From Vallitaleaceae bacterium 9-2 (GTDB taxonomy: Bacteria > Bacillota > Clostridia > Lachnospirales > Vallitaleaceae), in NCBI GenBank assembly GCA_038396585.1, contig CP121691.1, forward strand, positions 1,798,001-1,862,000: a stretch of DNA of 64,000 bases. The letters run 5' to 3'. Both the position numbers and the translations under genes were made by a program. Shown here piece by piece: positions 1 to 64,000 of this stretch; the first letter of the stretch is position 1; every line of letters starts with the position of its first letter. The notes beneath the pieces were generated by a model, which was not told where the DNA came from, did not search any database, and saw nothing but the letters and a program-made list of their open reading frames with translations.

Positions 1-1
1 T

Positions 2-1297
2 GGAGATGGTGCATTAGAGGTTGATGTCCAAGGTACAGGGGATGACTCCTATCTATCCAAAGTAATTGCTATGGTGACAAGTGCCCAAAAATCAAAGTCC
101 AGAACACAAAACTTGGCGGATAAAGCAGCTTTTTGGTTAACAATCGTTGCACTTACTATTGGATTTGTAACGCTAATTATTTGGTATATGCTAACCAAGG
201 ATTTTACATATGCCATCGCTCGAATGGCCACCGTTATGGTCATTACCTGTCCCCATGCACTTGGGTTAGCAATGCCGCTAGTTGTAGCTAGTTCCACAGC
301 GCAAGCAGCTGAAAGCGGACTTTTGATTCGTAATCGAACACAATTTGAGAATGCCCGTAAGATTGATACTGTAGTTTTTGATAAAACGGGTACATTGACC
401 TATGGTGACTTTAAAGTAAACTTTATTGAAGTATTTGATGAAAACTATTCAAAAGAGCGGGTTATTACTTTGGCTGCAACACTGGAACATCATTCTGAGC
501 ATCCTATTGCGAAAGGAATTATCGAAAAATTTAATGCGATGGAATTGACCTACCTAGAAAGTCAAGATTTTCAAGCGATTAAAGGCAAAGGTATTGAAGG
601 TACTATTGAAGGTCATCAAGTGATGGTGGTTAGTCCTGGGTACTTGGAAGAGAATAATCTGACTCTTCCAAAAGAGCTTCCTGATCAAGGCGTATCTACA
701 AATGTTTTTTTGCTAGTCGATGAGAATATAATTGCGGCGCTTGGGTTGGCAGATGGGATACGAGAAGAATCTTATGCAGCGATTAAGCGGCTAAAAGGTG
801 AAGGTATAAAGACATGGATGTTGACTGGAGATAACGACGCAACTGCAAAAAAAGTTTCTGAAGAATTAGGACTTGATGGATATTTTGCCCAGGTCCTTCC
901 CGAACAAAAACAAGAGAAGATTAAAGAGCTTCAGGCACAGGGACGCTTTATAGCTATGACAGGTGACGGGGTTAATGATGCACCGGCGCTGGCGCAAGCG
1001 GATGTTGGCATTGCCATTGGTTCCGGAACAGATGTGGCTGCAGAAACAGCAGATATTATTTTGGTAAATTCCAATCCCGAAGATGTAGCTATATTAATTG
1101 ACTTTGGACAGGCGACTTATCGCAAAATGATACAAAACCTTATTTGGGCGACGGGATATAATATTGTGGCTATTCCTTTGGCCGCAGGAGTATTATCAAG
1201 TGTTGGGATTGTTATTTCGCCTGCGATTGGTGCAGTCTTTATGTCTTTAAGTACTGTCATTGTGGCGATTAATGCAAAATTATTGAAGTTAAAATAA
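2..1297 (+). CDS. copB: Copper/silver-type P1B ATPase, CopB-like (5' partial)
   Basis: Heavy-metal-exporting P-type ATPase in the membrane; the reading frame is open to the left edge, so the N-terminus is missing. Visible motifs: the membrane metal site CPH (ITCPHALGLA), the phosphorylation loop DKTGTLT, the nucleotide-domain HP motif (SEHPIA), TGDN and the hinge GDGVNDAPAL, then two C-terminal membrane segments. CPH instead of CPC places it with the CopB (P1B-3) group, known for Cu(II)/Ag(I) transport; the exact metal is inference. A His-rich N-terminus typical of CopB cannot be checked. The stop TAA is followed after about 10 bases by the promoter of the next transcript. Confidence 0.9.
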   Translation, partial: GDGALEVDVQGTGDDSYLSKVIAMVTSAQKSKSRTQNLADKAAFWLTIVALTIGFVTLIIWYMLTKDFTYAIARMATVMVITCPHALGLAMPLVVASSTAQAAESGLLIRNRTQFENARKIDTVVFDKTGTLTYGDFKVNFIEVFDENYSKERVITLAATLEHHSEHPIAKGIIEKFNAMELTYLESQDFQAIKGKGIEGTIEGHQVMVVSPGYLEENNLTLPKELPDQGVSTNVFLLVDENIIAALGLADGIREESYAAIKRLKGEGIKTWMLTGDNDATAKKVSEELGLDGYFAQVLPEQKQEKIKELQAQGRFIAMTGDGVNDAPALAQADVGIAIGSGTDVAAETADIILVNSNPEDVAILIDFGQATYRKMIQNLIWATGYNIVAIPLAAGVLSSVGIVISPAIGAVFMSLSTVIVAINAKLLKLK

Positions 1298-1305
1298 TAT
1301 ATTTG

Positions 1306-1314
1306 TGCTATACT
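1306..1314 (+). promoter_or_regulatory. Candidate extended -10 promoter for the fusB-like transcript
   Basis: TGC-TATACT directly after the P-ATPase stop codon. A weak -35-like TTGAAG lies at 1283-1288 but the 20-base spacing is long, so the TGn extension probably matters. Transcription would start near 1321, just ahead of the leader peptide ribosome site. Confidence 0.4.
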
Positions 1315-1346
1315 ATATCTAATATAATATAAGGAGGTATCCAAGG

Positions 1347-1400
1347 ATGAATAATGATATATTCCTATTTATGGGAACCGGCTCCTTAAGGCTACAGTAA
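1347..1400 (+). CDS. 17-residue leader peptide upstream of fusB-like gene
   Basis: Short reading frame MNNDIFLFMGTGSLRLQ ending in TAA. It has a near-perfect ribosome site AAGGAGGT at 1331-1338, eight bases before the ATG, stronger than many real genes here. It ends 115 bases before the FusB-like gene, and its last codons run into one arm of a hairpin (1380-1385 with 1423-1428). This is the layout of a ribosome-stalling leader controlling a ribosome- or EF-G-protection gene. No homologue of the peptide is known to me; that it is translated is inferred from the ribosome site. Confidence 0.6.
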   Translation: MNNDIFLFMGTGSLRLQ

Positions 1401-1515
1401 AACAGTTGAACGTACTTTGTACGGAGCCTAAGCACATTAAATTTATACGTTAACTGTCTGTATTCTTTGAGCCTGAGCCCAAGCAAATAGAATAATACAT
1501 AAAAAGGAGTACAGA
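1380..1515 (+). promoter_or_regulatory. Candidate attenuator between leader peptide and fusB-like gene
   Basis: Several mutually exclusive pairings are visible. GGCTCC 1380-1385 pairs with GGAGCC 1423-1428; CTTAAGGCT 1385-1393 pairs, with one bulge, with AGCCTAAG 1425-1432; CGTAC 1411-1415 pairs with GTACG 1419-1423; ACAGTT 1402-1407 pairs with AACTGT 1452-1457. The first arm lies in the leader coding region, so a stalled ribosome would change the fold. There is no clear U-run, which favours translational over transcriptional attenuation. The downstream ribosome site AAGGAG is at 1504-1509. Confidence 0.5.
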
Positions 1516-2160
1516 ATGAAAGCTTTTATAAAAAAAGAACAATATAATGCAATTAATAAACATATGAAGGAACTTGCTTCGGTTTTAAAGTTTTGTCCAG
1601 ATACACAGGTTGTTGAGTCCAACAAACTTCATTGCGAACTTCAGATTTTTAATTTGTTTGAAGACTTGGATGATCAACAGATGAAACAATTGGAGTTAAT
1701 ATCGATAGATAGTGTTAAAAAAATCGAAAACTATTTAGCAAATCTCGATGAATATGTCTATGGTATGGATGGAACCACACCGATGCAGCTTAAGAAGTTA
1801 TTTAAAAAGGAAAAACATCTTAAGTTGCCTTCAGATGAGATATTAACGACTCGAAAGGTATATCTGGGATGGCAAGATACTTCGAATAAAAAATTATATA
1901 TGGCTTATTATCATCACAATACACTATTAGGAATGGCCTGTAAGATCCAGCCAGCTAAGCCGACGGCTGCCAATATATGTAAGTTATGCAATCACGTTGG
2001 TGGAAGCAGTGAAGTAGCTTTTGTTTCACCTGTATGCAAAAGCTCAAGTGATGGTTATCGCTCCATTGGGTTTTATGCATGTCTAGATAGCCAAAAGTGC
2101 AATGAGCGTATTACATCTACAACCAATCTGGTGAACCTATTTTTAAAAGTAACAGATTAA
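1516..2160 (+). CDS. FusB-family EF-G-binding protein (FBP domain)
   Basis: Protein of 214 residues matching the layout of FusB/FusC and chromosomal EF-G-binding proteins: a helical N-terminal half (residues about 1-130) and a C-terminal treble-clef zinc finger. The zinc ligands look like CKLC near residue 155, then Cys and the CLDSQKCNERIT stretch near residues 190-200, which closely resembles the FusB C-terminal pattern. Family members bind elongation factor G and release it from stalled ribosomes, giving fusidic acid tolerance in staphylococci. Here it may be resistance or a housekeeping rescue role. ATG with AAGGAG nine bases upstream. The leader and hairpins before it support inducible expression. 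Confidence 0.75.
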   Translation: MKAFIKKEQYNAINKHMKELASVLKFCPDTQVVESNKLHCELQIFNLFEDLDDQQMKQLELISIDSVKKIENYLANLDEYVYGMDGTTPMQLKKLFKKEKHLKLPSDEILTTRKVYLGWQDTSNKKLYMAYYHHNTLLGMACKIQPAKPTAANICKLCNHVGGSSEVAFVSPVCKSSSDGYRSIGFYACLDSQKCNERITSTTNLVNLFLKVTD

Positions 2161-2182
2161 AAAGATATAATATAATCTAAAG

Positions 2183-2216
2183 AACGAGCCATCAAATTGA
2201 TGATGGCTCGTTTTTG
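2183..2216 (+). terminator. Intrinsic terminator after fusB-like gene
   Basis: Twelve-base-pair stem 2183-2194 with 2201-2212 (core ACGAGCCATCA), six-base loop, then a T-run. It separates the FusB-like gene from the convergent recombinase. Confidence 0.85.
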
Positions 2217-2288
2217 TTGAGTGGTAAAATAGATGAACCGGGCTCAATAAAAACAGACCTTGCACGCGCATATAAGGCAAATCTACAT

Positions 2289-3374
2289 TTATGATTTGTC
2301 GGAAGACTTTTCTCGGCGTAAGATAACGGATTTAGCTGCTTTTCTACGGCGTTCATCTTCAATGGCTGCATAGTGTTTTTTCGTTGTATTAACGTCTTGA
2401 TGCCCCAGAACATCGGCGACAAGGTATATATCTCCGGTCTCTTGGTACAAGGCGGTACCATAGGTGGAGCGTAATTTATGGGGAGAGATATTTTTTAAGG
2501 ACGTTACTAGTTTGGAATACTTTTTGACCAAATTCTGTACACTGCGAACGCTTAGGCGCCGATCTTGCAATGACAGGAATAAAGCGTCCTCATGACCGGA
2601 GTTTGGGATGATTTTTTTGCGTTCTTGAAGGTAATCTTTTAATGCGTCAGCAACTTCATCACCAAAGTAAATGATGACTTCATTACCACCTTTTCGTATA
2701 ATTCGTAGACCATTTTTAGAAAAATCAATATCAGCAATATTAAGACCGACGCATTCGCTAACACGAAGACCGGTGCCTAAAAGAAGGGTAATCAACGCTA
2801 AATCTCTAGTTTTAGTCTTTTTATGATACTGTTTTTCTTTTTTGGTTAAAGCATCACCGGATTCAACAATATCTAAAAAGTCTGCAACTTCATTAGCTTC
2901 TAAACGAATGATATGCTTCTCGTGAATCTTGGGTAAGTCCACCAGAACGACCGGATTAAAGGTTATTTTTTGCTTCTTATAGTAATAGTTGTAAAAACTT
3001 CTTAAAGAGGCTAATTTGCGTAATTTAGCCCGCTCTTTATTGCTTCTTTCCGGTAAAGAGGAGTCGTTGGTGGAGGAGGACGTATCATTATAGTAGGAGA
3101 GATAGTCCAGGTAATATTCAATATGATCTGGTGTCACATCTTCAAGGCGTTTGACGGGAAAGGTCTGAATCGATATATCCTTAAATTCCTGTAACTGAGT
3201 AGTTATAAATGTAAAAAACACATTCAAATCATAAGCATATGCAATACGAGTTTTAGAACTGGTTGTATGTTCAATACCACGGAAAAATTCAAATGTAAAT
3301 GGCGGTAGTTTTTGTATTAGACGTCGCAATTTAAGGGTATCATTATGTAGAGATTGTTCATGATAATTAGCCAT
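2289..3374 (-). CDS. Tyrosine recombinase, XerC/D/S-like
   Basis: Site-specific recombinase of 361 residues. An N-terminal core-binding domain (to about 150) with an extended lead is followed by a catalytic domain. Catalytic residues are visible in order: Arg in GTGLRVSE, Lys in the RKGG beta-hairpin, His and Arg in SPHKLRSTYG, His in LGHQ, and nucleophile Tyr in KHYA. The long N-terminus recalls XerS, but no dif-like site, tRNA or phage gene lies nearby, so chromosome-dimer resolution and a domesticated integrase both remain possible. ATG with AAAGGA seven bases upstream. The 5' leader contains a perfect TATAGG-N4-CCTATA inverted repeat at 3390-3405. Confidence 0.85.
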   Translation of the reverse strand: MANYHEQSLHNDTLKLRRLIQKLPPFTFEFFRGIEHTTSSKTRIAYAYDLNVFFTFITTQLQEFKDISIQTFPVKRLEDVTPDHIEYYLDYLSYYNDTSSSTNDSSLPERSNKERAKLRKLASLRSFYNYYYKKQKITFNPVVLVDLPKIHEKHIIRLEANEVADFLDIVESGDALTKKEKQYHKKTKTRDLALITLLLGTGLRVSECVGLNIADIDFSKNGLRIIRKGGNEVIIYFGDEVADALKDYLQERKKIIPNSGHEDALFLSLQDRRLSVRSVQNLVKKYSKLVTSLKNISPHKLRSTYGTALYQETGDIYLVADVLGHQDVNTTKKHYAAIEDERRRKAAKSVILRREKSSDKS

Positions 3375-3439
3375 AAGCCATTCCTTTCATATAGGTTTTC
3401 CTATAACACTTCGTTAAAGTTGTGTTTCGCGCATAGTTA

Positions 3440-3468
3440 AGTTTAACATGATACGATAGTACTGTCAA
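3440..3468 (-). promoter_or_regulatory. Sigma-A-type promoter for the recombinase gene
   Basis: On the minus strand TTGACA (3468-3463), a 17-base spacer and TAAACT (3445-3440). It leaves a leader of about 60 bases holding the TATAGG/CCTATA inverted repeat, a possible operator. Confidence 0.55.
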
Positions 3469-3474
3469 GCTCTT

Positions 3475-4458
3475 CTATGCATTGACTGTACTATCTCTCT
3501 TTACAAGTGTTCCAGATACATATGTTTTTATATTCCGATAATCTTTATTCTGAATGGTTTTTTGTAACAGATCCATGGCAAGTTCGCCAATGAGTTTTTT
3601 ATTGATGTTCATTGTAGTTAATGTTGGCGACGCAATCGCTGCATATGGTATGTCATCAAATCCAATAATGCTTACATCTTGAGGAATTTTATAACCATAT
3701 TCGACTAAGGCTTTAATGGCTCCTAAGGCAATTGTATCATTATCTGCAAATACACAATCGGCGTCTAAGCTCTTTTGGTCAAGATATTGTTTCATATGCT
3801 CATAAGCGCCTAATAATGTGGGTGCAATATCATATTCCATGGTCATATCCAGACCCAAATTACTTACAGCCTCATAAAAGGCTTTTTTACGTTCGTTAAA
3901 ATTATGACATGGATAATTGCTTCTAAAATAAGCGATACGTTTGCCGCCAAGGCTTTTTAAGTAGCTAATAGCATGAAAAACAGTTTCTTGATTGTTGAGA
4001 GTCACTGCATTACAGTTGATGTTAGGGATTTCATTATCGATAACCACATAAGGTGTTTTTAGTGTTTCTAGAGATGTATACCCTTTTGTGTCAAGTTCTG
4101 TGCCTAGAATGATAATACCTTCATAATCTTCAAACGGGATGGATTCAAATGTAGTATTAAGATTATTGGAATTTAACACATTCAAATTATAGTTCTTGTT
4201 TCGGCACTCTTGTTCAATAGAATCCATAATTACGGAGACAAACCCGGCATTTTCTTCAACAATAAAGCCGGTAGTACAATATTTGATAAAGAGAATATTA
4301 TTTTTTTCCACCGGCTTATTGACTTGATAACCATATTGTTCAAGTAGTTGTGTTACCGATGCCCTTGTGGCTTCCCCTACACCTTTTTTGTTATTTAAAA
4401 CGATGGATACAGCTGCTTGAGAGACCCCTGCTATTTTTGCAATTTCTTTTAATGTCAT
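3475..4458 (-). CDS. LacI-family transcriptional regulator
   Basis: Repressor-type regulator of 327 residues. The N-terminal helix-turn-helix is clear (MTLKEIAKIAGVSQAAVS, then a hinge helix region), followed by a periplasmic-binding-protein-like effector domain (VFADNDTIALGAIKAL, VSIIGFDDIPYA). The ATG at 4458 is chosen over an in-frame GTG at 4467 because GAGGTG sits six bases upstream of it and overlaps the GTG. It is the last gene after dhaK and dhaL, 39 bases downstream, so it probably controls that operon in response to a sugar or sugar phosphate; the ligand is not visible from sequence. Confidence 0.88.
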   Translation of the reverse strand: MTLKEIAKIAGVSQAAVSIVLNNKKGVGEATRASVTQLLEQYGYQVNKPVEKNNILFIKYCTTGFIVEENAGFVSVIMDSIEQECRNKNYNLNVLNSNNLNTTFESIPFEDYEGIIILGTELDTKGYTSLETLKTPYVVIDNEIPNINCNAVTLNNQETVFHAISYLKSLGGKRIAYFRSNYPCHNFNERKKAFYEAVSNLGLDMTMEYDIAPTLLGAYEHMKQYLDQKSLDADCVFADNDTIALGAIKALVEYGYKIPQDVSIIGFDDIPYAAIASPTLTTMNINKKLIGELAMDLLQKTIQNKDYRNIKTYVSGTLVKRDSTVNA

Positions 4459-4497
4459 CGATAACACCTCTTCTTTATTATTATATTTAGGATTAGA

Positions 4498-5121
4498 TTA
4501 AATTGATTTGGTCAATGCTTGCATCATTAAAGCGGCTACATAGGCGCCGGGATCTTTTAATCGCCTGGATGCCTCACCACGAGTTGCAGCGCGTCCATGT
4601 ACCGCAACCATGGTTGCGGTGTTTTCATATCCATCTTTTGCCGCTTGATATGCCGTATTGGCTACAATTACTAGGTTGTCTGAAGTTATGGGTTCGGCTT
4701 CTTTTAATACTTGTATGGCTGGATATAGACCATCTAAGAAGGTTTTTTCACCTATTTTTGCCTTTCCTCTATTAGCGACTCCATCAAAAAAGCTCTCAAA
4801 AAATAAAGTCCACTGGGAAGGTTCAAAATTTTCATACCCTTTAAAAGCTTTTCCAACCTGCATAAATCCTGAAGCCATTAGAGTTCCCATGGTTGAAGGA
4901 ACTTTTACGGACATAGCTTTACCGGCACCATAGATGAGTTTGCCGATATCCTGGGTATCAGTGCTGGCAACAAACCGATTGGCTTCTTTAAATCCATCAC
5001 CCATGGTTAGTCCTAAGTCCCCATCACCAACAACGCTGTCAAGCTCAATTAAATAGTCACGATTTGCATTCATAATAAGATCAAGTTGCTCAAAATATCG
5101 TAGAATCATATCTTTATTCAT
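4498..5121 (-). CDS. dhaL: Dihydroxyacetone kinase subunit DhaL-like
   Basis: ATP/ADP-binding subunit of a DAK-type ketose kinase, 207 residues. The metal-binding loop is VVGDGDLGLTM near residue 30, a Leu where most DhaL proteins have His (GDGDHG). SVKVPSTMGTLMASGF and the DPGA turn near the C-terminus are typical. It follows dhaK by 12 bases. No PTS partner DhaM is present here, so the phosphoryl donor is probably ATP, or DhaM lies elsewhere. Related two-subunit kinases act on dihydroxyacetone or on tetroses such as erythrulose; the substrate is not settled. Confidence 0.85.
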   Translation of the reverse strand: MNKDMILRYFEQLDLIMNANRDYLIELDSVVGDGDLGLTMGDGFKEANRFVASTDTQDIGKLIYGAGKAMSVKVPSTMGTLMASGFMQVGKAFKGYENFEPSQWTLFFESFFDGVANRGKAKIGEKTFLDGLYPAIQVLKEAEPITSDNLVIVANTAYQAAKDGYENTATMVAVHGRAATRGEASRRLKDPGAYVAALMMQALTKSI

Positions 5122-5133
5122 GACGGCTCTCCT

Positions 5134-6144
5134 TTACTTTTGTATGAAAAATGGTGTCTCAGCTTCTGCAAAGAGTAATGGCTTAAGTTCATCGTCTAAT
5201 TTGAATAAAGAAATTGAAAATCCGGCCATTTCAAGGGAGGTTGCATATTCTCCAATATAATATTTGGCAACTTTGATGCCCTTATCAGCTAAAACCTTGT
5301 CAATTCGTCGTGTAACAATATATTGTTCATCAAGCGGTGTGGCGCCAAGTCCGTTAACAAGAACTGCTACTTCATCGCCGGACACATAAGGAATATCTTG
5401 TATAATTTGTTCCAGCATTTCATCAACAATTTGATCAGCAGGTTCAATCTTTCCACGGCGAATACCTGTCTCTCCGTGTATTCCCATACCGATTTCCATT
5501 TCATCGTCTTCAATAGAAAAACCAGCTTTACCAACACGCGGTACAATACATGGGGTTAACGCAACACCCATAGTTCGCACGTTTTGAGATGCTTTTAGAG
5601 CAATACGCTTAACTTCGTCAAGACTCAACATTTGATCTGCTGCGGCTCCGGCACATTTGTATACGAAAAAGATACCGGCAACACCTCGACGTGTGTTTTT
5701 TTCTCCCTCTTTTGATGGTCCGGCTGAGGCGACGTCCTCACCACAGACAACAGATTCAACACGTATATCATCTTCAAAATCAGCCATTTCGCCAGCCATA
5801 TCAAAGTTAAAGATATCGCCGTTATAATTTCCATAGATATATAATACGCCAGCACCAGAGTCTATATATTTCGTAATTGCATGCATTTGCTCAGCACTAG
5901 GTGACTGAAAGACATCCCCGACAGAACATCCGTCCAACATTCCTTTTCCGACATAGCCTAAAAATAAAGGTAGGTGTCCGGAACCGCCACCTGTGGCAAT
6001 ACCTACCTTCCCCTCTTTCTTATTCGAAGTCACAAGACAACAAAGATCATCGTTAGTATAGGTAATTAAATCAGGGTGAGCAATATAAAGTCCTTCAAGC
6101 ATTTCGTGTACATAATTACTAGGTTGATTAATTATTTTTTTCAT
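5134..6144 (-). CDS. dhaK: Dihydroxyacetone kinase subunit DhaK-like
   Basis: Substrate-binding subunit of a DAK-type kinase, 336 residues, about the usual length. The Gly-rich site is ATGGGSGHLPL (residues 50-60) and the substrate-linking His is H223 in GMGIHGETG, which forms the hemiaminal in known DhaK proteins. First gene of dhaK-dhaL-lacI, with ATG preceded by AAGGAG. The carbonyl substrate could be dihydroxyacetone or a related ketose; a dedicated LacI regulator rather than DhaR or DhaS leans toward a sugar-catabolic role. Confidence 0.88.
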   Translation of the reverse strand: MKKIINQPSNYVHEMLEGLYIAHPDLITYTNDDLCCLVTSNKKEGKVGIATGGGSGHLPLFLGYVGKGMLDGCSVGDVFQSPSAEQMHAITKYIDSGAGVLYIYGNYNGDIFNFDMAGEMADFEDDIRVESVVCGEDVASAGPSKEGEKNTRRGVAGIFFVYKCAGAAADQMLSLDEVKRIALKASQNVRTMGVALTPCIVPRVGKAGFSIEDDEMEIGMGIHGETGIRRGKIEPADQIVDEMLEQIIQDIPYVSGDEVAVLVNGLGATPLDEQYIVTRRIDKVLADKGIKVAKYYIGEYATSLEMAGFSISLFKLDDELKPLLFAEAETPFFIQK

Positions 6145-6204
6145 TGAAGTATCTCCTTAGCTTTTGATTGAATTTAGCTCTTTGGAGTCAATGCATTCGA
6201 AAAT

Positions 6205-6213
6205 ATTATACCA
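6205..6213 (-). promoter_or_regulatory. Extended -10 promoter for dhaK-dhaL-lacI
   Basis: Minus strand TGG-TATAAT, perfect -10 with TGn extension, no good -35. Predicted start near 6198, leader about 54 bases. Palindromes TTCGAA and AATGCATT directly downstream could form the LacI-family operator; this is only a suggestion. Confidence 0.5.
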
Positions 6214-6463
6214 TGTTTTGACTGGATAGAGCTATTAATTATAAAAAGTAACGATTACAATTTGTGAAGCCGAATAGATTCACCTCCTGTTTAGTAGAAT
6301 ATAAGTTATATTTAGCATATATTTATCATATCATTAGTAATAAAAAATGTCAAAATAAACTTTTTCACTGAAATCTAGGGTTCTATTTATAAATTCAAAA
6401 AGATAATATATAATTCAACCAAATAAGCTTACTAAATAATACTAATAATAACTAAATTCCAAT

Positions 6464-6502
6464 AAAAAACCCAAAGTCTCTGTATTTAAAAAGACTTTGG
6501 GT
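6464..6502 (-). terminator. Intrinsic terminator after pyrC-like gene
   Basis: Stem ACCCAAAGTCT at 6469-6479 with AGACTTTGGGT at 6492-6502, then six T on the minus strand (6469-6464). Ends the pyr transcript. Confidence 0.85.
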
Positions 6503-6516
6503 AATGTATATTACTT

Positions 6517-7797
6517 TTATCCATCGGTTCGATATAATTTTCCGTTAACCAAGGTATATTTGACTCTCCCTTTAATAACCAGACCATCATAGGGAGAATA
6601 TCTAGCTTTTGACTTAAACTTTGAAGCATCAATATAATAATCTTCATTAGGATTAAAAATAGTTAAATCAGCGGTAGAACCTACTTGTATGGTTCCTTTA
6701 TTTAAGGTAAGGATTTGTGCCGGTTTGTGTGACATTTTATCAATCAATTGTTCCATGTTTAGATGACCTTGCTCAACTAAGTATGTGTAAGATAATGAAA
6801 AAGCTGTTTCTAGACTTGATATCCCAAACGAAGCCAATGTATATTCCACTTCTTTTGAGTCAATCGTATCTGGACAGTGATCCGAGCTAATGGTATCAAT
6901 AATACCGTCGCGTAAGCCCTTAATAATAGCTTCGACATCAGCTGCAGTTCGAAGTGGCGGGTTGACTTTGACAAGAGTATTGTAGCCCATGGCAGCTTCT
7001 TCGTTTAGTGTAAAATATTGTGGTGACGTCTCACACGTTAATTTAAATCCTTGTTTTTTAAATTGGCGTATCATTTCTACAGACTGTGCAGTGGAAACAT
7101 GTGTGATATGTAATTTTGTACCAAACTCATTGGCAAGTAAAATGTTACGCGCCAAATGGATGGTTTCTGCAGTAATCGGAGCGCCTTGGATTCCCAAATA
7201 CGTTGAAATAGCACCTTCGTTGATTTCATTTCCGTTTGAAATCAATCGATTTTCGCAATGGGCAATCACAGGAATATCAAACATGCTGCAATAGTTGCAT
7301 AAGTTGCGCATAAGATCTGTATCTTGTATTGCATGGTCTCCATCCGATACAGCGGCTATACCAGCTAACTGCATTTCGCCGATTTCAGACATGACCTTTC
7401 CTTCACCGTTACGTGTAAGGTTACCATAGGGCACGACCTGTACAGGACACTCATTTTTTGCTTTAGAGATAATATATTCAACAATAGCCTTATTATCAAT
7501 TCGCGGAACTGTATTGGGATTGATGGTTAATGTTGTAAAACCACCATTTATGGCGCTTTGACCTACCGTGAGCATCGTTTCTTTATAGTCAAATCCAGGA
7601 TCTTGTATGTTACAATGTAAGTCAATTAATCCAGGAACAATATAGCAATCAGTTGCATCAATGACAACAGCTTCATCATCTTCAATACCTGTGTCCATTT
7701 GAATGATTTTTTTATCCTCAATCAATATGCTTTGGTTATAAATAGTTTTATTGCTTGTAACAATAATCCCATTTTTTATCAATAACTTATCCGACAA
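6517..7797 (-). CDS. pyrC: Dihydroorotase-like protein with altered metal site
   Basis: Amidohydrolase-fold protein of 426 residues, best matched to type I dihydroorotase (third step of UMP synthesis). The usual HxHxREPG reads HCNIQDPG: the second metal His is Asn and the carbamoyl-binding Arg is Gln. Other ligands remain (SDGD, AHCEN, THVST, SSDHCP). It may be weakly active or a structural partner of PyrB, as known for non-catalytic dihydroorotases. A TTG start at 7797 is chosen because AAAGGAGGAGGG lies just upstream and the Met-Ser-Asp-Lys start fits the family; longer reading to 7860 lies inside pyrB. Overlaps the pyrB end by 11 bases. Confidence 0.75.
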   Translation of the reverse strand: MSDKLLIKNGIIVTSNKTIYNQSILIEDKKIIQMDTGIEDDEAVVIDATDCYIVPGLIDLHCNIQDPGFDYKETMLTVGQSAINGGFTTLTINPNTVPRIDNKAIVEYIISKAKNECPVQVVPYGNLTRNGEGKVMSEIGEMQLAGIAAVSDGDHAIQDTDLMRNLCNYCSMFDIPVIAHCENRLISNGNEINEGAISTYLGIQGAPITAETIHLARNILLANEFGTKLHITHVSTAQSVEMIRQFKKQGFKLTCETSPQYFTLNEEAAMGYNTLVKVNPPLRTAADVEAIIKGLRDGIIDTISSDHCPDTIDSKEVEYTLASFGISSLETAFSLSYTYLVEQGHLNMEQLIDKMSHKPAQILTLNKGTIQVGSTADLTIFNPNEDYYIDASKFKSKARYSPYDGLVIKGRVKYTLVNGKLYRTDG

Positions 7798-8728
7798 TGT
7801 TATGCCCTCCTCCTTTTTTATTGAGCAGATGAAATAGTGCCATGCGTATGGCAACACCATTGACCTGCTGTTTCGATATTAAAGAGCTTTCTCCATCGAT
7901 AACCTCAGAAGATATCTCAATGCCTCGATTAATAGGACCAGGATGCATAACAATGGCATCTTCTTTTGCATAACTTAAGCGTTGAACATCAAGTTTGTAC
8001 AATTTCTTGTATTCATTAATGGAAGGAATCAAACGATTATATTCATTTTTATCGCTCATACGCAGGGTCATAATGACATCAGCATCAATAATGGCATCAG
8101 CGACAGAAGTGTGTATTTCGACACCTGTAGACTCAATTCCATAGGGTAATAATGTTGGCGGTGCGACAACAGCAACTTGTGAGCCTAGCTTTTTTAGTGC
8201 CCATATGTTACTTTTTGCTACACGATTATGCATAACATCGCCGATAATAACCACCTTTAAATCTTTGAAATTTTTTTTCTGGTCTTGTATCGTCATTAAG
8301 TCAATCAAAGACTGGCTAGGATTTTCATTCATACCATCGCCTGCATTAATAATTGAAGCTTTAACGTATTTGCTCAAGTGATGTGGGCTTCCTGAAACTT
8401 CATGACGGATAACGATAAAGTCAGCGCCAATCTGATCAATATATCGTCCAATATCTTTGAGGGATTCGCCTTTTTTAAAATGTTTGTCTGTATGTAGATG
8501 AATTACCTTTGCACCAAGGTTTAAGGCAGCTAACTCATAAGAAAGCTTTGAACGGCTACTTTCTTCGTCAAATAATGTTGCAACGGTTTTACCTTTTAGG
8601 TATAGTGGCTGCGAAGCACTTTTTGATAATAATATATACTTCATTTTTTGAGCTGAGTTAATAACATAGTTTATCTCGGCTTCTGTTAATGTTTTTAAGT
8701 CTAAAAAATGTTTTTTATTAAAAGACAT
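7787..8728 (-). CDS. pyrB: Aspartate carbamoyltransferase-like protein (divergent)
   Basis: Catalytic chain of 313 residues, normal length, for carbamoyl phosphate plus aspartate to carbamoyl aspartate. The carbamoyl-phosphate loop, usually FEPSTRTRxSFE, reads FDEESSRSKLSYE, and the conserved HPTQ reads NPSQ, so the active-site His is Asn. Retained: KGESL loop, RHEVSG, INAGDG, MHPGPINRG. Family membership is sure; full activity is not. Lies 17 bases after the lipoprotein gene and overlaps pyrC. No pyrI regulatory chain is present. Its changes parallel those in the neighbouring dihydroorotase. Confidence 0.82.
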   Translation of the reverse strand: MSFNKKHFLDLKTLTEAEINYVINSAQKMKYILLSKSASQPLYLKGKTVATLFDEESSRSKLSYELAALNLGAKVIHLHTDKHFKKGESLKDIGRYIDQIGADFIVIRHEVSGSPHHLSKYVKASIINAGDGMNENPSQSLIDLMTIQDQKKNFKDLKVVIIGDVMHNRVAKSNIWALKKLGSQVAVVAPPTLLPYGIESTGVEIHTSVADAIIDADVIMTLRMSDKNEYNRLIPSINEYKKLYKLDVQRLSYAKEDAIVMHPGPINRGIEISSEVIDGESSLISKQQVNGVAIRMALFHLLNKKGGGHNIVG

Positions 8729-8745
8729 TTCATCCCTCTTTTCAT

Positions 8746-9690
8746 TTATTCTGCTAAAATTATACTTTTTTCGGATTCAATAACTTCACTATAATAGTAA
8801 ACCCGATTCTCCTTTTTGTAAAGTTTAAAAGGTAAGTTTGTGTTCGTTGCTAATATATGTTCAGTACCTGAACGTAAATTATATTCATACAATACGATTT
8901 TTTCTTCATCATCAAGAATCGAATAAAAGACTTTTTCGCCTACTTCATCAATATAATAATCCGTACTATTAAACGAATAAAAATCGATGCTTACCTCCTC
9001 CAGATTTGAGTAATCTACAGTATATATACCATTAAGTTCTGTCTTAGTGCTATCATTTATTGAAGCAATAATGGAACATGACTTTTCAGGCTTATCTGTA
9101 TAAATATATTGATCTTCAAATAATTGAAGATACGCATTGCTATCATGCTCATTTAAGGGGAATTCTTGAATAAGGGTCGTATCATAATGGATAAATGCTA
9201 GCGCTTCATTAGTGACAACAATGGAGTATTCTGATGCCCGATTTAGATCAAAAGCAATGTTTTCAGCAGTATATAATAATCTTGGAAGTCCTCCATTTTC
9301 ATAAAGATAGAGTTTTTCCAATGAGTAGGTATTTTCTACATCTTCATAATTATTCACCATAAAGACAAGTTCTTCATCTATTTCATAATAGTGCTTTGAA
9401 TCGGTGTTGATTCTTAAGAGTTTATTAGACTCTGAGGCGATACGTTTACGAATTGAGATTTCAGTATCTAATTTTTGACGCAACTGCTCGATTTCGCTTA
9501 AATGTGTGCTAGTGGTATCTACATATTCATCAATTGTCGATCGTAGCTCATCGATTGTCAATTGTTTTTCAAGTAATGAAGCACGCAGTACTTCCAATTC
9601 TATATTGGTTGGATCTTCATTTGAAGATAAGCATCCTGTTAAAAAAACAAGAATAAGTAATAGTGATATAAGGACTTTTTTATTCAACAC
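8746..9690 (-). CDS. Lipoprotein of unknown function in the pyr operon
   Basis: Predicted lipoprotein of 314 residues: positively charged start, hydrophobic segment, lipobox LTGC with Cys20, then a coiled-coil-like stretch (about residues 30-95, many Glu, Leu, Lys and Arg). The rest is rich in Tyr, Glu and Asp and beta-like, possibly a propeller or repeat fold (KLYLYENG, YNLRSGTEH). I do not recognise the family. It lies between uraA and pyrB, with a terminator in the 165-base gap after uraA and only 17 bases before pyrB, so it is probably the first gene of a lipoprotein-pyrB-pyrC unit. Start is GTG at 9690 behind a G-rich ribosome site. Confidence 0.7.
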   Translation of the reverse strand: MLNKKVLISLLLILVFLTGCLSSNEDPTNIELEVLRASLLEKQLTIDELRSTIDEYVDTTSTHLSEIEQLRQKLDTEISIRKRIASESNKLLRINTDSKHYYEIDEELVFMVNNYEDVENTYSLEKLYLYENGGLPRLLYTAENIAFDLNRASEYSIVVTNEALAFIHYDTTLIQEFPLNEHDSNAYLQLFEDQYIYTDKPEKSCSIIASINDSTKTELNGIYTVDYSNLEEVSIDFYSFNSTDYYIDEVGEKVFYSILDDEEKIVLYEYNLRSGTEHILATNTNLPFKLYKKENRVYYYSEVIESEKSIILAE

Positions 9691-9788
9691 GCCTTCCCCC
9701 TTTTTTCTGCGGTGAACAATATCTCTTTGAGATAACGAGGCTTAAGTCTCGTGTTCTTTATTTAGTGTTATTCTATCAAATAAACGAT

Positions 9789-9819
9789 AAAAAAACTACC
9801 TCATAGAGGTAGTTTTTTT
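9789..9819 (-). terminator. Terminator after uraA
   Basis: Stem CTACCTC/GAGGTAG (9796-9802 with 9806-9812), three-base loop, A- and T-runs on both sides so it can act in both directions. A second hairpin ATGCAAC/GTTGCAT sits at 9827-9849 just after the uraA stop. Confidence 0.8.
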
Positions 9820-9855
9820 ATTTAAGATGCAACAAAAACAATGTTGCATAGAAAG

Positions 9856-11142
9856 TTATATTTCTTCTGGAAGAATCTTGTTAGCAATTACACCAACAAC
9901 AGCTGCAATGGCTAAACCACTCATAGTGATGTTACCAATAGTAAGTCCTGCTGAGCCGATTCCAATACCTAGTACAAGAATCACCGCTGAAATCATAAGA
10001 TTACGACTGTGTGAGAAGTCAAGGTTTGCATTAATTAGAATTCGAACACCGACAGAAGCAATCATACCAAACAAGATAATACTTACTCCACCCATAACCG
10101 GCCCCGGAATTGTACGTAATAAGGCAGCCAAATGGCCAATCATACTAAATACAATTGCAAAAACTGCAGCAATCCGTAAGATTTTGGGATCATATACTTT
10201 GGTAACAGCAAGTACGCCTGTATTTTCTGAATAGGTTGTGTTTGCAGGACCACCTATGAAACCTGCAAAGATTGTTGCAACCCCATCACCAAGCATTGTT
10301 CTATGTACACCTGGATCAACAAGAAAATTCTTTCCAACAACAGCGCCATTGGTTGTAATATCACCTATATGTTCGATGAAAACAACAAGTGCAATCGGAG
10401 CGATTGCCATAATAGACTGAACATTGAAATTAGGAGGTGTAAAAATTTTTGCTCTAAAGTATGGATCGCCCAAAGAGAAGAATTCAATATTTTGTAATGC
10501 GCTAAAATCATAAACACCAAGAATAATTGATGCAACATATCCAACGATTACAGAAATAAGGATTGGAACTAATTTGAAGAACCCTTTAAAAAAGATGGAG
10601 ACAGTAATCATTGTAATAACAACAATAGATGAAATGACAATAAATTTGACATCAAGTGCACCATTGTTATAGAATGCGCTATTAATAGCAACAGGTGATA
10701 GATTTAATCCGATAACCATAATAATCGGTCCGGTAACAATTGGAGGGAATAATTTTTTTACTGCATCCACACCAATAAAACGAATAATCAATGCAATAAC
10801 TGAGTAAACAATACCGGCAGCTATAATTCCACCCTTAACATTAGCCAAATTCTCCAAATAATAGGCACTGTTTTCTGGACTGGTTAATGCGACTAAATCC
10901 ATTCCATCAGGATTCAGTGTAACAGCAATAGCACCGATAAATGCAAAGCTTGAGCCTAAAAATACAGGAACCTTACCTTGTGCACATAGATGAAAAAGAA
11001 GCGTACCCACACCGGCAGCTAAAAGAGCGATAGCGGGATCAAGTCCAGTCAAAAATGGAACAAGTACTGTAGAACCAAACATTGCTAAAACATGTTGTAA
11101 TCCTAGAATTAATTTTTTGTTTGTTGAAATGTTACTTGTCAT
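9856..11142 (-). CDS. uraA: Uracil/xanthine permease, UraA/PyrP type
   Basis: Integral membrane nucleobase:cation symporter (NCS2 family) of 428 residues with about 12-14 hydrophobic segments. Family marks: GLQHVLAMFGSTVLVP at the N-terminus, the substrate-region stretch VALVVFIEHIGD, and GGPANTTYSENTGVLA. It follows pyrR by 44 bases, as pyrP does in Bacillus, so uracil is the likely substrate and expression should be under the PyrR attenuator. ATG preceded by AGGAGG. Confidence 0.93.
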   Translation of the reverse strand: MTSNISTNKKLILGLQHVLAMFGSTVLVPFLTGLDPAIALLAAGVGTLLFHLCAQGKVPVFLGSSFAFIGAIAVTLNPDGMDLVALTSPENSAYYLENLANVKGGIIAAGIVYSVIALIIRFIGVDAVKKLFPPIVTGPIIMVIGLNLSPVAINSAFYNNGALDVKFIVISSIVVITMITVSIFFKGFFKLVPILISVIVGYVASIILGVYDFSALQNIEFFSLGDPYFRAKIFTPPNFNVQSIMAIAPIALVVFIEHIGDITTNGAVVGKNFLVDPGVHRTMLGDGVATIFAGFIGGPANTTYSENTGVLAVTKVYDPKILRIAAVFAIVFSMIGHLAALLRTIPGPVMGGVSIILFGMIASVGVRILINANLDFSHSRNLMISAVILVLGIGIGSAGLTIGNITMSGLAIAAVVGVIANKILPEEI

Positions 11143-11186
11143 GATAATCCTCCTAATAATTCATTTTTTAGTTTTACTCTATTGTT

Positions 11187-11705
11187 TTATTGCAATACTA
11201 CTCGGTCTTCGCCATCAATTTCTTCAAAATTGACGTGGACGATTTCACTGGTTGATGTTGGAACATTCTTTCCAACAAAATCAGGTCTTAAGGGTAATTC
11301 ACGGTGACCTCGATCAATTAAAGCTGCAAATTGAATTTTGTTAGGGCGACCTTGATCAATAATAGCGTCAATGGCAGCACGACAAGTACGCCCGGTAAAA
11401 ACAACATCATCAGCAATGATAACAGTTTTGTCTTTAACATCAATTTGATCGAGTTGATGTATTACAGGACGTTCCGATTTTTTTTGCAAATCATCGCGGT
11501 AAAATGTGATATCAATGGTTCCCATCGGTAGCTTTACCCCTTCAATCTCTTCGATACGTTCAACAATACGTGAGGCTAATGGGATACCGCGAGTTTTGAC
11601 GCCAATGATAACTAAATCATGTGTACCTTTGTTTTTTTCGATAATTTCATGGGAAATTCGTGTGATTGCACGACGCATAGCTTGATTATCCATCAAAATT
11701 TTCAT
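11187..11705 (-). CDS. pyrR: PyrR: pyr operon attenuation regulator / UPRTase
   Basis: Bifunctional PyrR, 172 residues: binds pyr mRNA when UMP is high and causes termination, and often has uracil phosphoribosyltransferase activity. The PRPP loop is VIIADDVVFTGRTCRAA near residue 95-110; GVKTRGIPLA and DRGHRELPLRPDFVGKNVPTS are family signatures. The terminator of its own attenuator ends directly at the start codon, and its GGAG also acts as the ribosome site. Confidence 0.97.
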   Translation of the reverse strand: MKILMDNQAMRRAITRISHEIIEKNKGTHDLVIIGVKTRGIPLASRIVERIEEIEGVKLPMGTIDITFYRDDLQKKSERPVIHQLDQIDVKDKTVIIADDVVFTGRTCRAAIDAIIDQGRPNKIQFAALIDRGHRELPLRPDFVGKNVPTSTSEIVHVNFEEIDGEDRVVLQ

Positions 11706-11790
11706 AAAAAAAACTCCTCTCTTAGAGAAGTATAAAGTTTGACAAAATAAACCTATAGATATGTCAATCTTTATAGTCTCTCTGTACTAT
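11706..11790 (-). promoter_or_regulatory. PyrR-dependent transcription attenuator
   Basis: Minus strand, in transcript order. A PyrR-binding loop (11790-11773) reads AGTACAGAGAGACT inside an ATAGT/ACTAT stem, close to the known AGUCCAGAGAGGCU consensus. A long antiterminator pairs 11784-11764 or so (AGAGAGACTATAAAG.TTGACA) with 11744-11724 (TGTCAA.CTTTATACTTCTCT). A terminator stem ACTTCTCT/AGAGGAGT (11731-11724 with 11720-11713) is followed by seven T. Antiterminator and terminator share 11724-11731, and antiterminator and binding loop share the AGAGAGACTAT arm, the textbook arrangement. Confidence 0.9.
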
Positions 11791-11843
11791 ATTAAAGATT
11801 TCTATAATAAGATATCATAAAAGAATTCAGTTGTAAAGATAAA

Positions 11844-12755
11844 TTAACGTTTTCTTAAAATATCTAATACATGTTGAAAATCATCGGGAGGCTCCACAGA
11901 AAATTTCATAAATTCATGGCTCTGTGGATGAATAAATCCAAGTTCTTTTGCATGGAGCATCTGCCCTTTTTTGGCAAAACTTGCCTTTGACGGTCCATAT
12001 GTTGGATCTCCGACCAAAGGATTGCCTATGCTGGTCATATGAACTCTAATTTGATGGGTACGCCCTGTTTCTAACCTAAGAGCGACATGAGTAAACTGAT
12101 GATGGTCCAGGCGTTCAAGAACGGTGTAATGGGTTCTGGCTTCTTTTCCGTTCTTATAGTTTATAGCCATTTTTTTCCGATCATTAACAGAACGTCCTAT
12201 CGGCGCATCAATAACTCCTTCATCTTCAAGGATATTGTTATAGACAATAGCTTCGTACAATCTATGGCTAGAATGGTCTTTAAGCTGCGCTGCGATACTT
12301 TGATGTGCACGGTCCGTTTTACAGACGACTAATAGTCCAGTAGTATCCTTATCGATACGATGTACTATCCCTGGACGGATAACGCCGTTAATCGTTGATA
12401 AGCGGTCCTTACAGTGATACATGATACCATTAACTAGGGTATTATCATAATTACCGGGTGCTGGATGAACAACTAATCCCCGTTGTTTGTTGACGACTAA
12501 AAGGTCATCATCTTCATATATAATGTCTAAAGGTATTTCTTGAGGTGATATGTCTATAGATTTTGGCTCAATATTGCCTACATGAATAATAACGCCCTCT
12601 TTTAGCTGATAATTTGGTTTTACAATTTTGCCGTCAATAGACACGAGACCCTCTTGTATTATTTTTTGGATATATGAACGGGTGTATTCTTCAAAATACT
12701 CCGATAGATACTTATCAACTCGCATCGATTTAGTTTGAGTGTATGTTATCTCCAT
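11844..12755 (-). CDS. rluD: 23S rRNA pseudouridine synthase, RluD family
   Basis: RNA-modifying enzyme of 303 residues. N-terminal S4 domain (residues 1-60, RVDKYLSEYFEEYTRSYIQK), then the catalytic domain with HRIDKDTTGLLVV carrying the catalytic Asp, and the C-terminal LETGRTHQIRVH. Lies between lspA and pyrR as ylyB does in Bacillus. It overlaps nothing and starts one base after the lspA stop, suggesting coupling. The precise uridine targets cannot be read from sequence. Confidence 0.93.
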   Translation of the reverse strand: MEITYTQTKSMRVDKYLSEYFEEYTRSYIQKIIQEGLVSIDGKIVKPNYQLKEGVIIHVGNIEPKSIDISPQEIPLDIIYEDDDLLVVNKQRGLVVHPAPGNYDNTLVNGIMYHCKDRLSTINGVIRPGIVHRIDKDTTGLLVVCKTDRAHQSIAAQLKDHSSHRLYEAIVYNNILEDEGVIDAPIGRSVNDRKKMAINYKNGKEARTHYTVLERLDHHQFTHVALRLETGRTHQIRVHMTSIGNPLVGDPTYGPSKASFAKKGQMLHAKELGFIHPQSHEFMKFSVEPPDDFQHVLDILRKR

Positions 12756-12756
12756 A

Positions 12757-13221
12757 TTATATCTCCAAATCCCTATACTTTGTTAACAATAAGATCATCA
12801 ATAGTATTGCCGAACACGTCACATAGATGTCGGCAACATTAAATACAGGAAATTCAAACCAAATAAAATGTAACATATCGATAACGTATTTTAATCGAAT
12901 TCGATCGATAAGGTTTCCTATAGCTCCGGCAATAATAAAAAGAGATAAAACATGCAAAGGTCTGTATTTTGAGGTCATTGGAAGCTTACGTTTAAAATAC
13001 AAGATGGCAATCAAAATGACAATGACTAGGAATGTCAACAAAAGTGTGGCATCTTGAAATGATCCAAAAGCTGCTCCAGGGTTTTTAACAAAGGTTAACT
13101 CAAAGACCCCGTCAATAACTGTAATGGCATAATCTTTGCCGGCAAGATGTTGGACGGCCAATAATTTAGTGTATTGATCAATACCAACAAGAATTATAAC
13201 GAAAATAATTTCAAATATCAT
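12757..13221 (-). CDS. lspA: Lipoprotein signal peptidase (signal peptidase II)
   Basis: Membrane aspartic protease that removes signal peptides from diacylglyceryl-prolipoproteins, 154 residues with four hydrophobic segments. Motifs: DQYTK in the first segment, KNPGAAFG, and the two catalytic Asp in GNLIDRI and VFNVADIYV. Needed for the lipoproteins encoded elsewhere in the window. Start ATG with GAGGAG upstream, 10 bases after aroB. Confidence 0.96.
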   Translation of the reverse strand: MIFEIIFVIILVGIDQYTKLLAVQHLAGKDYAITVIDGVFELTFVKNPGAAFGSFQDATLLLTFLVIVILIAILYFKRKLPMTSKYRPLHVLSLFIIAGAIGNLIDRIRLKYVIDMLHFIWFEFPVFNVADIYVTCSAILLMILLLTKYRDLEI

Positions 13222-13231
13222 AAAAACTCCT

Positions 13232-14329
13232 CTATTTAGATAATATTGTGTCCATCACTTGATCAATTGTTTGGCGATCAATCGTTTTTGTACTTAAAAA
13301 ACTATCACCTAATTTATTGAGCAAAGCAAAAACAATGCGATTATGTGTTGTTTTTTTGTCGTAGAACATTTCCTGATATAAACTATCAGGATCAATACCT
13401 GAAGCGTATATGGGTAAATCATAGGCTTGAATCAGTGCAAGTCCTTTCTTGACATCATCTGAAGAAATCAAATTCAAGAGCCTAGATAATTCTAATGCCC
13501 CATGCATACCTATGGCGACGCATTCACCATGTAAATATTCAAAATCTTTAAGGCGCTCGATACTATGACCAAAGGTATGGCCAAAGTTTAGAAGTGCACG
13601 AACACCACTTTCCCTTTCGTCTTGATCTACAATAGATTTTTTTATTCCACAGGATTGATAAATCATGTCGATGAGCAAATCTTTATCAAGGTCTTTAATT
13701 TTTTGTGCATTATCAATTAAAAAATCATAGTACTTGATGTCGCTGATCAAAGCATGTTTTATAACTTCTGCCATTCCAGACATAAATTCTCGCTTTGGCA
13801 AAGTGCTTAATGTACTTACGTTTATATAAACCAGCATAGGTTGGTAAAATGCGCCAACAATATTTTTGTAACTATTAAAATCAACGCCGGTTTTTCCACC
13901 GATACTACTGTCCACTTGTGCTAGTAGAGACGTAGGAATTTGTATGAAATCGACACCACGCATATATGTTGCAGCTGCAAAACCTGCCATATCACCAGTA
14001 ACACCACCACCTAAAGCAATAACAAGAGTACTTCGGTCACAATTATGCTCAATCATATTTTGATAAAAGGTTTCAATGGTTGTCAAAGTTTTTGAATGTT
14101 CACCAGGTATAAATGACGCAACAATTATCTCACGCTCAAAAGACGTCAGTGCATTCATCACATCCTTTGTATACAAAGGATTAACATGATCATCTGTAAT
14201 AATCATAAAGCGGCTATACGTTTTATTTAAAGATTTGATAGCATCTGTCAGAAAATCGAATCCCGTTGTAAAGTATATCGGGTAATCTCGACTACTCGTA
14301 TTGACGGTCATCATTTTCGGTGATGTCAT
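13232..14329 (-). CDS. aroB: 3-dehydroquinate synthase
   Basis: Shikimate-pathway enzyme turning DAHP into 3-dehydroquinate, 365 residues. NAD-binding site GGGVTGDMAGFAAATYMRG, metal site region LNFGHTFGHSIE and HGECVAIGM are clear. The ATG at 14329 is chosen because AAGGAGG lies eight bases upstream; an upstream ATG at 14374 has no such site. It overlaps divIVA by 38 bases, so translation is probably coupled. Its position inside the division cluster is unusual but the operon is simply continuous here. Confidence 0.95.
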   Translation of the reverse strand: MTSPKMMTVNTSSRDYPIYFTTGFDFLTDAIKSLNKTYSRFMIITDDHVNPLYTKDVMNALTSFEREIIVASFIPGEHSKTLTTIETFYQNMIEHNCDRSTLVIALGGGVTGDMAGFAAATYMRGVDFIQIPTSLLAQVDSSIGGKTGVDFNSYKNIVGAFYQPMLVYINVSTLSTLPKREFMSGMAEVIKHALISDIKYYDFLIDNAQKIKDLDKDLLIDMIYQSCGIKKSIVDQDERESGVRALLNFGHTFGHSIERLKDFEYLHGECVAIGMHGALELSRLLNLISSDDVKKGLALIQAYDLPIYASGIDPDSLYQEMFYDKKTTHNRIVFALLNKLGDSFLSTKTIDRQTIDQVMDTILSK

Positions 14330-14891
14330 CTTCAAATCCTCCTTCTTCTTGTTCATGCATTTGTTGATGTTCATGATTTTCTAATTCGGATTCAATTTTT
14401 TGTACATCTTCTAACGCTTGATTTGAAATAATATCATTTTGACGTATTTCCAATTCATTACGTTCAACCATTTCCATTTGAGCTTTTAAAAATTGACGAA
14501 TTTGGATTTTTGAAGCATCATAAGCTTTAATTAACAATTGGCGGGATTGATCAATTTGATGAATTTCTTCTTTAGCGCCTTTGATAATTTTTTCGGCATT
14601 AATTTCAGCTTCTTTTTCAATACTTTCTGCACGGCTACGTGCAGCACTACGTGTTTCTTCAGCTGTTTTTTCTGCGAGAAGAAGAGTGTTTTGTAAAGTG
14701 TTTTCAATCGTTTTATAATATTGAATACCTTCATTGAGCATATTTATTTTATCTTTCATCTCAATATTTTCTTTATAGATTTTTTCGTAACTCGTCAAAA
14801 TTTCATTCATAAATTGTTTGACTTCAGCTTTGCTATATCCACCTAATGATGAACTAAATTCTTTTGATTCAATATCTAATGGCGTTAACAT
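14292..14891 (-). CDS. divIVA: Cell-division protein DivIVA
   Basis: Curvature-sensing polar/septal scaffold, 199 residues. The N-terminal membrane-binding part is MLTPLDIESKEFSSSLGGYS followed by a long coiled coil (residues 25-170) and an acidic tail (EEGGFEDDITENDD). Follows the S4-domain gene ylmH by 10 bases in the usual ylm/divIVA order. Confidence 0.95.
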   Translation of the reverse strand: MLTPLDIESKEFSSSLGGYSKAEVKQFMNEILTSYEKIYKENIEMKDKINMLNEGIQYYKTIENTLQNTLLLAEKTAEETRSAARSRAESIEKEAEINAEKIIKGAKEEIHQIDQSRQLLIKAYDASKIQIRQFLKAQMEMVERNELEIRQNDIISNQALEDVQKIESELENHEHQQMHEQEEGGFEDDITENDDRQYE

Positions 14892-14901
14892 ATGTTACCT
14901 C

Positions 14902-15669
14902 CTATATATACTGTAATGTTGTTATCCATATTCTTCCTTTTTTTGATGCATTGCCAATCGTTTCTACTTTGTATTTACCTCGACCACGAACAGAGATAAT
15001 ATCTTTTTCATTAATGATAAAATGCCGTTTGGTCACTTCTTCTTGATTGACGCGAACCATTCCTCGAAGAATATATTGTTGACAATCTGCTCGCGATATA
15101 TTGAGCATGGCTTTTAAGACATTATCCAATCGAAGTGAAGGAATTGTTGTTGAGGTGGCCTTTGTTTTTGGCCTTAATGTAGCTAAATAATCCCAGTCTT
15201 TAAATAAAGAACATGTTACCCTATGAGAACCAATAAGTATAAGATCGTCAAGAAGCATTTGGTGGATACGTTCGTGACAAGCAAAAAAAGCGCTTGAATC
15301 ATTAAAAAGCATATCACCCAAAAGTCTACGATCGATTCCTTGAGCTAAAAGAGCCCCTAATAGGTCACGATGGTTAAATAGAATCTGTGCTGCATCGAGC
15401 ATCTGAACTTGAATGACACATACTGGAAACAGTTCTAAGATGTTCGTATCCATATATTCAAGAAATGCCTTTGGAAAAAAGCCAAGCATTCTACGTTCAT
15501 CATCTGCAAAAACGTTAGATTCAATAGCTACAATATCAGCAGTTATCGTTTTATATGTATTACGACAAAGGGATAATTGATGTAAATCTAAAAAATCCGT
15601 GAATTCTGGATACTGAAACTGTTGCGCACGAGTTATCCGATCATCAATTTGATTTAGAAACTGATTCAT
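14902..15669 (-). CDS. ylmH: YlmH-like S4-domain RNA-binding protein
   Basis: 255 residues. A central region resembling the YlmH family and a C-terminal S4 RNA-binding domain (about 175-240; RLDNVLKAMLNISRADCQQYILRGMVRVNQ). YlmH proteins have been linked to rescue of obstructed 50S subunits and to division. The start overlaps the ylmG stop by four bases (ATGA), so translation is coupled. Confidence 0.92.
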   Translation of the reverse strand: MNQFLNQIDDRITRAQQFQYPEFTDFLDLHQLSLCRNTYKTITADIVAIESNVFADDERRMLGFFPKAFLEYMDTNILELFPVCVIQVQMLDAAQILFNHRDLLGALLAQGIDRRLLGDMLFNDSSAFFACHERIHQMLLDDLILIGSHRVTCSLFKDWDYLATLRPKTKATSTTIPSLRLDNVLKAMLNISRADCQQYILRGMVRVNQEEVTKRHFIINEKDIISVRGRGKYKVETIGNASKKGRIWITTLQYI

Positions 15670-15947
15670 CGGATAAACCTTAATACATACGATTGCATCA
15701 GTTGTAGAAAAATAAATGCAATCAAAGGCGAAATATCAAGAATCATTCCACCTTTTCTTCCACCAAAAATAGAAGCATCAATTAGCTTTCGTATAGGTGC
15801 TAAAATTGGCTCTGTCAGTGTATACAATAATTCAATTAATACATTGTTTGGGTTTAATCTAAACCAAGACAGTATAACCCTTAAAAATAATATCATTTGC
15901 ATGATATATAGGGCATAATATATTGCCGTTAATAATAAATTGGTCAT
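15666..15947 (-). CDS. ylmG: YggT/YlmG-family membrane protein
   Basis: Small membrane protein of 93 residues with two hydrophobic segments and the family stretch SWFRLNPNN followed by LYTLTEPILAPIRKLI. Role not firmly known; conserved between sepF and ylmH in Gram-positives. AGGAGG seven bases before the ATG. Confidence 0.93.
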   Translation of the reverse strand: MTNLLLTAIYYALYIMQMILFLRVILSWFRLNPNNVLIELLYTLTEPILAPIRKLIDASIFGGRKGGMILDISPLIAFIFLQLMQSYVLRFIR

Positions 15948-15992
15948 ATTGTGCCTCCTAAACTTCTGTCATTGTTATGCAAACATCAAGCC

Positions 15993-16469
15993 TTACTTGT
16001 CCCATCGTATGATCCCATTCGATTTTAATTCTTCTTGAAAGTCGCCCAAAATATCAACATTTTCAGGTGCAATCAAGAAAATATTATTGGTTACGCGCTG
16101 CATATTTCCATCTAATGTATAGCATGATCCGCTGACAAAATCCATAATGCGTTGGGCAATTTCATGTTCAACATTTTCAAGATTTATTATGCAGGCCTTT
16201 TTTGATTTTATGTGATCACAAATCTCTTGGGCTTCATCATAGGTTGTTGGTTGCATAACAACCACTTCCATCTGTATGCTTGCTTGTAAATTCATAACTT
16301 TTGACTTACCACCTGTATATGCTTTAAAATTACGAGGTTCTTCCTTTCTAACGGGTTGTGGGGTGCCTGTAAATGTATTAAATTCATCGTCTTCAAAATC
16401 TACATCGGTTTCATCTTCATAATCACTAAGTTTCATAATATCCATTACTTTATCAAATAGTTTTGCCAT
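15993..16469 (-). CDS. sepF: Cell-division protein SepF
   Basis: FtsZ-bundling membrane anchor, 158 residues. N-terminal amphipathic segment (MAKLFDKVMDIMKL), acidic linker, then the SepF domain (about 70-150) with QPTTYDEAQEICDHIKSKKA and MDFVSGSCYTLDG, the conserved G/S loop. Between yggS and ylmG as expected. Confidence 0.96.
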   Translation of the reverse strand: MAKLFDKVMDIMKLSDYEDETDVDFEDDEFNTFTGTPQPVRKEEPRNFKAYTGGKSKVMNLQASIQMEVVVMQPTTYDEAQEICDHIKSKKACIINLENVEHEIAQRIMDFVSGSCYTLDGNMQRVTNNIFLIAPENVDILGDFQEELKSNGIIRWDK

Positions 16470-16494
16470 AACATCACCTTTCTATCTTTACATT

Positions 16495-17199
16495 TTACTT
16501 ATTATAATTTCTTTCTCCGAAAAGTCCTGTACCTACACGAATATGCGTTGCGCCTTCTTCTATGGCAACTTCATAATCACCTGTCATTCCCATAGATAGA
16601 ATATTCATATTAACATTATCAATGTTTTTACTTTTTATGTCAATAAGTAATTCGTTTAATTGACGGAAAAGATGGCGATTGTCTTCAGGATTTTCTACAT
16701 AAGGAGCGATTGTCATGAATCCTTGAATATGAATGTGACTCATGGCTCCGATTTCACGTACAGCTTGCTCCAGATTTTCGGCTAAAAATCCTTGTTTTGA
16801 GGTTTCTTTACTAATATTAACCTGAAGAAGTATATTTACATGGCATTCTTTTTTTATTGCTTGTTCATTGAGTTGTTGAGCAAGCTTGAGTGAATCAATC
16901 GAATGAATGAGTTCACATGTTGTTAAGACATATTTGATTTTATTGCTTTGTAGATGACCAATCATATGCCACTTTACTGGGGTTGAAATTTCATTGGTCT
17001 TATCGCGAATTTCTTGAGGCTTATTTTCACCAAATTCGGTCATACCAATATCTATTGCCATCTTGACTGTCTCTACAGGTTTGGTTTTTGATACTGCAAT
17101 GAGTGTAACATCTTCAGGGTTACGCCCACTACGTTGACAAGCGTTTTCAATATTGCATAAGACAGATTGATAATTTTCTTCCATTTGTTTTTTATTCAT
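16495..17199 (-). CDS. yggS: PLP-binding homeostasis protein, YggS/YlmE family
   Basis: Pyridoxal-phosphate-binding protein of 234 residues with an alanine-racemase-like barrel. PLP Lys in VTLIAVSKTKP (residue about 38); GENKPQEIRDK, WHMIGHLQSNK and LSMGMTGDYEVAIEEGATHIRVG are family signatures. Keeps PLP and amino-acid pools balanced; no catalytic reaction is established. Confidence 0.95.
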   Translation of the reverse strand: MNKKQMEENYQSVLCNIENACQRSGRNPEDVTLIAVSKTKPVETVKMAIDIGMTEFGENKPQEIRDKTNEISTPVKWHMIGHLQSNKIKYVLTTCELIHSIDSLKLAQQLNEQAIKKECHVNILLQVNISKETSKQGFLAENLEQAVREIGAMSHIHIQGFMTIAPYVENPEDNRHLFRQLNELLIDIKSKNIDNVNMNILSMGMTGDYEVAIEEGATHIRVGTGLFGERNYNK

Positions 17200-17213
17200 T
17201 TAAAACACATCCT

Positions 17214-18701
17214 TTACTTTAATGTTGTAAATTCTTCAATGCCACGGCTGTCTGCCACAATTTTATCATATAGTCCGACACTATATTTAAGTTGTGAAGT
17301 AATAATTCTAAAATCTTTATCCTCATAAATCGTTTCTACACGACGAAAATCTGTGTAACCTTTATTGACAACATATACGCCCTCAATCGTAGTCGGCGGC
17401 TCGAGTGTATAGGTTCCCATATCACTAACGGCTGCATTTTCATCGAGGACATAAAGAATTTTATCCTGCGTATTTAATGTCGTCTCAGAATCGATGCTTC
17501 GAACATAGGAGAATTCGCCATCAGAATAGTATTCTTTGATATCAATGGGGACAAGTTCTTGTTTATTGGATTGATCAGCAAAAGAGAGACTTTTTTGCAG
17601 CTGATAACTTCCTTTGTTGTATTGTATAGCGCTTTTAGGAACTTTATATACGTCTTTGGTGGTCATTGCTTCATTGGGGATTTTTAGTCCATCATATTGA
17701 TTATAGATAATTTTGTAATTGATTTTACGATCTGAAAAAAACAAATTAAAGTATCGATCAAATTCATAAACAGCGAAAATCTTGTCACCGTCACGGAATG
17801 TTGAATGGACTTTTACATCAACACTTATATTTTTGGTTGGAAAAAACAAACTTACATACGAACGGTTTTCCAAATGTTTTTCACTATATGGATCAATCTC
17901 GGAGACTAAATAATATAGATAATTATCCACCACTTTATATAAGGGGTCCCCGCTCGAGATGGATTGCTTTTTGGTGATATCAACAGTAGTAACTTCCTGT
18001 GCAAAGACTTGCGGCGTCAACGTGTCTATCGTAATATCTTCAAACCCATCAATAGTATAACTGATAACACCACTTTTTGCCATTTTGTAGTACGTACCAT
18101 TTTGAAGTTTTTTACTTTGACCGGCTTGGATCTTTTTTTGGATTTGATCAAAAAGGTCTTGGTCCGTGACGCGAACCGTTTGGGAAATATCATATAGCGT
18201 TGCTTCTAGATTGTCCCGGGCAATAGAAGCGTAACTAAGATCGTTCTTCTTTTTTTCCACAACATAAGAACGAATTCGATCTTTTAAAATGCTATAATCT
18301 TCATTCGTATAATCTGAGGCACGATTGAGTTGGCTTAGGTGTTCATTGACCTGTTCGTCAAGTATTCGAGCCATTTCTTCATCTTGATTGATAACACATA
18401 CATATGTATTTAGGCGAACTTTATCTCCTTCAGGGACAAAATATTTTACCGGTCCATTGGTATTGCTGTAAACAATGGTTTCATCGCGTATAAATACGCC
18501 ATCAAACGAACCTTCATTTAGTATTTCACCAGCTTCTGCATACACATAATGAATGGTATCTTTGGTTAATGAATGGTATACGATAAAAAGTAAATAGGCC
18601 ATTAAAATTACATAAACAACAACAACAAAGTTAATATGCTTATTTGCTTTTTCTTCTCTCTTTTTCTTTTTTGCACTTGCCTTATATCGATTGTTTGCCA
18701 T
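17214..18701 (-). CDS. HlyD-like membrane-anchored protein in the division operon
   Basis: 495 residues. A Lys/Arg-rich cytoplasmic start, one membrane segment (about 24-45), then a large outside part with a biotinyl-lipoyl-like piece (GPVKYFVPEGDKVRLNTYVCVI, about 85-105) and a helical stretch (115-190), as in HlyD-type adaptors. No partner ABC exporter is nearby. Similar proteins sit beside yggS-sepF in clostridia and their role is not established; a cell-wall or division role is inference. The start overlaps the end of the radical-SAM gene by 20 bases. Confidence 0.75.
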   Translation of the reverse strand: MANNRYKASAKKKKREEKANKHINFVVVVYVILMAYLLFIVYHSLTKDTIHYVYAEAGEILNEGSFDGVFIRDETIVYSNTNGPVKYFVPEGDKVRLNTYVCVINQDEEMARILDEQVNEHLSQLNRASDYTNEDYSILKDRIRSYVVEKKKNDLSYASIARDNLEATLYDISQTVRVTDQDLFDQIQKKIQAGQSKKLQNGTYYKMAKSGVISYTIDGFEDITIDTLTPQVFAQEVTTVDITKKQSISSGDPLYKVVDNYLYYLVSEIDPYSEKHLENRSYVSLFFPTKNISVDVKVHSTFRDGDKIFAVYEFDRYFNLFFSDRKINYKIIYNQYDGLKIPNEAMTTKDVYKVPKSAIQYNKGSYQLQKSLSFADQSNKQELVPIDIKEYYSDGEFSYVRSIDSETTLNTQDKILYVLDENAAVSDMGTYTLEPPTTIEGVYVVNKGYTDFRRVETIYEDKDFRIITSQLKYSVGLYDKIVADSRGIEEFTTLK

Positions 18702-19626
18702 AACTATCCTCTTGATAATAAATTCCTTGACTTAATTTATGGGTATCTAAATAGTCCATAATTTGATTGTATATTTTCCACCAGCTTGCATCCCAATTTG
18801 AAAAAACTGCATCGTCTTTTGGAATTCTTGACACTAAACGTGCAAGTGCGATGTCAGGATTCAAATGGGTTATAAACGCTACGACACGATCAACATAATC
18901 TTCTACGCTTCCAACATGAATTTTACCTTCCAAAAACTGTTTTTCATACAGGCTGTCCTTAGCAATATATAAAGAATGTAGTTTAACCACATCGGTTTTA
19001 ACTGTGTTCATGAGTTTTGCTGTATTAAGAACATCGGTCATTGTTGAATCGGGTAAATTTAAAATAAGATGGGTACATATATCAAAGCCATGAGATTTAA
19101 GTTTTATAGCGGTTTGCTCATAGTCTTGTACACTATGGCCTCGATGTGTTGCATTTAAAATACTATCATTTGCGATTTGCAGTCCTAATTCAAAGGTAAT
19201 ATTGATAGCGTATTGAGCCTTTATTTTTTTTAGGGCATCAATATATGCATCCGATATGGTATCGGGGCGCGTAGCAATATCAATTCCTACCAAATCACAT
19301 TCAAGGGCTTGTTCTACATAAGAGATAAATGTCTCGACCGGCATGTAGGTATTGGTATAATTTTGAAAATAGCCGATAAATTTTTTGGCCTTATAGCGAG
19401 CTATCATTTTATCTCTGGCTGCATTGATTTGCTCGGCTATAGGCACCATATTGTGATGGGATTCAAATCCCGTTCCTTTTGCGCTACAAAATGAACAGCC
19501 GTGATGACCTAATGTTCCATCACGATTTGGACAGGTTGAAGGAATATTAATGGGGCATTTGTATGTTTTTGCCCCATATTTATGCGTAAGATATTCATTA
19601 TATGCGTATATTTTTGTGCTTAACAT
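18682..19626 (-). CDS. Radical SAM protein, YhcC family
   Basis: 314 residues, TIGR01212/YhcC type. The FeS site is in PSTCPNRDGTLGHHGCSFCS; the rest of the barrel shows GYFQNYTNTY and DIATRPDTISD. YhcC-like enzymes are thought to act on small molecules or RNA; the substrate is unknown. First gene of the long minus-strand operon; a TTGACA-like -35 lies at 19704-19699 in the divergent gap. Overlaps the next gene by 20 bases. Confidence 0.9.
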   Translation of the reverse strand: MLSTKIYAYNEYLTHKYGAKTYKCPINIPSTCPNRDGTLGHHGCSFCSAKGTGFESHHNMVPIAEQINAARDKMIARYKAKKFIGYFQNYTNTYMPVETFISYVEQALECDLVGIDIATRPDTISDAYIDALKKIKAQYAINITFELGLQIANDSILNATHRGHSVQDYEQTAIKLKSHGFDICTHLILNLPDSTMTDVLNTAKLMNTVKTDVVKLHSLYIAKDSLYEKQFLEGKIHVGSVEDYVDRVVAFITHLNPDIALARLVSRIPKDDAVFSNWDASWWKIYNQIMDYLDTHKLSQGIYYQEDSYGKQSI

Positions 19627-19827
19627 GAGTTCACTTCTTTCTTAAAGACTTCTATCGGAACGTGATATCGCCTTTTTATTCTTTGATAATAGCATAATTG
19701 TCAAAAAAGTAAAATAAATAAACGAAAATATTTCGAAAAATAAAAAGGATTTGTATAATTTTCATAGAATATATATATATATCAATTGATCAACCAGCCC
19801 ATTTATTTTTTTAAGGAGGAGATTATC

Positions 19828-20244
19828 ATGATACAAGTTATTTCAGGTGATACTGGTGAGGGAAAAACAAAAGAGCTAATTGAAGCAGCCAATGCAAAGT
19901 TAAAGGAAACAAGTGGGAACATCGTTTATATTGATGCAGACAATACCCATATGTACGATTTAAAACATGAAATACGCTATATAAATATTTCAGAATTTCC
20001 AATTGACAATTATCATGAATTCTATGGTTTTATGTGTGGTATCTTATCCGAAGACAATGATATTGATTATATTTTTGTTGATGGCCTCTTGCGAATGGCG
20101 CATCTGAATAAAGTTGATAACTCAGACGAATTAATAAATAAATTAAAAACTATTACCAACAAATTTGGCGTAAAACTTGTTGCAGGTATTAACTGCAAAC
20201 AAAGTACTCTACCTCATTTCCTTCAAGAATTCTCAATGGCTTAA
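19828..20244 (+). CDS. Small P-loop protein of unknown function
   Basis: 138 residues. Walker A SGDTGEGKT at residues 6-14 and a Walker-B-like IDYIFVDGLLRM near residues 84-95. The ATG at 19828 follows AAGGAGG closely; an upstream ATG at 19786 lacks a ribosome site. No partner domain. It stands alone between two minus-strand operons, has its own -10 box TATAAT at 19754-19759 and a strong terminator. Not recognised beyond the NTPase fold; too short for a helicase or RecA core. Confidence 0.75.
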   Translation: MIQVISGDTGEGKTKELIEAANAKLKETSGNIVYIDADNTHMYDLKHEIRYINISEFPIDNYHEFYGFMCGILSEDNDIDYIFVDGLLRMAHLNKVDNSDELINKLKTITNKFGVKLVAGINCKQSTLPHFLQEFSMA

Positions 20245-20254
20245 TGCTGTTTGT

Positions 20255-20288
20255 AAAAAAGCTGGTGTCTAGTGACACCAGCTTTTAT
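20255..20288. terminator. Bidirectional terminator
   Basis: Nine-base-pair stem GCTGGTGTC/GACACCAGC (20261-20269 with 20274-20282), loop TAGT, A-run before and T-rich stretch after. Ends the P-loop gene on plus and mgsA on minus. Confidence 0.88.
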
Positions 20289-20325
20289 TATGCATTGGTA
20301 TGTACTTAATAAAGATACAATGTAA

Positions 20326-20721
20326 TCACCTTAGCACATCACGCCATTCAATATCCCCACGTTCTAACGCACGTATTAATAACTCTGCAGTAGCTAGATT
20401 TGTAGCTACAGGGATATTATGGATATCACACAAACGAATGAGCGATCCCATCTCGGGTTCATGTTCTTGACGAGATACAGGATCACGTAAAAAAATCATC
20501 ACATCAATTTGATTATGAGCAATTTGTGACCCAAGTTGCTGTACACCACCTAAGTGTCCGGTAAGATATTTGTGGATACTTAAATTCGTCACTTCTTCAA
20601 TTAATCTTCCTGTTGTTCCCGTTGCATAAAGGTCATGCTTATGCAAAATATTCCTATATGCAATGCAAAAATTTTGCATTAATTTTTTTTTGGTATCGTG
20701 TGCTACTAGTCCGATATTCAT
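20326..20721 (-). CDS. mgsA: Methylglyoxal synthase
   Basis: Converts dihydroxyacetone phosphate to methylglyoxal and phosphate; 131 residues, normal length. Signatures LVAHDTKK, ATGTTGRL, GGVQQLGSQIA, and the catalytic region VMIFLRDP. Last gene of the rod/min operon, 9 bases after rodA, a common clostridial arrangement. Confidence 0.96.
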   Translation of the reverse strand: MNIGLVAHDTKKKLMQNFCIAYRNILHKHDLYATGTTGRLIEEVTNLSIHKYLTGHLGGVQQLGSQIAHNQIDVMIFLRDPVSRQEHEPEMGSLIRLCDIHNIPVATNLATAELLIRALERGDIEWRDVLR

Positions 20722-20730
20722 AAGAACCCC

Positions 20731-21855
20731 CTATTTGTTTGTTTTTCGCTGGATACTTAAGTTAAGTACAAGACCTAACATGAGCATATTGCTCCACAAT
20801 GCACTTAAACCATAACTAATAAATGGTAAAGGCAATCCAGTATTTGGAACAATATTTGTTGTGACTCCAACATTAATAAATGTTTGAAAACCAAGGACAG
20901 CAACAAAGCCAGCACATAAAAGCTGCCCCATTAAGTCCTTACTGTCTTTTGCGATATATAAAACACGAAGCATTAATGCTAACATGAGGAGCAAAACAAC
21001 AGAACAACCGATAAATCCAAATTCTTCACCAATAATCGAGAAAATAAAATCGGTTTGTGATTCTGGTAAATAATTATACTGATTAAGTTTTCCGTTATAT
21101 ATTCCTTTTCCAAACAATTGCCCGGAGCCTATTCCTTGAACAGAGTTTTGAGTCTGAAGGGCAATCGATAATTCGTACTCTTCTGGATTAATCATGGCCA
21201 TAATTCGACCTAATTGATTATCACTTAATAATACTTGGTCAGGCTGTTGTATATACCATAATACACCAAACATCATTACAATTGCAATCCCTAATAAAAT
21301 AAAAATATAACGATATTTAATACCTGCGGCAAATAACATAATGCCTAACAAAAAAACTAAAACCAGTGCAGTCGATAAATCCGGCTGCTTTCGTATAAGC
21401 ATCATAGGTATAACAATAAGTATTCCGGCACCAAGCCACACAAAAACAGAATTAATGTGTTTTTGAAACCGATCAAAATATTTTGCCAATACAATGACCA
21501 TAAAAAACTTGCTAAATTCGCTGGGCTGTATTGTCATCCCTAGCATTTCTATCCACCGTACTGCACCATTAACTTCTTTACCAAACATTAGTACAGCAAC
21601 TAATAGACCGACATTTAAAAGATAAATTGGGATTGCTAATTTTCCCAATAGATGATAATCAAAAAAGGATACCAGTAACATCAATACTAATCCAATTGAA
21701 AATCCCATTAATTGTCGCTGTGCATAATAATCTGTTCCTTCAATACTATTGATACGTGTGGCACTACCAATTACAAAATAGCTAATGGTAATTAGTAAAA
21801 ACATAAGAATAATACTTAGGAAATCATAACGTTTATAATTATAACTTCGAAACAT
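20731..21855 (-). CDS. rodA: RodA-type SEDS peptidoglycan polymerase
   Basis: Membrane glycosyltransferase of elongation, 374 residues, about ten hydrophobic segments. FtsW/RodA/SpoVE signatures: GKEVNGAVRWI, PSEFSKFF, KQPDLSTALV, and the C-terminal TGLPLPFISYG. Works with the class B PBP encoded upstream in the same operon; RodA rather than FtsW is chosen from that context. Confidence 0.93.
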   Translation of the reverse strand: MFRSYNYKRYDFLSIILMFLLITISYFVIGSATRINSIEGTDYYAQRQLMGFSIGLVLMLLVSFFDYHLLGKLAIPIYLLNVGLLVAVLMFGKEVNGAVRWIEMLGMTIQPSEFSKFFMVIVLAKYFDRFQKHINSVFVWLGAGILIVIPMMLIRKQPDLSTALVLVFLLGIMLFAAGIKYRYIFILLGIAIVMMFGVLWYIQQPDQVLLSDNQLGRIMAMINPEEYELSIALQTQNSVQGIGSGQLFGKGIYNGKLNQYNYLPESQTDFIFSIIGEEFGFIGCSVVLLLMLALMLRVLYIAKDSKDLMGQLLCAGFVAVLGFQTFINVGVTTNIVPNTGLPLPFISYGLSALWSNMLMLGLVLNLSIQRKTNK

Positions 21856-21864
21856 GTGTTGCCT

Positions 21865-22134
21865 CTATTCTCGTGGCTTTTTTATATTGGTTATGGGTAT
21901 GTTCGCATAAAGAGCAGGAATGACATTTCCTGATGTCTCAGAACGTGTGGACCCAACTTTTACTTCCAATTCACCTTCATCAAAATCCATATATTTACTG
22001 ATGGTTTTTATAATATCAGCACGCATCATTTCTAATACATCTGTTGAACAATTGACACGATCATGAATTAAAACCAATTTTAAACGGTCTTTTGCCACCG
22101 TTTTAGAGGTTTTCTTTCTAGAAAAAATTCCCAT
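21865..22134 (-). CDS. minE: Cell-division topological factor MinE
   Basis: 89 residues. Conserved core RLKLVLIHDRVNCSTDVLEMMRADI with the anti-MinCD helix, then the dimerisation part. Presence of MinE together with DivIVA in the same window indicates both kinds of Min positioning factors coexist, as in several clostridia. Confidence 0.95.
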   Translation of the reverse strand: MGIFSRKKTSKTVAKDRLKLVLIHDRVNCSTDVLEMMRADIIKTISKYMDFDEGELEVKVGSTRSETSGNVIPALYANIPITNIKKPRE

Positions 22135-22146
22135 TATTCCACCTTC

Positions 22147-22944
22147 CTAACCTTTCATTCCCATAATTGTACGTAACTTACCAAAAAATCCAGTTGGAGT
22201 ATCTAAATCTAAATAGGGCACTTCTTCGCCAGTAATACGCTTACACATATTCATATAGGCTTTTCCTGGAATCGTACTTTCGTTGGCTGCAATTGGTTCG
22301 CCTGTGTTAGTTGAGATAACAATATTTTCATCATCAGGCATTACACCAATCAAATCAATAGCTAAGATTTCTATAACATCATCAATCCCCATCATATCAC
22401 CACGCTTAACCATATCAAAACGAATACGGTTCACTACGAGACGAATGTCACGGATTTCATTTGCTTCTAATAATCCAATAATTCGATCTGCATCACGAAT
22501 TGCAGAGATTTCTGGAGTAGTAACTACAAGTGCTCGATCGGCTGCGGCAATTGCATTTTTAAACCCTTGCTCAATTCCGGCAGGGCAATCAATAATGATA
22601 TAATCATAGTCTTTTTTTAGGGTATCACAAAGCTCCTTCATTTGCTCAGGAGTTACAGCGTCTTTGTCACGTGTTTGTGCTGCTGGGAGCAAATAAAGTG
22701 TAGGATTTTTTTTATCTTTTATTAAGCCTTGGCTTAATTTGCAGTTACCTTCAACTACATCAATTAAATTATATACAATTCTATTTTCAAGCCCCATGAC
22801 AACATCAAGATTACGTAAACCGATATCAGCATCGATAAGAACTACTTTTTTCCCTAACATAGCTAATCCGGTTCCAATATTAGCGCTGGTTGTTGTTTTA
22901 CCAACCCCGCCTTTTCCTGATGTGACAACAATAACTTCACTCAT
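22147..22944 (-). CDS. minD: Septum site-determining ATPase MinD
   Basis: 265 residues. Deviant Walker A SGKGGVGKTTTSAN at residues 9-22, switch DADIGLRNLDVVMG, Walker B IIIDCPAGIEQG, and a C-terminal amphipathic membrane helix (FFGKLRTIMGMKG). Between minC and minE with short gaps. Confidence 0.97.
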   Translation of the reverse strand: MSEVIVVTSGKGGVGKTTTSANIGTGLAMLGKKVVLIDADIGLRNLDVVMGLENRIVYNLIDVVEGNCKLSQGLIKDKKNPTLYLLPAAQTRDKDAVTPEQMKELCDTLKKDYDYIIIDCPAGIEQGFKNAIAAADRALVVTTPEISAIRDADRIIGLLEANEIRDIRLVVNRIRFDMVKRGDMMGIDDVIEILAIDLIGVMPDDENIVISTNTGEPIAANESTIPGKAYMNMCKRITGEEVPYLDLDTPTGFFGKLRTIMGMKG

Positions 22945-22962
22945 TTAATTCGCTCCTTTTAT

Positions 22963-23721
22963 CTAATTTGTATCGTTAATTAAGTCTCTATAGACTTGAT
23001 TGTGAATGTTTTCAATAACGATTCGTCCATCTTCTTCATAGGCAATTTGAGGTTCTACAGATTTAGAGACTTTGTCCACTCGATCTGCAGCACGTCCAAT
23101 AGCGTTGCCGATTTTTAATTGCACCGGTGTCATATCTAAGGCAAATACAAAGCCTCGTTGCCTTGGATCAAGTCCGGCATGTACAACACCCTTTAGGCGA
23201 CCTAATACAATAACTTTGCCACCAGATTCAATTCTAGATCCGTTATTGGCATCGCCCAGTATGACCACGTGACTTTTGGTAATAATCTGTTGACCTGAAC
23301 GAAGATTGGAAAAGTGAAAAACAATTTGTTCGTCTTGTTCTCGAAATTTTTGCTCTTGAGTACGCAACTGTGATTCCAACTGTTCGATGTAATCTTTATA
23401 TGCTTTGATTTGCGGTTCGACAGATTCGTTGGCAACACGTTCAATGCGCTCTGTAACACTGTCAAAGTCAAATTCCTTGTGAAGCGAACAAATAATCTGA
23501 AGATTGGTTTCGCTAGATACCAATCGTGTAAGTTTGTCCATTTCTTTTGAAGTGAGTGTTTTCCCTTCGAAGGACAAAACCACTTTGCTGTTACCAAAAA
23601 AGTTTTTTCCATCAATTAATTTTTGTTTAAGCGCTTCATAGATAAGATCAAATTTGGCATTCTCATCTACATGAATCGACAAACCGAATTGATTCCCCTT
23701 AATTAGAATAATATCCTTCAT
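22963..23721 (-). CDS. minC: Septum inhibitor MinC
   Basis: 252 residues. N-terminal MinC domain (1-110), a coiled linker (EQLESQLRTQEQKFREQ), then the C-terminal beta-helix domain with the family motifs RSGQQI, VVILGDANNGSRI and HAGLDPRQRGFVFALDMTP. Blocks FtsZ ring formation where MinD recruits it. Directly after PBP2 with a 92-base gap. Confidence 0.95.
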   Translation of the reverse strand: MKDIILIKGNQFGLSIHVDENAKFDLIYEALKQKLIDGKNFFGNSKVVLSFEGKTLTSKEMDKLTRLVSSETNLQIICSLHKEFDFDSVTERIERVANESVEPQIKAYKDYIEQLESQLRTQEQKFREQDEQIVFHFSNLRSGQQIITKSHVVILGDANNGSRIESGGKVIVLGRLKGVVHAGLDPRQRGFVFALDMTPVQLKIGNAIGRAADRVDKVSKSVEPQIAYEEDGRIVIENIHNQVYRDLINDTN

Positions 23722-23813
23722 ATATTACCTCGTTTAATTTGCTAAGGTATTTATACCTTATGTCATATTATACATAAAAACAAAAACAATGTATAGACAA
23801 ATCTGAAAATGTT

Positions 23814-26657
23814 TTAATTTGTGTCAATATTTCCTTCATCTGCGAATTCTCCCATATAATTATAGGATGGATATTCTTTATAAATGTCATAATATGCCCC
23901 ATAAAGATCACGGGTTAGCGTTCCAACAATGTATCCTGAAGAAAAGTTTGCTGTATAGCTAAAAGGTATGACAACTGCAATGGCTATTTCCGGGTCATTG
24001 GCCGGAGCAAAGGAACCAAAAACAGCATGGGATGCTCTAGATTTGTTTTCCTGTGCACTTCCGGTCTTACCTGCAACCAAAATCGGAAAATTCGCATAAA
24101 AACTTCGAGCTGTACCACGGGAGCCTGAAGTTACATCAATCATTCCTTGATGAACCAATTCAATCGTTTCTTCATCAAAGTCATTGACTTGTGTTACGGT
24201 AGGTTCATTGATCTCATACACAGAACCATCAGAATTATAAATGCGATCAATTAACGTTAATTCATATAGGGTTCCTCCATTCGCAAGTGTGGCAAGAAAA
24301 CGTGCGATTTGGGTTGGTGTATAGGAATTAAATTCTTGACCCATGGCTGCTGTCACAGGGTTTGGATAGCCAGTGGTTGTATTTCCTGGTAATGATGGTG
24401 GCGATTCTGTTAATTCGATTCCAGAAACTGAGTCTAGCCCAAACATAGCTGCATACTCAGCGAGTTTGTTCGTTCCGATTTTAGGATTGTACAATCCATC
24501 CTCTGTCATACCCATGCGATACCCGATTTCATTAAAAAACGAGTTGCAACTTACGGCTATAGCAGTAACAACATCAACATTTCCATGCTGTCCTCCACTT
24601 GCTGCAATCCAACATGCAACAGAAGGTGTGATTTTTGTAAAATGTCCTGTACAGTTAAAATGTGTATGTGCGTCAATAATTCCTTCTTCAAGTCCAGCTA
24701 CAGCAGAGACCATTTTAAATGTTGACCCAGGTGCGGTTTTTCCTTGAGTTGCAATAGGATAAAGTGGACGACTGGGATCTCTTAACAGATCTTGATAATA
24801 GTTATAATCAGAGATACGGTTGTTGTCATAACTTGGGTAGTTAACTAGTGCAAGGACTTCTCCTGTATGTACATCGGTAATCACAATACCGCCAGTTGAA
24901 GGATCAAGTGCTATTTGTTGAGGCGTCAATTCAATATTGGCAATGACTTCTTTCATAAAAGCAAGTGGCGATTGTTGACGATTGGATAATGCATCATAGC
25001 GTGTTTGATCAAAAGCAATCACGTCAATTTCCATGAGCATTTTTGATAAATCAACATATGAGAATTGCTCATTTTCAATCATTTCTAGAAATGTGTTGAG
25101 CTTGAATTGATATCGGTCAACATAATCACCTAAAATCACCTGGTTCACCAGATATGCATACACTTCATTATCTGTCAGCTGTTCAACATCTATAGATGTA
25201 TCATCACTATACTTTTCAAAGGAGAGATACTCTTCTTTGATATAATAATTAAGTAAACCACGGAAACTAATGATTTGATTGTCGTAATCTAAAAATCCAC
25301 TGCTACTTGTATGGTTGTCTTTTAATAAACCATCACTTATAAGTGTAGATAAGATATAGTCATTATAACGTGAGAGTTTTTCATTCTTAGATACGTCACT
25401 TGTTTCTAACTGTTCACGTATATTCTCTACACGAAGATCGCGATAGGTAGAATATTGTTCTAAAATAGTCTGTGTAGATGTATCGGATTCATCAAAAGAT
25501 AATAATGTATCTAGTTCGATCGTTTTATTTTCAAATAGTGAGTAGTATACTTCCCACAATTCAGGCACCCGTGTTTCACCGTATGAAGGTTTTTTCATAA
25601 CAAGTTTTTGTGAGATCAGATGGGCTAACTGCTTTTCAAGGAGTTCTTCACTACGTTTTTGAAGTTCTAAATCTAAAGTAAGATAGACGTCTTTTCCTGC
25701 TACAGGGTCTATTTGTTCAATGACATTCATGGTTCGTCCAAGATTATCAACTTCAACCGTCTGTTTGCCATCTTGAGCATGTAGATATAACTCCATGGAT
25801 TTTTCAATGCCGATACGCCCAATAATATCATTTTGATCGTAACCATATTGCTTATATTCTTCTAAAGCTTCATCGCTGATACGCCCAGTATAGCCAAGGA
25901 TATGTGACATCAGTTCAGGGTACAAGTATTTGCGAACCGGGTCCTCGACAATCGTTACTCCAGGTAAAATATCCTTGTTTTCTTTGAGTTCCGCTAAAGA
26001 CTCAAGACTTATATCTACTGCAATTTCTTGAGGAATAAATTTATAATATGCTTTTTTCCATAACGCATAGCGGATAGAGAGCAAGTCAACCAGTTCCTGT
26101 TTTGTAATTTCTTTTTCTTGAATCTCTTCTTCACTAATGGCAAAAAAAGTCGGACTACATAGGTATTCAATAACTTCATCCGGAGTTTGATCCAAAGCAA
26201 AATCCGGGTCTTTTGCGCGCTGACTTGCATATATATCCCTTAAAAAACGATTTAACGCACCTGTATTGTCTTTAAATTGATACAGATTATCAGAGTCTAT
26301 ATATAAAGGGAATTCGATACTAAGGGCATCATTATTATCCTTTAAGATACGAATCATGGTTAACAGAAGTTGATTACGGTCAACCGTATATACGCTATTG
26401 TCATATTTGACGGTATATGCAATCTCATTAATTGCCAGTGGAGTGCCTTTTCGATCATATATGAGTCCACGCTGACCTTTGATATCAATTTCTCTTAAAA
26501 TACTCAGTTCAAATTCTTCATCTAACTTGCTTCCATTAATGATTTGCAATTCAAAAAGGCGAGATAAAAGAATGGATATCATTAAGATTAAGACAAGACT
26601 TAAAACAAATAGACGATGGGTTAAAAATGTAAATATGTATTTAAAAATCTCCTTCAT
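23814..26657 (-). CDS. mrdA: Class B penicillin-binding protein 2 (elongation)
   Basis: 947 residues, far longer than the 600-700 of most PBP2 proteins. N-terminal membrane segment (14-32), dimerisation domain with RGLIYDRKG, then the transpeptidase with SxxK (PGSTFK, about residue 643), SCN (about 704) and KTG (about 864). Extra length comes mainly from acidic, Tyr/Ser/Asp-rich stretches at about 100-210 and 345-590, probably extracellular insertions. Works with RodA, MreC and MreD. Overlaps the mreD end by 17 bases. Confidence 0.92.
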   Translation of the reverse strand: MKEIFKYIFTFLTHRLFVLSLVLILMISILLSRLFELQIINGSKLDEEFELSILREIDIKGQRGLIYDRKGTPLAINEIAYTVKYDNSVYTVDRNQLLLTMIRILKDNNDALSIEFPLYIDSDNLYQFKDNTGALNRFLRDIYASQRAKDPDFALDQTPDEVIEYLCSPTFFAISEEEIQEKEITKQELVDLLSIRYALWKKAYYKFIPQEIAVDISLESLAELKENKDILPGVTIVEDPVRKYLYPELMSHILGYTGRISDEALEEYKQYGYDQNDIIGRIGIEKSMELYLHAQDGKQTVEVDNLGRTMNVIEQIDPVAGKDVYLTLDLELQKRSEELLEKQLAHLISQKLVMKKPSYGETRVPELWEVYYSLFENKTIELDTLLSFDESDTSTQTILEQYSTYRDLRVENIREQLETSDVSKNEKLSRYNDYILSTLISDGLLKDNHTSSSGFLDYDNQIISFRGLLNYYIKEEYLSFEKYSDDTSIDVEQLTDNEVYAYLVNQVILGDYVDRYQFKLNTFLEMIENEQFSYVDLSKMLMEIDVIAFDQTRYDALSNRQQSPLAFMKEVIANIELTPQQIALDPSTGGIVITDVHTGEVLALVNYPSYDNNRISDYNYYQDLLRDPSRPLYPIATQGKTAPGSTFKMVSAVAGLEEGIIDAHTHFNCTGHFTKITPSVACWIAASGGQHGNVDVVTAIAVSCNSFFNEIGYRMGMTEDGLYNPKIGTNKLAEYAAMFGLDSVSGIELTESPPSLPGNTTTGYPNPVTAAMGQEFNSYTPTQIARFLATLANGGTLYELTLIDRIYNSDGSVYEINEPTVTQVNDFDEETIELVHQGMIDVTSGSRGTARSFYANFPILVAGKTGSAQENKSRASHAVFGSFAPANDPEIAIAVVIPFSYTANFSSGYIVGTLTRDLYGAYYDIYKEYPSYNYMGEFADEGNIDTN

Positions 26658-27180
26658 TAAATGCGTCCTCTCCTTTTCGCTTCTTTGTATGTGTCATACG
26701 TAAAAAGTTAAAATAGATGATATAAAGTCTGTAAAAAAGCACCCCAATAAATACAGTATAGGTAACTTCAGGTGCGATAATAAATCCAAAATAATATCCC
26801 AATTCCAGCCGCCCTCGAAGCAAATAGGTGAAAATAAAAATAACCAGATTATAAAATAAATCCGATAAACCGATAACAATAAGCGGTATCATCATACTTT
26901 CGGCATAATAATTTCGGTATAGGTATCCAGATACATATGCGATAATCGCATAGACAAGAACATAAAATCCAACGACACCACCAAATTGAATATCTTGCAC
27001 CACGCCAAAAAGAATGGCATAGAGTAATCCATCCTTTCTTCCCATTAATGCACTAATCGATACAATTGTAATAATAAACAGGTTTGGTGTAGTGTTATTA
27101 ATACTCAATTGTTGAAAAAGGGTTGTCTGTAAAATAATAATAAAAATTATAATTAATCCGGTTGATATTTTTTTGATCAT
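26641..27180 (-). CDS. mreD: Rod shape-determining protein MreD
   Basis: Membrane protein of 179 residues with five or six hydrophobic segments; MGRKDGLLYAILFGVVQDIQFG is a typical MreD stretch. Component of the elongasome with MreC, PBP2 and RodA. Sequence conservation is low in this family, so context supports the call. Confidence 0.88.
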   Translation of the reverse strand: MIKKISTGLIIIFIIILQTTLFQQLSINNTTPNLFIITIVSISALMGRKDGLLYAILFGVVQDIQFGGVVGFYVLVYAIIAYVSGYLYRNYYAESMMIPLIVIGLSDLFYNLVIFIFTYLLRGRLELGYYFGFIIAPEVTYTVFIGVLFYRLYIIYFNFLRMTHTKKRKGEDAFNEGDF

Positions 27181-27189
27181 AAGAACCTC

Positions 27190-28026
27190 TTAGTCTGTTG
27201 CTTTAAGATTAATGACAAGGACTTCTTCTAAATGTTTGAAATCGACGACAGGTTCAAGTATTGCGGTCTTGGTCAATTTATTTGGATTAGACTCAATACT
27301 TTTAACATAACCGATAAGGATTCCTGGTGGAAAATATTCTCCTAAATGGGATGTGACAATTTCATCACCTTCAATGATATTTACATCTTCATGAATATCT
27401 TCAATGAGACACAACCCATCATCACCCAATTTTTTATCTCCACTGACGGTTGCTATGTCTGATGTACGAATGATTTTTGCACTGACACTAGAGGTGTCAT
27501 CAATAATTGAACGAACCTTTGCGTAATTTGGTGCAACTTCTATTACGCGTCCGACTAAGCCACTACCTGCCATTACAATCATATTAACTTCCAGTCCATC
27601 GTCACTACCTTTATCAATAATAAAAACTTCATACCAATTTCCAGGGTCTTTCCCGATAACTCTTGCTCCGGTTTTGGGATAATCAGCGTATTGTTGATCC
27701 AGTTCATAGAGTTCACGTAAACGTTCGAGTTCAACCTTATCGAGTTCTAAAAGTTTATTTTCATAACGTAACTGATCGACTTCTTCTGTAAGGTAGGCAT
27801 TCATTTTTTCAAGTTCATTGATGTTTTTGACAAAATCGACTTTGTCCTTGACCCAATCTCCAAAATAGGTTGCCCCTTTTTGAAAGGGAACAATGATATA
27901 AGTGATGCTTTGCTCAATAGGAGATGTGGATTGGCGCATTTCCCAAGTAAATACCATGGAAATAGCAGAAATGATAAATAATATAATCATAAAATTTTTG
28001 ATTGTAAATCGTGATTGTCTTTTCAT
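27190..28026 (-). CDS. mreC: Rod shape-determining protein MreC
   Basis: 278 residues: one N-terminal membrane segment, coiled coil (about 65-105), then paired beta domains with GARVIGKDPGNWYEVFIIDKGSDDGL and GLVGRVIEV, the MreC signatures. Links the cytoplasmic elongation machinery to PBP2. The usual upstream mreB is absent; radC comes directly before it. Confidence 0.95.
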   Translation of the reverse strand: MKRQSRFTIKNFMIILFIISAISMVFTWEMRQSTSPIEQSITYIIVPFQKGATYFGDWVKDKVDFVKNINELEKMNAYLTEEVDQLRYENKLLELDKVELERLRELYELDQQYADYPKTGARVIGKDPGNWYEVFIIDKGSDDGLEVNMIVMAGSGLVGRVIEVAPNYAKVRSIIDDTSSVSAKIIRTSDIATVSGDKKLGDDGLCLIEDIHEDVNIIEGDEIVTSHLGEYFPPGILIGYVKSIESNPNKLTKTAILEPVVDFKHLEEVLVINLKATD

Positions 28027-28039
28027 CGTTCCTCCTAGG

Positions 28040-28726
28040 TTAAAAACCTAAACTTTGTTCCTTAAGACTTATATAATTCCCATCTCCAATAATGATATGG
28101 TCTAATATTTCAATACCAAGTACGTGACCTGCCTTTACCATACGCTTTGTGACATCGATATCATTTTGACTTGGCGTGGGAATACCGCTTGGATGATTAT
28201 GCATTAAAATTAAATGAACCGCTTTATACATTAAGGCCATTTTAAATATTTCACGCGGGTCAACCAAGGAAGCGTTAACTGTTCCAATAGAAATATCCTC
28301 ATCTCCAATGATGGCATTTTTTGTGTTCAAAAAAATAACTTTAAAATGTTCCCTTTCGTGGTAACGCATTTCTTCCATGTATATCTTTGCAATGGAAGAT
28401 GGTGAATTAATGCATAGTTTTTCAATACTGGTTGATTTCGCCATGCGTTTTGATATTTCCGATAACGCTTTTAACTGTAAGGCTTTGACACGACCTACTC
28501 CGTTAATTGACATGAGTTGATTCGTGTCCAAAATATGTATAGCAGCTAAGCCTCGTTGATCTAGACTTAAGATGCGACTGGCTAATAGCGTAGATGCTTC
28601 TTTTCTAGAGCCGGTTCGAATAATAATTGCAAGTAATTCTGCGTCGGTTAACGCAGCGGGACCGTATTTTTCTAATTTTTCATAAGGTCTTTCTGTTAAA
28701 GGCAATTCTTTTATGTTATAGGACAT
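28040..28726 (-). CDS. radC: RadC-family JAB1/MPN protein
   Basis: 228 residues. N-terminal helix-hairpin-helix region (GVGRVKALQLKA) and C-terminal JAB domain with the metal motif HNHPSGIPTPSQND. The ATG at 28726 has AAAGGAG at the right distance; an ATG seven codons upstream uses that site as codons. Despite the name, a DNA-repair role is doubtful. In many clostridia it lies beside mreBCD. Confidence 0.94.
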   Translation of the reverse strand: MSYNIKELPLTERPYEKLEKYGPAALTDAELLAIIIRTGSRKEASTLLASRILSLDQRGLAAIHILDTNQLMSINGVGRVKALQLKALSEISKRMAKSTSIEKLCINSPSSIAKIYMEEMRYHEREHFKVIFLNTKNAIIGDEDISIGTVNASLVDPREIFKMALMYKAVHLILMHNHPSGIPTPSQNDIDVTKRMVKAGHVLGIEILDHIIIGDGNYISLKEQSLGF

Positions 28727-28755
28727 AGGTTTCTCCTTTGTAACCATAACATATA

Positions 28756-29346
28756 TTACAAATCAATTTGCATTTGTTTGAACATATGTACAGTCAGATT
28801 TAATGGAAGCCCTACAATATTAAAATAATCGCCATGGATTTCTTTAATATATCGAGCACCTATACCTTGTATACCATAAGCACCTGCTTTATCAAATGGT
28901 TCTTTTGTACTGATATACTCGTCAAAATCGTGTTCATTAATTGTATCCATAACTACGGTGGTTACTTGAGAACATACCATTTTTTTTGCACGTGCTTGAT
29001 CGATGATACATACCCCTGTATAAACTTGATGTTCTTTTCCAGAGAGTAAGTTAAGATATTCATAAGCTTGCTGTGGATTTTGAGGCTTGCCTAATATGTG
29101 CCCCTCAATCACGACAACCGTATCAGCTCCAAGTATAATTTGATTGTCTATCCCTTGACACGAAAGAAACTCTGCCTTTTTAAAAGCCAGAGTTTGAACA
29201 TATTCTTTCGGGTCAACATGTGTTTTCGATATTGAATTTTCATCAAATTCACTTGGTATAATGGTAAAATCTATTCCAATTTGTCGGAGTAAATCAGCTC
29301 TTCGCTCTGATTGCGATGCTAAAATTATTTTTTGTTTTCTTTTCAT
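28756..29346 (-). CDS. maf: Maf nucleotide pyrophosphatase
   Basis: 196 residues, house-cleaning NTP pyrophosphatase. LASQSERRADLLRQIG at the start, ILGADTVVVIEG, and the C-terminal DKAGAYGIQG are Maf signatures. The last codons before radC leave a 29-base gap; the start overlaps the end of the DUF4321 gene. Confidence 0.95.
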   Translation of the reverse strand: MKRKQKIILASQSERRADLLRQIGIDFTIIPSEFDENSISKTHVDPKEYVQTLAFKKAEFLSCQGIDNQIILGADTVVVIEGHILGKPQNPQQAYEYLNLLSGKEHQVYTGVCIIDQARAKKMVCSQVTTVVMDTINEHDFDEYISTKEPFDKAGAYGIQGIGARYIKEIHGDYFNIVGLPLNLTVHMFKQMQIDL

Positions 29347-29609
29347 AATCGACTATACGTGAAAATAGCAATTGCTATCCCTACGATACTGGCAACGGTG
29401 ATGTCAAAGGTGATTTTAAATAGAATTGAAACAATTTTTAAATCAAGTGCAATAGCATCTTTTAAGCCAAAAGTATATCCTAAATTTAACCATTTTAAAA
29501 AAGGAGCGCCTGATGCTAATTCACCGATTAATCCTCCGATGACAATACCTGCTAAAAGTAATAAAAATAAAGTCCAACCGTTTTTGCCGTTACGCGAGTT
29601 ATATGCCAC
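29343..29609 (-). CDS. DUF4321 membrane protein
   Basis: 88 residues with two hydrophobic segments (about 12-30 and 65-85) and the family pattern GLIGELA and LKWLNLGYTFGL between them. Function unknown. Overlaps maf by four bases; conserved in this position in clostridia. First gene of the cell-shape operon. Confidence 0.85.
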   Translation of the reverse strand: MAYNSRNGKNGWTLFLLLLAGIVIGGLIGELASGAPFLKWLNLGYTFGLKDAIALDLKIVSILFKITFDITVASIVGIAIAIFTYSRL

Positions 29610-29688
29610 TGTCTTTCCTTCCCTTCCTTTAATGTTATCTTATTCTAACATAATCATTAATGTTAATCAATAAAGGAACTTAAAGAAC

Positions 29689-30486
29689 TTATGATAAATG
29701 TGAAATCGCATTTGTCGGACATTTTTCAACACATGCACCACATTGGGTACACTTTTCATAATCGATTTTTGCAAGATTATCCGTCACATGAATGGCGTCA
29801 AATTCACATGCTTTTACGCAAAGTCTGCATGCGATACATCCGACTGCGCAGTTAGATTTAACATCTTTTCCTTTATCTGCGGAATTACATGCGACACGAA
29901 TTTTTGAATCATTAGGGACCATTTCAATAATTGCTTTTGGACATGCATCAACACATTTTCCACAGGCAACACAGTTGTCGTTAATGACAGCAACACCGTC
30001 AATTATATCAATTGCGTTAAACTCGCATGCAGCAACACAACTTCCTAATCCTAAACATCCATATTCACAGCCCTTGGATCCACCACCTTGTAAAAAAGCA
30101 GCATTTTTACAATCCGTCACACCGGCATAAATATATTTTTCTTTGGCCTGTTCACAGGTTCCGTTACATTTAACATAGGCTACTTGGCGTGCTGTTTCTT
30201 TGGCTTCAACACCCATAATCTTTCCAAGTGCCGCCGCTGTGTCACTACCACCTACAGGACAACCGTTAATCGGAGCCTGTCCTTCAACAATACCTTTTGC
30301 AAATGCGTCGCATCCTGCAAATCCACATGCCCCGCAGTTTGCTCCTGGTAATGCATCTCTCACAACAGGAATGAGTGGGTCAACTTTAACTTCGAATTTT
30401 TTTGCTGCATAACCTAAGCCAAGACCAAAGGCAAGACCTAAGCCACCGATGCTTGCAGCAGAAAAAATAATACTTGATATATCCAT
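29689..30486 (-). CDS. rnfB: RNF complex subunit B (iron-sulfur)
   Basis: 265 residues. N-terminal membrane segment, FeS domain LPGANCGACGFAGCDAFAKG, then several ferredoxin clusters (CVACGKCVDACP, CIACRLCVKACEF, CTQCGACVEKCP). Accepts electrons from ferredoxin on the cytoplasmic side of the Na+/H+-pumping ferredoxin:NAD+ oxidoreductase. Last gene of rnfCDGEAB, the clostridial order. Confidence 0.97.
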   Translation of the reverse strand: MDISSIIFSAASIGGLGLAFGLGLGYAAKKFEVKVDPLIPVVRDALPGANCGACGFAGCDAFAKGIVEGQAPINGCPVGGSDTAAALGKIMGVEAKETARQVAYVKCNGTCEQAKEKYIYAGVTDCKNAAFLQGGGSKGCEYGCLGLGSCVAACEFNAIDIIDGVAVINDNCVACGKCVDACPKAIIEMVPNDSKIRVACNSADKGKDVKSNCAVGCIACRLCVKACEFDAIHVTDNLAKIDYEKCTQCGACVEKCPTNAISHLS

Positions 30487-30504
30487 CGTCTACCTCTACT
30501 TTCT

Positions 30505-31098
30505 CTATTTAATCATTCCGGAAAAACCTAAAAATGCAATTGCCATCAATCCAGCTGTAATTAAAACAATTGGATAACCTTTAAAATGTTTTGGTATTGG
30601 ATTATATTCGATACGCTCACGAATACCTGCTAACAAAACAATTGCAAGAGTAAAACCAACAGCTGTGCCTAGTCCGTTAATTACAGAATGAATCAAACCG
30701 AAATCACCGTTTGTTTGAATACTTTTTTGCATATTAATTACAGCAACACCAAGTACTGCACAGTTTGTTGTAATTAGTGGTAAAAACACACCTAATGCTT
30801 GATACAAAGATGGGCTTGTTTTTTGGATAACCATCTCAACCAATTGAACCAGTGAAGCGATAACTAGAATAAATGCAATAGTATACAAATATTCGATTTC
30901 TAAAGGTTTTAAAATTGCATAAAATACAATATGTGAAATCAAAGATGCTAAGGTCATAACAAAAGTTACGGCCATGCCCATACCTATAGATGTTTCGATT
31001 TTTTTTGAAACACCTAAGAAAGGACATATACCTAAGAATCTCGATAATACGACGTTATTAACTAAAACCGCACTTATAAATAATAATACAAATTCCAT
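30505..31098 (-). CDS. rnfA: RNF complex subunit A
   Basis: 197 residues, six hydrophobic segments; paralogue of RnfE with opposite topology. SRFLGICPFLGVSKKI and the TTNCAVLGVA stretch carry the Cys residues known to bind an inter-subunit FeS cluster. Confidence 0.96.
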   Translation of the reverse strand: MEFVLLFISAVLVNNVVLSRFLGICPFLGVSKKIETSIGMGMAVTFVMTLASLISHIVFYAILKPLEIEYLYTIAFILVIASLVQLVEMVIQKTSPSLYQALGVFLPLITTNCAVLGVAVINMQKSIQTNGDFGLIHSVINGLGTAVGFTLAIVLLAGIRERIEYNPIPKHFKGYPIVLITAGLMAIAFLGFSGMIK

Positions 31099-31107
31099 AT
31101 GCGCCTC

Positions 31108-31713
31108 CTACCCTTTCGTACCTGATGCTTTGATCTTATTAAATGCAGCAAACATGAACCCTAAAACAAGGAATGCACCTGGAGCTAATATAAAAATTGT
31201 TACGGGTTGATACCATGACAATTTTAATAATTGAAAACCAAAAATACTTCCTGCACCAATGATTTCACGAATTGCACCAAGGATAGTCAAAGCTAACGTA
31301 AAGCCAAGTCCCATACCAACACCGTCAAAGATAGCATGTAAAGGACCATTTTTGGATGCAAATGCTTCCGCACGACCAAGAACAATACAGTTTACCACAA
31401 TCAGTGGAATAAAAAGTCCAAGAGAGTCATAAAGTGCTGGTATATACCCTTGTAATAATAAATCAACAATCGTAACAAACGTTGCGATAATTACAATGAA
31501 TGCTGGTATACGTACTTTTGCAGGGATGATTTTTCGTAGTAATGAGATAACAAGGTTTGAACCAAAAAGAACACTGGTTGTTGCAAGTCCCATTCCTAAA
31601 CCATTTGTCGCACTTGATGTTACTGCGAGTGTCGGACACATTCCAAGGACTTGAACTAAAACAGGGTTTTCATCAAAAAGTCCATTTTTAATCAATTTCA
31701 TTAGTTTTGCCAT
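31108..31713 (-). CDS. rnfE: RNF complex subunit E
   Basis: 201 residues, six hydrophobic segments. [22 protein letters not shown] and [14 protein letters not shown] match RnfE, including the Cys pair expected for the membrane FeS site shared with RnfA. Stop overlaps nothing; the rnfG stop and rnfE start share a base. Confidence 0.96.
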
Positions 31714-32285
31714 TAGTTCCCCTCCTTAATGATGTCATTATAATAGATAATTGCTTCGTTCACAGCGGCAGTTACTGCTGAGGACGTAATCGTTGCGCCA
31801 CCTATAGCATCAATGTTTTGACCATCGCTATTTCCTTTTACAAGGGTTAACAAGGATGCTGCTTTTTGAACAAATTGATTTTTAAAGGGGGCATCATCAG
31901 CTTTTGCTCCGAGACCCGGTGTCTCTGTATGACTGATAATATCAATTCCATTAAGTGTTCCATCGGCATTGATTCCTACCATCATATTGATCGTTCCATC
32001 ATAACCTTCTGTCGTTGCTAGTTGAAAAGCATACCCTTTAACATCACTCGTATCTTTATCCGTAGCTTCATATACTTTGGTGATAAACTTCACCTCACCT
32101 TGGATATCTGTTTCTTCAAAAGAAGCGTTTTCCATAACTGCAGCCAATGCGTTTTCTGTTTTGATACGTGTTTGTTCTGCAATAGCGTCTAATGTAAAAT
32201 TATATGTAAGACCTAAAAGTAATCCGGCAATCAATGTAATTCCACATAAAATGAGTGCATTTTTTAATATCGAATCTTTTTTCAT
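31713..32285 (-). CDS. rnfG: RNF complex subunit G (covalent FMN)
   Basis: 190 residues from the ATG at 32285, which follows GGGGAGGAG; an ATG six codons upstream has no ribosome site. One membrane segment, then the flavin domain; the flavinylation site is in [10 protein letters not shown], Thr of the S/TGAT-type motif near residue 168. Confidence 0.95.
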
Positions 32286-32286
32286 T

Positions 32287-33246
32287 TTACTTCTCCTCCC
32301 CAAAAGCTCGTGGTATTGTATAACGATCTATGAGTGGAACAGCAAGGTTCATAATTATAATTGCAAAAGAGACACCTTCTGGATATGCTCCGAATAATCG
32401 AATCAATGCGGTTATAACTCCACATCCTACGGCAAAAATAATTTGACCGATACTTGTCATGGGAGAGGTTGTATAGTCTGTTGCCATAAAAAATGCACCA
32501 AGCATCAAACCACCACCGAATAAATGATAACCGACTAAACTTAAGTCGAGACCGCCGTTGAATATGCTATATAAAAGAACGAAGATTCCAACAGTACCTA
32601 TGTAGAAAACCGGAATTCTATAGCTGATGACTTTCCGAGCGATTAAGTATAGCCCCCCGATTAAAATGGCAAGTGCTGATACTTCACCAATACTTCCGGA
32701 CACAGTCCCAATAAAGGCTTCAAATACGCTTTGATCAACAACCCCACCTTCTTTTAAAGAACCAAGAATTGTAGCGGATGCTACTGTATCAACTTCTGGC
32801 CAGGTTGTCATATGCTCTGCAAAAGAAATAATTAAAAATGCCCGAGCTGCAAGTGCTGGATTCATGAAGTTATTTCCGATGCCTCCAAATAATTGTTTTA
32901 CGACAATAATGGCAAATAAACTTCCGATAATTGGGACAACAATTGCAAGCATGTAAGGCATATTCGGCAAGGCTGCTGGAAGGTTTAACCCTAATAACAA
33001 TCCTGTAACTGCCGCTGAACCGTCATTGATGCGAACAGGTTCATGCATAAGCTTTTGATATAGATATTCAAAAAATACCGCTGATACAGTTGATATGAGC
33101 ACTGTAAAAATAGCCGCCACTCCAAAGACATAAAATCCAACAAGTGTTGCTGGAATTAAGGCAATAATAACATCTCGCATTATGTGGCTTGTTGTATCGT
33201 TTGAGCGCACATGGGGAGATGATGAAACAATTGTAAGTTCTGACAT
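32287..33246 (-). CDS. rnfD: RNF complex subunit D
   Basis: 319 residues starting at 33246, behind GGAGG with good spacing; a longer reading frame to 33360 lies inside rnfC and has no family similarity. Eight or more hydrophobic segments. ATDYTTSPMT is the flavinylation region, GGIGNNFMNPALAARAFL is conserved. Membrane core of the ion pump. Confidence 0.96.
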   Translation of the reverse strand: MSELTIVSSSPHVRSNDTTSHIMRDVIIALIPATLVGFYVFGVAAIFTVLISTVSAVFFEYLYQKLMHEPVRINDGSAAVTGLLLGLNLPAALPNMPYMLAIVVPIIGSLFAIIVVKQLFGGIGNNFMNPALAARAFLIISFAEHMTTWPEVDTVASATILGSLKEGGVVDQSVFEAFIGTVSGSIGEVSALAILIGGLYLIARKVISYRIPVFYIGTVGIFVLLYSIFNGGLDLSLVGYHLFGGGLMLGAFFMATDYTTSPMTSIGQIIFAVGCGVITALIRLFGAYPEGVSFAIIIMNLAVPLIDRYTIPRAFGEEK

Positions 33247-33259
33247 GATAATCCTCCTT

Positions 33260-34600
33260 CTACTTTCTACGCTCAGCCATGATTGTGCGTCGTGTCGTTC
33301 GAATGGATTGCACAATATGACGCTTTGAAGGACATACAAATGAACATGAACCACACTCAATACAGTTCATACCCTTATATGTTTCAAAAGCTTCATTGGC
33401 GTTGTTACGAGCAAATCGATCTAAATCCAGTGGCAACAGGTTCATTGGACATGCATCAACACATTTTCCGCAACGGATACATGGACTCTCCTCGCCTGAA
33501 TGCAATTCTTGATCCGATAACAATAAGATGGATGAGGATGTTTTTATAATTGGGATATCAATATCAAAGATTGCGATTCCCATCATCGGACCACCTGAGA
33601 TGATTTTTTTTGTGTTTTCAAGATCACCGCCTGCATATTCAATGAGTTGACGATAGCTAGTACCTATTTTAACTTTATAGTTTCCAGGATTTTTTACATT
33701 TTCGCCAGAAAGTGTTACAATGCGTCGCATTAAAGGTCGACCTCTAAAGAAGGCACGATGAATAGCAACTACAGTATCAATATTTTGTACGATGCATCCA
33801 GCATCGGCAGGAAGCTTACCAGCAGGAACTTCGCGTTTAGTTACGGAGTAAATTAATTGCTTTTCAGCTCCTTGAGGATATTTTGTTGCCAACGTTGCAA
33901 CTTCCATGTTTTTAGCAATCTCTAAGTTCGATTCTTTTTGAAATGCAGCTAGTGCATTTTTCATTGCTTCAATAGCATCCGGCTTGTTATCTTCGATACC
34001 GATAATTCCCTTTGCCTCAGGGTATAAGGTCAAGATAACCGACAACCCCATAATGACACGATCGGCTTCTTCAAGCATAACACGATGGTCTGATGTTAAA
34101 TAAGGTTCACATTCAGCACCATTGACAATAATATAGTCAATCACCTTATCTTTTGGTGGATTTAATTTTATAAATGTTGGGAATCCTGCACCTCCCATTC
34201 CTACAATACCAGCTTCGCGTATTGTTGCCAAGATGTCATCCTTACTCATGGTATATGGATCTTTTGGTGTCATGTCGACTTCATTGTACAATCCATCATT
34301 TTCAATGATGATTCCACTGCTTTTTGAGCCGTTTGGATGTAATACATCCATAATTTTTTTTACTTTTCCAGATACAGTACTGTGTACCGGAGCGCTAACA
34401 AAACTTTCCGAATCACCAATCTTTTGGCCGACAAGTACTTCATCACCGACTTTTACCAGTGCAGAACATGGCGCACCAATATGCTGTTGCAGCATAATCG
34501 TTACGTCACCTTCTGGAAGAACGTATTCGATTGCCTTGTCTTTCGTGAAATTTTTAGCGTGTTTTGGGTGAATCCCTTTTTTAAATGTTAAACTGGACAT
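33260..34600 (-). CDS. rnfC: RNF complex subunit C (NADH/FMN, FeS)
   Basis: 446 residues. N-terminal barrel domain, Rossmann-like NADH/FMN part with GMGGAGFPTFIKL, SLBB-like part, then two 4Fe-4S sites CIRCGKCVDACP and CIECGSCSFVCP. Shorter than the gammaproteobacterial RnfC, as usual in clostridia. First gene of the operon; a TTGACA -35 at 34691-34686 on the minus strand marks a possible promoter. Confidence 0.97.
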   Translation of the reverse strand: MSSLTFKKGIHPKHAKNFTKDKAIEYVLPEGDVTIMLQQHIGAPCSALVKVGDEVLVGQKIGDSESFVSAPVHSTVSGKVKKIMDVLHPNGSKSSGIIIENDGLYNEVDMTPKDPYTMSKDDILATIREAGIVGMGGAGFPTFIKLNPPKDKVIDYIIVNGAECEPYLTSDHRVMLEEADRVIMGLSVILTLYPEAKGIIGIEDNKPDAIEAMKNALAAFQKESNLEIAKNMEVATLATKYPQGAEKQLIYSVTKREVPAGKLPADAGCIVQNIDTVVAIHRAFFRGRPLMRRIVTLSGENVKNPGNYKVKIGTSYRQLIEYAGGDLENTKKIISGGPMMGIAIFDIDIPIIKTSSSILLLSDQELHSGEESPCIRCGKCVDACPMNLLPLDLDRFARNNANEAFETYKGMNCIECGSCSFVCPSKRHIVQSIRTTRRTIMAERRK

Positions 34601-34762
34601 TCTAGACCCCCTGTCTAATTTTTTTCAAATTTATCATACTTATAATAAAACATTTTTCCTTTATTTACAAGGTGTGTTAATAAACTGTCAATTACCTAAG
34701 AAGCAATAAAAATCAAGGTTTTCCGCTATTTGCACATTGTATACAATATTCATGTCAAATAA

Positions 34763-34802
34763 AAGAGTAAAAAAACTTTGGAATATCCTGTTTTTTACTC
34801 TT
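34763..34802. terminator. Hairpin between hydrogenase module and rnf operon
   Basis: AAGAGTAAAAAA at 34763-34774 pairs with TTTTTTACTCTT at 34791-34802. AT-rich, and symmetrical, so it can act in both directions; most useful to end the minus-strand module at 34813. Confidence 0.55.
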
Positions 34803-34812
34803 CTTTGTTAAT

Positions 34813-35361
34813 TCATTCACTATTATGTAAAGCAGAAATGTTCTCAGAAAGATACTCTCGTATCCATTGCGATATTTCAGGCGTACTTAATGGGATATCT
34901 CCCAAAATATCTTTTAGCATTTGAGTACTTAATGAAAAGGACTGATTGTCAACAGTGTATGAAAACTGAATCTGTATCGTCTCATGGGAAATAAGTAGTG
35001 TTAAAATTGTTGAAACAAGATTTCCCATAGGTGGTCGATCAATATGTGATAGCTCCATTGTTGCCTTAAGGCAAGTTCCTTTTCCGGGTTCACTATCAAT
35101 CGTTAGCCTTCCACTACAATTTTGACACGTATCATTTAGTAAAGGGATGCCAAGACCAACCTTTCTTGTCGTTCGACTGGTAACGAATGGATTTTTGATT
35201 TCTTTTAAAATCTGGGGTGGTATCCCCTTTCCATTGTCAATAATAGTTAATTCTAAGGTATCCTTTTCTAAGTCTTCGCTGACATTAATGGTAATGTTTG
35301 TTGCATTTGCTCGTATGCTGTTGTTGGCAATATCTAAAATATGATATGAAAGTTCTTTCAT
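34813..35361 (-). CDS. HATPase-type ATP-binding protein in hydrogenase module
   Basis: 182 residues. GHKL ATPase domain (1-105): N box HILDIANNSIRANA, G1 box DNGKGIP, G2-like GLGIPLLND, as in sensor kinases, but no dimerisation His or sensor domain is present. A variable C-terminal half (110-182) resembles nothing I know. Starts two bases after the DRTGG gene upstream; last gene of the five-gene module. Likely a kinase or switch driven by the module. Confidence 0.8.
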   Translation of the reverse strand: MKELSYHILDIANNSIRANATNITINVSEDLEKDTLELTIIDNGKGIPPQILKEIKNPFVTSRTTRKVGLGIPLLNDTCQNCSGRLTIDSEPGKGTCLKATMELSHIDRPPMGNLVSTILTLLISHETIQIQFSYTVDNQSFSLSTQMLKDILGDIPLSTPEISQWIREYLSENISALHNSE

Positions 35362-35363
35362 AT

Positions 35364-35696
35364 TTATATGCCCAATTGTCCAAGTTTTTTTGCAATCGCA
35401 TAGGAAGACTCTTCGGATGATAAGAGAACAACATTTTCTTCAACGGCTTTTTGAATGGCTTCATCATCAATGACGAAACCTTCAGATACAATGATACAAC
35501 CAATATCTGCCAATGTTGCAACTGCAACGATGTTAATATGGCTTTGAACAGTAACCCAGACACATCCTTCTGGCGCTTTGCCCATGACAACACTGAGCAA
35601 GTCACCAATATAACCTGTTTCAATGGTTTTGTCGAGTGCATTCTCCCCTGTAACGACTTTTAAATTGAGTGGGGATATAATATCTTTTATTTGCAT
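35364..35696 (-). CDS. DRTGG-domain protein
   Basis: 110 residues consisting of one DRTGG domain (MQIKDIISPLNLKVVTGEN, then GYIGDLLSVVMGKAPEG). Such domains occur in phosphotransacetylase and CBS-domain proteins and are thought to bind a small ligand; the ligand is unknown. It sits between the hydrogenase gene and the C-terminal HATPase gene, and a second DRTGG gene lies upstream of the hydrogenase. Confidence 0.82.
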   Translation of the reverse strand: MQIKDIISPLNLKVVTGENALDKTIETGYIGDLLSVVMGKAPEGCVWVTVQSHINIVAVATLADIGCIIVSEGFVIDDEAIQKAVEENVVLLSSEESSYAIAKKLGQLGI

Positions 35697-35711
35697 GATA
35701 GACCTCCTGTT

Positions 35712-37028
35712 TTATTGTTTATCTATATGTCGAATGGATGGTGGCATCTTTCCAGCAAGGCTCACCATATTTTGCGCGACATCACGAACTTTTTCCCTTA
35801 ACATGAAAATACAATCTTCAATATTTGCATTGCCTTGAACAATATCTTCAGCTAAAGCATGACATGTTGGCGCACCGCATGAGCCGCAATCGATCTGTGG
35901 CAATGTCTTAAATATTTTCTCCAGGCGTTCCATCTTATCCAAGGCAACAACCATATCATCATCAAGCTTTAATACTTGCTTATTGGTTAATGAATATTGC
36001 CAATCAAGTTCAATGTTGTCGCGATACATATCTAGCTCACGTGTTTTTCCCAGCGAATTAATATATTTTTTGACCTTTGCCATACGATTAGTAGCAACAA
36101 ATGAATTTTCCACAGTTAGCGGACCACCCAGGCATCCATTGGTACAAGCAAGGCACTCAACAAATTCAACATCCAGCTTGTTGTTTTCAACACGTTCAAG
36201 AATCTCTATAACATTTTCAATACCATCAACAGCAACATGGTTATACACCTGAGACGCAAGACCTTCACCGCCAGTTGCTGCCCACCCTATTCCTCGACTA
36301 GTTGAGGTTTGAAGTATTTCTACTTCATCAGGTTGCATGTTTTTTATGATTGGAAGCATTAATTTATACACATCCTTAATCGATATGATTCCATCGACTT
36401 CAGAATGATCAAAGGTATCCGGATATCTTGAGTCTGTTACTTTAGCCGCGCATGGGCTGATAAAGAAAATTCCAATATCTTCAGCAGGAATGCCCTTTTG
36501 AATCAAATGCCGACGAGCGTATCTGGCACTGGCTTCTTTAGGAGAAATGACCGGCAATACATTAGGAATCAACGAAGGAAAGCGCATCTCAACTAGCTTG
36601 ACAATTGCCGGACAAGCACTTGATATGATTGGAGATACAACTTTTTCCTGCTCCATGATATGGCGGCTATATTCAGTGACTATCTCAGCTGCACGTGCCA
36701 CTTCATACACTTCGTCAAAACCTAATTTTTTTAAGGCGGTTAAGATCACATTCGGGTCTCTAATTTTTTTAAATTGTGTATAAAGCGTTGGTGCAGGTAT
36801 GGCAACTTTGTACTTATAGTCATAGATTTTTTCAAAAGAATCTGTCATGGCTTTTTTGGCATGACTTTTACAGACACGAATACACATTCCACAGTCAATA
36901 CAACGAGCATCTGTTATCTCTGCTTTTGAATTGTGAACACGTATTGCTTCGGTCGGACATCGTTTAATACAGTCAGTACATCCAATACATTTTTCCCAAT
37001 CTAATGTAACTGAATGCGAAGTTCCCAT
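35712..37028 (-). CDS. [FeFe]-hydrogenase-like protein, probably sensory
   Basis: 438 residues. Two N-terminal 4Fe-4S sites (CIGCTDCIKRC, CIDCGMCIRVC), the hydrogenase H-domain, then a C-terminal FeS domain (C381, C384, C389, C406). H-cluster Cys ligands are kept: C139 in SSACP, C193 in SPCAAK, C295 and C299 in CLACTNGC. The proton-shuttling Cys normally before C139 is Ala and the Met before the second ligand is Ser, the changes I know from group D putative sensory enzymes such as TamHydS. So fast H2 turnover is unlikely. ATG at 37028 follows AGGAGG. Neighbours are DRTGG and HATPase genes. Confidence 0.85.
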   Translation of the reverse strand: MGTSHSVTLDWEKCIGCTDCIKRCPTEAIRVHNSKAEITDARCIDCGMCIRVCKSHAKKAMTDSFEKIYDYKYKVAIPAPTLYTQFKKIRDPNVILTALKKLGFDEVYEVARAAEIVTEYSRHIMEQEKVVSPIISSACPAIVKLVEMRFPSLIPNVLPVISPKEASARYARRHLIQKGIPAEDIGIFFISPCAAKVTDSRYPDTFDHSEVDGIISIKDVYKLMLPIIKNMQPDEVEILQTSTSRGIGWAATGGEGLASQVYNHVAVDGIENVIEILERVENNKLDVEFVECLACTNGCLGGPLTVENSFVATNRMAKVKKYINSLGKTRELDMYRDNIELDWQYSLTNKQVLKLDDDMVVALDKMERLEKIFKTLPQIDCGSCGAPTCHALAEDIVQGNANIEDCIFMLREKVRDVAQNMVSLAGKMPPSIRHIDKQ

Positions 37029-37053
37029 AATCACTTCCTCCTAAATTATATCA

Positions 37054-37464
37054 TTATAAATCAAAAGATATTTCAACTACCGTACCTACATTGACTTCGG
37101 AATGCACTTGAAGAAAATCACTATAGCGCTTAATATTAGGTAAACCCATTCCGGCACCAAACCCCATAGTTCTTGCCTGTTCTGAAGCCGTTGAGTATCC
37201 GGCCGTCATGGCAAGATCAATATCTGGGATACCAGGACCTTGGTCTTCAAGTCGTACATAGATTTTGGTCGGTGTCACTTCAGCAAGAATCTCTCCTCCA
37301 TTGGCATGAATGACCATGTTGATTTCAGCTTCATACATTGCAATGGCAATTTTTCGTATAATTGTTGAAGGAATGCCTAGTTGCTGGAGTGCTGTTTTGA
37401 ATTTTGAGGATGCAACTCCGGCATCAATAAATTCATTTCCCTCGACTTCATAAGTGAATTTCAT
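37054..37464 (-). CDS. RsbW/SpoIIAB-like ATPase in hydrogenase module
   Basis: 136 residues, serine-kinase/anti-sigma type GHKL ATPase: N box MYEAEINMVIHANGG, G1 DQGPGIP, G2 GFGAGMGLPNIK. RsbW relatives phosphorylate STAS antagonists or hold sigma factors; no STAS or sigma gene is adjacent, so the partner may be the hydrogenase-like protein or DRTGG proteins. Overlaps the upstream DRTGG gene by 17 bases. Confidence 0.82.
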   Translation of the reverse strand: MKFTYEVEGNEFIDAGVASSKFKTALQQLGIPSTIIRKIAIAMYEAEINMVIHANGGEILAEVTPTKIYVRLEDQGPGIPDIDLAMTAGYSTASEQARTMGFGAGMGLPNIKRYSDFLQVHSEVNVGTVVEISFDL

Positions 37465-37819
37465 CGTGAGCTATTTCCTCTCCTAATAATCCGTGTTGAA
37501 AAAGTAATCCTGAAGCTGTAAATAAGGAGTGACTTGTGCGAATCATTACAATGCTGCGTTCATTTGCCATACGAATCATATCTTCAGACGGCGATTTGCC
37601 CCGAACGATTAAGATGGCTTTAATATCCAACATCTCAGCAGTACGTATGACTTGTGGATGGACAAGTCCTGTTAATAACAAAACATTGTTTTGTACATAG
37701 GCTAACACATCGCTCATTAAATCGCAACTATATCCATAATCAATCTCTTCCATGAGCAATGCCTCCGTGCCGCAAATTAATTCGCCTTGTAAGATCTCCA
37801 ATATTTGTTGTATTTTCAT
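37448..37819 (-). CDS. DRTGG-domain protein (second copy)
   Basis: 123 residues, one DRTGG-like domain (MKIQQILEILQGELICGTE, YGYSCDLMSDVLAYVQNN). ATG at 37819 behind AGGAGG; an upstream in-frame start at 37858 lacks one. First gene of the five-gene module DRTGG, RsbW-like, [FeFe]-like, DRTGG, HATPase. Confidence 0.82.
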   Translation of the reverse strand: MKIQQILEILQGELICGTEALLMEEIDYGYSCDLMSDVLAYVQNNVLLLTGLVHPQVIRTAEMLDIKAILIVRGKSPSEDMIRMANERSIVMIRTSHSLFTASGLLFQHGLLGEEIAHDEIHL

Positions 37820-37881
37820 AAATACCTCCTTAGGAATATGTTCATATTTTATCAGCAAAACAAAATAAAGTAAATAAATAC

Positions 37882-37909
37882 TTGAAAATCCAGAAAACTA
37901 TGTTATAAT
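37882..37909 (+). promoter_or_regulatory. Promoter of the small Cys-rich protein gene
   Basis: TTGAAA (37882-37887), 16-base spacer, perfect TATAAT (37904-37909). Start near 37916, leaving a leader of about 100 bases with a hairpin and T-run. Confidence 0.65.
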
Positions 37910-37922
37910 AATAACAATAAAA

Positions 37923-37976
37923 ATAATGCTTTCATCGTCTTATACGCTATTTTCTGTAAAAAGCATTATATTTTTT
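37923..37976 (+). terminator. Terminator-like hairpin in the leader of the Cys-rich gene
   Basis: ATAATGCTTT (37923-37932) pairs with AAAGCATTAT (37960-37969), 27-base loop, then A and six T. It lies between a good promoter and the gene. A further small hairpin CGTTA/TAACG is at 37986-38001, and ATACG in the loop can pair with CGTAT at 38000-38004, so an alternative fold exists. Suggests attenuation. Confidence 0.5.
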
Positions 37977-38017
37977 CAAGAAGCTCGTTATTTATTTAAC
38001 GTATAGGGGGTCAAAAT

Positions 38018-38275
38018 ATGTGTCAAGTGTGTAAACCATTTAAAAAGTATGAAACCGTTCAATCCCATGACCAATTGTTAAAAATTAAAGATGAAGCACT
38101 CAATTTTGTTCAACAAGGATTACTTCAAATCGCATACGAATATGTGGATCACAATGATTATCAAGAAACACAGTTTTTTTGCTCGGAATGTGGATGTAAG
38201 CATATATTATGGTTACACTCTAAATACTTGTCCTGTGGCGGTGAATGGCGTACTTTATCGCATCAAATGGCGTAA
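38018..38275 (+). CDS. Small Cys-rich protein of unknown function
   Basis: 85 residues with CxxC pairs CQVC (residues 2-5) and CSECGC (about 55-60) plus a later Cys near residue 73; a likely zinc-binding protein. Start ATG behind a G-rich ribosome site (AGGGGG). Not recognised. It is transcribed away from the hydrogenase module and its 3' end overlaps the ALDH gene by 21 bases. Its leader has an attenuator-like hairpin. Confidence 0.65.
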   Translation: MCQVCKPFKKYETVQSHDQLLKIKDEALNFVQQGLLQIAYEYVDHNDYQETQFFCSECGCKHILWLHSKYLSCGGEWRTLSHQMA

Positions 38276-39625
38276 AATATTAACTGGCAATTTATAAGGA
38301 GCATATTTAAAAGGAAGATCAATCCAGTTGGCCTTTTTTAATATGCTTTTTTTATGTGAAAAAGTATCAAAAGATGCTTTTCCATGATATGCCCCCATTC
38401 CACTATCGCCGATTCCTCCAAAGGGTAGATGGTGATTGGCAATATGAATTAAAGTATCATTGACAACACCTCCACCAAAATGTATGTGGTGTATAAGGCG
38501 ATTAATATTTCGGGTGTTTTCACTAAATATATAGCAAGCTAATGGTCTTGGTCTCTCGTTCACATAATGAACAACATTTTTTAGGTGTGAATATGCAATA
38601 ATCGGAAGAATAGGACCAAAAATCTCGTCTCCCATCACTTGAAAGTTGTCATTCGGAAGATCAAGCAACGTAGGTTCAATTTTTGAACGATCAATGTTTG
38701 ACTTGCCTCCATAATATATTGGTGCATCTTTCATTAATTCTATCAATCGATTAAAATGTTTTGTATTAATTATTTTAGGGTAATGTCTATTTGCACATGG
38801 GTTTATACCATACATATTTTGTATGGCTATTTTTAACTCATGCATAAATCTTTTTTTGACACTGTGATGTATGAGTATATAATCAGGTGCAATACATGTT
38901 TGCCCTGCATTTGTAAATTTTCCCCACGCGATACGCTTTGCCGCTAATGCTAGATTCGCCGTATGATCAATAATACATGGGCTTTTTCCACCAAGTTCAA
39001 GCGTAACCGGTGTCAAGTTCTTAGCTGCAGCTTTCATGACATGTCGACCGACATCTGTACTGCCTGTAAAAAAGATATAATCGAAGGTATTGTTCGTAAG
39101 TTCCGAAGATATATTTGCATCACCCAAAATGATTTGTACATATTCGCTATCAAAGCAGTCCAATAATATCTTCTCAAGAAGTTCTGCAGTTGCAGGAGCG
39201 TATTCAGAAGGTTTTAACGTGACACAATTACCTGCGGCCAATGCACCGACTAAAGGCTGCAATGCAAGTAAAAAAGGATAATTCCAAGGGGATAAAATAA
39301 GAACAACACCAAATGGTTTTGGATAGACATAGCTACTTGCCGGTTGATGAACTAATGGTGTCTGTTTTCGTTTTTTATGCATCCATTTTTTCAAATGGCG
39401 TATGGTATAATTGAGTTCTTTATAAAAAACACCTAGCTCCGTTGCATAAGCTTCAAACTCTGATTTGTTCAGATCGTGATGCAAGGCTTTTATAATTTCA
39501 CTTTCATAAAATCGAACGACCGCCTTTAATTTTTTTAGTTGGGTTAATCGAAACGCATACGGCAATGTCTTTCCGGTATGAAAAAAATCCCGTTGTTGCG
39601 TAACCATACGTGTTAATACGTCCAT
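38255..39625 (-). CDS. NAD(P)-dependent aldehyde dehydrogenase, class 3-like
   Basis: 456 residues. Cofactor loop FFTGSTDVGRHVM, catalytic Glu in LELGGKSP, nucleophile Cys in GQTCIAPDY. The short length, HLPFGGIGDSGMGAYHG and KYAP-rich C-terminus fit class 3/YwdH fatty-aldehyde type enzymes. Oxidises aldehydes to acids; substrate unknown. Second gene after the lactonase-like gene (26-base gap). Its 3' coding end holds the terminator of the convergent small gene. Confidence 0.9.
   Translation of the reverse strand: MDVLTRMVTQQRDFFHTGKTLPYAFRLTQLKKLKAVVRFYESEIIKALHHDLNKSEFEAYATELGVFYKELNYTIRHLKKWMHKKRKQTPLVHQPASSYVYPKPFGVVLILSPWNYPFLLALQPLVGALAAGNCVTLKPSEYAPATAELLEKILLDCFDSEYVQIILGDANISSELTNNTFDYIFFTGSTDVGRHVMKAAAKNLTPVTLELGGKSPCIIDHTANLALAAKRIAWGKFTNAGQTCIAPDYILIHHSVKKRFMHELKIAIQNMYGINPCANRHYPKIINTKHFNRLIELMKDAPIYYGGKSNIDRSKIEPTLLDLPNDNFQVMGDEIFGPILPIIAYSHLKNVVHYVNERPRPLACYIFSENTRNINRLIHHIHFGGGVVNDTLIHIANHHLPFGGIGDSGMGAYHGKASFDTFSHKKSILKKANWIDLPFKYAPYKLPVNILRHLMR
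38301..38353 (+). terminator. Terminator of the Cys-rich gene, inside ALDH coding end
   Basis: GCATATT-AAAAGG (38301-38314) pairs with CCTTTTTTAATATGC (38331-38345), then T-run 38346-38353. Sits in the antisense 3' codons of ALDH. Confidence 0.65.
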
Positions 39626-39651
39626 TGTACTCTCCTGCCTTCTTCTGTCTT

Positions 39652-40731
39652 TTATTCAATAATTTCTTCTACACAGCTTATCAAAGGAATGGGGATGGAA
39701 TCAATATATTTTAATATTGATTTTCCGGTTCTTTGCAGATTAAAAACAGATAATTGTCCACTTTTTTGATTTGCTACAAAGATTTCTTTTTCATTGCGAC
39801 TTAAAGCGACTAATCTGGGCCAATCTCCCATACAGTCAAGTTCATCAATCTTAGTGACTTTGTCGTCTTTTACTTTAAAAAGTGACAATGTATTTGGTCC
39901 TCGATTTGGAACAATCAATATAGAATAATCCTTTGTCATAACACTTGTTCCTATAGCATTAGGTACTTGATCTGAAACTTGAATAGTATTTACTATTTCT
40001 ATTATTTTGCCACTTTCATGATCAAAAGATAAAACAAAGATACTATTATCAAATTCATTAAAGCAATAAATATACTGGTCATTTTTTGATAAAAGAAGTT
40101 GCCTTGGACCACTTCCTTTTGGCAAGTCAAATCGTTGATGCTCTAAAAGGGGCGCTTTGTGTATTGTCTTCATATCAAATACACGGATACACTCATGTCC
40201 TAGGTCAACTAAAAATAGCCACTGCTCTGAATGTGATAAAATCGAGCCATGTGCTCGTGGCGTGATGGTATGATCTTCTGGAGAAAATGTATTCATAAAT
40301 TTTTTCTTATCTTTACTATACACATGTAAATGACCGCTTTCATAGCATGATACAAAAATATATTGAAGATTTTCCTGTGTGTACATATGGCATGCTCCAC
40401 CACCGGTTGTTGATGCCTCATGACTTTTAAATACACTTATGGGATCTTTAAAATAGCTGTAGGTCGATAATTTAACCGTATCATCCAACTCATGTAATAC
40501 ATAAAGATTCGGAGATTCCCACGTTAAGAATGAAGGATTTTCATTGTCAAAAATACCGTATCTATAATGCAGGCCGCTTTCATCAAAGCGAATAATATTT
40601 ACATCATGGTGTTGCTTTGCCCCACTATAACTTCCGGTGAATAAAGTTTTCGTATCAATGAGTTTTTTTAATCGTTTCAATACATTCAGATCCTTTCTTG
40701 GTTTATATTTATGAAAAAATCTTTCCGTCAA
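39652..40731 (-). CDS. Lactonase-family beta-propeller protein
   Basis: About 359 residues, seven-bladed propeller of the 6-phosphogluconolactonase/YkgB-like type: LFTGSYSGAKQHHDVN at the start, then repeats with AHGSILS, HECIRVFDM, GSGPRQLLLSKNDQYIYCFNE. The exact reaction is not known; some members open lactones, others bind. The first codon is uncertain: a TTG at 40731, or a TTG near 40680 that has AAAGGA upstream. Operon with ALDH. Confidence 0.75.
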   Translation of the reverse strand: MTERFFHKYKPRKDLNVLKRLKKLIDTKTLFTGSYSGAKQHHDVNIIRFDESGLHYRYGIFDNENPSFLTWESPNLYVLHELDDTVKLSTYSYFKDPISVFKSHEASTTGGGACHMYTQENLQYIFVSCYESGHLHVYSKDKKKFMNTFSPEDHTITPRAHGSILSHSEQWLFLVDLGHECIRVFDMKTIHKAPLLEHQRFDLPKGSGPRQLLLSKNDQYIYCFNEFDNSIFVLSFDHESGKIIEIVNTIQVSDQVPNAIGTSVMTKDYSILIVPNRGPNTLSLFKVKDDKVTKIDELDCMGDWPRLVALSRNEKEIFVANQKSGQLSVFNLQRTGKSILKYIDSIPIPLISCVEEIIE

Positions 40732-40810
40732 ACCATAAACGTTCTTAACTTACATTATATCTTATCAAAGTAATGGATGCAAGCCAGGCAAATATAGCGT
40801 TGTATTATAA

Positions 40811-40846
40811 AAGCGACTCCATCTATTTATGAAGTCGCTTTATAAC
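40811..40846 (-). terminator. Terminator after the four-domain rhodanese gene
   Basis: AAGCGACT (40811-40818) with AGTCGCTT (40833-40840) extended by TATAA on both sides; AT-rich flanks. Ends the rhodanese transcript. Confidence 0.65.
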
Positions 40847-40851
40847 TTTAT

Positions 40852-42675
40852 TTATTCGGTTACGGCTGAATATCCGTGATTAATCCAACCATGCGGAGCA
40901 TTGCTATCCATTCCCATACCACCATTAAGTGAAACAGCATCATAACCTGCCAAACGCATAGCTGCAACAGCTTGTCCTGCAGTTTGACCTGTATAGCAAT
41001 AGACAACAACTTTTTTATCCTTAGGAACATCACTTGTACGTATACCCGCCATCATGTCATTACCAAAAGGAATATTTTTTGCACCTTGAATATGACCTTC
41101 GTCATAAGCATCAGCTCCACGGATAGATAATAGATAAAAGTCTTCACTATTTTCAATCATCGTGTTCAAATCATCTTCAGATATCTTATAGTTGGCAAAA
41201 GTCGTTCCCTTAACATCGTCTAATCCGTTATAATAGCTATCTAAAGCTGTCTGAACTTCCGAATCTACTGTATAGAGAGTTTCATCAAATGTTGCAGGCT
41301 CTGTTGTAGTGAGTGCATCTACACCTTCAACAGTAGATATGCCAAGCATCCAACCAAGATTTACACTACGCGCATTGATTCCTGCAATGTTCATCGTCGC
41401 AACCGCTTGTCCTGCAGTTTGACCTGTATAACAATAGACAAAAACTTCCTTATCTTGAGGAATCTTTGCTAGATTGCTTGCAATAGCCGGTCCCCAAGGT
41501 ACGTTGATAGCGCCTTGAATGTGTCCTTCGTTATAGGCGTCAGCACCACGAATATCAAGAATAACCATATCATCACCTGCGATAACCTTATCAACAAAAT
41601 CTTTTTGACCTATTTTATAAATGTGCTCAGGCATATTGGCAAAATAATTGTCAACCAATTCATCAATGGAAGCTGCTTCCTGTACAACGGTTGAATATCC
41701 GTGATTAATCCAACCATGCGGAGCATTGCTATCCATTCCCATACCACCATTAAGTGAAACAGCATCATAACCTGCCAAACGCATAGCGGCAACCGCTTGT
41801 CCTGCAGTTTGACCTGTATAGCAATAGACAACAACTTTTTTATCCTTAGGAACATCGCTTGTACGTATACCCGCCATCATGTCATTACCAAAAGGAATAT
41901 TTTTTGCGCCTTGAATATGACCTTCGTCATAAGCATCAGCTCCACGGATAGATAATAGATAAAAGTCTTCACTATTTTCAATCATCGTGTTCAAATCATC
42001 TTCAGATATCTTATAGTTGGCAAAAGTCGTTCCTTTAACATCGCCTAATCCGTTATAATAGCTATCTAAAGCTGTCTGAACTTCCGAATCTACTGTATAG
42101 AGAGTTTCATCAAATGTTGCAGGCTCTGTTGTAGTGAGTGCATCTACACCTTCAACAGTAGATATGCCAAGCATCCAACCAAGATTTACACTACGCGCAT
42201 TGATTCCTGCAATGTTCATCGTCGCAACCGCTTGTCCTGCAGTTTGACCTGTATAACAATAGACAAAAACTTCCTTATCTTGAGGAATCTTTGCTAGATT
42301 GGTTGCAATAGCCGGTCCCCAAGGTACGTTGATAGCACCTTGAATGTGTCCTTCGTTATAAGCGTCGGCACCGCGAATATCAAGAATAACCATATCATCA
42401 CCTGCGATGATTTTATCAACAAAATCTTTTTGACCTATTTTATAAATGTGCTCAGGCATATTGGCAAAATAATTGTCGATTAGAGTATTCAAATCTGCCA
42501 CGTCACCAGTTGCTTCGTCATCGCTTGATGTAGTATCATCAGAGGATTCACTGACGTCTTTTCCACCGGTTAAATCCATAGAATATTCTTGTGTATCCTT
42601 ATTATTACATGCTGACAACCCAATAATCATACTTACAATGAGTAAGAGTGTCATTATTTTTTTTGCGTTTTGCAT
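40852..42675 (-). CDS. Surface lipoprotein with four rhodanese domains
   Basis: 607 residues. Signal and lipobox LSAC (Cys23), a Ser/Asp/Thr-rich linker to about 65, then four rhodanese domains in two near-identical tandem units of 275 residues. Each has DIRGADAYNEGHIQGA-like or SIRGADAYDEGHIQGA and the active loop VYCYTGQTAGQ with the catalytic Cys. Probably transfers sulfur outside the membrane. It follows a two-domain rhodanese lipoprotein by 27 bases. Near-identity of the copies indicates recent duplication. Confidence 0.88.
   Translation of the reverse strand: MQNAKKIMTLLLIVSMIIGLSACNNKDTQEYSMDLTGGKDVSESSDDTTSSDDEATGDVADLNTLIDNYFANMPEHIYKIGQKDFVDKIIAGDDMVILDIRGADAYNEGHIQGAINVPWGPAIATNLAKIPQDKEVFVYCYTGQTAGQAVATMNIAGINARSVNLGWMLGISTVEGVDALTTTEPATFDETLYTVDSEVQTALDSYYNGLGDVKGTTFANYKISEDDLNTMIENSEDFYLLSIRGADAYDEGHIQGAKNIPFGNDMMAGIRTSDVPKDKKVVVYCYTGQTAGQAVAAMRLAGYDAVSLNGGMGMDSNAPHGWINHGYSTVVQEAASIDELVDNYFANMPEHIYKIGQKDFVDKVIAGDDMVILDIRGADAYNEGHIQGAINVPWGPAIASNLAKIPQDKEVFVYCYTGQTAGQAVATMNIAGINARSVNLGWMLGISTVEGVDALTTTEPATFDETLYTVDSEVQTALDSYYNGLDDVKGTTFANYKISEDDLNTMIENSEDFYLLSIRGADAYDEGHIQGAKNIPFGNDMMAGIRTSDVPKDKKVVVYCYTGQTAGQAVAAMRLAGYDAVSLNGGMGMDSNAPHGWINHGYSAVTE
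40865..42483. repeat. 825-bp tandem direct duplication inside the rhodanese gene
   Basis: Copies about 40865-41656 and 41690-42481; the same phrase (starting AATATCCGTG) begins at 40869 and 41694. Identity is very high (roughly 98% by eye), with scattered single-base changes, mostly synonymous. The period of 825 keeps the reading frame (275 codons). Confidence 0.9.
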
Positions 42676-42702
42676 AAACTATCCTCCATTACTATTAAAT
42701 TA

Positions 42703-43611
42703 TTACGAACCGTCGGCAGCAGAAGGTGTGACCACTTCATCAGACTGTTCTTGCATTGGAACATCTTTAGTTGACCATTCAAGCCATGCTCCGTCATAAA
42801 CGATAATATTTTCATACCCTGCTTCTTCTAATAGGAGCGCTGTTTGAGCAGCTCGAACAGAAGTCTTGCAAAAGATGATGATAGTATCATCACGATTTAA
42901 GCCTAAGTCTGAGTAATCGTTGTAGGTATCTCTTGAAGATTTGAATGTTCCATCTGTATAAACGTTGTTCGTATGTGGATAAAGAATACTTGTTGGAATT
43001 GTTCCTTCTGCATATTCTGCATTTGAGCGTACATCAAGTATTTTTGCCTGTTCGATTCCTTCAACCACTTCCAACACTTCATCTGTTGTTGCTATCATTG
43101 AAGTATTCATATCTTTAGCAGTATATTGCACAGGCTCAATTTCTGGAATGTTCATGGATAGTTCAAGTCCTTCTTTAACAATGGCAACTTCGCCACCATT
43201 GACCACCTTCACATTTTCATGACCATATACTTTCATAACCCACCATATACGAGCGGCATATATTCCGTCTTTGTTATCATAGATATAAACCTCTGAATCC
43301 GGTGTGATACCTTTGCTACCTAAAACTGCTTCAACCTGTTCTTTTGGCGCTATAATTCCAGGAACAGGTTCAGAAATACTTACTTCGGCAGAGGTTAAGT
43401 TAATTGCTCCTGCCAAATGACCCTTTGCATAATCTTCTTCGCTTCGAGCGTCTATTACAACGACATCGTCTTTTGAAAGTAATGGACCTAACTGGCTTGC
43501 TTCAATGATGTGTGGACTTTCATTGTAGGTTGTCGTGTTACAGCCAACGATTGTTAATAAAACAACAAACACAAGCGCAAGTATAGCCCCTTTCTTTATC
43601 ATTATGTTCAT
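42703..43611 (-). CDS. Two-domain rhodanese lipoprotein (thiosulfate sulfurtransferase type)
   Basis: 302 residues. Lipobox LTIVGC (Cys24); an N-terminal rhodanese domain (35-160; VVVIDARSEEDYAKGHLAGA) and a C-terminal one (175-290; ILDVRSNAEYAEGT) with the active loop IIIFCKTSVRAAQ (Cys and Arg). This is the SseA-like two-domain plan in secreted form; the donor (thiosulfate or other) is unknown. ATG at 43611 behind AGGAGG. Upstream of the four-domain gene. Confidence 0.87.
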   Translation of the reverse strand: MNIMIKKGAILALVFVVLLTIVGCNTTTYNESPHIIEASQLGPLLSKDDVVVIDARSEEDYAKGHLAGAINLTSAEVSISEPVPGIIAPKEQVEAVLGSKGITPDSEVYIYDNKDGIYAARIWWVMKVYGHENVKVVNGGEVAIVKEGLELSMNIPEIEPVQYTAKDMNTSMIATTDEVLEVVEGIEQAKILDVRSNAEYAEGTIPTSILYPHTNNVYTDGTFKSSRDTYNDYSDLGLNRDDTIIIFCKTSVRAAQTALLLEEAGYENIIVYDGAWLEWSTKDVPMQEQSDEVVTPSAADGS

Positions 43612-43647
43612 AGTGAAACCTCCTAAATACGTGAAAGATTGTTAAAT

Positions 43648-43657
43648 TTTGCGCAAA
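43648..43657. promoter_or_regulatory. Palindrome upstream of the rhodanese operon
   Basis: Perfect TTTGCGCAAA, close to two candidate -10 boxes (ATTATA at 43665-43670 read as TATAAT on minus, and ATTATA near 43695). Possible regulator site; function not known. Confidence 0.3.
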
Positions 43658-43791
43658 TCTGGGAATTATACGCGACACATTTCACTTACTCTTTATTATA
43701 GAGCATATTTTTGAATTTAGTCATAAGTATTTTTAATACACTATCCAAGAACCAAATATCAACCTAGACAGAAAACGAAATAATAAAAACA

Positions 43792-43800
43792 TGTTATAAT
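43792..43800 (+). promoter_or_regulatory. Extended -10 promoter for the GT39 gene
   Basis: TGT-TATAAT, about 30 bases before the start codon; no good -35. Confidence 0.45.
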
Positions 43801-43828
43801 GAGGAATAAAGTTTTGGAGGATCACAAG

Positions 43829-45373
43829 ATGAAACGTAAACTATTTTTAAGTATATTATTGTGTGCATATATTTTTATCCATATTAAAACACTGCTTACA
43901 TTTCCACTAATGCATTCGGATGAGGCTTGGCTTGGAGGGCTTTCGCTAGAGTATCTTATTCAAAAGTCCCCTTTTGTAACCGAACCCTTCTTTGACCTTT
44001 TTCCAAGAAGCCCACATTTACTCAAAGTTTTTTTTCATGGAATTCAAGCTATATTTATTGCTCTCTTTGGCTATGGTCTATTTCCGCTACGCTTAATCAG
44101 TCTTATATTTGGACTTATTGGATTATATGTTTTTTATCGTATATTGATACAAGTAAAACTTCGTCCCGATTTTGCCTTATTAGGCGTCTTACTTCTTGCA
44201 ACCAATATTCAATTTATCTATGCAACACATTTTGCTCGTCAAGAAATCATTTTATTTACGCTACTTGTTTTTTGTTATTACCTTGTTGTAGAAAATAGTA
44301 AAACCACTATTTTAGCTTCAGGGCTTATCATTGGTCTTGGTGTTGGATTTCATCCCAATGCGTTTATCCTCTCCTTAATGATTGGAACATGTATTTTGCT
44401 TAATGTTATTTATGGAAAACTATCTTTTAAACTACTACTGTTCTGGGGAAGCATTGTTGGAGTGGTCGCATTGATTTTTCCTTTGACGACACTAGCGATA
44501 AATCCATCTTTTGTTCAGGACTATTACGCCTATGGAAAAACTTTGTCCGTTGACGCCCCGTTTTTACAACGGTTTGCGAATATGGTTGCATTTTATCAAA
44601 AAATATTTTGGCAAATATCTGGAACCTATTATTTGCCAAATGTTCGCCCGGTTTTTTATAGTTTGTTTTTTTTATTTATTTCTAGCTTTTTTACAAAGTC
44701 ATATCAAAAGTTATATTGGCGCCATGCTTTTGGAATGCTTATAGCATTTAATGCTGGCGTATTCATCATAGGACGATATAATACTACCTCTATTGTTTTT
44801 ATAATATTTCCATGGTGTCTGATGGTGGCACTTGAAGTCACCACCCTTGTTAAAAAAATACCGCTATTAAAAAGGTATCGTTTTTGGAGTGCATTCGTAT
44901 GTGTATGTGTACTTAGCATAAGTTCCTTACTTCCTCTATATAAGGATATAAATGCTATGTCCTATGCAAATTACGCAGTATATGAACAGCAAATAAAAGA
45001 ACACCTGGCTACAGAGGGCGCTATTCTTGGAAATTTAAGTAGTGGGTTTGTTTTTGCCGGACGGGATTTTTATGATATTAGAAATCTTGCCTATTTAGAT
45101 AAAAATATGCTTGGCAAGTATATTGCCAAGCATAATATTCAAACGATTATATATTACGAAGAATATGATTATATTCATCGCAATACTATGTGGGAGATTC
45201 TATATGGATCAGATGATCACTACTATGACCAAATGCAGGAATTTTTGAGTCAATACGGAACAAACGTCTATGCGTTTGAAGCACCTTATTATGGTACACG
45301 CATCATTCGTTATATGGGAGATTATCCATGGAAAATATATATCTATCACATTCAAGACATGCCTACATATTGA
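43829..45373 (+). CDS. GT39-type membrane glycosyltransferase (ArnT/PMT-like)
   Basis: 514 residues with about 10-12 hydrophobic segments. The first outer loop contains HSDEAWLGGLS with the acidic pair typical of GT39 enzymes, which move sugars from a polyprenyl phosphate donor to an outside acceptor. A C-terminal soluble part (about 400-514). ATG at 43829 with TTGGAGG; an upstream in-frame start lacks one. Ends convergently with the ABC permease (11-base overlap). The donor is probably the product of the GT2/aminotransferase genes nearby; that is inference. Confidence 0.75.
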   Translation: MKRKLFLSILLCAYIFIHIKTLLTFPLMHSDEAWLGGLSLEYLIQKSPFVTEPFFDLFPRSPHLLKVFFHGIQAIFIALFGYGLFPLRLISLIFGLIGLYVFYRILIQVKLRPDFALLGVLLLATNIQFIYATHFARQEIILFTLLVFCYYLVVENSKTTILASGLIIGLGVGFHPNAFILSLMIGTCILLNVIYGKLSFKLLLFWGSIVGVVALIFPLTTLAINPSFVQDYYAYGKTLSVDAPFLQRFANMVAFYQKIFWQISGTYYLPNVRPVFYSLFFLFISSFFTKSYQKLYWRHAFGMLIAFNAGVFIIGRYNTTSIVFIIFPWCLMVALEVTTLVKKIPLLKRYRFWSAFVCVCVLSISSLLPLYKDINAMSYANYAVYEQQIKEHLATEGAILGNLSSGFVFAGRDFYDIRNLAYLDKNMLGKYIAKHNIQTIIYYEEYDYIHRNTMWEILYGSDDHYYDQMQEFLSQYGTNVYAFEAPYYGTRIIRYMGDYPWKIYIYHIQDMPTY

Positions 45374-46109
45374 ATTTTGGCAAAAGATAGCCTTCAATGA
45401 GCAAACCGATAAGCATGACAAAAATAATGCCAGCATACATTCCCGGCGTATCCATAAATGATCTGCGTTCATACATATACCACCCCAATCCGCCAATTTG
45501 GCTGATGGCTCCAAAGATCATTTCTGAGCTAATTAACCCTCTCCATCCTCTAGACCATCCAATGTGAACGCCCGTTTTAATGTGCTCTGTAGATAAAGGT
45601 AATAAGACATAGCGTAGCAATTGCCACTGACTGGCACCATTATTTGAAGCCACTTCAATATACTCTTTGGGAATGTTTTTAAATCCATTTTTTGTACTAA
45701 GGTAAAATGACCAAACAACATTATGAATAATGACTAGGCAAATCCCTTCGACTCCAACACCTGCAAATAAAAGAACAATGGGTAAAATGACAACACCAGG
45801 TAGAGGGTGAAGCATGGTAGCCAATAGTTCAAAAAGAGCTTGTAAAGGCGATGAAAAATAATCCAAGCAAGCCATTAAAAGGCCAATAAGACATCCAATA
45901 CTTAAGCCGATAAGGACAATCGTTAAGGAATGAAGCCCTTGAATTAATAACGTTCCATCCTTTATACCAAGAACTAATCGGATAAGAACCGTTGAAAATT
46001 TTGGAAACACTAAAGGATGTACCCATTCAAAGTAGCCAATGATTTCCCACAAGATGGCAAGGAGTATTAGCCATAAAATTTTTTTGCGATTTTTTATTTT
46101 TCTTTCCAT
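45363..46109 (-). CDS. ABC transporter permease, NitT/TauT/SsuC type
   Basis: 248 residues, six hydrophobic segments and the EAA loop EYIEVASNNGASQWQLLRYVLLP contacting the ATPase. Start 46109 is chosen for an ATG with AAGAGG upstream; a GTG at 46130 is possible. Overlaps the end of the binding-protein gene by 16 bases. No ATPase gene is found in the cluster. Substrate not known; relatives carry sulfonates, nitrate or thiamin precursors. Confidence 0.85.
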   Translation of the reverse strand: MERKIKNRKKILWLILLAILWEIIGYFEWVHPLVFPKFSTVLIRLVLGIKDGTLLIQGLHSLTIVLIGLSIGCLIGLLMACLDYFSSPLQALFELLATMLHPLPGVVILPIVLLFAGVGVEGICLVIIHNVVWSFYLSTKNGFKNIPKEYIEVASNNGASQWQLLRYVLLPLSTEHIKTGVHIGWSRGWRGLISSEMIFGAISQIGGLGWYMYERRSFMDTPGMYAGIIFVMLIGLLIEGYLLPKFNM

Positions 46110-47071
46110 ATGACCTCTTTTACTTCCCACTGTTTGTTTAAATACTCTTGAGCATACATAAACTCAATAAAGCGCGTTACGCCCTTGATGTTTGTTGTAT
46201 AAACCATCTGTTCGTCGTATAGATAGGAACGCAAGGTTTCCCGGTCGATTTCATAGGCTTGACTTAAGATATCTAATGCTTCTTCGGGAGAATCATATAA
46301 AAAGTTTATTGAATCTTCTAATGCGCACTGAAAGGCGTCATATTGCTTTGTATCCTCATAAAAGCTTTCTCTACATACGCCCACAATAAAGGTAAAAGGC
46401 TCGCCCATTCCTTCGCCGCCGCTTGCAAGTAGATGGGCATCTTGTTCTTTAAGCTCTTTAAATAAATAAGGCGGTGCTGTATAGTGTGCAACGACGGTAT
46501 CGTCAACAAGTAAAGCCTGATAGCCATCAGGATGATTCATGGAGATGAGTTGATGATCGAAGATGTTGCTTTGCCCTAATTTTTTTTCAGCCTCCATACT
46601 CAAAAGAATATGTTGAATGCTCCCTGGCTGAGGCAATGCTATTTTGCCGGCATCAACTAAATCTTCAAGCGACTTAATTGAAGGGTCATTTGTTATTAAA
46701 CCTAAAGGGCTTTCAGATAATCCGCTCATCATCTTCCACTCCATTCCTTGATCAAGACCAATCAAAAAAGGTGGAATCCCCATAAACCCAACATCTAACC
46801 CATCAGCTAACATGGCTTCACGTATGGCGGTTGTGTTGCCCAGTTGTACCCATTCGACATTTACTGTATCCTCTAGATAGGCATCTAAAAAATTTTTTTC
46901 CTGCATGATTTGCAGAGGTGCATAGGCAATGCCGTATTGTTTAGCAATGACAAGGGTATTATCCTCTTGTTTTGTACAACTTGAACTTATCAGTACCATT
47001 AATATAAGGATAAATATTAAAAAGATAGAATGTAATAATGTACTTTTTTTATAGTGGACTATGAATGACAT
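46094..47071 (-). CDS. ABC substrate-binding lipoprotein (NMT1/SsuA-like)
   Basis: 325 residues from the ATG at 47071 (AAAGGGGG upstream). Lipobox ISSSC (Cys32), then a two-lobed binding fold with GIAYAPLQIMQEKNF, LDVGFMGIPPFLI and AHYTAPPYLF, as in NMT1/SsuA/TauA type proteins. Ligand not known. Overlaps the ATP-grasp gene by 23 bases and the permease by 16. Confidence 0.82.
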   Translation of the reverse strand: MSFIVHYKKSTLLHSIFLIFILILMVLISSSCTKQEDNTLVIAKQYGIAYAPLQIMQEKNFLDAYLEDTVNVEWVQLGNTTAIREAMLADGLDVGFMGIPPFLIGLDQGMEWKMMSGLSESPLGLITNDPSIKSLEDLVDAGKIALPQPGSIQHILLSMEAEKKLGQSNIFDHQLISMNHPDGYQALLVDDTVVAHYTAPPYLFKELKEQDAHLLASGGEGMGEPFTFIVGVCRESFYEDTKQYDAFQCALEDSINFLYDSPEEALDILSQAYEIDRETLRSYLYDEQMVYTTNIKGVTRFIEFMYAQEYLNKQWEVKEVIWKEK

Positions 47072-48284
47072 GGTTTTCCCCCTTTGCATCAGTTATTTTT
47101 AATAGTTGATAAAAACGTGTCAATGTTTGGTGCACTTTAGCTGAACTTGTTCCAATGATAACGGCATATCCCGCTCGTTGTGTAGCATTTTCAATGGACG
47201 TGATTGTATCACCAATCTCAACATGATAGCCGACATCAATAACGCCGGGAATAGCCTTTAATTGATGGATATCCGTAAGCCCAACGATGGTTGTTGGTTT
47301 GACAAAAAATAATTGCACCGATACATGATATGGATTTTTCCTAACATCATATGTATTTAATATCTCTTGTGGATATTGTTGCCCAAGAGCAAGTGCAATT
47401 TGAGCCTTAACAATATCAAATCCTGTAACCTTTGGTATGAAAACCGCTTCATGCGCCCCACCGATTCGGCAAGCAATTTCATTGACTTTGATTCCTTCTT
47501 CTCCGAGCAAATATTGAAAATATATAGGACCATTTTCTATATTAAAGGTATGAACAATTTGATGGGTAAGCTTGTGGATTGCATCGCCATATCTAGAGCT
47601 ATGCTTTGATGGAAGCCTATGGGCCAAACATACACCAAGTTGACGTTTAGATGAAAAGGTTATGCGATCGGTAACGGTAAGCAATGTGCACTGACCATTA
47701 ACAACCCAACCACTCACAGTAATCTCATCATGTGGGTAGTACGTCTCAACTAAGATTTCTTTTTGCCGACTATGCATAATCACAGATGGATAGTGGTCTA
47801 TAACTTCTTGAACTGTCTCCAGATAAAAAATCCCCCGCTGTCCTTGAGAATCAACCGGTTTTACAACTACTGGATATGTCAATGTCCTTAGGTCGTGTTC
47901 ATTAACGCCTTTTTCATAGATAACATAATGTGCTGTCGGAATTTGGTGCTTTACAAACATTTTTTTCATGGCAATCTTATTGGTAACCTTTAGCGCTGTC
48001 TCGCATGTCAAGGCAGCTGGAAGTGCAAGGGCTTTTGAGGCAAGCATTGCACTTAGGACAGGTTGATCTGTGCCTAAAGTCATTATACCCTGAACCTGAT
48101 GTTGGGCTGCGCATTCTATAACTTTTTGACTATCAAATGTAGAATCATAGCATTGACCATCGCTATATTGGTGACCAATAGCATGGGTGAGATAATCAAG
48201 GGTAATCACTTGATGGCCCATCGCTTTTGCTTTTAGAATCCCCGGAAGTTGTGCATTGGATGCACCTAATACAAGTAGCTTCAT
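47049..48284 (-). CDS. ATP-grasp ligase
   Basis: 411 residues. Rossmann-like start (LLVLGASNAQLPGILKAKAMG), then ATP-grasp domain: PVVVKPVDSQGQRGI, ILVETYYPHDEITVSGWV, and KVNEIACRIGGAHE (metal ligands). Carboxylate-amine/thiol ligase type, similar in plan to PurK/carbamoyl-phosphate-like members. Substrate unknown. Overlaps the GT2 gene by four bases. Confidence 0.82.
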   Translation of the reverse strand: MKLLVLGASNAQLPGILKAKAMGHQVITLDYLTHAIGHQYSDGQCYDSTFDSQKVIECAAQHQVQGIMTLGTDQPVLSAMLASKALALPAALTCETALKVTNKIAMKKMFVKHQIPTAHYVIYEKGVNEHDLRTLTYPVVVKPVDSQGQRGIFYLETVQEVIDHYPSVIMHSRQKEILVETYYPHDEITVSGWVVNGQCTLLTVTDRITFSSKRQLGVCLAHRLPSKHSSRYGDAIHKLTHQIVHTFNIENGPIYFQYLLGEEGIKVNEIACRIGGAHEAVFIPKVTGFDIVKAQIALALGQQYPQEILNTYDVRKNPYHVSVQLFFVKPTTIVGLTDIHQLKAIPGVIDVGYHVEIGDTITSIENATQRAGYAVIIGTSSAKVHQTLTRFYQLLKITDAKGENHVIHSPL

Positions 48285-49018
48285 TCAAAAATCTCCTTAA
48301 TAATATATTGGCAATTCTGTTTTGATTTATAAGAAAACTTATTGAACCGAGTATAGTTAAAGATGACTTGAAGCATCAGTTGTACAAGTTTTTTTGTACT
48401 GTAGCGTGTATACATATTATGCTCACCGGGATTTACAGGATGGTTTTTAATATGAATGTTCATCTGCAAAATACGTGCAGATATGTAGACGTTTGGAACA
48501 CAATCTTTAATAATATACTCTACAACAAAACGACGCATACCTCGGTAACTGGTTAAACAAAGGTTCCTAGGTTTTCCTAAAAAACGGTAAAAAAACCATT
48601 CTTTAAACCTTGTTCCCCAAAAACGCATTGGCTTTTGATTGGGCTTAGATATATAGCCATAAACTACGTCACACCCTGCGTCCAAATGTTTTTTCAGTTC
48701 AAAAATAGACTTTGGATCGTATTTTAAATCATCATCATAGGTGAAGATATAATCATACTTTGCATAACGTAATCCAGCTAAGGTTGCATTTTGCTGACCA
48801 ACATTTTCAGCTAGAATGAGACTGTGTATTTGAGCATATTGCTTTGAATATTTTTTTAAGACCTCTGTTGTATGATCTTGACTTGCATCATTAACGACAA
48901 TAATCTCATAATCAAACGCATCGGATGTCCTTTGTGTATTCATGATGCACATAAGTTCATCTAATGTATGGGATATATGCTTTGCATGATTGTAGGTAGG
49001 AATTACAATCGAAATCAT
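48281..49018 (-). CDS. GT2-family glycosyltransferase (polyprenyl-phosphate type)
   Basis: 245 residues. SIVIPTYNHAKHI, VVNDASQD, and FTYDDDLKYDPK (DxD-like metal site) mark GT2 of the DPM/ArnC group, though the usual two C-terminal membrane segments are not obvious. Start ATG at 49018 with GGAGGGG; it overlaps the aminotransferase stop as ATGA. Sugar and acceptor unknown. Confidence 0.82.
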   Translation of the reverse strand: MISIVIPTYNHAKHISHTLDELMCIMNTQRTSDAFDYEIIVVNDASQDHTTEVLKKYSKQYAQIHSLILAENVGQQNATLAGLRYAKYDYIFTYDDDLKYDPKSIFELKKHLDAGCDVVYGYISKPNQKPMRFWGTRFKEWFFYRFLGKPRNLCLTSYRGMRRFVVEYIIKDCVPNVYISARILQMNIHIKNHPVNPGEHNMYTRYSTKKLVQLMLQVIFNYTRFNKFSYKSKQNCQYIIKEIFE

Positions 49019-50148
49019 TGGACCCCTCCCCAAAAATAATCACAACATAGTTGTATTTTTTGGATAGATGCTCTATCCAAATCCGGATAAATCGGTAATC
49101 GAATAAGTCGTTCACCTAAAGCTTGTTCTTCATTTGATGTGAATGTTGAGATTGCCACATGCTGGTTAGCCATATGACTGTTCGATAAAGGAACAAAATG
49201 ACTTCTTACATCAATATCATGAAGCATCATATGACTTTTAAAGACTTGGGCATCTGCCACATCTTCAAACAAAAGATAAAAAGTATGCCCATTGGTCTTC
49301 GTTGTAGCATCCTCTTGACTAAAGGATACATGTGCATATCTTTTTTCTTCAAAATACTGTTGATAGCAAGCAAAGATTTCACGGTTTTTCTGTACAATAA
49401 TATGGCTTTGCTCTAACTGACCATATAAAAGTGCCATAAGCAACTCCGATGGCGAATAACTCGAACCAAGATCTGTCCATTCGTAAAAAGCAACATGGCC
49501 TTGCAGGAACTCATCTCGATTTGTTCCCTTATGGCGAAAACGTTTAGCATAGGCATAACGTTCATGATCCTTTACAAATAGGGCGCCTCCTTCACCGCAT
49601 ACAACATCTTTGGTTCCATGAAAGCTATAGCAGATATAATCACCAAAATCCTTAGGTTCACGTTGTGTTGGATTTAAAAAACATTGCGCACTATCTTCAA
49701 TTACTTGTAGTTGATGACGCCTTGCAATCTCCATAATAGATTCCATATCGGCTAGAAAACCTCCATAATGAATGACCAAAATAGCTTTTGTGTGCGCGGT
49801 TATTTTTTCTTCAATACGAGCAGGATCTAACGTTAAATGTTGGTGTTCAACTTCTGAAAATACAATTTTGCCTCCGGCTAATAGCACTGCATTGGCAGCG
49901 GATGGAAAATTATATGAAGGCATGATAACTTCATCGGTTGATGATAGATTCAAGCACTGACAAGCACACTCGAGGGCATGTGTTCCTGAAGTCATTAACA
50001 ATAAATTATCGAAACCCAGTTTGCTTTTTAACCAAGATTGACATTTTTTTGTATATTCTCCATCTCCCTCTGTTCGTCCGCTATCTAATACGTCCATTAT
50101 ATATTTTTTACTATGCGCTAAAGCATATGGCTTATGAAATCTTATCAT
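49015..50148 (-). CDS. DegT/WecE-family sugar aminotransferase
   Basis: 377 residues. PLP-dependent enzyme making amino sugars from keto sugar nucleotides. SGRTEGDGEYTKKCQSWL, MTSGTHALECA, DSAQCF, the PLP Lys in SFHGTKDVV and GTNRDEFLQG resemble WecE (dTDP-4-keto-6-deoxygalactose aminotransferase) closely. ATG at 50148 behind AAGGGAAGG; a 24-codon upstream extension lacks one. First gene of the operon aminotransferase, GT2, ATP-grasp, SBP, permease. Confidence 0.87.
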   Translation of the reverse strand: MIRFHKPYALAHSKKYIMDVLDSGRTEGDGEYTKKCQSWLKSKLGFDNLLLMTSGTHALECACQCLNLSSTDEVIMPSYNFPSAANAVLLAGGKIVFSEVEHQHLTLDPARIEEKITAHTKAILVIHYGGFLADMESIMEIARRHQLQVIEDSAQCFLNPTQREPKDFGDYICYSFHGTKDVVCGEGGALFVKDHERYAYAKRFRHKGTNRDEFLQGHVAFYEWTDLGSSYSPSELLMALLYGQLEQSHIIVQKNREIFACYQQYFEEKRYAHVSFSQEDATTKTNGHTFYLLFEDVADAQVFKSHMMLHDIDVRSHFVPLSNSHMANQHVAISTFTSNEEQALGERLIRLPIYPDLDRASIQKIQLCCDYFWGGVQ

Positions 50149-50191
50149 TTGAAACCTTCCCTTGACTTTTTTTGTCGATAAAGCTATTGTA

Positions 50192-50220
50192 ATTATAAAG
50201 TAGAATGCTACATAATTCAA
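50192..50220 (-). promoter_or_regulatory. Promoter for the aminotransferase operon
   Basis: Minus strand TTGAAT (50220-50215), 17-base spacer, perfect TATAAT (50197-50192). Lies in the divergent gap with tusA. Confidence 0.65.
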
Positions 50221-50246
50221 TTTGAGATATTAAAGGAGACAAGTAC

Positions 50247-50468
50247 ATGTATAAGGTTGATTGTTTTGGTGATTTTTGTCCTGTCCCACTTATAAAAGCT
50301 GAAAAAACATTTGAAAAACTCGCCGTTGGCGAGTCCTTTATGCTATGCACAGATCATAGTTGCGTTGTTGAATCCGTACATGAATATTTTAAAAATCGTC
50401 AACATAAAATTATTGTGGATGAAGTACTTAACGGTGTCTGGGAAATTACAATTATGCGAACTCACTAA
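50247..50468 (+). CDS. TusA-family sulfur carrier (first copy)
   Basis: 73 residues with DCFGDFCPVPLIKAEK; the Cys of CPVP is the persulfide carrier. SFMLCTDHSC and VVDEVLNG-type ending are typical. Monocistronic, ends beside the convergent LysR gene. Strong ribosome site AAAGGAG. Confidence 0.9.
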   Translation: MYKVDCFGDFCPVPLIKAEKTFEKLAVGESFMLCTDHSCVVESVHEYFKNRQHKIIVDEVLNGVWEITIMRTH

Positions 50469-50475
50469 CACTAAA

Positions 50476-51384
50476 CTAACAAAAACTCTTTCGCCCAATT
50501 TCAATAAGATATTCGCGTGATAAGCGTGCAGATTGTGATAAATCTTTTGGCTTTTTTGAGAGCATGTAGATATCATAGTCTAAACTCAAGTCCTTGACCT
50601 CAATAAGCTTGATGGATTTTTCATATAGTTCGTGCTTAACCGATTCATATGGGACAAATGCCATTCCATATCCGTTAAGTACAGAAGACTTTACGGCGGT
50701 AAGTGAATCCGAATTAAAGATAATATTTAAGTGGTGCATGGTTTTACTTCTAGAGAGCAATGCTTTTTCTAAATGATCACATGTCTTGCTGTGCATCGTA
50801 CACATAATAAGCTCCACTTTTAATAATTCGTTAAGATCAATGGTGTCTTTGACCGGATAATCTTCTTTGGCAATCAATACGACTTTCTCTTGTCCCATCT
50901 TATGGTAGGAAAAAGCATCAATATCATCTATTTCTTCAATTGGAACATCAATAAAACCAAAATTAATCATATCATCTTTTAAGTCTTGAATAATCTCATG
51001 GCTATTTTTAGCTTCCAACTCATAATTATATTCTGGAAATTTCTTTTTGATACGATACATCATACATGGTAGTGAGTATGCGGATAAAGACAATGTTCCG
51101 CTAATAATTAATTTGTTATGGTCAGAATCATAGTCATTAAGTTCTACAATCATCTTATCAAAGCTTTTAATGAGCGTATTCGCATATTTTAAAACAATTT
51201 CACCGGTCGGTGTCAAAGACACGCCTCGATTACTTCGATGAAGTAACTGATGACCCAAATCCTCTTCAAGCTTTTGAATCATTTGACTCAATGCAGATTG
51301 AGACATATGGGTCTTTAAAGCTGCTTTGGAAATACTTTTTTCATGGACAACGGTTAAAAAATAGCGTAAAGCATCAATTTGCAT
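50476..51384 (-). CDS. LysR-family transcriptional regulator
   Basis: 302 residues: N-terminal winged helix (MQIDALRYFLTVVHEKSISKAALKTHMSQSALSQMIQKLE) and effector domain (about 90-300). Divergent from the yeeE-tusA-yeeE-reductase operon with 263 bases between, so it probably controls it. Effector possibly a sulfur metabolite; inference. Start ATG with AGAGGTG. Confidence 0.92.
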   Translation of the reverse strand: MQIDALRYFLTVVHEKSISKAALKTHMSQSALSQMIQKLEEDLGHQLLHRSNRGVSLTPTGEIVLKYANTLIKSFDKMIVELNDYDSDHNKLIISGTLSLSAYSLPCMMYRIKKKFPEYNYELEAKNSHEIIQDLKDDMINFGFIDVPIEEIDDIDAFSYHKMGQEKVVLIAKEDYPVKDTIDLNELLKVELIMCTMHSKTCDHLEKALLSRSKTMHHLNIIFNSDSLTAVKSSVLNGYGMAFVPYESVKHELYEKSIKLIEVKDLSLDYDIYMLSKKPKDLSQSARLSREYLIEIGRKSFC

Positions 51385-51435
51385 AATTCACCTCTTAATT
51401 TTATTCATTTTGTCAATTTTGTCAACCTTGTCGTT

Positions 51436-51444
51436 ATTATATCA
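51436..51444 (-). promoter_or_regulatory. Extended -10 promoter of the LysR gene
   Basis: Minus strand TGA-TATAAT (51444-51436); a weak -35. Overlapping direct repeats of TTGACA at 51425-51411 lie downstream in the 5' leader. Confidence 0.45.
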
Positions 51445-51471
51445 CAACAAATCAAATAATAGAACACTGTC

Positions 51472-51486
51472 ATAAGTAATACTTAT
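51472..51486. promoter_or_regulatory. LysR box upstream of the split yeeE operon
   Basis: Perfect palindrome ATAAGTAATACTTAT, fitting the T-N11-A rule (51473 T, 51485 A). Its centre is near -60 from the predicted start of the yeeE operon, the usual place for a LysR recognition site, and a half-site CATAAG (51491-51496) lies on the promoter-proximal side. Confidence 0.6.
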
Positions 51487-51504
51487 ACTGCATAAGAAAG
51501 CGCA

Positions 51505-51533
51505 TTGAGCACGATAGCAGATAATATGATAAT
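51505..51533 (+). promoter_or_regulatory. Promoter of the yeeE-tusA-yeeE-reductase operon
   Basis: TTGAGC (51505-51510), 17-base spacer, GATAAT (51528-51533). Predicted start near 51540. Leader of about 108 bases to the first ATG. Confidence 0.6.
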
Positions 51534-51647
51534 ATATTAACGGGAATTATATTACGACTAAAATCACTGAATCACTAATAATAAGACACAAGTTTGTTAA
51601 TTTATTATTAATATTAAAGTGAAATATTTTTTAAGGAGTGAATTGAC

Positions 51648-52343
51648 ATGAGTGATACCGGAACAACATCTTCTATCAGAAGAAGTTCCTCAAGAGCTGG
51701 TTCAAGACGACGCAAGCCGAAAAAAAGTCAATTGCATTTTTCGATACTTGCAATCGTTGCGGTTACCGTTCTAGCACTATTTCTCTATCAAAGAGGTAAT
51801 AGTACTGCCTGGTTCTTAATTACCGGATTAGCGTTTGGATATATTCTTCAACGTTCACGCTTTTGCTTTACTGCATCGATGCGAGATCCGTATTTAACCG
51901 GTGGAACTTCTCTTACACGGGCAGTCTTAGCTGCATTTGCAATGACGACCATTGGATTTACCGCAATTAAATATGGTTATTTTGCAAAAGGTCTCCCTAT
52001 CCCCGGCATGGGATATGTGGTCCCTATTAGTTTTGCAACCATCATCGGTGCATTTATGTTTGGCGTCGGTATGGTTATTGCTGGTGGATGTGCATCTGGA
52101 ACCCTAATGCGTGTGGGGGAAGGATTTTTTATGCAAGTACTTTCCATGATCTTTTTCATTGTCGGCTCTCTATGGGGTGCACATGATTTTGGATGGTGGA
52201 AATATCATGTAATTTCAAAAGGAAAAGCAATCTTTTTACCGGATATCTTTGGCTGGTTTGGTGCTGTAGTTGTCCAATTACTGATTATTCTTCTGCTCTA
52301 TATGGCAGCAGAAAAATATCAAAAAATTCGAGCAGAAAAATAA
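51648..52343 (+). CDS. YeeE/YedE-type membrane protein, first half
   Basis: 231 residues, basic Ser/Arg-rich start (1-27), then about five or six hydrophobic segments. Conserved Cys in QRSRFCFTAS and IAGGCASGTLMR correspond in kind to the Cys of TsuA-type thiosulfate channels. The other channel Cys appears in the second YeeE/YedE gene downstream, so the transporter is split. AAGGAG precedes the ATG. Confidence 0.85.
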   Translation: MSDTGTTSSIRRSSSRAGSRRRKPKKSQLHFSILAIVAVTVLALFLYQRGNSTAWFLITGLAFGYILQRSRFCFTASMRDPYLTGGTSLTRAVLAAFAMTTIGFTAIKYGYFAKGLPIPGMGYVVPISFATIIGAFMFGVGMVIAGGCASGTLMRVGEGFFMQVLSMIFFIVGSLWGAHDFGWWKYHVISKGKAIFLPDIFGWFGAVVVQLLIILLLYMAAEKYQKIRAEK

Positions 52344-52385
52344 AAATCAATGTAAATTATTTAAAATCTTAAGGAGGATTATATT

Positions 52386-52613
52386 ATGAATGAAGTAGTA
52401 ATCGATTGTTTAGGAGAAGCGTGTCCAGTACCTTTAGTAAAGGCTCAAAACAAATTAAAAGAATTAGCTGTTGGTGACATTTTAATCGTTCAAATTGACC
52501 ATAGCTGTGCAATGAAGAATGTACCTGAATGGGCACGTGAAGACGGACACAACGTAGAAGTTGAAGAAGTTGACGACGGTGAATGGGAAGTAATTATTGA
52601 AAAAGTAAAATAA
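52386..52613 (+). CDS. TusA-family sulfur carrier (second copy)
   Basis: 75 residues; VIDCLGEACPVPLVKAQNK contains the carrier Cys, with DHSCAMKNVPEWA and an acidic C-terminus. It lies between the two transporter halves, matching known YeeE-TusA (YeeD) pairs in thiosulfate uptake. Ribosome site AAGGAGG. Confidence 0.93.
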   Translation: MNEVVIDCLGEACPVPLVKAQNKLKELAVGDILIVQIDHSCAMKNVPEWAREDGHNVEVEEVDDGEWEVIIEKVK

Positions 52614-52646
52614 TTAGACGTACACAGTCTATTAGGAGGTCTAATA

Positions 52647-53204
52647 GTGAGTCAATTTAAAGAAGCAATGTTAAAAGTGACAGAAAATGATGTATATAAA
52701 CGTTGGCTTAAAACAGCATGGCCTTATTTAACAGGCGCGGTCTTACTATCGCTGTTTCAGATTGTCACCCTCGCCACTACATCCAATCCATGGGGAGTCT
52801 CCGGCGTCTTTGCCAATTGGGGCGCTTGGATTTATGAAGGGCTTGGTGGAAGTGTTGACAAATGGTACTATTTTTCAAGTGAAGGTGCTCAAGCAACATT
52901 GAACAACGGTTTTTTAAACCACCCAGGGACTTGGAGAAATATAGGTATTATATTAGGTGCTTTAATCGCTGTTTTATTAGCTTCTCAGTTTAAAATCAAA
53001 AAAATCAAATCGAAAAAACAAGTAGTTGCTGCTATTTTAGGTGGTACTATGATGGGATACGGCGCACGTATAGCCTTTGGATGTAATATTGGGGCTCTTT
53101 TTAGTGGTATTGCCTCCCTCTCTTTATCTGGATGGGTCTTTGGAATCGCAATGTTCTTTGGCGCCATGGTCGGCAGTAAATTGCTTGTAAAGTTTTTCAT
53201 GTAG
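52647..53204 (+). CDS. YeeE/YedE-type membrane protein, second half
   Basis: 185 residues with about four hydrophobic segments; the conserved Cys is in RIAFGCNIGALFSG. A periplasmic-like loop of about 60 residues (WGVSGVFANWGAWIYEG) is near the start. GTG start behind AGGAGG. With the upstream YeeE-like protein it probably builds one channel; the exact substrate (thiosulfate or other sulfur species, or selenium) is unknown. Confidence 0.83.
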   Translation: MSQFKEAMLKVTENDVYKRWLKTAWPYLTGAVLLSLFQIVTLATTSNPWGVSGVFANWGAWIYEGLGGSVDKWYYFSSEGAQATLNNGFLNHPGTWRNIGIILGALIAVLLASQFKIKKIKSKKQVVAAILGGTMMGYGARIAFGCNIGALFSGIASLSLSGWVFGIAMFFGAMVGSKLLVKFFM

Positions 53205-53219
53205 AAATCGGAGGAAATA

Positions 53220-54470
53220 ATGGCAAGAGAAAAAAAGATTGAAAATTATGATGTGGTCGTTATCGGCGGCGGTGCTGCAGGACTAACAGCTGCCATCTAT
53301 GCCGGTCGTGCCCGTCTAAAAACAATTCTTATTGAAAAAGCACTTGTTGGTGGTCTTGCAACTTATACCAACGAAGTTGAAAACTATCCTGGTTTTCCCA
53401 ATAAGCCTAAAGGTGAAGATATAACCAACCTCATGAAAGAACAAGCTAAAAATATGGGGGTTACATTTAAACTGACCGATGTAAAATCCGTTGATTTAAA
53501 AGGTGAAGAAAAAGTCGTAGAAACCTTTAGAAATAAATACATTGCAAAAACGGTTGTTTTAGCAACAGGTGGTCGCCCTCGAATCACCAAAGCTGAAAAT
53601 GAAGAAAAATACCTCTTTGATAAAGGGATTTCCTTTTGTGCAACCTGTGATGCGGCAGCAAATACCGACAAAACGGTTGTTGTTATTGGTAGTGGTGACG
53701 CAGCAATTGAAGAAGGTATGTTCTTAACAAAATTTGCAAAAAAAGTCATCGTCTCTGTACTGCATAACGAAGGCAAGATGGATTGTAATGAAATCGCTAA
53801 AGAAGCTGCATTAAAAAATCCCAAAATGGAGTTTATATGGAACTCCACTGTCAAGCGCTTTGAAGGCGAAGGACATCTTGACACAGTTGTGTTGCGAGAC
53901 CTTCGCACCGACGAAGAAATTCCAGTCACCTGTGACAACTGTTTTGAGTTCATTGGATATGTTCCGAATACGGAAATATTTAAAGACCAAATCAAGTTAA
54001 CTGGTGCCGGATATATTATGACCAATGAAAAAATGGAAACAAATATTGAAGGAGTATTTGCCTGCGGGGATGTACGTGACAAGTGGTTAAAACAAGTTGC
54101 TACTGCTGTTGGTGATGGCGCTATTGCTGGATTTGCGGCTGAAAAATATATTGCAGAAAGTGAAACTTTCCATGAAGTGATTATGCAAAAAGATAAACCT
54201 GGCCTAACCTTTATCTATAATGCAGTCGATGCTGAAAGCCGTGAATTTCTTATTGAAATCGAAAAAATTGAAAACCATTTTAAAGATCGAATTATTGTTA
54301 ACCGCATAGATATCTACAAATCCAGTGGGATTGCCGATCGTTTAAATGTGAGTGAATTTCCAGCAGTCATATTAACGGTAGATGGAAAAGTTAAAGAACG
54401 TTTTATCGGACACCTTGACAGCGAACATATTAATAAGCAGCTAGATAGTATTTGCAGTGAATGTAAATAA
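53220..54470 (+). CDS. Thioredoxin-reductase-like flavoprotein with C-terminal Trx-like domain
   Basis: 416 residues. FAD site VIGGGAAGLTAAIYAGRA, redox CATC in SFCATCDAA (residues 140-145), NAD(P) site VVIGSGDAAIEEG, FAD end VFACGDVRD. Residues about 322-416 resemble a thioredoxin fold, but the WCxxC position reads AVDAES. The protein ends in CSECK, a CxxC at C412 and C415. This suggests electron relay to a C-terminal tail rather than to a normal Trx, perhaps toward TusA persulfides. Last gene of the operon, 15 bases after yeeE. Confidence 0.88.
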   Translation: MAREKKIENYDVVVIGGGAAGLTAAIYAGRARLKTILIEKALVGGLATYTNEVENYPGFPNKPKGEDITNLMKEQAKNMGVTFKLTDVKSVDLKGEEKVVETFRNKYIAKTVVLATGGRPRITKAENEEKYLFDKGISFCATCDAAANTDKTVVVIGSGDAAIEEGMFLTKFAKKVIVSVLHNEGKMDCNEIAKEAALKNPKMEFIWNSTVKRFEGEGHLDTVVLRDLRTDEEIPVTCDNCFEFIGYVPNTEIFKDQIKLTGAGYIMTNEKMETNIEGVFACGDVRDKWLKQVATAVGDGAIAGFAAEKYIAESETFHEVIMQKDKPGLTFIYNAVDAESREFLIEIEKIENHFKDRIIVNRIDIYKSSGIADRLNVSEFPAVILTVDGKVKERFIGHLDSEHINKQLDSICSECK

Positions 54471-54489
54471 TTTATCTAACCTCCATAAA

Positions 54490-54535
54490 AAAATGAGCAA
54501 CCACATAACGTATGTTACGTGGTTGCTCTATTTTT
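54490..54535. terminator. Bidirectional terminator after the reductase gene
   Basis: GAGCAACCAC (54495-54504) pairs with GTGGTTGCTC (54519-54528); A-run before, TATTTTTAT after. Also ends the minus-strand release-factor-like gene. Confidence 0.85.
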
Positions 54536-54553
54536 ATAAGCTATTTTGCCTAC

Positions 54554-55672
54554 TTAATATCGCATGATTGCTCCTGCTTCTATCATATCACTAGTATGAA
54601 GTTCAAATACTTCTCCACCATTTTTAAGGGTATGGTATACTGCAAAGTCATAAACATCTTCATCCATTTGTTGATGTTCAAAATGAATATTGACTTCAGT
54701 ATCGGTAATGTTTATATTACCCCAACGCATTTTTTTCTTAGGAATAAAAAGCTGATCTACTTGTTTATAAAAGGATGCGACAGCTATTTCTTTCAGTTCC
54801 GTTAATATTTTTTCAGTGCCTTGATAGGCATTAAATTTTTGATAGGCTTTTTGCATACGCTCTTGTTTATATGGACTTAAGATACTATTGATATGCTTAT
54901 GTACATAATCATCTGAAAATTCATCCGGGTTTCCCTCGATAAATTTATCTAATAAATGTTGGTGTGTATTAGCCTCTTTATAAATTGGAAATAGATATTG
55001 TACGCCCATAAAGATTACTGGAATCGGATTGTCTTGAACAAATGGCTTCATCGCTTGATCGATTTTTCTGAAAAACTGAAAAAGGTTTGCTCGTTCATGT
55101 TCATCAATTCCTCCATGTCCATGAATGCCTTTGCTTCCTCCATTGCGCTGAAGATGACGTTCAGGTGTATCATAGCCAAGCTCATCCCAAATATTTTGTG
55201 GAAAATCTTTAGGTGTAATATCTTCAATCTCATAAAGGGTCCATTGTAAAAGTTTTACACCTTTTTGACTGACACCAACAACATAGGCTTGATCTATTGA
55301 ATGCATCATTTGCACCAAAGGCTTTATATAAAATCGATGATTAATCATCATTACCTCATCCACTTCAATGGGAAGCTGATAATAGAAAAAAGCATCTGGA
55401 GATATAAAAATAGCCAATGCTTCACTTTGATGTTTCCAAAATGGAATATCATCGACAAAAGCTTTTGCCGGCTTGAGTAGCGCATCAATAACTTCTAATT
55501 TATATTTTTTTTGTTTTAACTCGTGAGTAATGTTTTCCAGCATATTTTTTAAGCGAATACGCCCTTGTTGGGCTTCGTTTCCCACTTCTTGTGTCGGTAC
55601 GAAAATGGATATACATAATTCGCTTTCATGATTGAGTAGAATTGCTAAGTCATTTTTTAGAAATTTTCTCAT
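54554..55672 (-). CDS. Release-factor-like protein (baeRF superfamily)
   Basis: 372 residues from the ATG at 55672 (GGGAGGT upstream). An N-terminal part (1-110) like the eRF1-fold N domain, a His/Gly-rich loop HGHGGIDEHE at about residues 205-215, and a C-terminal ribosomal L7Ae/eRF1-like portion (about 300-372) ending AGAIMRY. This recalls bacterial archaeo-eukaryotic release-factor-like proteins, which act near stalled or damaged ribosomes. I recognise the group only loosely. Single gene with its own terminators. Confidence 0.55.
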   Translation of the reverse strand: MRKFLKNDLAILLNHESELCISIFVPTQEVGNEAQQGRIRLKNMLENITHELKQKKYKLEVIDALLKPAKAFVDDIPFWKHQSEALAIFISPDAFFYYQLPIEVDEVMMINHRFYIKPLVQMMHSIDQAYVVGVSQKGVKLLQWTLYEIEDITPKDFPQNIWDELGYDTPERHLQRNGGSKGIHGHGGIDEHERANLFQFFRKIDQAMKPFVQDNPIPVIFMGVQYLFPIYKEANTHQHLLDKFIEGNPDEFSDDYVHKHINSILSPYKQERMQKAYQKFNAYQGTEKILTELKEIAVASFYKQVDQLFIPKKKMRWGNINITDTEVNIHFEHQQMDEDVYDFAVYHTLKNGGEVFELHTSDMIEAGAIMRY

Positions 55673-55732
55673 CCAACATACCTCCCGTATACGAAAAAAA
55701 TTATATGATACACTTTCTATTATAACATAGAT

Positions 55733-55767
55733 AAAAAAAAGATGCCGCATTTTCATGCGTGCATCAT
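55733..55767 (-). terminator. Terminator after flgB
   Basis: GATGC..GCAT with ATGC.GCATC (55741-55750 with 55755-55765) with one internal bulge, then eight T on minus (55740-55733). Only one base of coding sequence separates it from the flgB stop. Confidence 0.85.
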
Positions 55768-56133
55768 TTATTTTAAAACTGTTTTAATTCGGTCATATCC
55801 TGATAAACTAATCAATGTATTGTACTTTAACTGGTTTTGAGCGAGATAAACCATCTCTGTTTCTGCATTGACATTATTACCGTCTTTACGATAACTAAGT
55901 GAAGGTTGATCCGTAATCGTTGGAAATTCTATTTTGTCAAGTTCTCGTGAACTGGTTTTATTGTTGCGAAGTGCACGTTTTAAAGACCGTTCAAAAGAAA
56001 TATCTTTTCGCTTATAATTAGGTGTATCAACATTGGCAATATTTTCGCTTATAAGTTTGTTCCGTTGCCATGTTCCATCTAAAGCCTTATGAACAATATT
56101 TTTACTTTGGCTATTAAACATATTTTCTATCAC
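55768..56133 (-). CDS. flgB: Flagellar basal-body rod protein FlgB (orphan)
   Basis: 121 residues, near usual size. ISENIANVDTPNYKRKDISFE is the rod signature, and GNNVNAETEMVYLAQNQLKYNTLI the C-terminal one, fitting FlgB. GTG start behind GGAGGTGATA. No flgC or fliE follows: a terminator ends the transcript at once, and no other motility gene is in the window. It may belong to a scattered flagellar set or be a relic. Confidence 0.88.
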   Translation of the reverse strand: MIENMFNSQSKNIVHKALDGTWQRNKLISENIANVDTPNYKRKDISFERSLKRALRNNKTSSRELDKIEFPTITDQPSLSYRKDGNNVNAETEMVYLAQNQLKYNTLISLSGYDRIKTVLK

Positions 56134-56257
56134 ACTATCACCTCCATCACATAAAACTTACATTCTAAATAAGTTTAGCATATTTTGGGATATTTTACAA
56201 TATGACGAAAACACTATTTATGTTAAAATAAAAGAAAACTTTTGAAAGGAGATCTTC

Positions 56258-56953
56258 ATGTCACTTAACCTTGCCTTTTTTATCTTACTTGTGCTTATAT
56301 CTATATATTTGTTTATAATAGAAGTATTTACAGTTATTTTTATGCTTACAGGTTTGTCCCATACCCGTTCGGTTTTTCAAGTGATTTCATTATTAACCAA
56401 CTCTGGATTTACAACAAACGAAAGTGAAGTCATTGTAACCTCTAGGCGCCGTAGAAAGCTAGCCATTATTGTCATGATTATTGGGAATCTACTTAACGTG
56501 TCTGTCATTTCCACATTGGTTAACATTACAATTACCATATACCGAGATCCAACATTTAACTATGCTCAAGCATTTGTCGGGTTGTGTATTTTTGTATTGA
56601 TTATTATTATGCATCGACGCGTTCCCTTTATTCGTACACATTTAAATACATTAATAAAAAATATTGCTAATCGCTGGATGTATTCTAAAAAATCCAACCC
56701 ACTGTTAGTACTCGACAATTTTCATGGATATGGCATTGTTGAAGTCAAGATTATTGAAGTTCCAAGCATTTTAGCCGATAAAACAATTTTTGAATCACGT
56801 ATCAGCAATAATTTTGGAATTCGTGTACTGTTTATTAAACGCGGGGATACATATATTGGCGACATCGACGATGAGCAGATTATCCTTCCCCTTGATCGGG
56901 TCATTATGTTTGGTCCCATCCATCATATCACCCATTTATTTACACCAGATTAA
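56258..56953 (+). CDS. Membrane protein with RCK-C/TrkA-C domain
   Basis: 231 residues. Hydrophobic segments at about 1-30, 65-95 and 98-115, the stretch SLLTNSGFTTNESE resembling a Trk/Ktr pore loop, then a soluble TrkA-C-like domain (about 150-231; FGIRVLFIKRGDTYIGD, DRVIMFGP). Too small for a full potassium transporter; perhaps a regulatory or partial Ktr-like protein. Ligand unknown. Ribosome site AAAGGAG. Confidence 0.7.
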   Translation: MSLNLAFFILLVLISIYLFIIEVFTVIFMLTGLSHTRSVFQVISLLTNSGFTTNESEVIVTSRRRRKLAIIVMIIGNLLNVSVISTLVNITITIYRDPTFNYAQAFVGLCIFVLIIIMHRRVPFIRTHLNTLIKNIANRWMYSKKSNPLLVLDNFHGYGIVEVKIIEVPSILADKTIFESRISNNFGIRVLFIKRGDTYIGDIDDEQIILPLDRVIMFGPIHHITHLFTPD

Positions 56954-56964
56954 TTATGAACGCG

Positions 56965-56995
56965 GACGATAGATAAGGTTATCTATCGTCTTTTT
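56965..56995 (+). terminator. Terminator after the RCK-C gene
   Basis: GACGATAGATA with TATCTATCGTC (56965-56975 with 56980-56990), then five T. It covers the last codons of hisIE on minus. Confidence 0.8.
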
Positions 56996-57609
56996 CCAAG
57001 CTCTTTAAAAATCTCATCCCATGTGGCGCCTTTTTCGACAATCAAAACGGTTAAGTGATACAACAAATCACTGATCTCATAAATTATTTCGTCACAACCT
57101 TCATTTTTGGCACCGATTATAACTTCTGCCGTTTCTTCTCCAACTTTTTTAAGAATTTTGTCGATACCTTTATCAAAAAGATAGTTGGTATACGAGCCCT
57201 CTTTAGGATTGTTTTTACGGTCTAGAACCACTTGATATACTTCTTCAAGAACTCTTGCCGTCGTAATTTCTTGTGCTTGCATATCGTCTGCCGTCATAAT
57301 TTCTCTATAAAAACATGAAAAATTCCCGGTATGGCATGCGGCCCCTTCTTGGCGTACCTTAAGAATTAAGGTATCGCTATCGCAATCAATTAAGATGGAT
57401 TGGACATGTTGGATATGGCCACTTGTTTCACCTTTAAACCAAAGGGTTTGACGACTACGGCTATAATAATGCGCCTTCTTTGTAGACATAGTTTGATTAA
57501 AGGCCTCTTCATTCATATATGCAAGCATAAGAACTTCATTGGTTACATAGTCTTGGGTTACAACAGGGATAAGCCCTTGTTCATTCGTCTTAAAATTTGA
57601 AAAATTCAT
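56983..57609 (-). CDS. hisI: HisIE: PR-AMP cyclohydrolase / PR-ATP pyrophosphatase
   Basis: Fused enzyme of 208 residues for steps two and three of histidine synthesis. N-terminal HisI (1-105) with [25 protein letters not shown], and C-terminal HisE (about 115-208) with [15 protein letters not shown]. Last gene of the his operon; its stop lies in the stem of the convergent terminator. Confidence 0.97.
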
Positions 57610-57633
57610 GATATCTCCTCCTAGAAAATGTCT

Positions 57634-58398
57634 TTACTTCATACGCATAGGAATCCCTTCATTTTTAAGATATTCCTTTAAATCCCTAATTTCAATTTCT
57701 TTAAAGTGAAACAGTGAAGCGGCAAGAACCGCATCAGCTTTTCCTTCAAGAATAGCTGACTTAAAATGCTCCATCGTTCCTGCTCCGCCACTTGCAATAA
57801 CAGGAATATTAACGGCCTCACTTACTTTGCGTGTTAGCGCATTGTCATATCCTGCCTTTGTACCATCTTGATCCATACTTGTTAGTAATATTTCACCGGC
57901 ACCACGATTAGCAACCTCTATGGCCCATTCAATTGCGTCTAATGTCCGGTTTTGTCGTCCACCGTGTGAATAGACATCCCAACTTTTACGTTGTGTGTTA
58001 TATTTGGCATCTATAGCCACAACAACACATTGGGAGCCAAAGCGCTTGGCTGCTTCATTAATCAAATCCGGACGTGCAATTGCCGCTGAATTAACAGAGA
58101 CTTTATCTGCTCCAGCAAGAAGTATTTCACGGAAATCTTCAAGGGTTCTTATGCCCCCACCAACCGTCAGGGGTATAAAAATTTCCTGAGCAGTTTTTCG
58201 CACAATATCAAGTAGTGTACCTCTTTGTTCATGCGAGGCAGTAATATCTAAAAAAACCACTTCATCTGCAAGGCTTTGATTATATGCTTTTGCAACTTCT
58301 ACAGGATCACCGGCATCAATTAAATCGACAAACTGCACACCTTTGACCACACGCCCTTTATCTACATCTAGACATGGAATAATTCGCTTGGACAGCAT
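57634..58398 (-). CDS. hisF: Imidazole glycerol phosphate synthase, cyclase subunit
   Basis: 254 residues, (beta/alpha)8 barrel. Catalytic Asp in [13 protein letters not shown] (D11) and in VVAIDAK (D130); phosphate loops SVNSAA and ASGGAG. Works with HisH. Follows hisA with no gap. Confidence 0.98.
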
Positions 58399-59124
58399 CT
58401 ACTCACCTCTTTCAAAAAGTGTAATTGCTTCATCTAATGCAATAGCATTCAAATATAAGGCTTTGCCGATAATCGTTCCCTCCACACCAATGACCTGTGT
58501 TTGTTCTAAGTCTTGCATCTTCGACACGCCACCTGAAGCAATAATGTCCATTCCCGTTTCTTTAATGAGCGCTTGGGTTTGTTGAATATTTGGTCCCATC
58601 ATGGTTCCGTCTTTACTGATATCGGTATAGATGATAACATTTACGCCCATGGATTTCATGGTTTTTGCAAAATCAATAGCATCAATATTACTGACGGTTT
58701 CCCAACCATGGGTAGCAACCTTACCATTTTTGGCATCAATGCCAACGGCAATATGACTTGAGCCAAAGCGCTGAATTGCCTGCTTTACAAAGTCGGGATT
58801 TTGTATAGCCATTGTTCCGATAATAACCCGTTCAATACCCATATCAAGACGCATCTGAATATCTTCTAAGGTTCTTACCCCACCACCGGTTTGAATCGGG
58901 ACATCAACGACATCGATGATTTTTTGAATGGCATCTTGGTTAATCCATTGCCCATCAAGTGCTCCGTCCAAATCAACAACATGTATGTAGCTTGCACCTA
59001 GCTCTTTCCACTTAAGAGCCACTTCATAAGGATGTTCGCTATAGACGGTTTCTTGATCAAACTGCCCTTGATATAAGCGCACACACTTTCCATTTTTTAT
59101 ATCTATTGCTGGATATAGTTGCAT
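58399..59124 (-). CDS. hisA: ProFAR isomerase
   Basis: 241 residues from the ATG at 59124 (TGGAGGT upstream; the four-codon extension is not needed). Barrel with YPAIDIKNGKCVRL (catalytic D) and IIYTDISKDGTMMGPN (second D). Fourth step of histidine synthesis. Confidence 0.97.
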   Translation of the reverse strand: MQLYPAIDIKNGKCVRLYQGQFDQETVYSEHPYEVALKWKELGASYIHVVDLDGALDGQWINQDAIQKIIDVVDVPIQTGGGVRTLEDIQMRLDMGIERVIIGTMAIQNPDFVKQAIQRFGSSHIAVGIDAKNGKVATHGWETVSNIDAIDFAKTMKSMGVNVIIYTDISKDGTMMGPNIQQTQALIKETGMDIIASGGVSKMQDLEQTQVIGVEGTIIGKALYLNAIALDEAITLFERGE

Positions 59125-59136
59125 ATTAACCTCCAT

Positions 59137-59745
59137 TTATTGTGTTGATAGGTTGATAAAATTTTGTAAAATCTGAAGTCCGACCTCACCACTTTTTTCA
59201 GGATGAAATTGAAGAGCATATATGTTTTCATATTGGGCAGCGACTTGAATCTCTTTGCCATAGACTGTCGTTGCACTGACAATATCTTGATCTGTCTCCA
59301 GATGATAGGAATGTACAAAATAGACATATGCTTCATCAGATAATCCTTCAAAGAGGGGGGATCTTTTCTTGATCGTTAATTGATTCCATCCCATATGGGG
59401 AACTTTTAAAGGAACATCTAACGGGATTATTTTTCCTGGCAACAACCCAAGTCCTTGATGATGACCAAACTCTTGTGAAGAGTCAAATAGAAGCTGCATT
59501 CCTAGACAAATGCCTAAAATTGGAGTATTTGACATATTGGCATTTACTAAAAGCTGATCAAACTTTTTTTGTCGAATGCGCGTAATGGCATCCTTAAATG
59601 CACCGACTCCCGGTAAAATAAGTTGGTCTGCTTGACTTAGCCGATTATAATCATCACTAATAAAGCAGTTGCCACCTAAAAATTCAATTGCATTTGCAAC
59701 ATTTTTCAAGTTGCCCATACCATAATCAATAATTCCAATGGTCAT
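59137..59745 (-). CDS. hisH: Imidazole glycerol phosphate synthase, glutaminase subunit
   Basis: 202 residues. Class I amidotransferase: PILGICLGMQLLFD (Cys), and HPEKSGEVG (His-Glu). The ATG at 59745 is placed by AGGAGG six bases upstream; a longer frame reaching 59892 lies inside hisB and has no family similarity. Confidence 0.97.
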   Translation of the reverse strand: MTIGIIDYGMGNLKNVANAIEFLGGNCFISDDYNRLSQADQLILPGVGAFKDAITRIRQKKFDQLLVNANMSNTPILGICLGMQLLFDSSQEFGHHQGLGLLPGKIIPLDVPLKVPHMGWNQLTIKKRSPLFEGLSDEAYVYFVHSYHLETDQDIVSATTVYGKEIQVAAQYENIYALQFHPEKSGEVGLQILQNFINLSTQ

Positions 59746-59755
59746 TGTCATCCTC

Positions 59756-60352
59756 CTAGTCAAAAAGTCCTTTGGTTGAATGTGCCCCCTGAATGCGAGG
59801 ATCAATTGTTTTGGCTTCATCAAGTGCTTTGCCAAAAGCTTTAAAAATACCTTCTGCAATATGGTGATTATTCTTACCATATCGAACCTCAATATGACAA
59901 TTCATTTTTAGATGGCTTGATAAAGCACGGAAAAATTCTTCCACCATTTCTGTTTCCATATCCCCAAGTCGGTCCGTTGTAAACGGCGCATCAAATTTTA
60001 AGAAGGCTCGTCCCGACAAATCGATGCTACAATATACCAGTGTCTCATCCATAGGAACCCCAGAAAATCCGTAGCGCTTGATTCCATCTTTTGTTCCCAA
60101 CGCTTCAGCTAAACAAGAGCCAAGGACAATTCCTGTATCTTCAATTGTATGATGTGAGTCTATATGTGTATCTCCTTTGGCCTCAATAGTCAAATCAATA
60201 AAGCTTTGTTTTGCCAAGTGACTTAACATGTGATCAAAAAAGCCTATCCCTGTCTGAAGGTTATAGCATCCGCTTCCATCCAAGTTAGCCTCAACAAGGA
60301 TCTTAGTCTCTGCTGATTGACGTGTAGTTTTTGCATAGCGTTGATTAGTCAT
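59756..60352 (-). CDS. hisB: Imidazoleglycerol-phosphate dehydratase
   Basis: 198 residues, monofunctional. Metal motifs HIDSHHTIEDTGI and HHIAEGIFKAFGKAL and FFDHMLSH. No fused phosphatase, so a separate HolPase is needed elsewhere; none is seen in this window. Confidence 0.97.
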   Translation of the reverse strand: MTNQRYAKTTRQSAETKILVEANLDGSGCYNLQTGIGFFDHMLSHLAKQSFIDLTIEAKGDTHIDSHHTIEDTGIVLGSCLAEALGTKDGIKRYGFSGVPMDETLVYCSIDLSGRAFLKFDAPFTTDRLGDMETEMVEEFFRALSSHLKMNCHIEVRYGKNNHHIAEGIFKAFGKALDEAKTIDPRIQGAHSTKGLFD

Positions 60353-60353
60353 T

Positions 60354-61415
60354 TTAAACCTCCCTTATCTTTTGCAAAATCTTTTGGTTCTCTTGTGGTG
60401 TGCCGATAGTAATACGAATACAACCAGCTAGATTTCCTGTAGGTGGATAATCCCGTATTAGAATGGAGTCCTTTTCAAGCATTTGTTGAATTCCATTGCG
60501 ATTGACTCGAATTAAAAGAAAATTCGTATCACTGTCATATACTTTTTCAACAATAGCTAATGCTTCTAATGCCTGTTTCATCTTTTCGCGCTCTATTTTG
60601 ATGGCCTCTACCTGTTCCATATAAAAGCTATGATGGTCTAACACAAAGATGGATGCTTCTTGAGAATAGTTGGATAAATTATACGGGGGCTTTCCAACAT
60701 ATAATGTATCTATCATATCTTTGCATGCAATGGCATAACCCGTACGTAATCCTGCAAGGCCATATGCTTTTGAAAATGATCGTAAAATAATCATATGCGG
60801 ATATCGATCCAGTAAATCAAGCATGGTCTCACCAGAAAATTCGGCGTAGACTTCATCAATAATAACGGGACATTTTGCTTTTTCAAGTACTTGAATAATG
60901 GATTCACGCTTTAGTAATCCACCAGTGGGATTATTGGGTGTACACAAAAAGACAAGCTTAGGTGCTTCAATCTCTATGGTCTCCAACAATCTAGGGATAT
61001 CATATTCAAATGTATCCGTCAAAGGATATTCATAAACATAGGCATGATTTAACAAACCTGCGAGTTTATACATGCTAAATGAGGGCGTGGGAACTAAGAT
61101 AGTTTCCCCTGGTTCAACAAAAACCTTGATGATGATATCAATAATTTGATCGGAACCTACACCACATAAAACATTCTCTGCCTCAATTTGAAACTCATTA
61201 AAATGCTTGGCAATACGTTTACGAAGCAAGAGAGCATCTGTATCTGGATATCGTGTTATATTGTCCTTGTTTTGCATCCATTGATACATATGGTCAATAA
61301 ATGCCTGATGATGCGCATATGGGCTCTCATTGGCATCGACCTTTATCTCATAAGGTTTAATTGGCGAATGATAGGGCTGATAAAATTGTAAATCCTTACG
61401 CATGTATTTATTCAT
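60354..61415 (-). CDS. hisC: Histidinol-phosphate aminotransferase
   Basis: 353 residues, fold type I PLP enzyme. DANESPYAHHQ at the start, CTPNNPTGG, PLP Lys in RSFSKAYGLAGLRTGYA, and RITIGT at the end. Overlaps hisD by eight bases. Confidence 0.96.
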   Translation of the reverse strand: MNKYMRKDLQFYQPYHSPIKPYEIKVDANESPYAHHQAFIDHMYQWMQNKDNITRYPDTDALLLRKRIAKHFNEFQIEAENVLCGVGSDQIIDIIIKVFVEPGETILVPTPSFSMYKLAGLLNHAYVYEYPLTDTFEYDIPRLLETIEIEAPKLVFLCTPNNPTGGLLKRESIIQVLEKAKCPVIIDEVYAEFSGETMLDLLDRYPHMIILRSFSKAYGLAGLRTGYAIACKDMIDTLYVGKPPYNLSNYSQEASIFVLDHHSFYMEQVEAIKIEREKMKQALEALAIVEKVYDSDTNFLLIRVNRNGIQQMLEKDSILIRDYPPTGNLAGCIRITIGTPQENQKILQKIREV

Positions 61416-62703
61416 CTAAAAACCTCACTTTAATGGCATTGGCATGGGCAGTTAGGGCTTCATTTTCTGCAAAGGTAACAATATCTTCTTTTAATGTTGC
61501 AAGTGCCTCTTCATTGTAATATATGATGCTGCTCTTTTTGATAAAATCATCCACAGATAGGGGAGAAAAAAATCGTGCAGTTGCATTGGTCGGCAACACA
61601 TGATTAGGACCTGCCATATAGTCTCCAAGGGGTTCAGGAGAATAATTCCCTAAAAAGATTGCGCCTGCATGGTTAATTTTGTTCATCACCATGACTGGTT
61701 CTTTTGTACATATCTCAAGATGCTCCGGGGCAATTTGGTCCGAAATATGAATAGCATCTTCTAGAGAATTTACCAATATGATAGCACCATAATTTTTAAG
61801 GGATTCTAACATAATCTGGGTTCTTGATAGTGCCTTAGCCTGTTGTTCCAGTTCACGACTTACATCGTCCGCTAATTGCGCACTTGTGGTTACAAGGACA
61901 GAAGAAGCTAGAACATCGTGTTCGGCTTGAGACAACATATCCGCCGCTACATATTTAGCCTTAGCTGTCTCATCAGCAATTATAAGAATCTCTGAGGGAC
62001 CTGCAATCGAATCTATCCCCACCTGACCAAATACTTTTTTCTTGGCGAGCGCGACATATATATTGCCAGGACCCACAATCTTATCTACCTTTTGGATTGT
62101 TTGAGTCCCATAGGCTAAGGCGCCAATGGCTTGGGCACCGCCAACTTTAAGAATTTTTTTTATGCCACAGATGTCTGCTGCAACGAGTGTTGTCGGATTG
62201 ATTTGTCCGTTTTTTAGCATAGGCGTCGTCATGGTAATATCCGCCACTCCTGCCACAAGTGCAGGAATAACATTCATCAAGACGCTGGATGGGTATACTG
62301 CTGTTCCGCCCGGAACATAGACACCAACCCGCTCAATCGGTGATATTTTTTGACCGAGCATTGTGCCAAAAGCATCTGTATCAAACCAGGAATATTTTTT
62401 TTGCTTCATATGATAACTATAGATTTTTTCATAGGCACGCTTGATGACACGAATAAGGTCGGTATCGACTTGCTTATATGCCTCTTTGATTTCGGCTTCT
62501 GAAACAAAAAGCGTCTCTTGGGTAAGTTTTACTTGATCAAACTGCTCGCTGTATTTGATTAAAGCAGCATTCCCTTTGTTTTTGACCGTATCTAAAATTT
62601 GACTTACACTTTGTTCATACTCTTCATAGGAAGTCTGTTCACGTGTTTTTAAAAAATCATCAATAATCAATTTTTTGTTGTTGCGTAAATCATATCTTTT
62701 CAT
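61408..62703 (-). CDS. hisD: Histidinol dehydrogenase
   Basis: 431 residues, normal length. VYVPGGTAVYPSSVLMNVIPA, IVGPGNIYVALAKK, AGPSEILIIAD, and LSQAEHD (zinc site). Last two oxidation steps to histidine. Confidence 0.98.
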   Translation of the reverse strand: MKRYDLRNNKKLIIDDFLKTREQTSYEEYEQSVSQILDTVKNKGNAALIKYSEQFDQVKLTQETLFVSEAEIKEAYKQVDTDLIRVIKRAYEKIYSYHMKQKKYSWFDTDAFGTMLGQKISPIERVGVYVPGGTAVYPSSVLMNVIPALVAGVADITMTTPMLKNGQINPTTLVAADICGIKKILKVGGAQAIGALAYGTQTIQKVDKIVGPGNIYVALAKKKVFGQVGIDSIAGPSEILIIADETAKAKYVAADMLSQAEHDVLASSVLVTTSAQLADDVSRELEQQAKALSRTQIMLESLKNYGAIILVNSLEDAIHISDQIAPEHLEICTKEPVMVMNKINHAGAIFLGNYSPEPLGDYMAGPNHVLPTNATARFFSPLSVDDFIKKSSIIYYNEEALATLKEDIVTFAENEALTAHANAIKVRFLDE

Positions 62704-62717
62704 TGGCTACTCCTCAT

Positions 62718-63353
62718 CTATTGCAAAGTATCTCGCAATTGTGTAATCATCGCATTAATCCGCTCACTTTCCATTTTCATACTCACACGATTAACAATCA
62801 TACGTGCTGATAATGGACAAATCGTCTCTAAAACAACAAGACCATTTTCCTTAAGTGTTGTACCTGTTTCAACAATATCGACAATAACTTCAGACAATCC
62901 AACAAGAGGTGCAAGCTCAATCGAACCATTGAGTTTAATGATTTCTACTTTTTGATTTTTTTTATTATAAAAATAATCTTTGGCAATATTAGGATATTTG
63001 GTTGCAACACGAATGGAGTTATTGTATTTAAGTTGTTCTTTCATCTTTTGTGGACCGGCAACCACCATATTGCACTTACCAAATCCAAGGTCAACCACTT
63101 CATAAAGATTACGTCGTTCTTCTAGAATCGTATCTTTTCCGACAACACCTATGTCAGCCGCACCATATTCAACATAGGTTGGTACGTCGCTTGCTTTTGC
63201 CAAAAAAAACTTTAATTTTAGTTCTTCATTTACAAAAATAAGTTTACGTGTATCCGTATACATCTCTTCACAGGTGATTCCTTGTTCTTCCAGTAATTTT
63301 AAAGCTTTCTTGGCTAAACGGCCCTTTGCAAGAGCAAATGTTAAGTAGCGCAT
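62718..63353 (-). CDS. hisG: ATP phosphoribosyltransferase, short form
   Basis: 211 residues, the short HisG(S) that lacks the C-terminal regulatory domain and needs His[16 protein letters not shown] and the PRPP loop [16 protein letters not shown] are seen. The ATG overlaps the hisZ stop (TAATG); its ribosome site GGAGG lies in the last hisZ codons. Confidence 0.97.
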
Positions 63354-64000
63354 TATAGGCCTCCTTTTGATAAGTCACTTAAGTTTACCGTATTGGTTTC
63401 ATCCGTTGACAAATTAATGAGTTCAACTGTATCTGCAGCATTAATATACATAATCCCGCCAATATTTTTATTCTTTCCATATTCTTTAGCTATATCCAAC
63501 GCTTGGTTTTTGGTATCCAATTCCACGGTCATTTTCTGGCGTCGAAGAACTTGAGCGAGCTCAATAGCTGTTTTTCTATAGGCTTTATTATAAACAATCA
63601 GCGTATTGGTGGATGGAACATCAATTGCTATCATTTGACGCATAATAGCGCTTAACAACTCGTCTATACGTATGGCAAAGCCAACCGCCGGCATATCATA
63701 GGCAAAAGTGCTTAGTAGCGCATCGTATCGACCACCATCAACAACACTTACACCTGTTCCATAGGTAAAACCCTTAAAAATAATCCCGGTATAGTATTGT
63801 AACTGTGAGACCATTCCTAAATCAAAAGATACATAAGAGCTTAATTTATATTCCTTAAGAATGTTATACACCTCTTTGATTCGCTCGATGGCTTCAAGGG
63901 CAGTAGTGTTGGTCGTTAGTTCCTTTGCCCGTGCTAATACTTCTTCTTGACCAAAGAGCTTTGGAAGCTCAAGCAACCCGTTTTTTGCAGCACTTTCTAT
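63353..64000 (-). CDS. hisZ: HisZ, regulatory subunit of ATP phosphoribosyltransferase (5' partial)
   Basis: C-terminal about 215 residues; the frame is open through the window end. HisRS-like without the tRNA-binding domain: [19 protein letters not shown] and [12 protein letters not shown] are HisZ/HisS motif 3 region signatures. Pairing with short hisG directly downstream identifies it as HisZ rather than HisS. Binds histidine for feedback control. Confidence 0.93.

Follow-up and report, generated by a model that had tools for sequence, protein, structure and literature searches.

A DRTGG, ATPase, and group D [FeFe]-hydrogenase gene cassette as a candidate redox-signalling unit beside the RNF operon of a Clostridia bacterium

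Introduction

In many anaerobes, the yields of H2, ethanol, and energy are set by how ferredoxin is balanced against NADH. Hydrogenases of the HydS kind, which are found near kinases and bifurcating hydrogenases, had been called sensory by 2012 (PMC3561251; PMC8163306), so this label is the known part of the account given here. TamHydS from Thermoanaerobacter mathranii, which belongs to group D (M2e), is reversible though slow and has a raised affinity for H2 (PMC8163306). H2 fails to reduce its C-terminal cluster (PMC13104023). The authors of the TamHydS study raised the question of how a signal would be transmitted from a group D hydrogenase lacking PAS (PMC8163306). Group C hydrogenases (HydS/HfsB with PAS, the Hfs operon with its PP2C-type phosphatase, and T. 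maritima HydS) are likewise putative sensors.

In this work, we analyzed a 64,000-nucleotide stretch of the Vallitaleaceae bacterium 9-2 genome, hereafter the window, in which a hydrogenase of this kind lies within a cassette of five genes.

Results

Organization of the cassette

The cassette occupies positions 34813-37819 of the window, with five tightly spaced ORFs on the minus strand. The gaps in the order DRT1-HAT1-HydS-DRT2-HAT2 are -17, about +25, +15, and +2 nt, and the five-gene module proposed in an earlier note on this DNA is thus borne out.

DRT1 (DRTGG1): 37448..37819, minus strand, DRTGG-domain protein of 123 aa with ATG at 37819; first gene of the cassette, overlapping HAT1 by 17 nt
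HAT1: 37054..37464, minus strand, stand-alone SpoIIAB/RsbW-like ATPase of 136 aa, putative Ser/Thr kinase
HydS: 35712..37034 (or 37028), minus strand, [FeFe]-hydrogenase assigned to group D (M2e)
DRT2 (DRTGG2): 35364..35696, minus strand, second DRTGG-domain protein, 110 aa
HAT2: 34813..35361, minus strand, predicted GHL-type ATPase of 182 aa with a C-terminal alpha/beta extension

An Rfam search of the window returned zero RNA-element matches. A viral or mobile origin of the cassette was dropped, as a single-sequence query gave no match among viral contigs.

The hydrogenase

HydS combines PF02906, Fer4, and PF04060 domains (Pfam), and ATG 37028, which is preceded by AGGAGG, is a likelier start than 37034. 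The earlier note had correctly read the retained H-cluster Cys, the Ala in SSACP at the relay-Cys position (Cys299, CpI numbering), and the Ser in SPCAAK at the Met353 position (CpI). It had overlooked the Leu in CLAC at the Met497 position (CpI) and an extra C-terminal cluster motif, Cx2Cx4Cx16C. Two [4Fe-4S] motifs are present in the N-terminus. In all 151 relatives (window included) the four H-cluster Cys are present and the relay Cys is lost, Met353 is replaced by Ser/Thr in 150/151, and the four additional C-terminal Cys are retained across the set.

The window protein is about 49% identical to the HydS of T. wiegelii. In the phylogenetic check against groups C and D that had been proposed earlier, it grouped with the Thermoanaerobacter sequences and apart from the paralogs of its own genome, in a placement set without TamHydS itself and with two own-genome paralogs as the only group C-like references. 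Judged by its residues, HydS is a textbook group D (M2e) hydrogenase of the TamHydS type, and a sensor role is likely. The sensing-type enzyme envisaged in the earlier note is therefore supported, as group D rather than group C. Group C was rejected for want of a PAS domain, which Pfam did not find in the window HydS but did score in the control, an HfsB-like protein of the same genome. The A, S, and L at the relay-Cys, Met353, and Met497 positions do not fit a group A catalytic hydrogenase either. Because HydG is encoded in the same genome, the H-cluster can be built in this organism. One group C-type cluster is located elsewhere in that genome (L192).

The DRTGG proteins and the two ATPases

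DRT1 matches PF07085 (2e-7), and its AF2 model (pLDDT 89) has a DRTGG fold (2ioj, TM 0.78). DRT2 matches PF02603 (1e-6) and PF07085 (5e-6). Residues D33, S36, D37, G51, R59, T60, R73, and K75 of DRT1 are invariant or nearly so among 105 relatives, as are D32-L-L-S35, T49, and N55 of DRT2 among 100, and both proteins have in common an invariant D-[LM]-[LM]-S motif.

HAT1 contains PF13581/PF02518, with SpoIIAB as its best NCBIfam match (TIGR01925, 3.5e-14) and profile matches to SpoIIAB structures (5e-12) and RsbW (9e-5). The E45-x3-N49, H53, DxGxG, and GFGAGMG motifs are invariant in 104/104 relatives, so that the N-box with its catalytic Glu is kept together with the G boxes. HAT1 is a SpoIIAB-type ATPase, probably acting as a Ser/Thr kinase. 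A STAS protein, the usual substrate of SpoIIAB/RsbW, was found neither in the cassette nor among the neighboring genes scanned.

HAT2 matches PF02518 (1.5e-17), and sequence profiles suggest a histidine-kinase CA domain. However, the best structural matches of its AF2 model (pLDDT 94) are MutL/PMS2/TopoVI-B/GyrB (Z 12-14, about 150 residues within residues 1-170), and the predicted fold is of the GHL (MutL/GyrB) type, not the histidine-kinase type. D10-x3-N14 is invariant among the relatives, with Asp10 in place of the N-box catalytic Glu; we accordingly liken HAT2 to the GHL ATPases by its modelled fold and do not place it in that family.

Neither ATPase has a DHp domain with a phospho-accepting His (no HisKA by Pfam), and no response regulator was found among the neighboring genes; a two-component output was therefore rejected. 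Since HAT1 is SpoIIAB-like with Glu and HAT2 has a GHL fold with Asp, the output through GHKL kinases suggested earlier may apply to HAT1 at most.

Conservation, fusions, and exchange of the sensor

The cassette recurs across anaerobic Clostridia, and its grouping of genes is no accident. DRT1, HAT1, and DRT2 surround the hydrogenase in 85/91 related loci (2.5 kb flank on both sides), which agrees with the conserved partners expected in the earlier note and goes against its refuting case of neighbors unlinked in most relatives. Among 299 genomes sampled, 117 have HydS, and all but one of these (116) also have HAT1 (Fisher p 9e-70, uncorrected for shared ancestry). HAT1 or DRT2 is missing at a few loci (L073 and L109).

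Natural fusions follow the gene order, namely DRT1-HAT1, HAT1-HydS, HydS-DRT2 (L035 and L197), and PHP-HAT2. Some genomes without a group D HydS carry the arrangement DRT1-[CBS-CBS-HAT1]-DRT2-PHP-HAT2, in which a CBS pair on HAT1 replaces the hydrogenase. What the sequences newly show is the DRT1-HAT1-HydS-DRT2 array as a conserved block, with fusions, a sensor swap, and a target swap (described below). The earlier note had called the partners poorly described. This stands for the DRTGG partners, which were not found in the literature searched (the one paper matching both DRTGG and hydrogenase dealt with an unrelated lactate-utilization gene), although parts of the cluster layout may have been described elsewhere; it does not stand for this kind of hydrogenase and its kinase neighbors, which are published (PMC3561251; PMC8163306).

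RNF, HydABC, and regulatory DNA

The RNF operon (C-D-G-E-A-B) begins 212 nt downstream of the cassette on the same strand.

Intrinsic-terminator-like hairpin with T tract: 34762..34803, minus strand, between HAT2 and rnfC; -13.9 kcal/mol, z -3.5
Palindrome ATTGTATACAAT: 34736..34747, no strand assigned, ahead of rnfC; probably an operator, with a GntR-like form
rnfC: 33260..34600, minus strand, first RNF operon gene; its adjacency to the cassette is conserved in the family
rnfD: 32287..33246, minus strand
rnfG: 31713..32285, minus strand
rnfE: 31108..31713, minus strand
rnfA: 30505..31098, minus strand
rnfB: 29689..30486, minus strand; PF04060 Fe-S domain, in common with the HydS C-terminus

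In most relatives, the core block precedes PHP-hydCBA, which encodes the bifurcating hydrogenase HydABC, and HAT2 usually lies between hydC and a 2Fe-2S gene. In the lineage of the window, a break separates HAT2 from PHP, leaving the sensor half of the cluster in front of RNF. Within this order, RNF adjacency represents one split of the ancestral cluster. Over the whole tree, it arose at least three times, and at least three changes of setting (HydABC or RNF downstream) are forced; RNF-linked cases in other families include L201, L209, and L221, as well as L217 without HydS. The RNF linkage pointed out earlier is thus real here but not general, being limited to the family of the window and a few other lineages. 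The hydCBA of the window's own genome (L194) has neither HAT2 nor the core block, which weakens the candidate role of HAT2 as a dedicated HydABC subunit.

Compensatory changes preserve the hairpin stem in the sister genome L157, where GAGT/ACTC is replaced by AGGC/GCCT. The palindrome occurs exactly in 8/21 of the rnfC upstream regions examined (expected, 0.0) and has only four exact sites in the whole genome. Because rnfC is preceded by a terminator-like hairpin and an operator of its own, shared transcription of the cassette and RNF is doubtful. In several related loci, the gene for the NADH sensor Rex lies directly upstream, and Rex-like operators are found before hydC, rnfC, and DRT1. The Rex-like sites at the window's own promoters are poor (11-12 of 14), so we do not claim Rex control there. 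The cassette includes no dedicated transcription factor.

Discussion

We lean toward the five genes being an H2/redox-sensing signalling cassette that acts at the ferredoxin/NADH node. HydS would be the sensor, with H2 or reduced ferredoxin altering the state of the H-cluster and the Fe-S chain, within a putative complex in which DRT1-HAT1 and DRT2 flank the hydrogenase from opposite sides. Its signal may set the activity of HAT1, for which the DRTGG proteins, with the invariant motif in both, are the most likely substrates. HAT2 could then serve as a GHL-type ATP switch that relays the result to the ferredoxin/NADH machinery, probably at the protein level, with RNF as the presumed target in the lineage of the window and HydABC in most relatives. 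In favor of this reading are the group D residues, the core block with its fusions, the exchange of both sensor and target, the Rex genes and Rex-like operators, the likeness of HAT1 to SpoIIAB with its invariant Glu, and the presence of HydG. For none of the members does the literature found report phospho-transfer, a response to H2 in vivo, or contact between proteins. Observations that speak against this reading include the hairpin and separate operator before rnfC, the loci missing HAT1 or DRT2, and the cassette's lack of both a STAS partner and a transcription factor of its own.

The similarity of HAT1 to SpoIIAB and RsbW, its closest matches, also suits a transcriptional partner switch, in which HAT1 would be the anti-sigma factor and kinase, the DRTGG proteins the anti-anti-sigma factors, and HydS the element that picks the partner of HAT1 and thereby frees a distant sigma factor. 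It is also consistent with genes that look like regulators yet include no DNA-binding protein. However, neither a sigma factor nor a STAS gene lies in the block, DRTGG and STAS are different folds, and the sites seen at the target operons are Rex-like operators and a separate palindrome; we regard such a switch as unlikely. A role in ATP-driven assembly or quality control, with HAT2 and HAT1 helping to assemble the multi-cluster HydABC or RNF and HydS as a scaffold, would draw on the predicted GHL fold of HAT2, like that of MutL or Hsp90 relatives, and on its usual place within the hyd genes. We consider this rather less probable, given that the window genome's hydCBA is left without HAT2 and core, that RNF functions in many bacteria lacking HAT2, and that all H-cluster ligands are kept in every HydS compared.

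If HydS were instead a working enzyme that exchanges H2 electrons with RNF, the link being ferredoxin or its own PF04060 domain, which resembles that of RnfB, the adjoining RNF operon, the domain in common with RnfB, and the reversibility of TamHydS (PMC8163306) would be accounted for. Yet the relay Cys is lost throughout the relatives, most of which are not near RNF, and HydS can be missing while the rest of the cassette stays intact. The failure of H2 to reduce the TamHydS C-terminal cluster (PMC13104023) counts against this enzyme role and also against the signalling reading, where it bears on the signal path from the H-cluster; we give the enzyme role little credence. Least probable of all is that a single rearrangement put RNF there by chance, with no functional meaning. 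The single split within the window's order and the intervening hairpin would allow it, but the separate RNF-linked cases in other families make it very improbable.

Returning to the signalling cassette, its recurrence, its exchangeable sensor, and its place beside either of two ferredoxin/NADH-balancing enzymes suggest a reusable redox-signalling unit. More tentatively, and with appreciable doubt, anaerobic Clostridia may have a previously undescribed plug-in cassette of the form DRTGG1-kinase-[sensor]-DRTGG2-PHP-GHL ATPase. Its sensor slot would take either a group D hydrogenase, for H2/ferredoxin, or a CBS pair, for nucleotides, and the machine it regulates would be HydABC or RNF; the SpoIIAB-like kinase would signal on the DRTGG proteins, with the PHP phosphoesterase as a possible antagonist. 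If the signalling reading is right, the cassette would be a dedicated control layer for ferredoxin/NADH balance, distinct from two-component systems and from classic partner switching.

Comparison with known systems

The window HydS resembles TamHydS in having Ala for the relay Cys, Ser for Met353, and Leu for Met497, and in the two N-terminal [4Fe-4S] clusters, the C-terminal Cx2Cx4Cx16C with flanking Asp, the lack of PAS, and an ATPase gene nearby. The settings differ: TamHydS is upstream of the bifurcating HydABC with PHP, whereas the window HydS adjoins RNF, with HAT2 within the cassette and PHP having stayed with hydCBA. Group C hydrogenases also have a C-terminal Fe-S cluster and regulatory-protein neighbors, but the window HydS has no PAS domain, other partners, and no PP2C phosphatase. 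HAT1 belongs to the same family as the SpoIIAB/RsbW anti-sigma kinases, with the N-box Glu and Asn and the G boxes, and differs from them in a longer GFGAGMG lid, DRTGG rather than STAS partners, and a linked sensor hydrogenase or CBS pair. HAT2 has the predicted fold of MutL, GyrB, and TopoVI-B over residues 1-170, but is only 182 aa long, with Asp for the catalytic Glu, no full transducer domain, and no known DNA link. DRT1 and DRT2 share their fold with known DRTGG regulatory domains (CBS-DRTGG pyrophosphatase, AF1212, and the HprK N-terminal domain), from which they differ as stand-alone proteins with the invariant D-[LM]-[LM]-S motif. The same cassette is present in T. wiegelii (L056), of the same genus as the source of TamHydS, and the conserved block, the fusions, and the CBS replacement name likely partners for the signalling question raised by the TamHydS authors (PMC8163306).

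Organization and conservation of the cassette

The RNF operon in the window is preceded by a compact block in which DRT1 and DRT2 are DRTGG-domain proteins, HAT1 and HAT2 are ATPases, and HydS is an [FeFe]-hydrogenase:

34813-37819, minus strand: five-gene block DRT1, HAT1, HydS, DRT2, HAT2 (ORF and domain calls)

As the earlier note had proposed, these genes form a module adjoining RNF: all five lie on the minus strand in operon-like packing (overlaps, or gaps of at most about 25 nt), and rnfCDGEAB begins 212 nt past HAT2. For HydS, ATG 37028 is a likelier start codon than GTG 37034, given the AGGAGG in front of the former and the starts of relatives there.

DRT1, HAT1, and DRT2 are all in place at 85 of the 91 HydS loci with at least 2.5 kb of flank on each side, and one of the six exceptions (L101; L-numbers are handles for related loci) is merely a DRT1-HAT1 fusion. 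In a phylum sample of 299 genomes, many of them metagenome bins, HydS was found in 117, HAT1 in 126, and DRT1 in 124; HAT1 is present in 116 of the 117 HydS genomes. Among the loci named here, the 80 best entries in a longer list, gene fusions were found for DRT1-HAT1 (L017, L019, L020, L026, L030, L101, and L208), HAT1-HydS (L198), HydS-DRT2 (L035 and L197), and PHP-HAT2 (L205; PHP is a putative phosphoesterase). These fusions, several of which come from metagenome bins, join genes in keeping with cassette order and suggest physical contact between the cassette proteins. In Alkaliphilus/Anaerosolibacter (L073 and L109), a reduced cassette has HydS straight after DRT1, without HAT1 between.

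HydS and its partners

The window HydS carries an H-domain in which all four H-cluster cysteines are kept. Two [4Fe-4S] motifs lie in its N-terminal part, and its C-terminal part has Cx2Cx4Cx16C, whose first and last Cys each follow an Asp. The residues read earlier from the sequence hold: the relay Cys is Ala and the second-loop Met353 is Ser. In addition, Met497 is Leu (CpI numbering). Among 151 relatives, the relay position is never Cys (Ala in 125, Ser in 24), position 353 is Ser/Thr in 150, and the four extra C-terminal cysteines are invariant. The same set is the group D (M2e) signature known from TamHydS of Thermoanaerobacter mathranii (PMC8163306, PMC13104023), and by these residues HydS is classified as this known sensory type. 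A Pfam scan of the protein found no PAS domain, which rules out group C in its usual form. The M2e enzymes were classed as "sensory" in a 2012 survey because of nearby kinases and bifurcating hydrogenases (PMC3561251). HydS (35712-37034) and RnfB (29689-30486) have a PF04060 Fe-S domain in common, C-terminal in the former and N-terminal in the latter, and its Cys spacing is identical in the two.

Further support for a sensory role comes from the six sampled genomes that carry the HAT1 family and lack group D HydS. In three of these, a tandem CBS pair is fused to HAT1 (L215, L217, L218, and L219; Pfam, 6e-30 or better), with DRT1, DRT2, PHP, and HAT2 kept around it in L215, L218, and L219; L221 combines HydS with the CBS pair. 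The place of HydS can thus be taken by a ligand-sensing domain, which speaks for HydS being a sensor and against its being an enzyme.

HAT1 is a stand-alone SpoIIAB/RsbW-type ATPase (profile search against solved structures: SpoIIAB best, 5e-12; RsbW also matched), and its E45-x3-N49, invariant in 104/104 sequences, aligns with the SpoIIAB N box. HAT2 resembles a histidine kinase in sequence-profile search; the best matches of its AlphaFold model (pLDDT 94) are the GHL ATPases MutL, PMS2, TopoVI-B, and GyrB (Z 12-14 over about 150 residues). The predicted structure of DRT1 is a DRTGG domain in which D-[LM]-[LM]-S, invariant in both DRT1 and DRT2, opens a helix; by analogy with SpoIIAA, one guess is that its Ser may be phosphorylated.

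The genome contains other [FeFe]-hydrogenases, and three different ones are putatively sensory. At about 2.16 Mb of C1 (L193:5204-7138), a 645-aa protein joins an MCP signalling domain (PF00015) to an [FeFe]-hydrogenase H-domain in which Pro replaces the relay Cys, and is a possible H2 or redox chemoreceptor. At about 1.26 Mb (L192:7025-11637), an Hfs-like cluster encodes a thioredoxin-like 2Fe-2S protein, a PAS-bearing group C-like hydrogenase, a SpoIIE/PP2C phosphatase, and a second [FeFe]-hydrogenase.

Downstream setting and regulation

Most relatives have the order DRT1-HAT1-HydS-DRT2-PHP-HydC-HAT2-[2Fe-2S]-HydB-HydA, which includes the bifurcating hydrogenase (e.g., T. wiegelii L056), whereas HAT2 ends the block and RNF follows in all window-family genomes with a readable flank and in three same-order loci (L175-L177). 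PHP-HydC-[2Fe-2S]-HydB-HydA, without HAT2, lies at 773-778 kb of the window's genome (L194), and in its relatives PHP and HydB are no more than about 1-2 kb apart elsewhere in the genome. Unsplit clusters with HAT2 ahead of PHP occur in L082, L183, and L185, of the same order as the window. The simplest account of these gene orders is that one ancestral cluster was split between HAT2 and PHP and its sensor half moved to RNF. In a quick tree built from 110 HydS sequences, 4 changes are needed to explain the RNF setting, and branches with good support force at least 3 of them; L209 and L201, the latter on a long branch, are separate RNF-linked cases, and L221 is a further one outside this tree. 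In L217, RNF adjoins a HydS-less version of the cassette.

In several lineages, a Rex gene stands immediately ahead of the block (L017, L019, L020, L026, L029, L030, L101, L215, L222, and L223). Rex-like operators, defined as at least 12/14 positions of TTGTTAAnnnnTTAACAA, which we take to be the Rex operator consensus, are enriched over first-order Markov shuffles ahead of hydC (21/63, 0.9 expected), rnfC (9/21, 0.6 expected), and DRT1 (11/102, 1.0 expected); the window's own sites are weak. When positions inside or adjoining the cassette are counted, a Rex repressor gene occurs at L213 as well as at L215, L222, and L223. Ahead of rnfC are a hairpin with a T tract, preserved by compensatory changes in a sister genome, and an exact palindrome, ATTGTATACAAT (34736-34747), conserved in the window's family. 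Given these two elements, RNF probably has its own promoter, separate from the cassette, so any cassette effect on RNF would more likely act at the protein level. Three more exact copies of ATTGTATACAAT in the genome (C1:401404, 1608172, and 1707627) possibly mark a small regulon. The window also encodes a 607-aa lipoprotein-like protein (40852-42675) that has four rhodanese domains and whose two halves are almost identical, and upstream of it another double-rhodanese protein (42703-43611).

Comparison with known systems

In the literature searched, we found no report of the DRTGG pair and four-gene core as a unit, the core-gene fusions, the RNF setting and its origin, the CBS replacement of HydS, or HAT2 as a GHL-type protein. 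For the cassette, anything past a "sensor" role is a mechanism that we infer. HAT2 has a predicted fold like those of MutL, PMS2, TopoVI-B, and GyrB, but has an invariant Asp10 where these GHL ATPases have Glu. Sensory hydrogenases of group D that lie among regulatory genes are an already known kind, and the group D signature is common to TamHydS and the window HydS.
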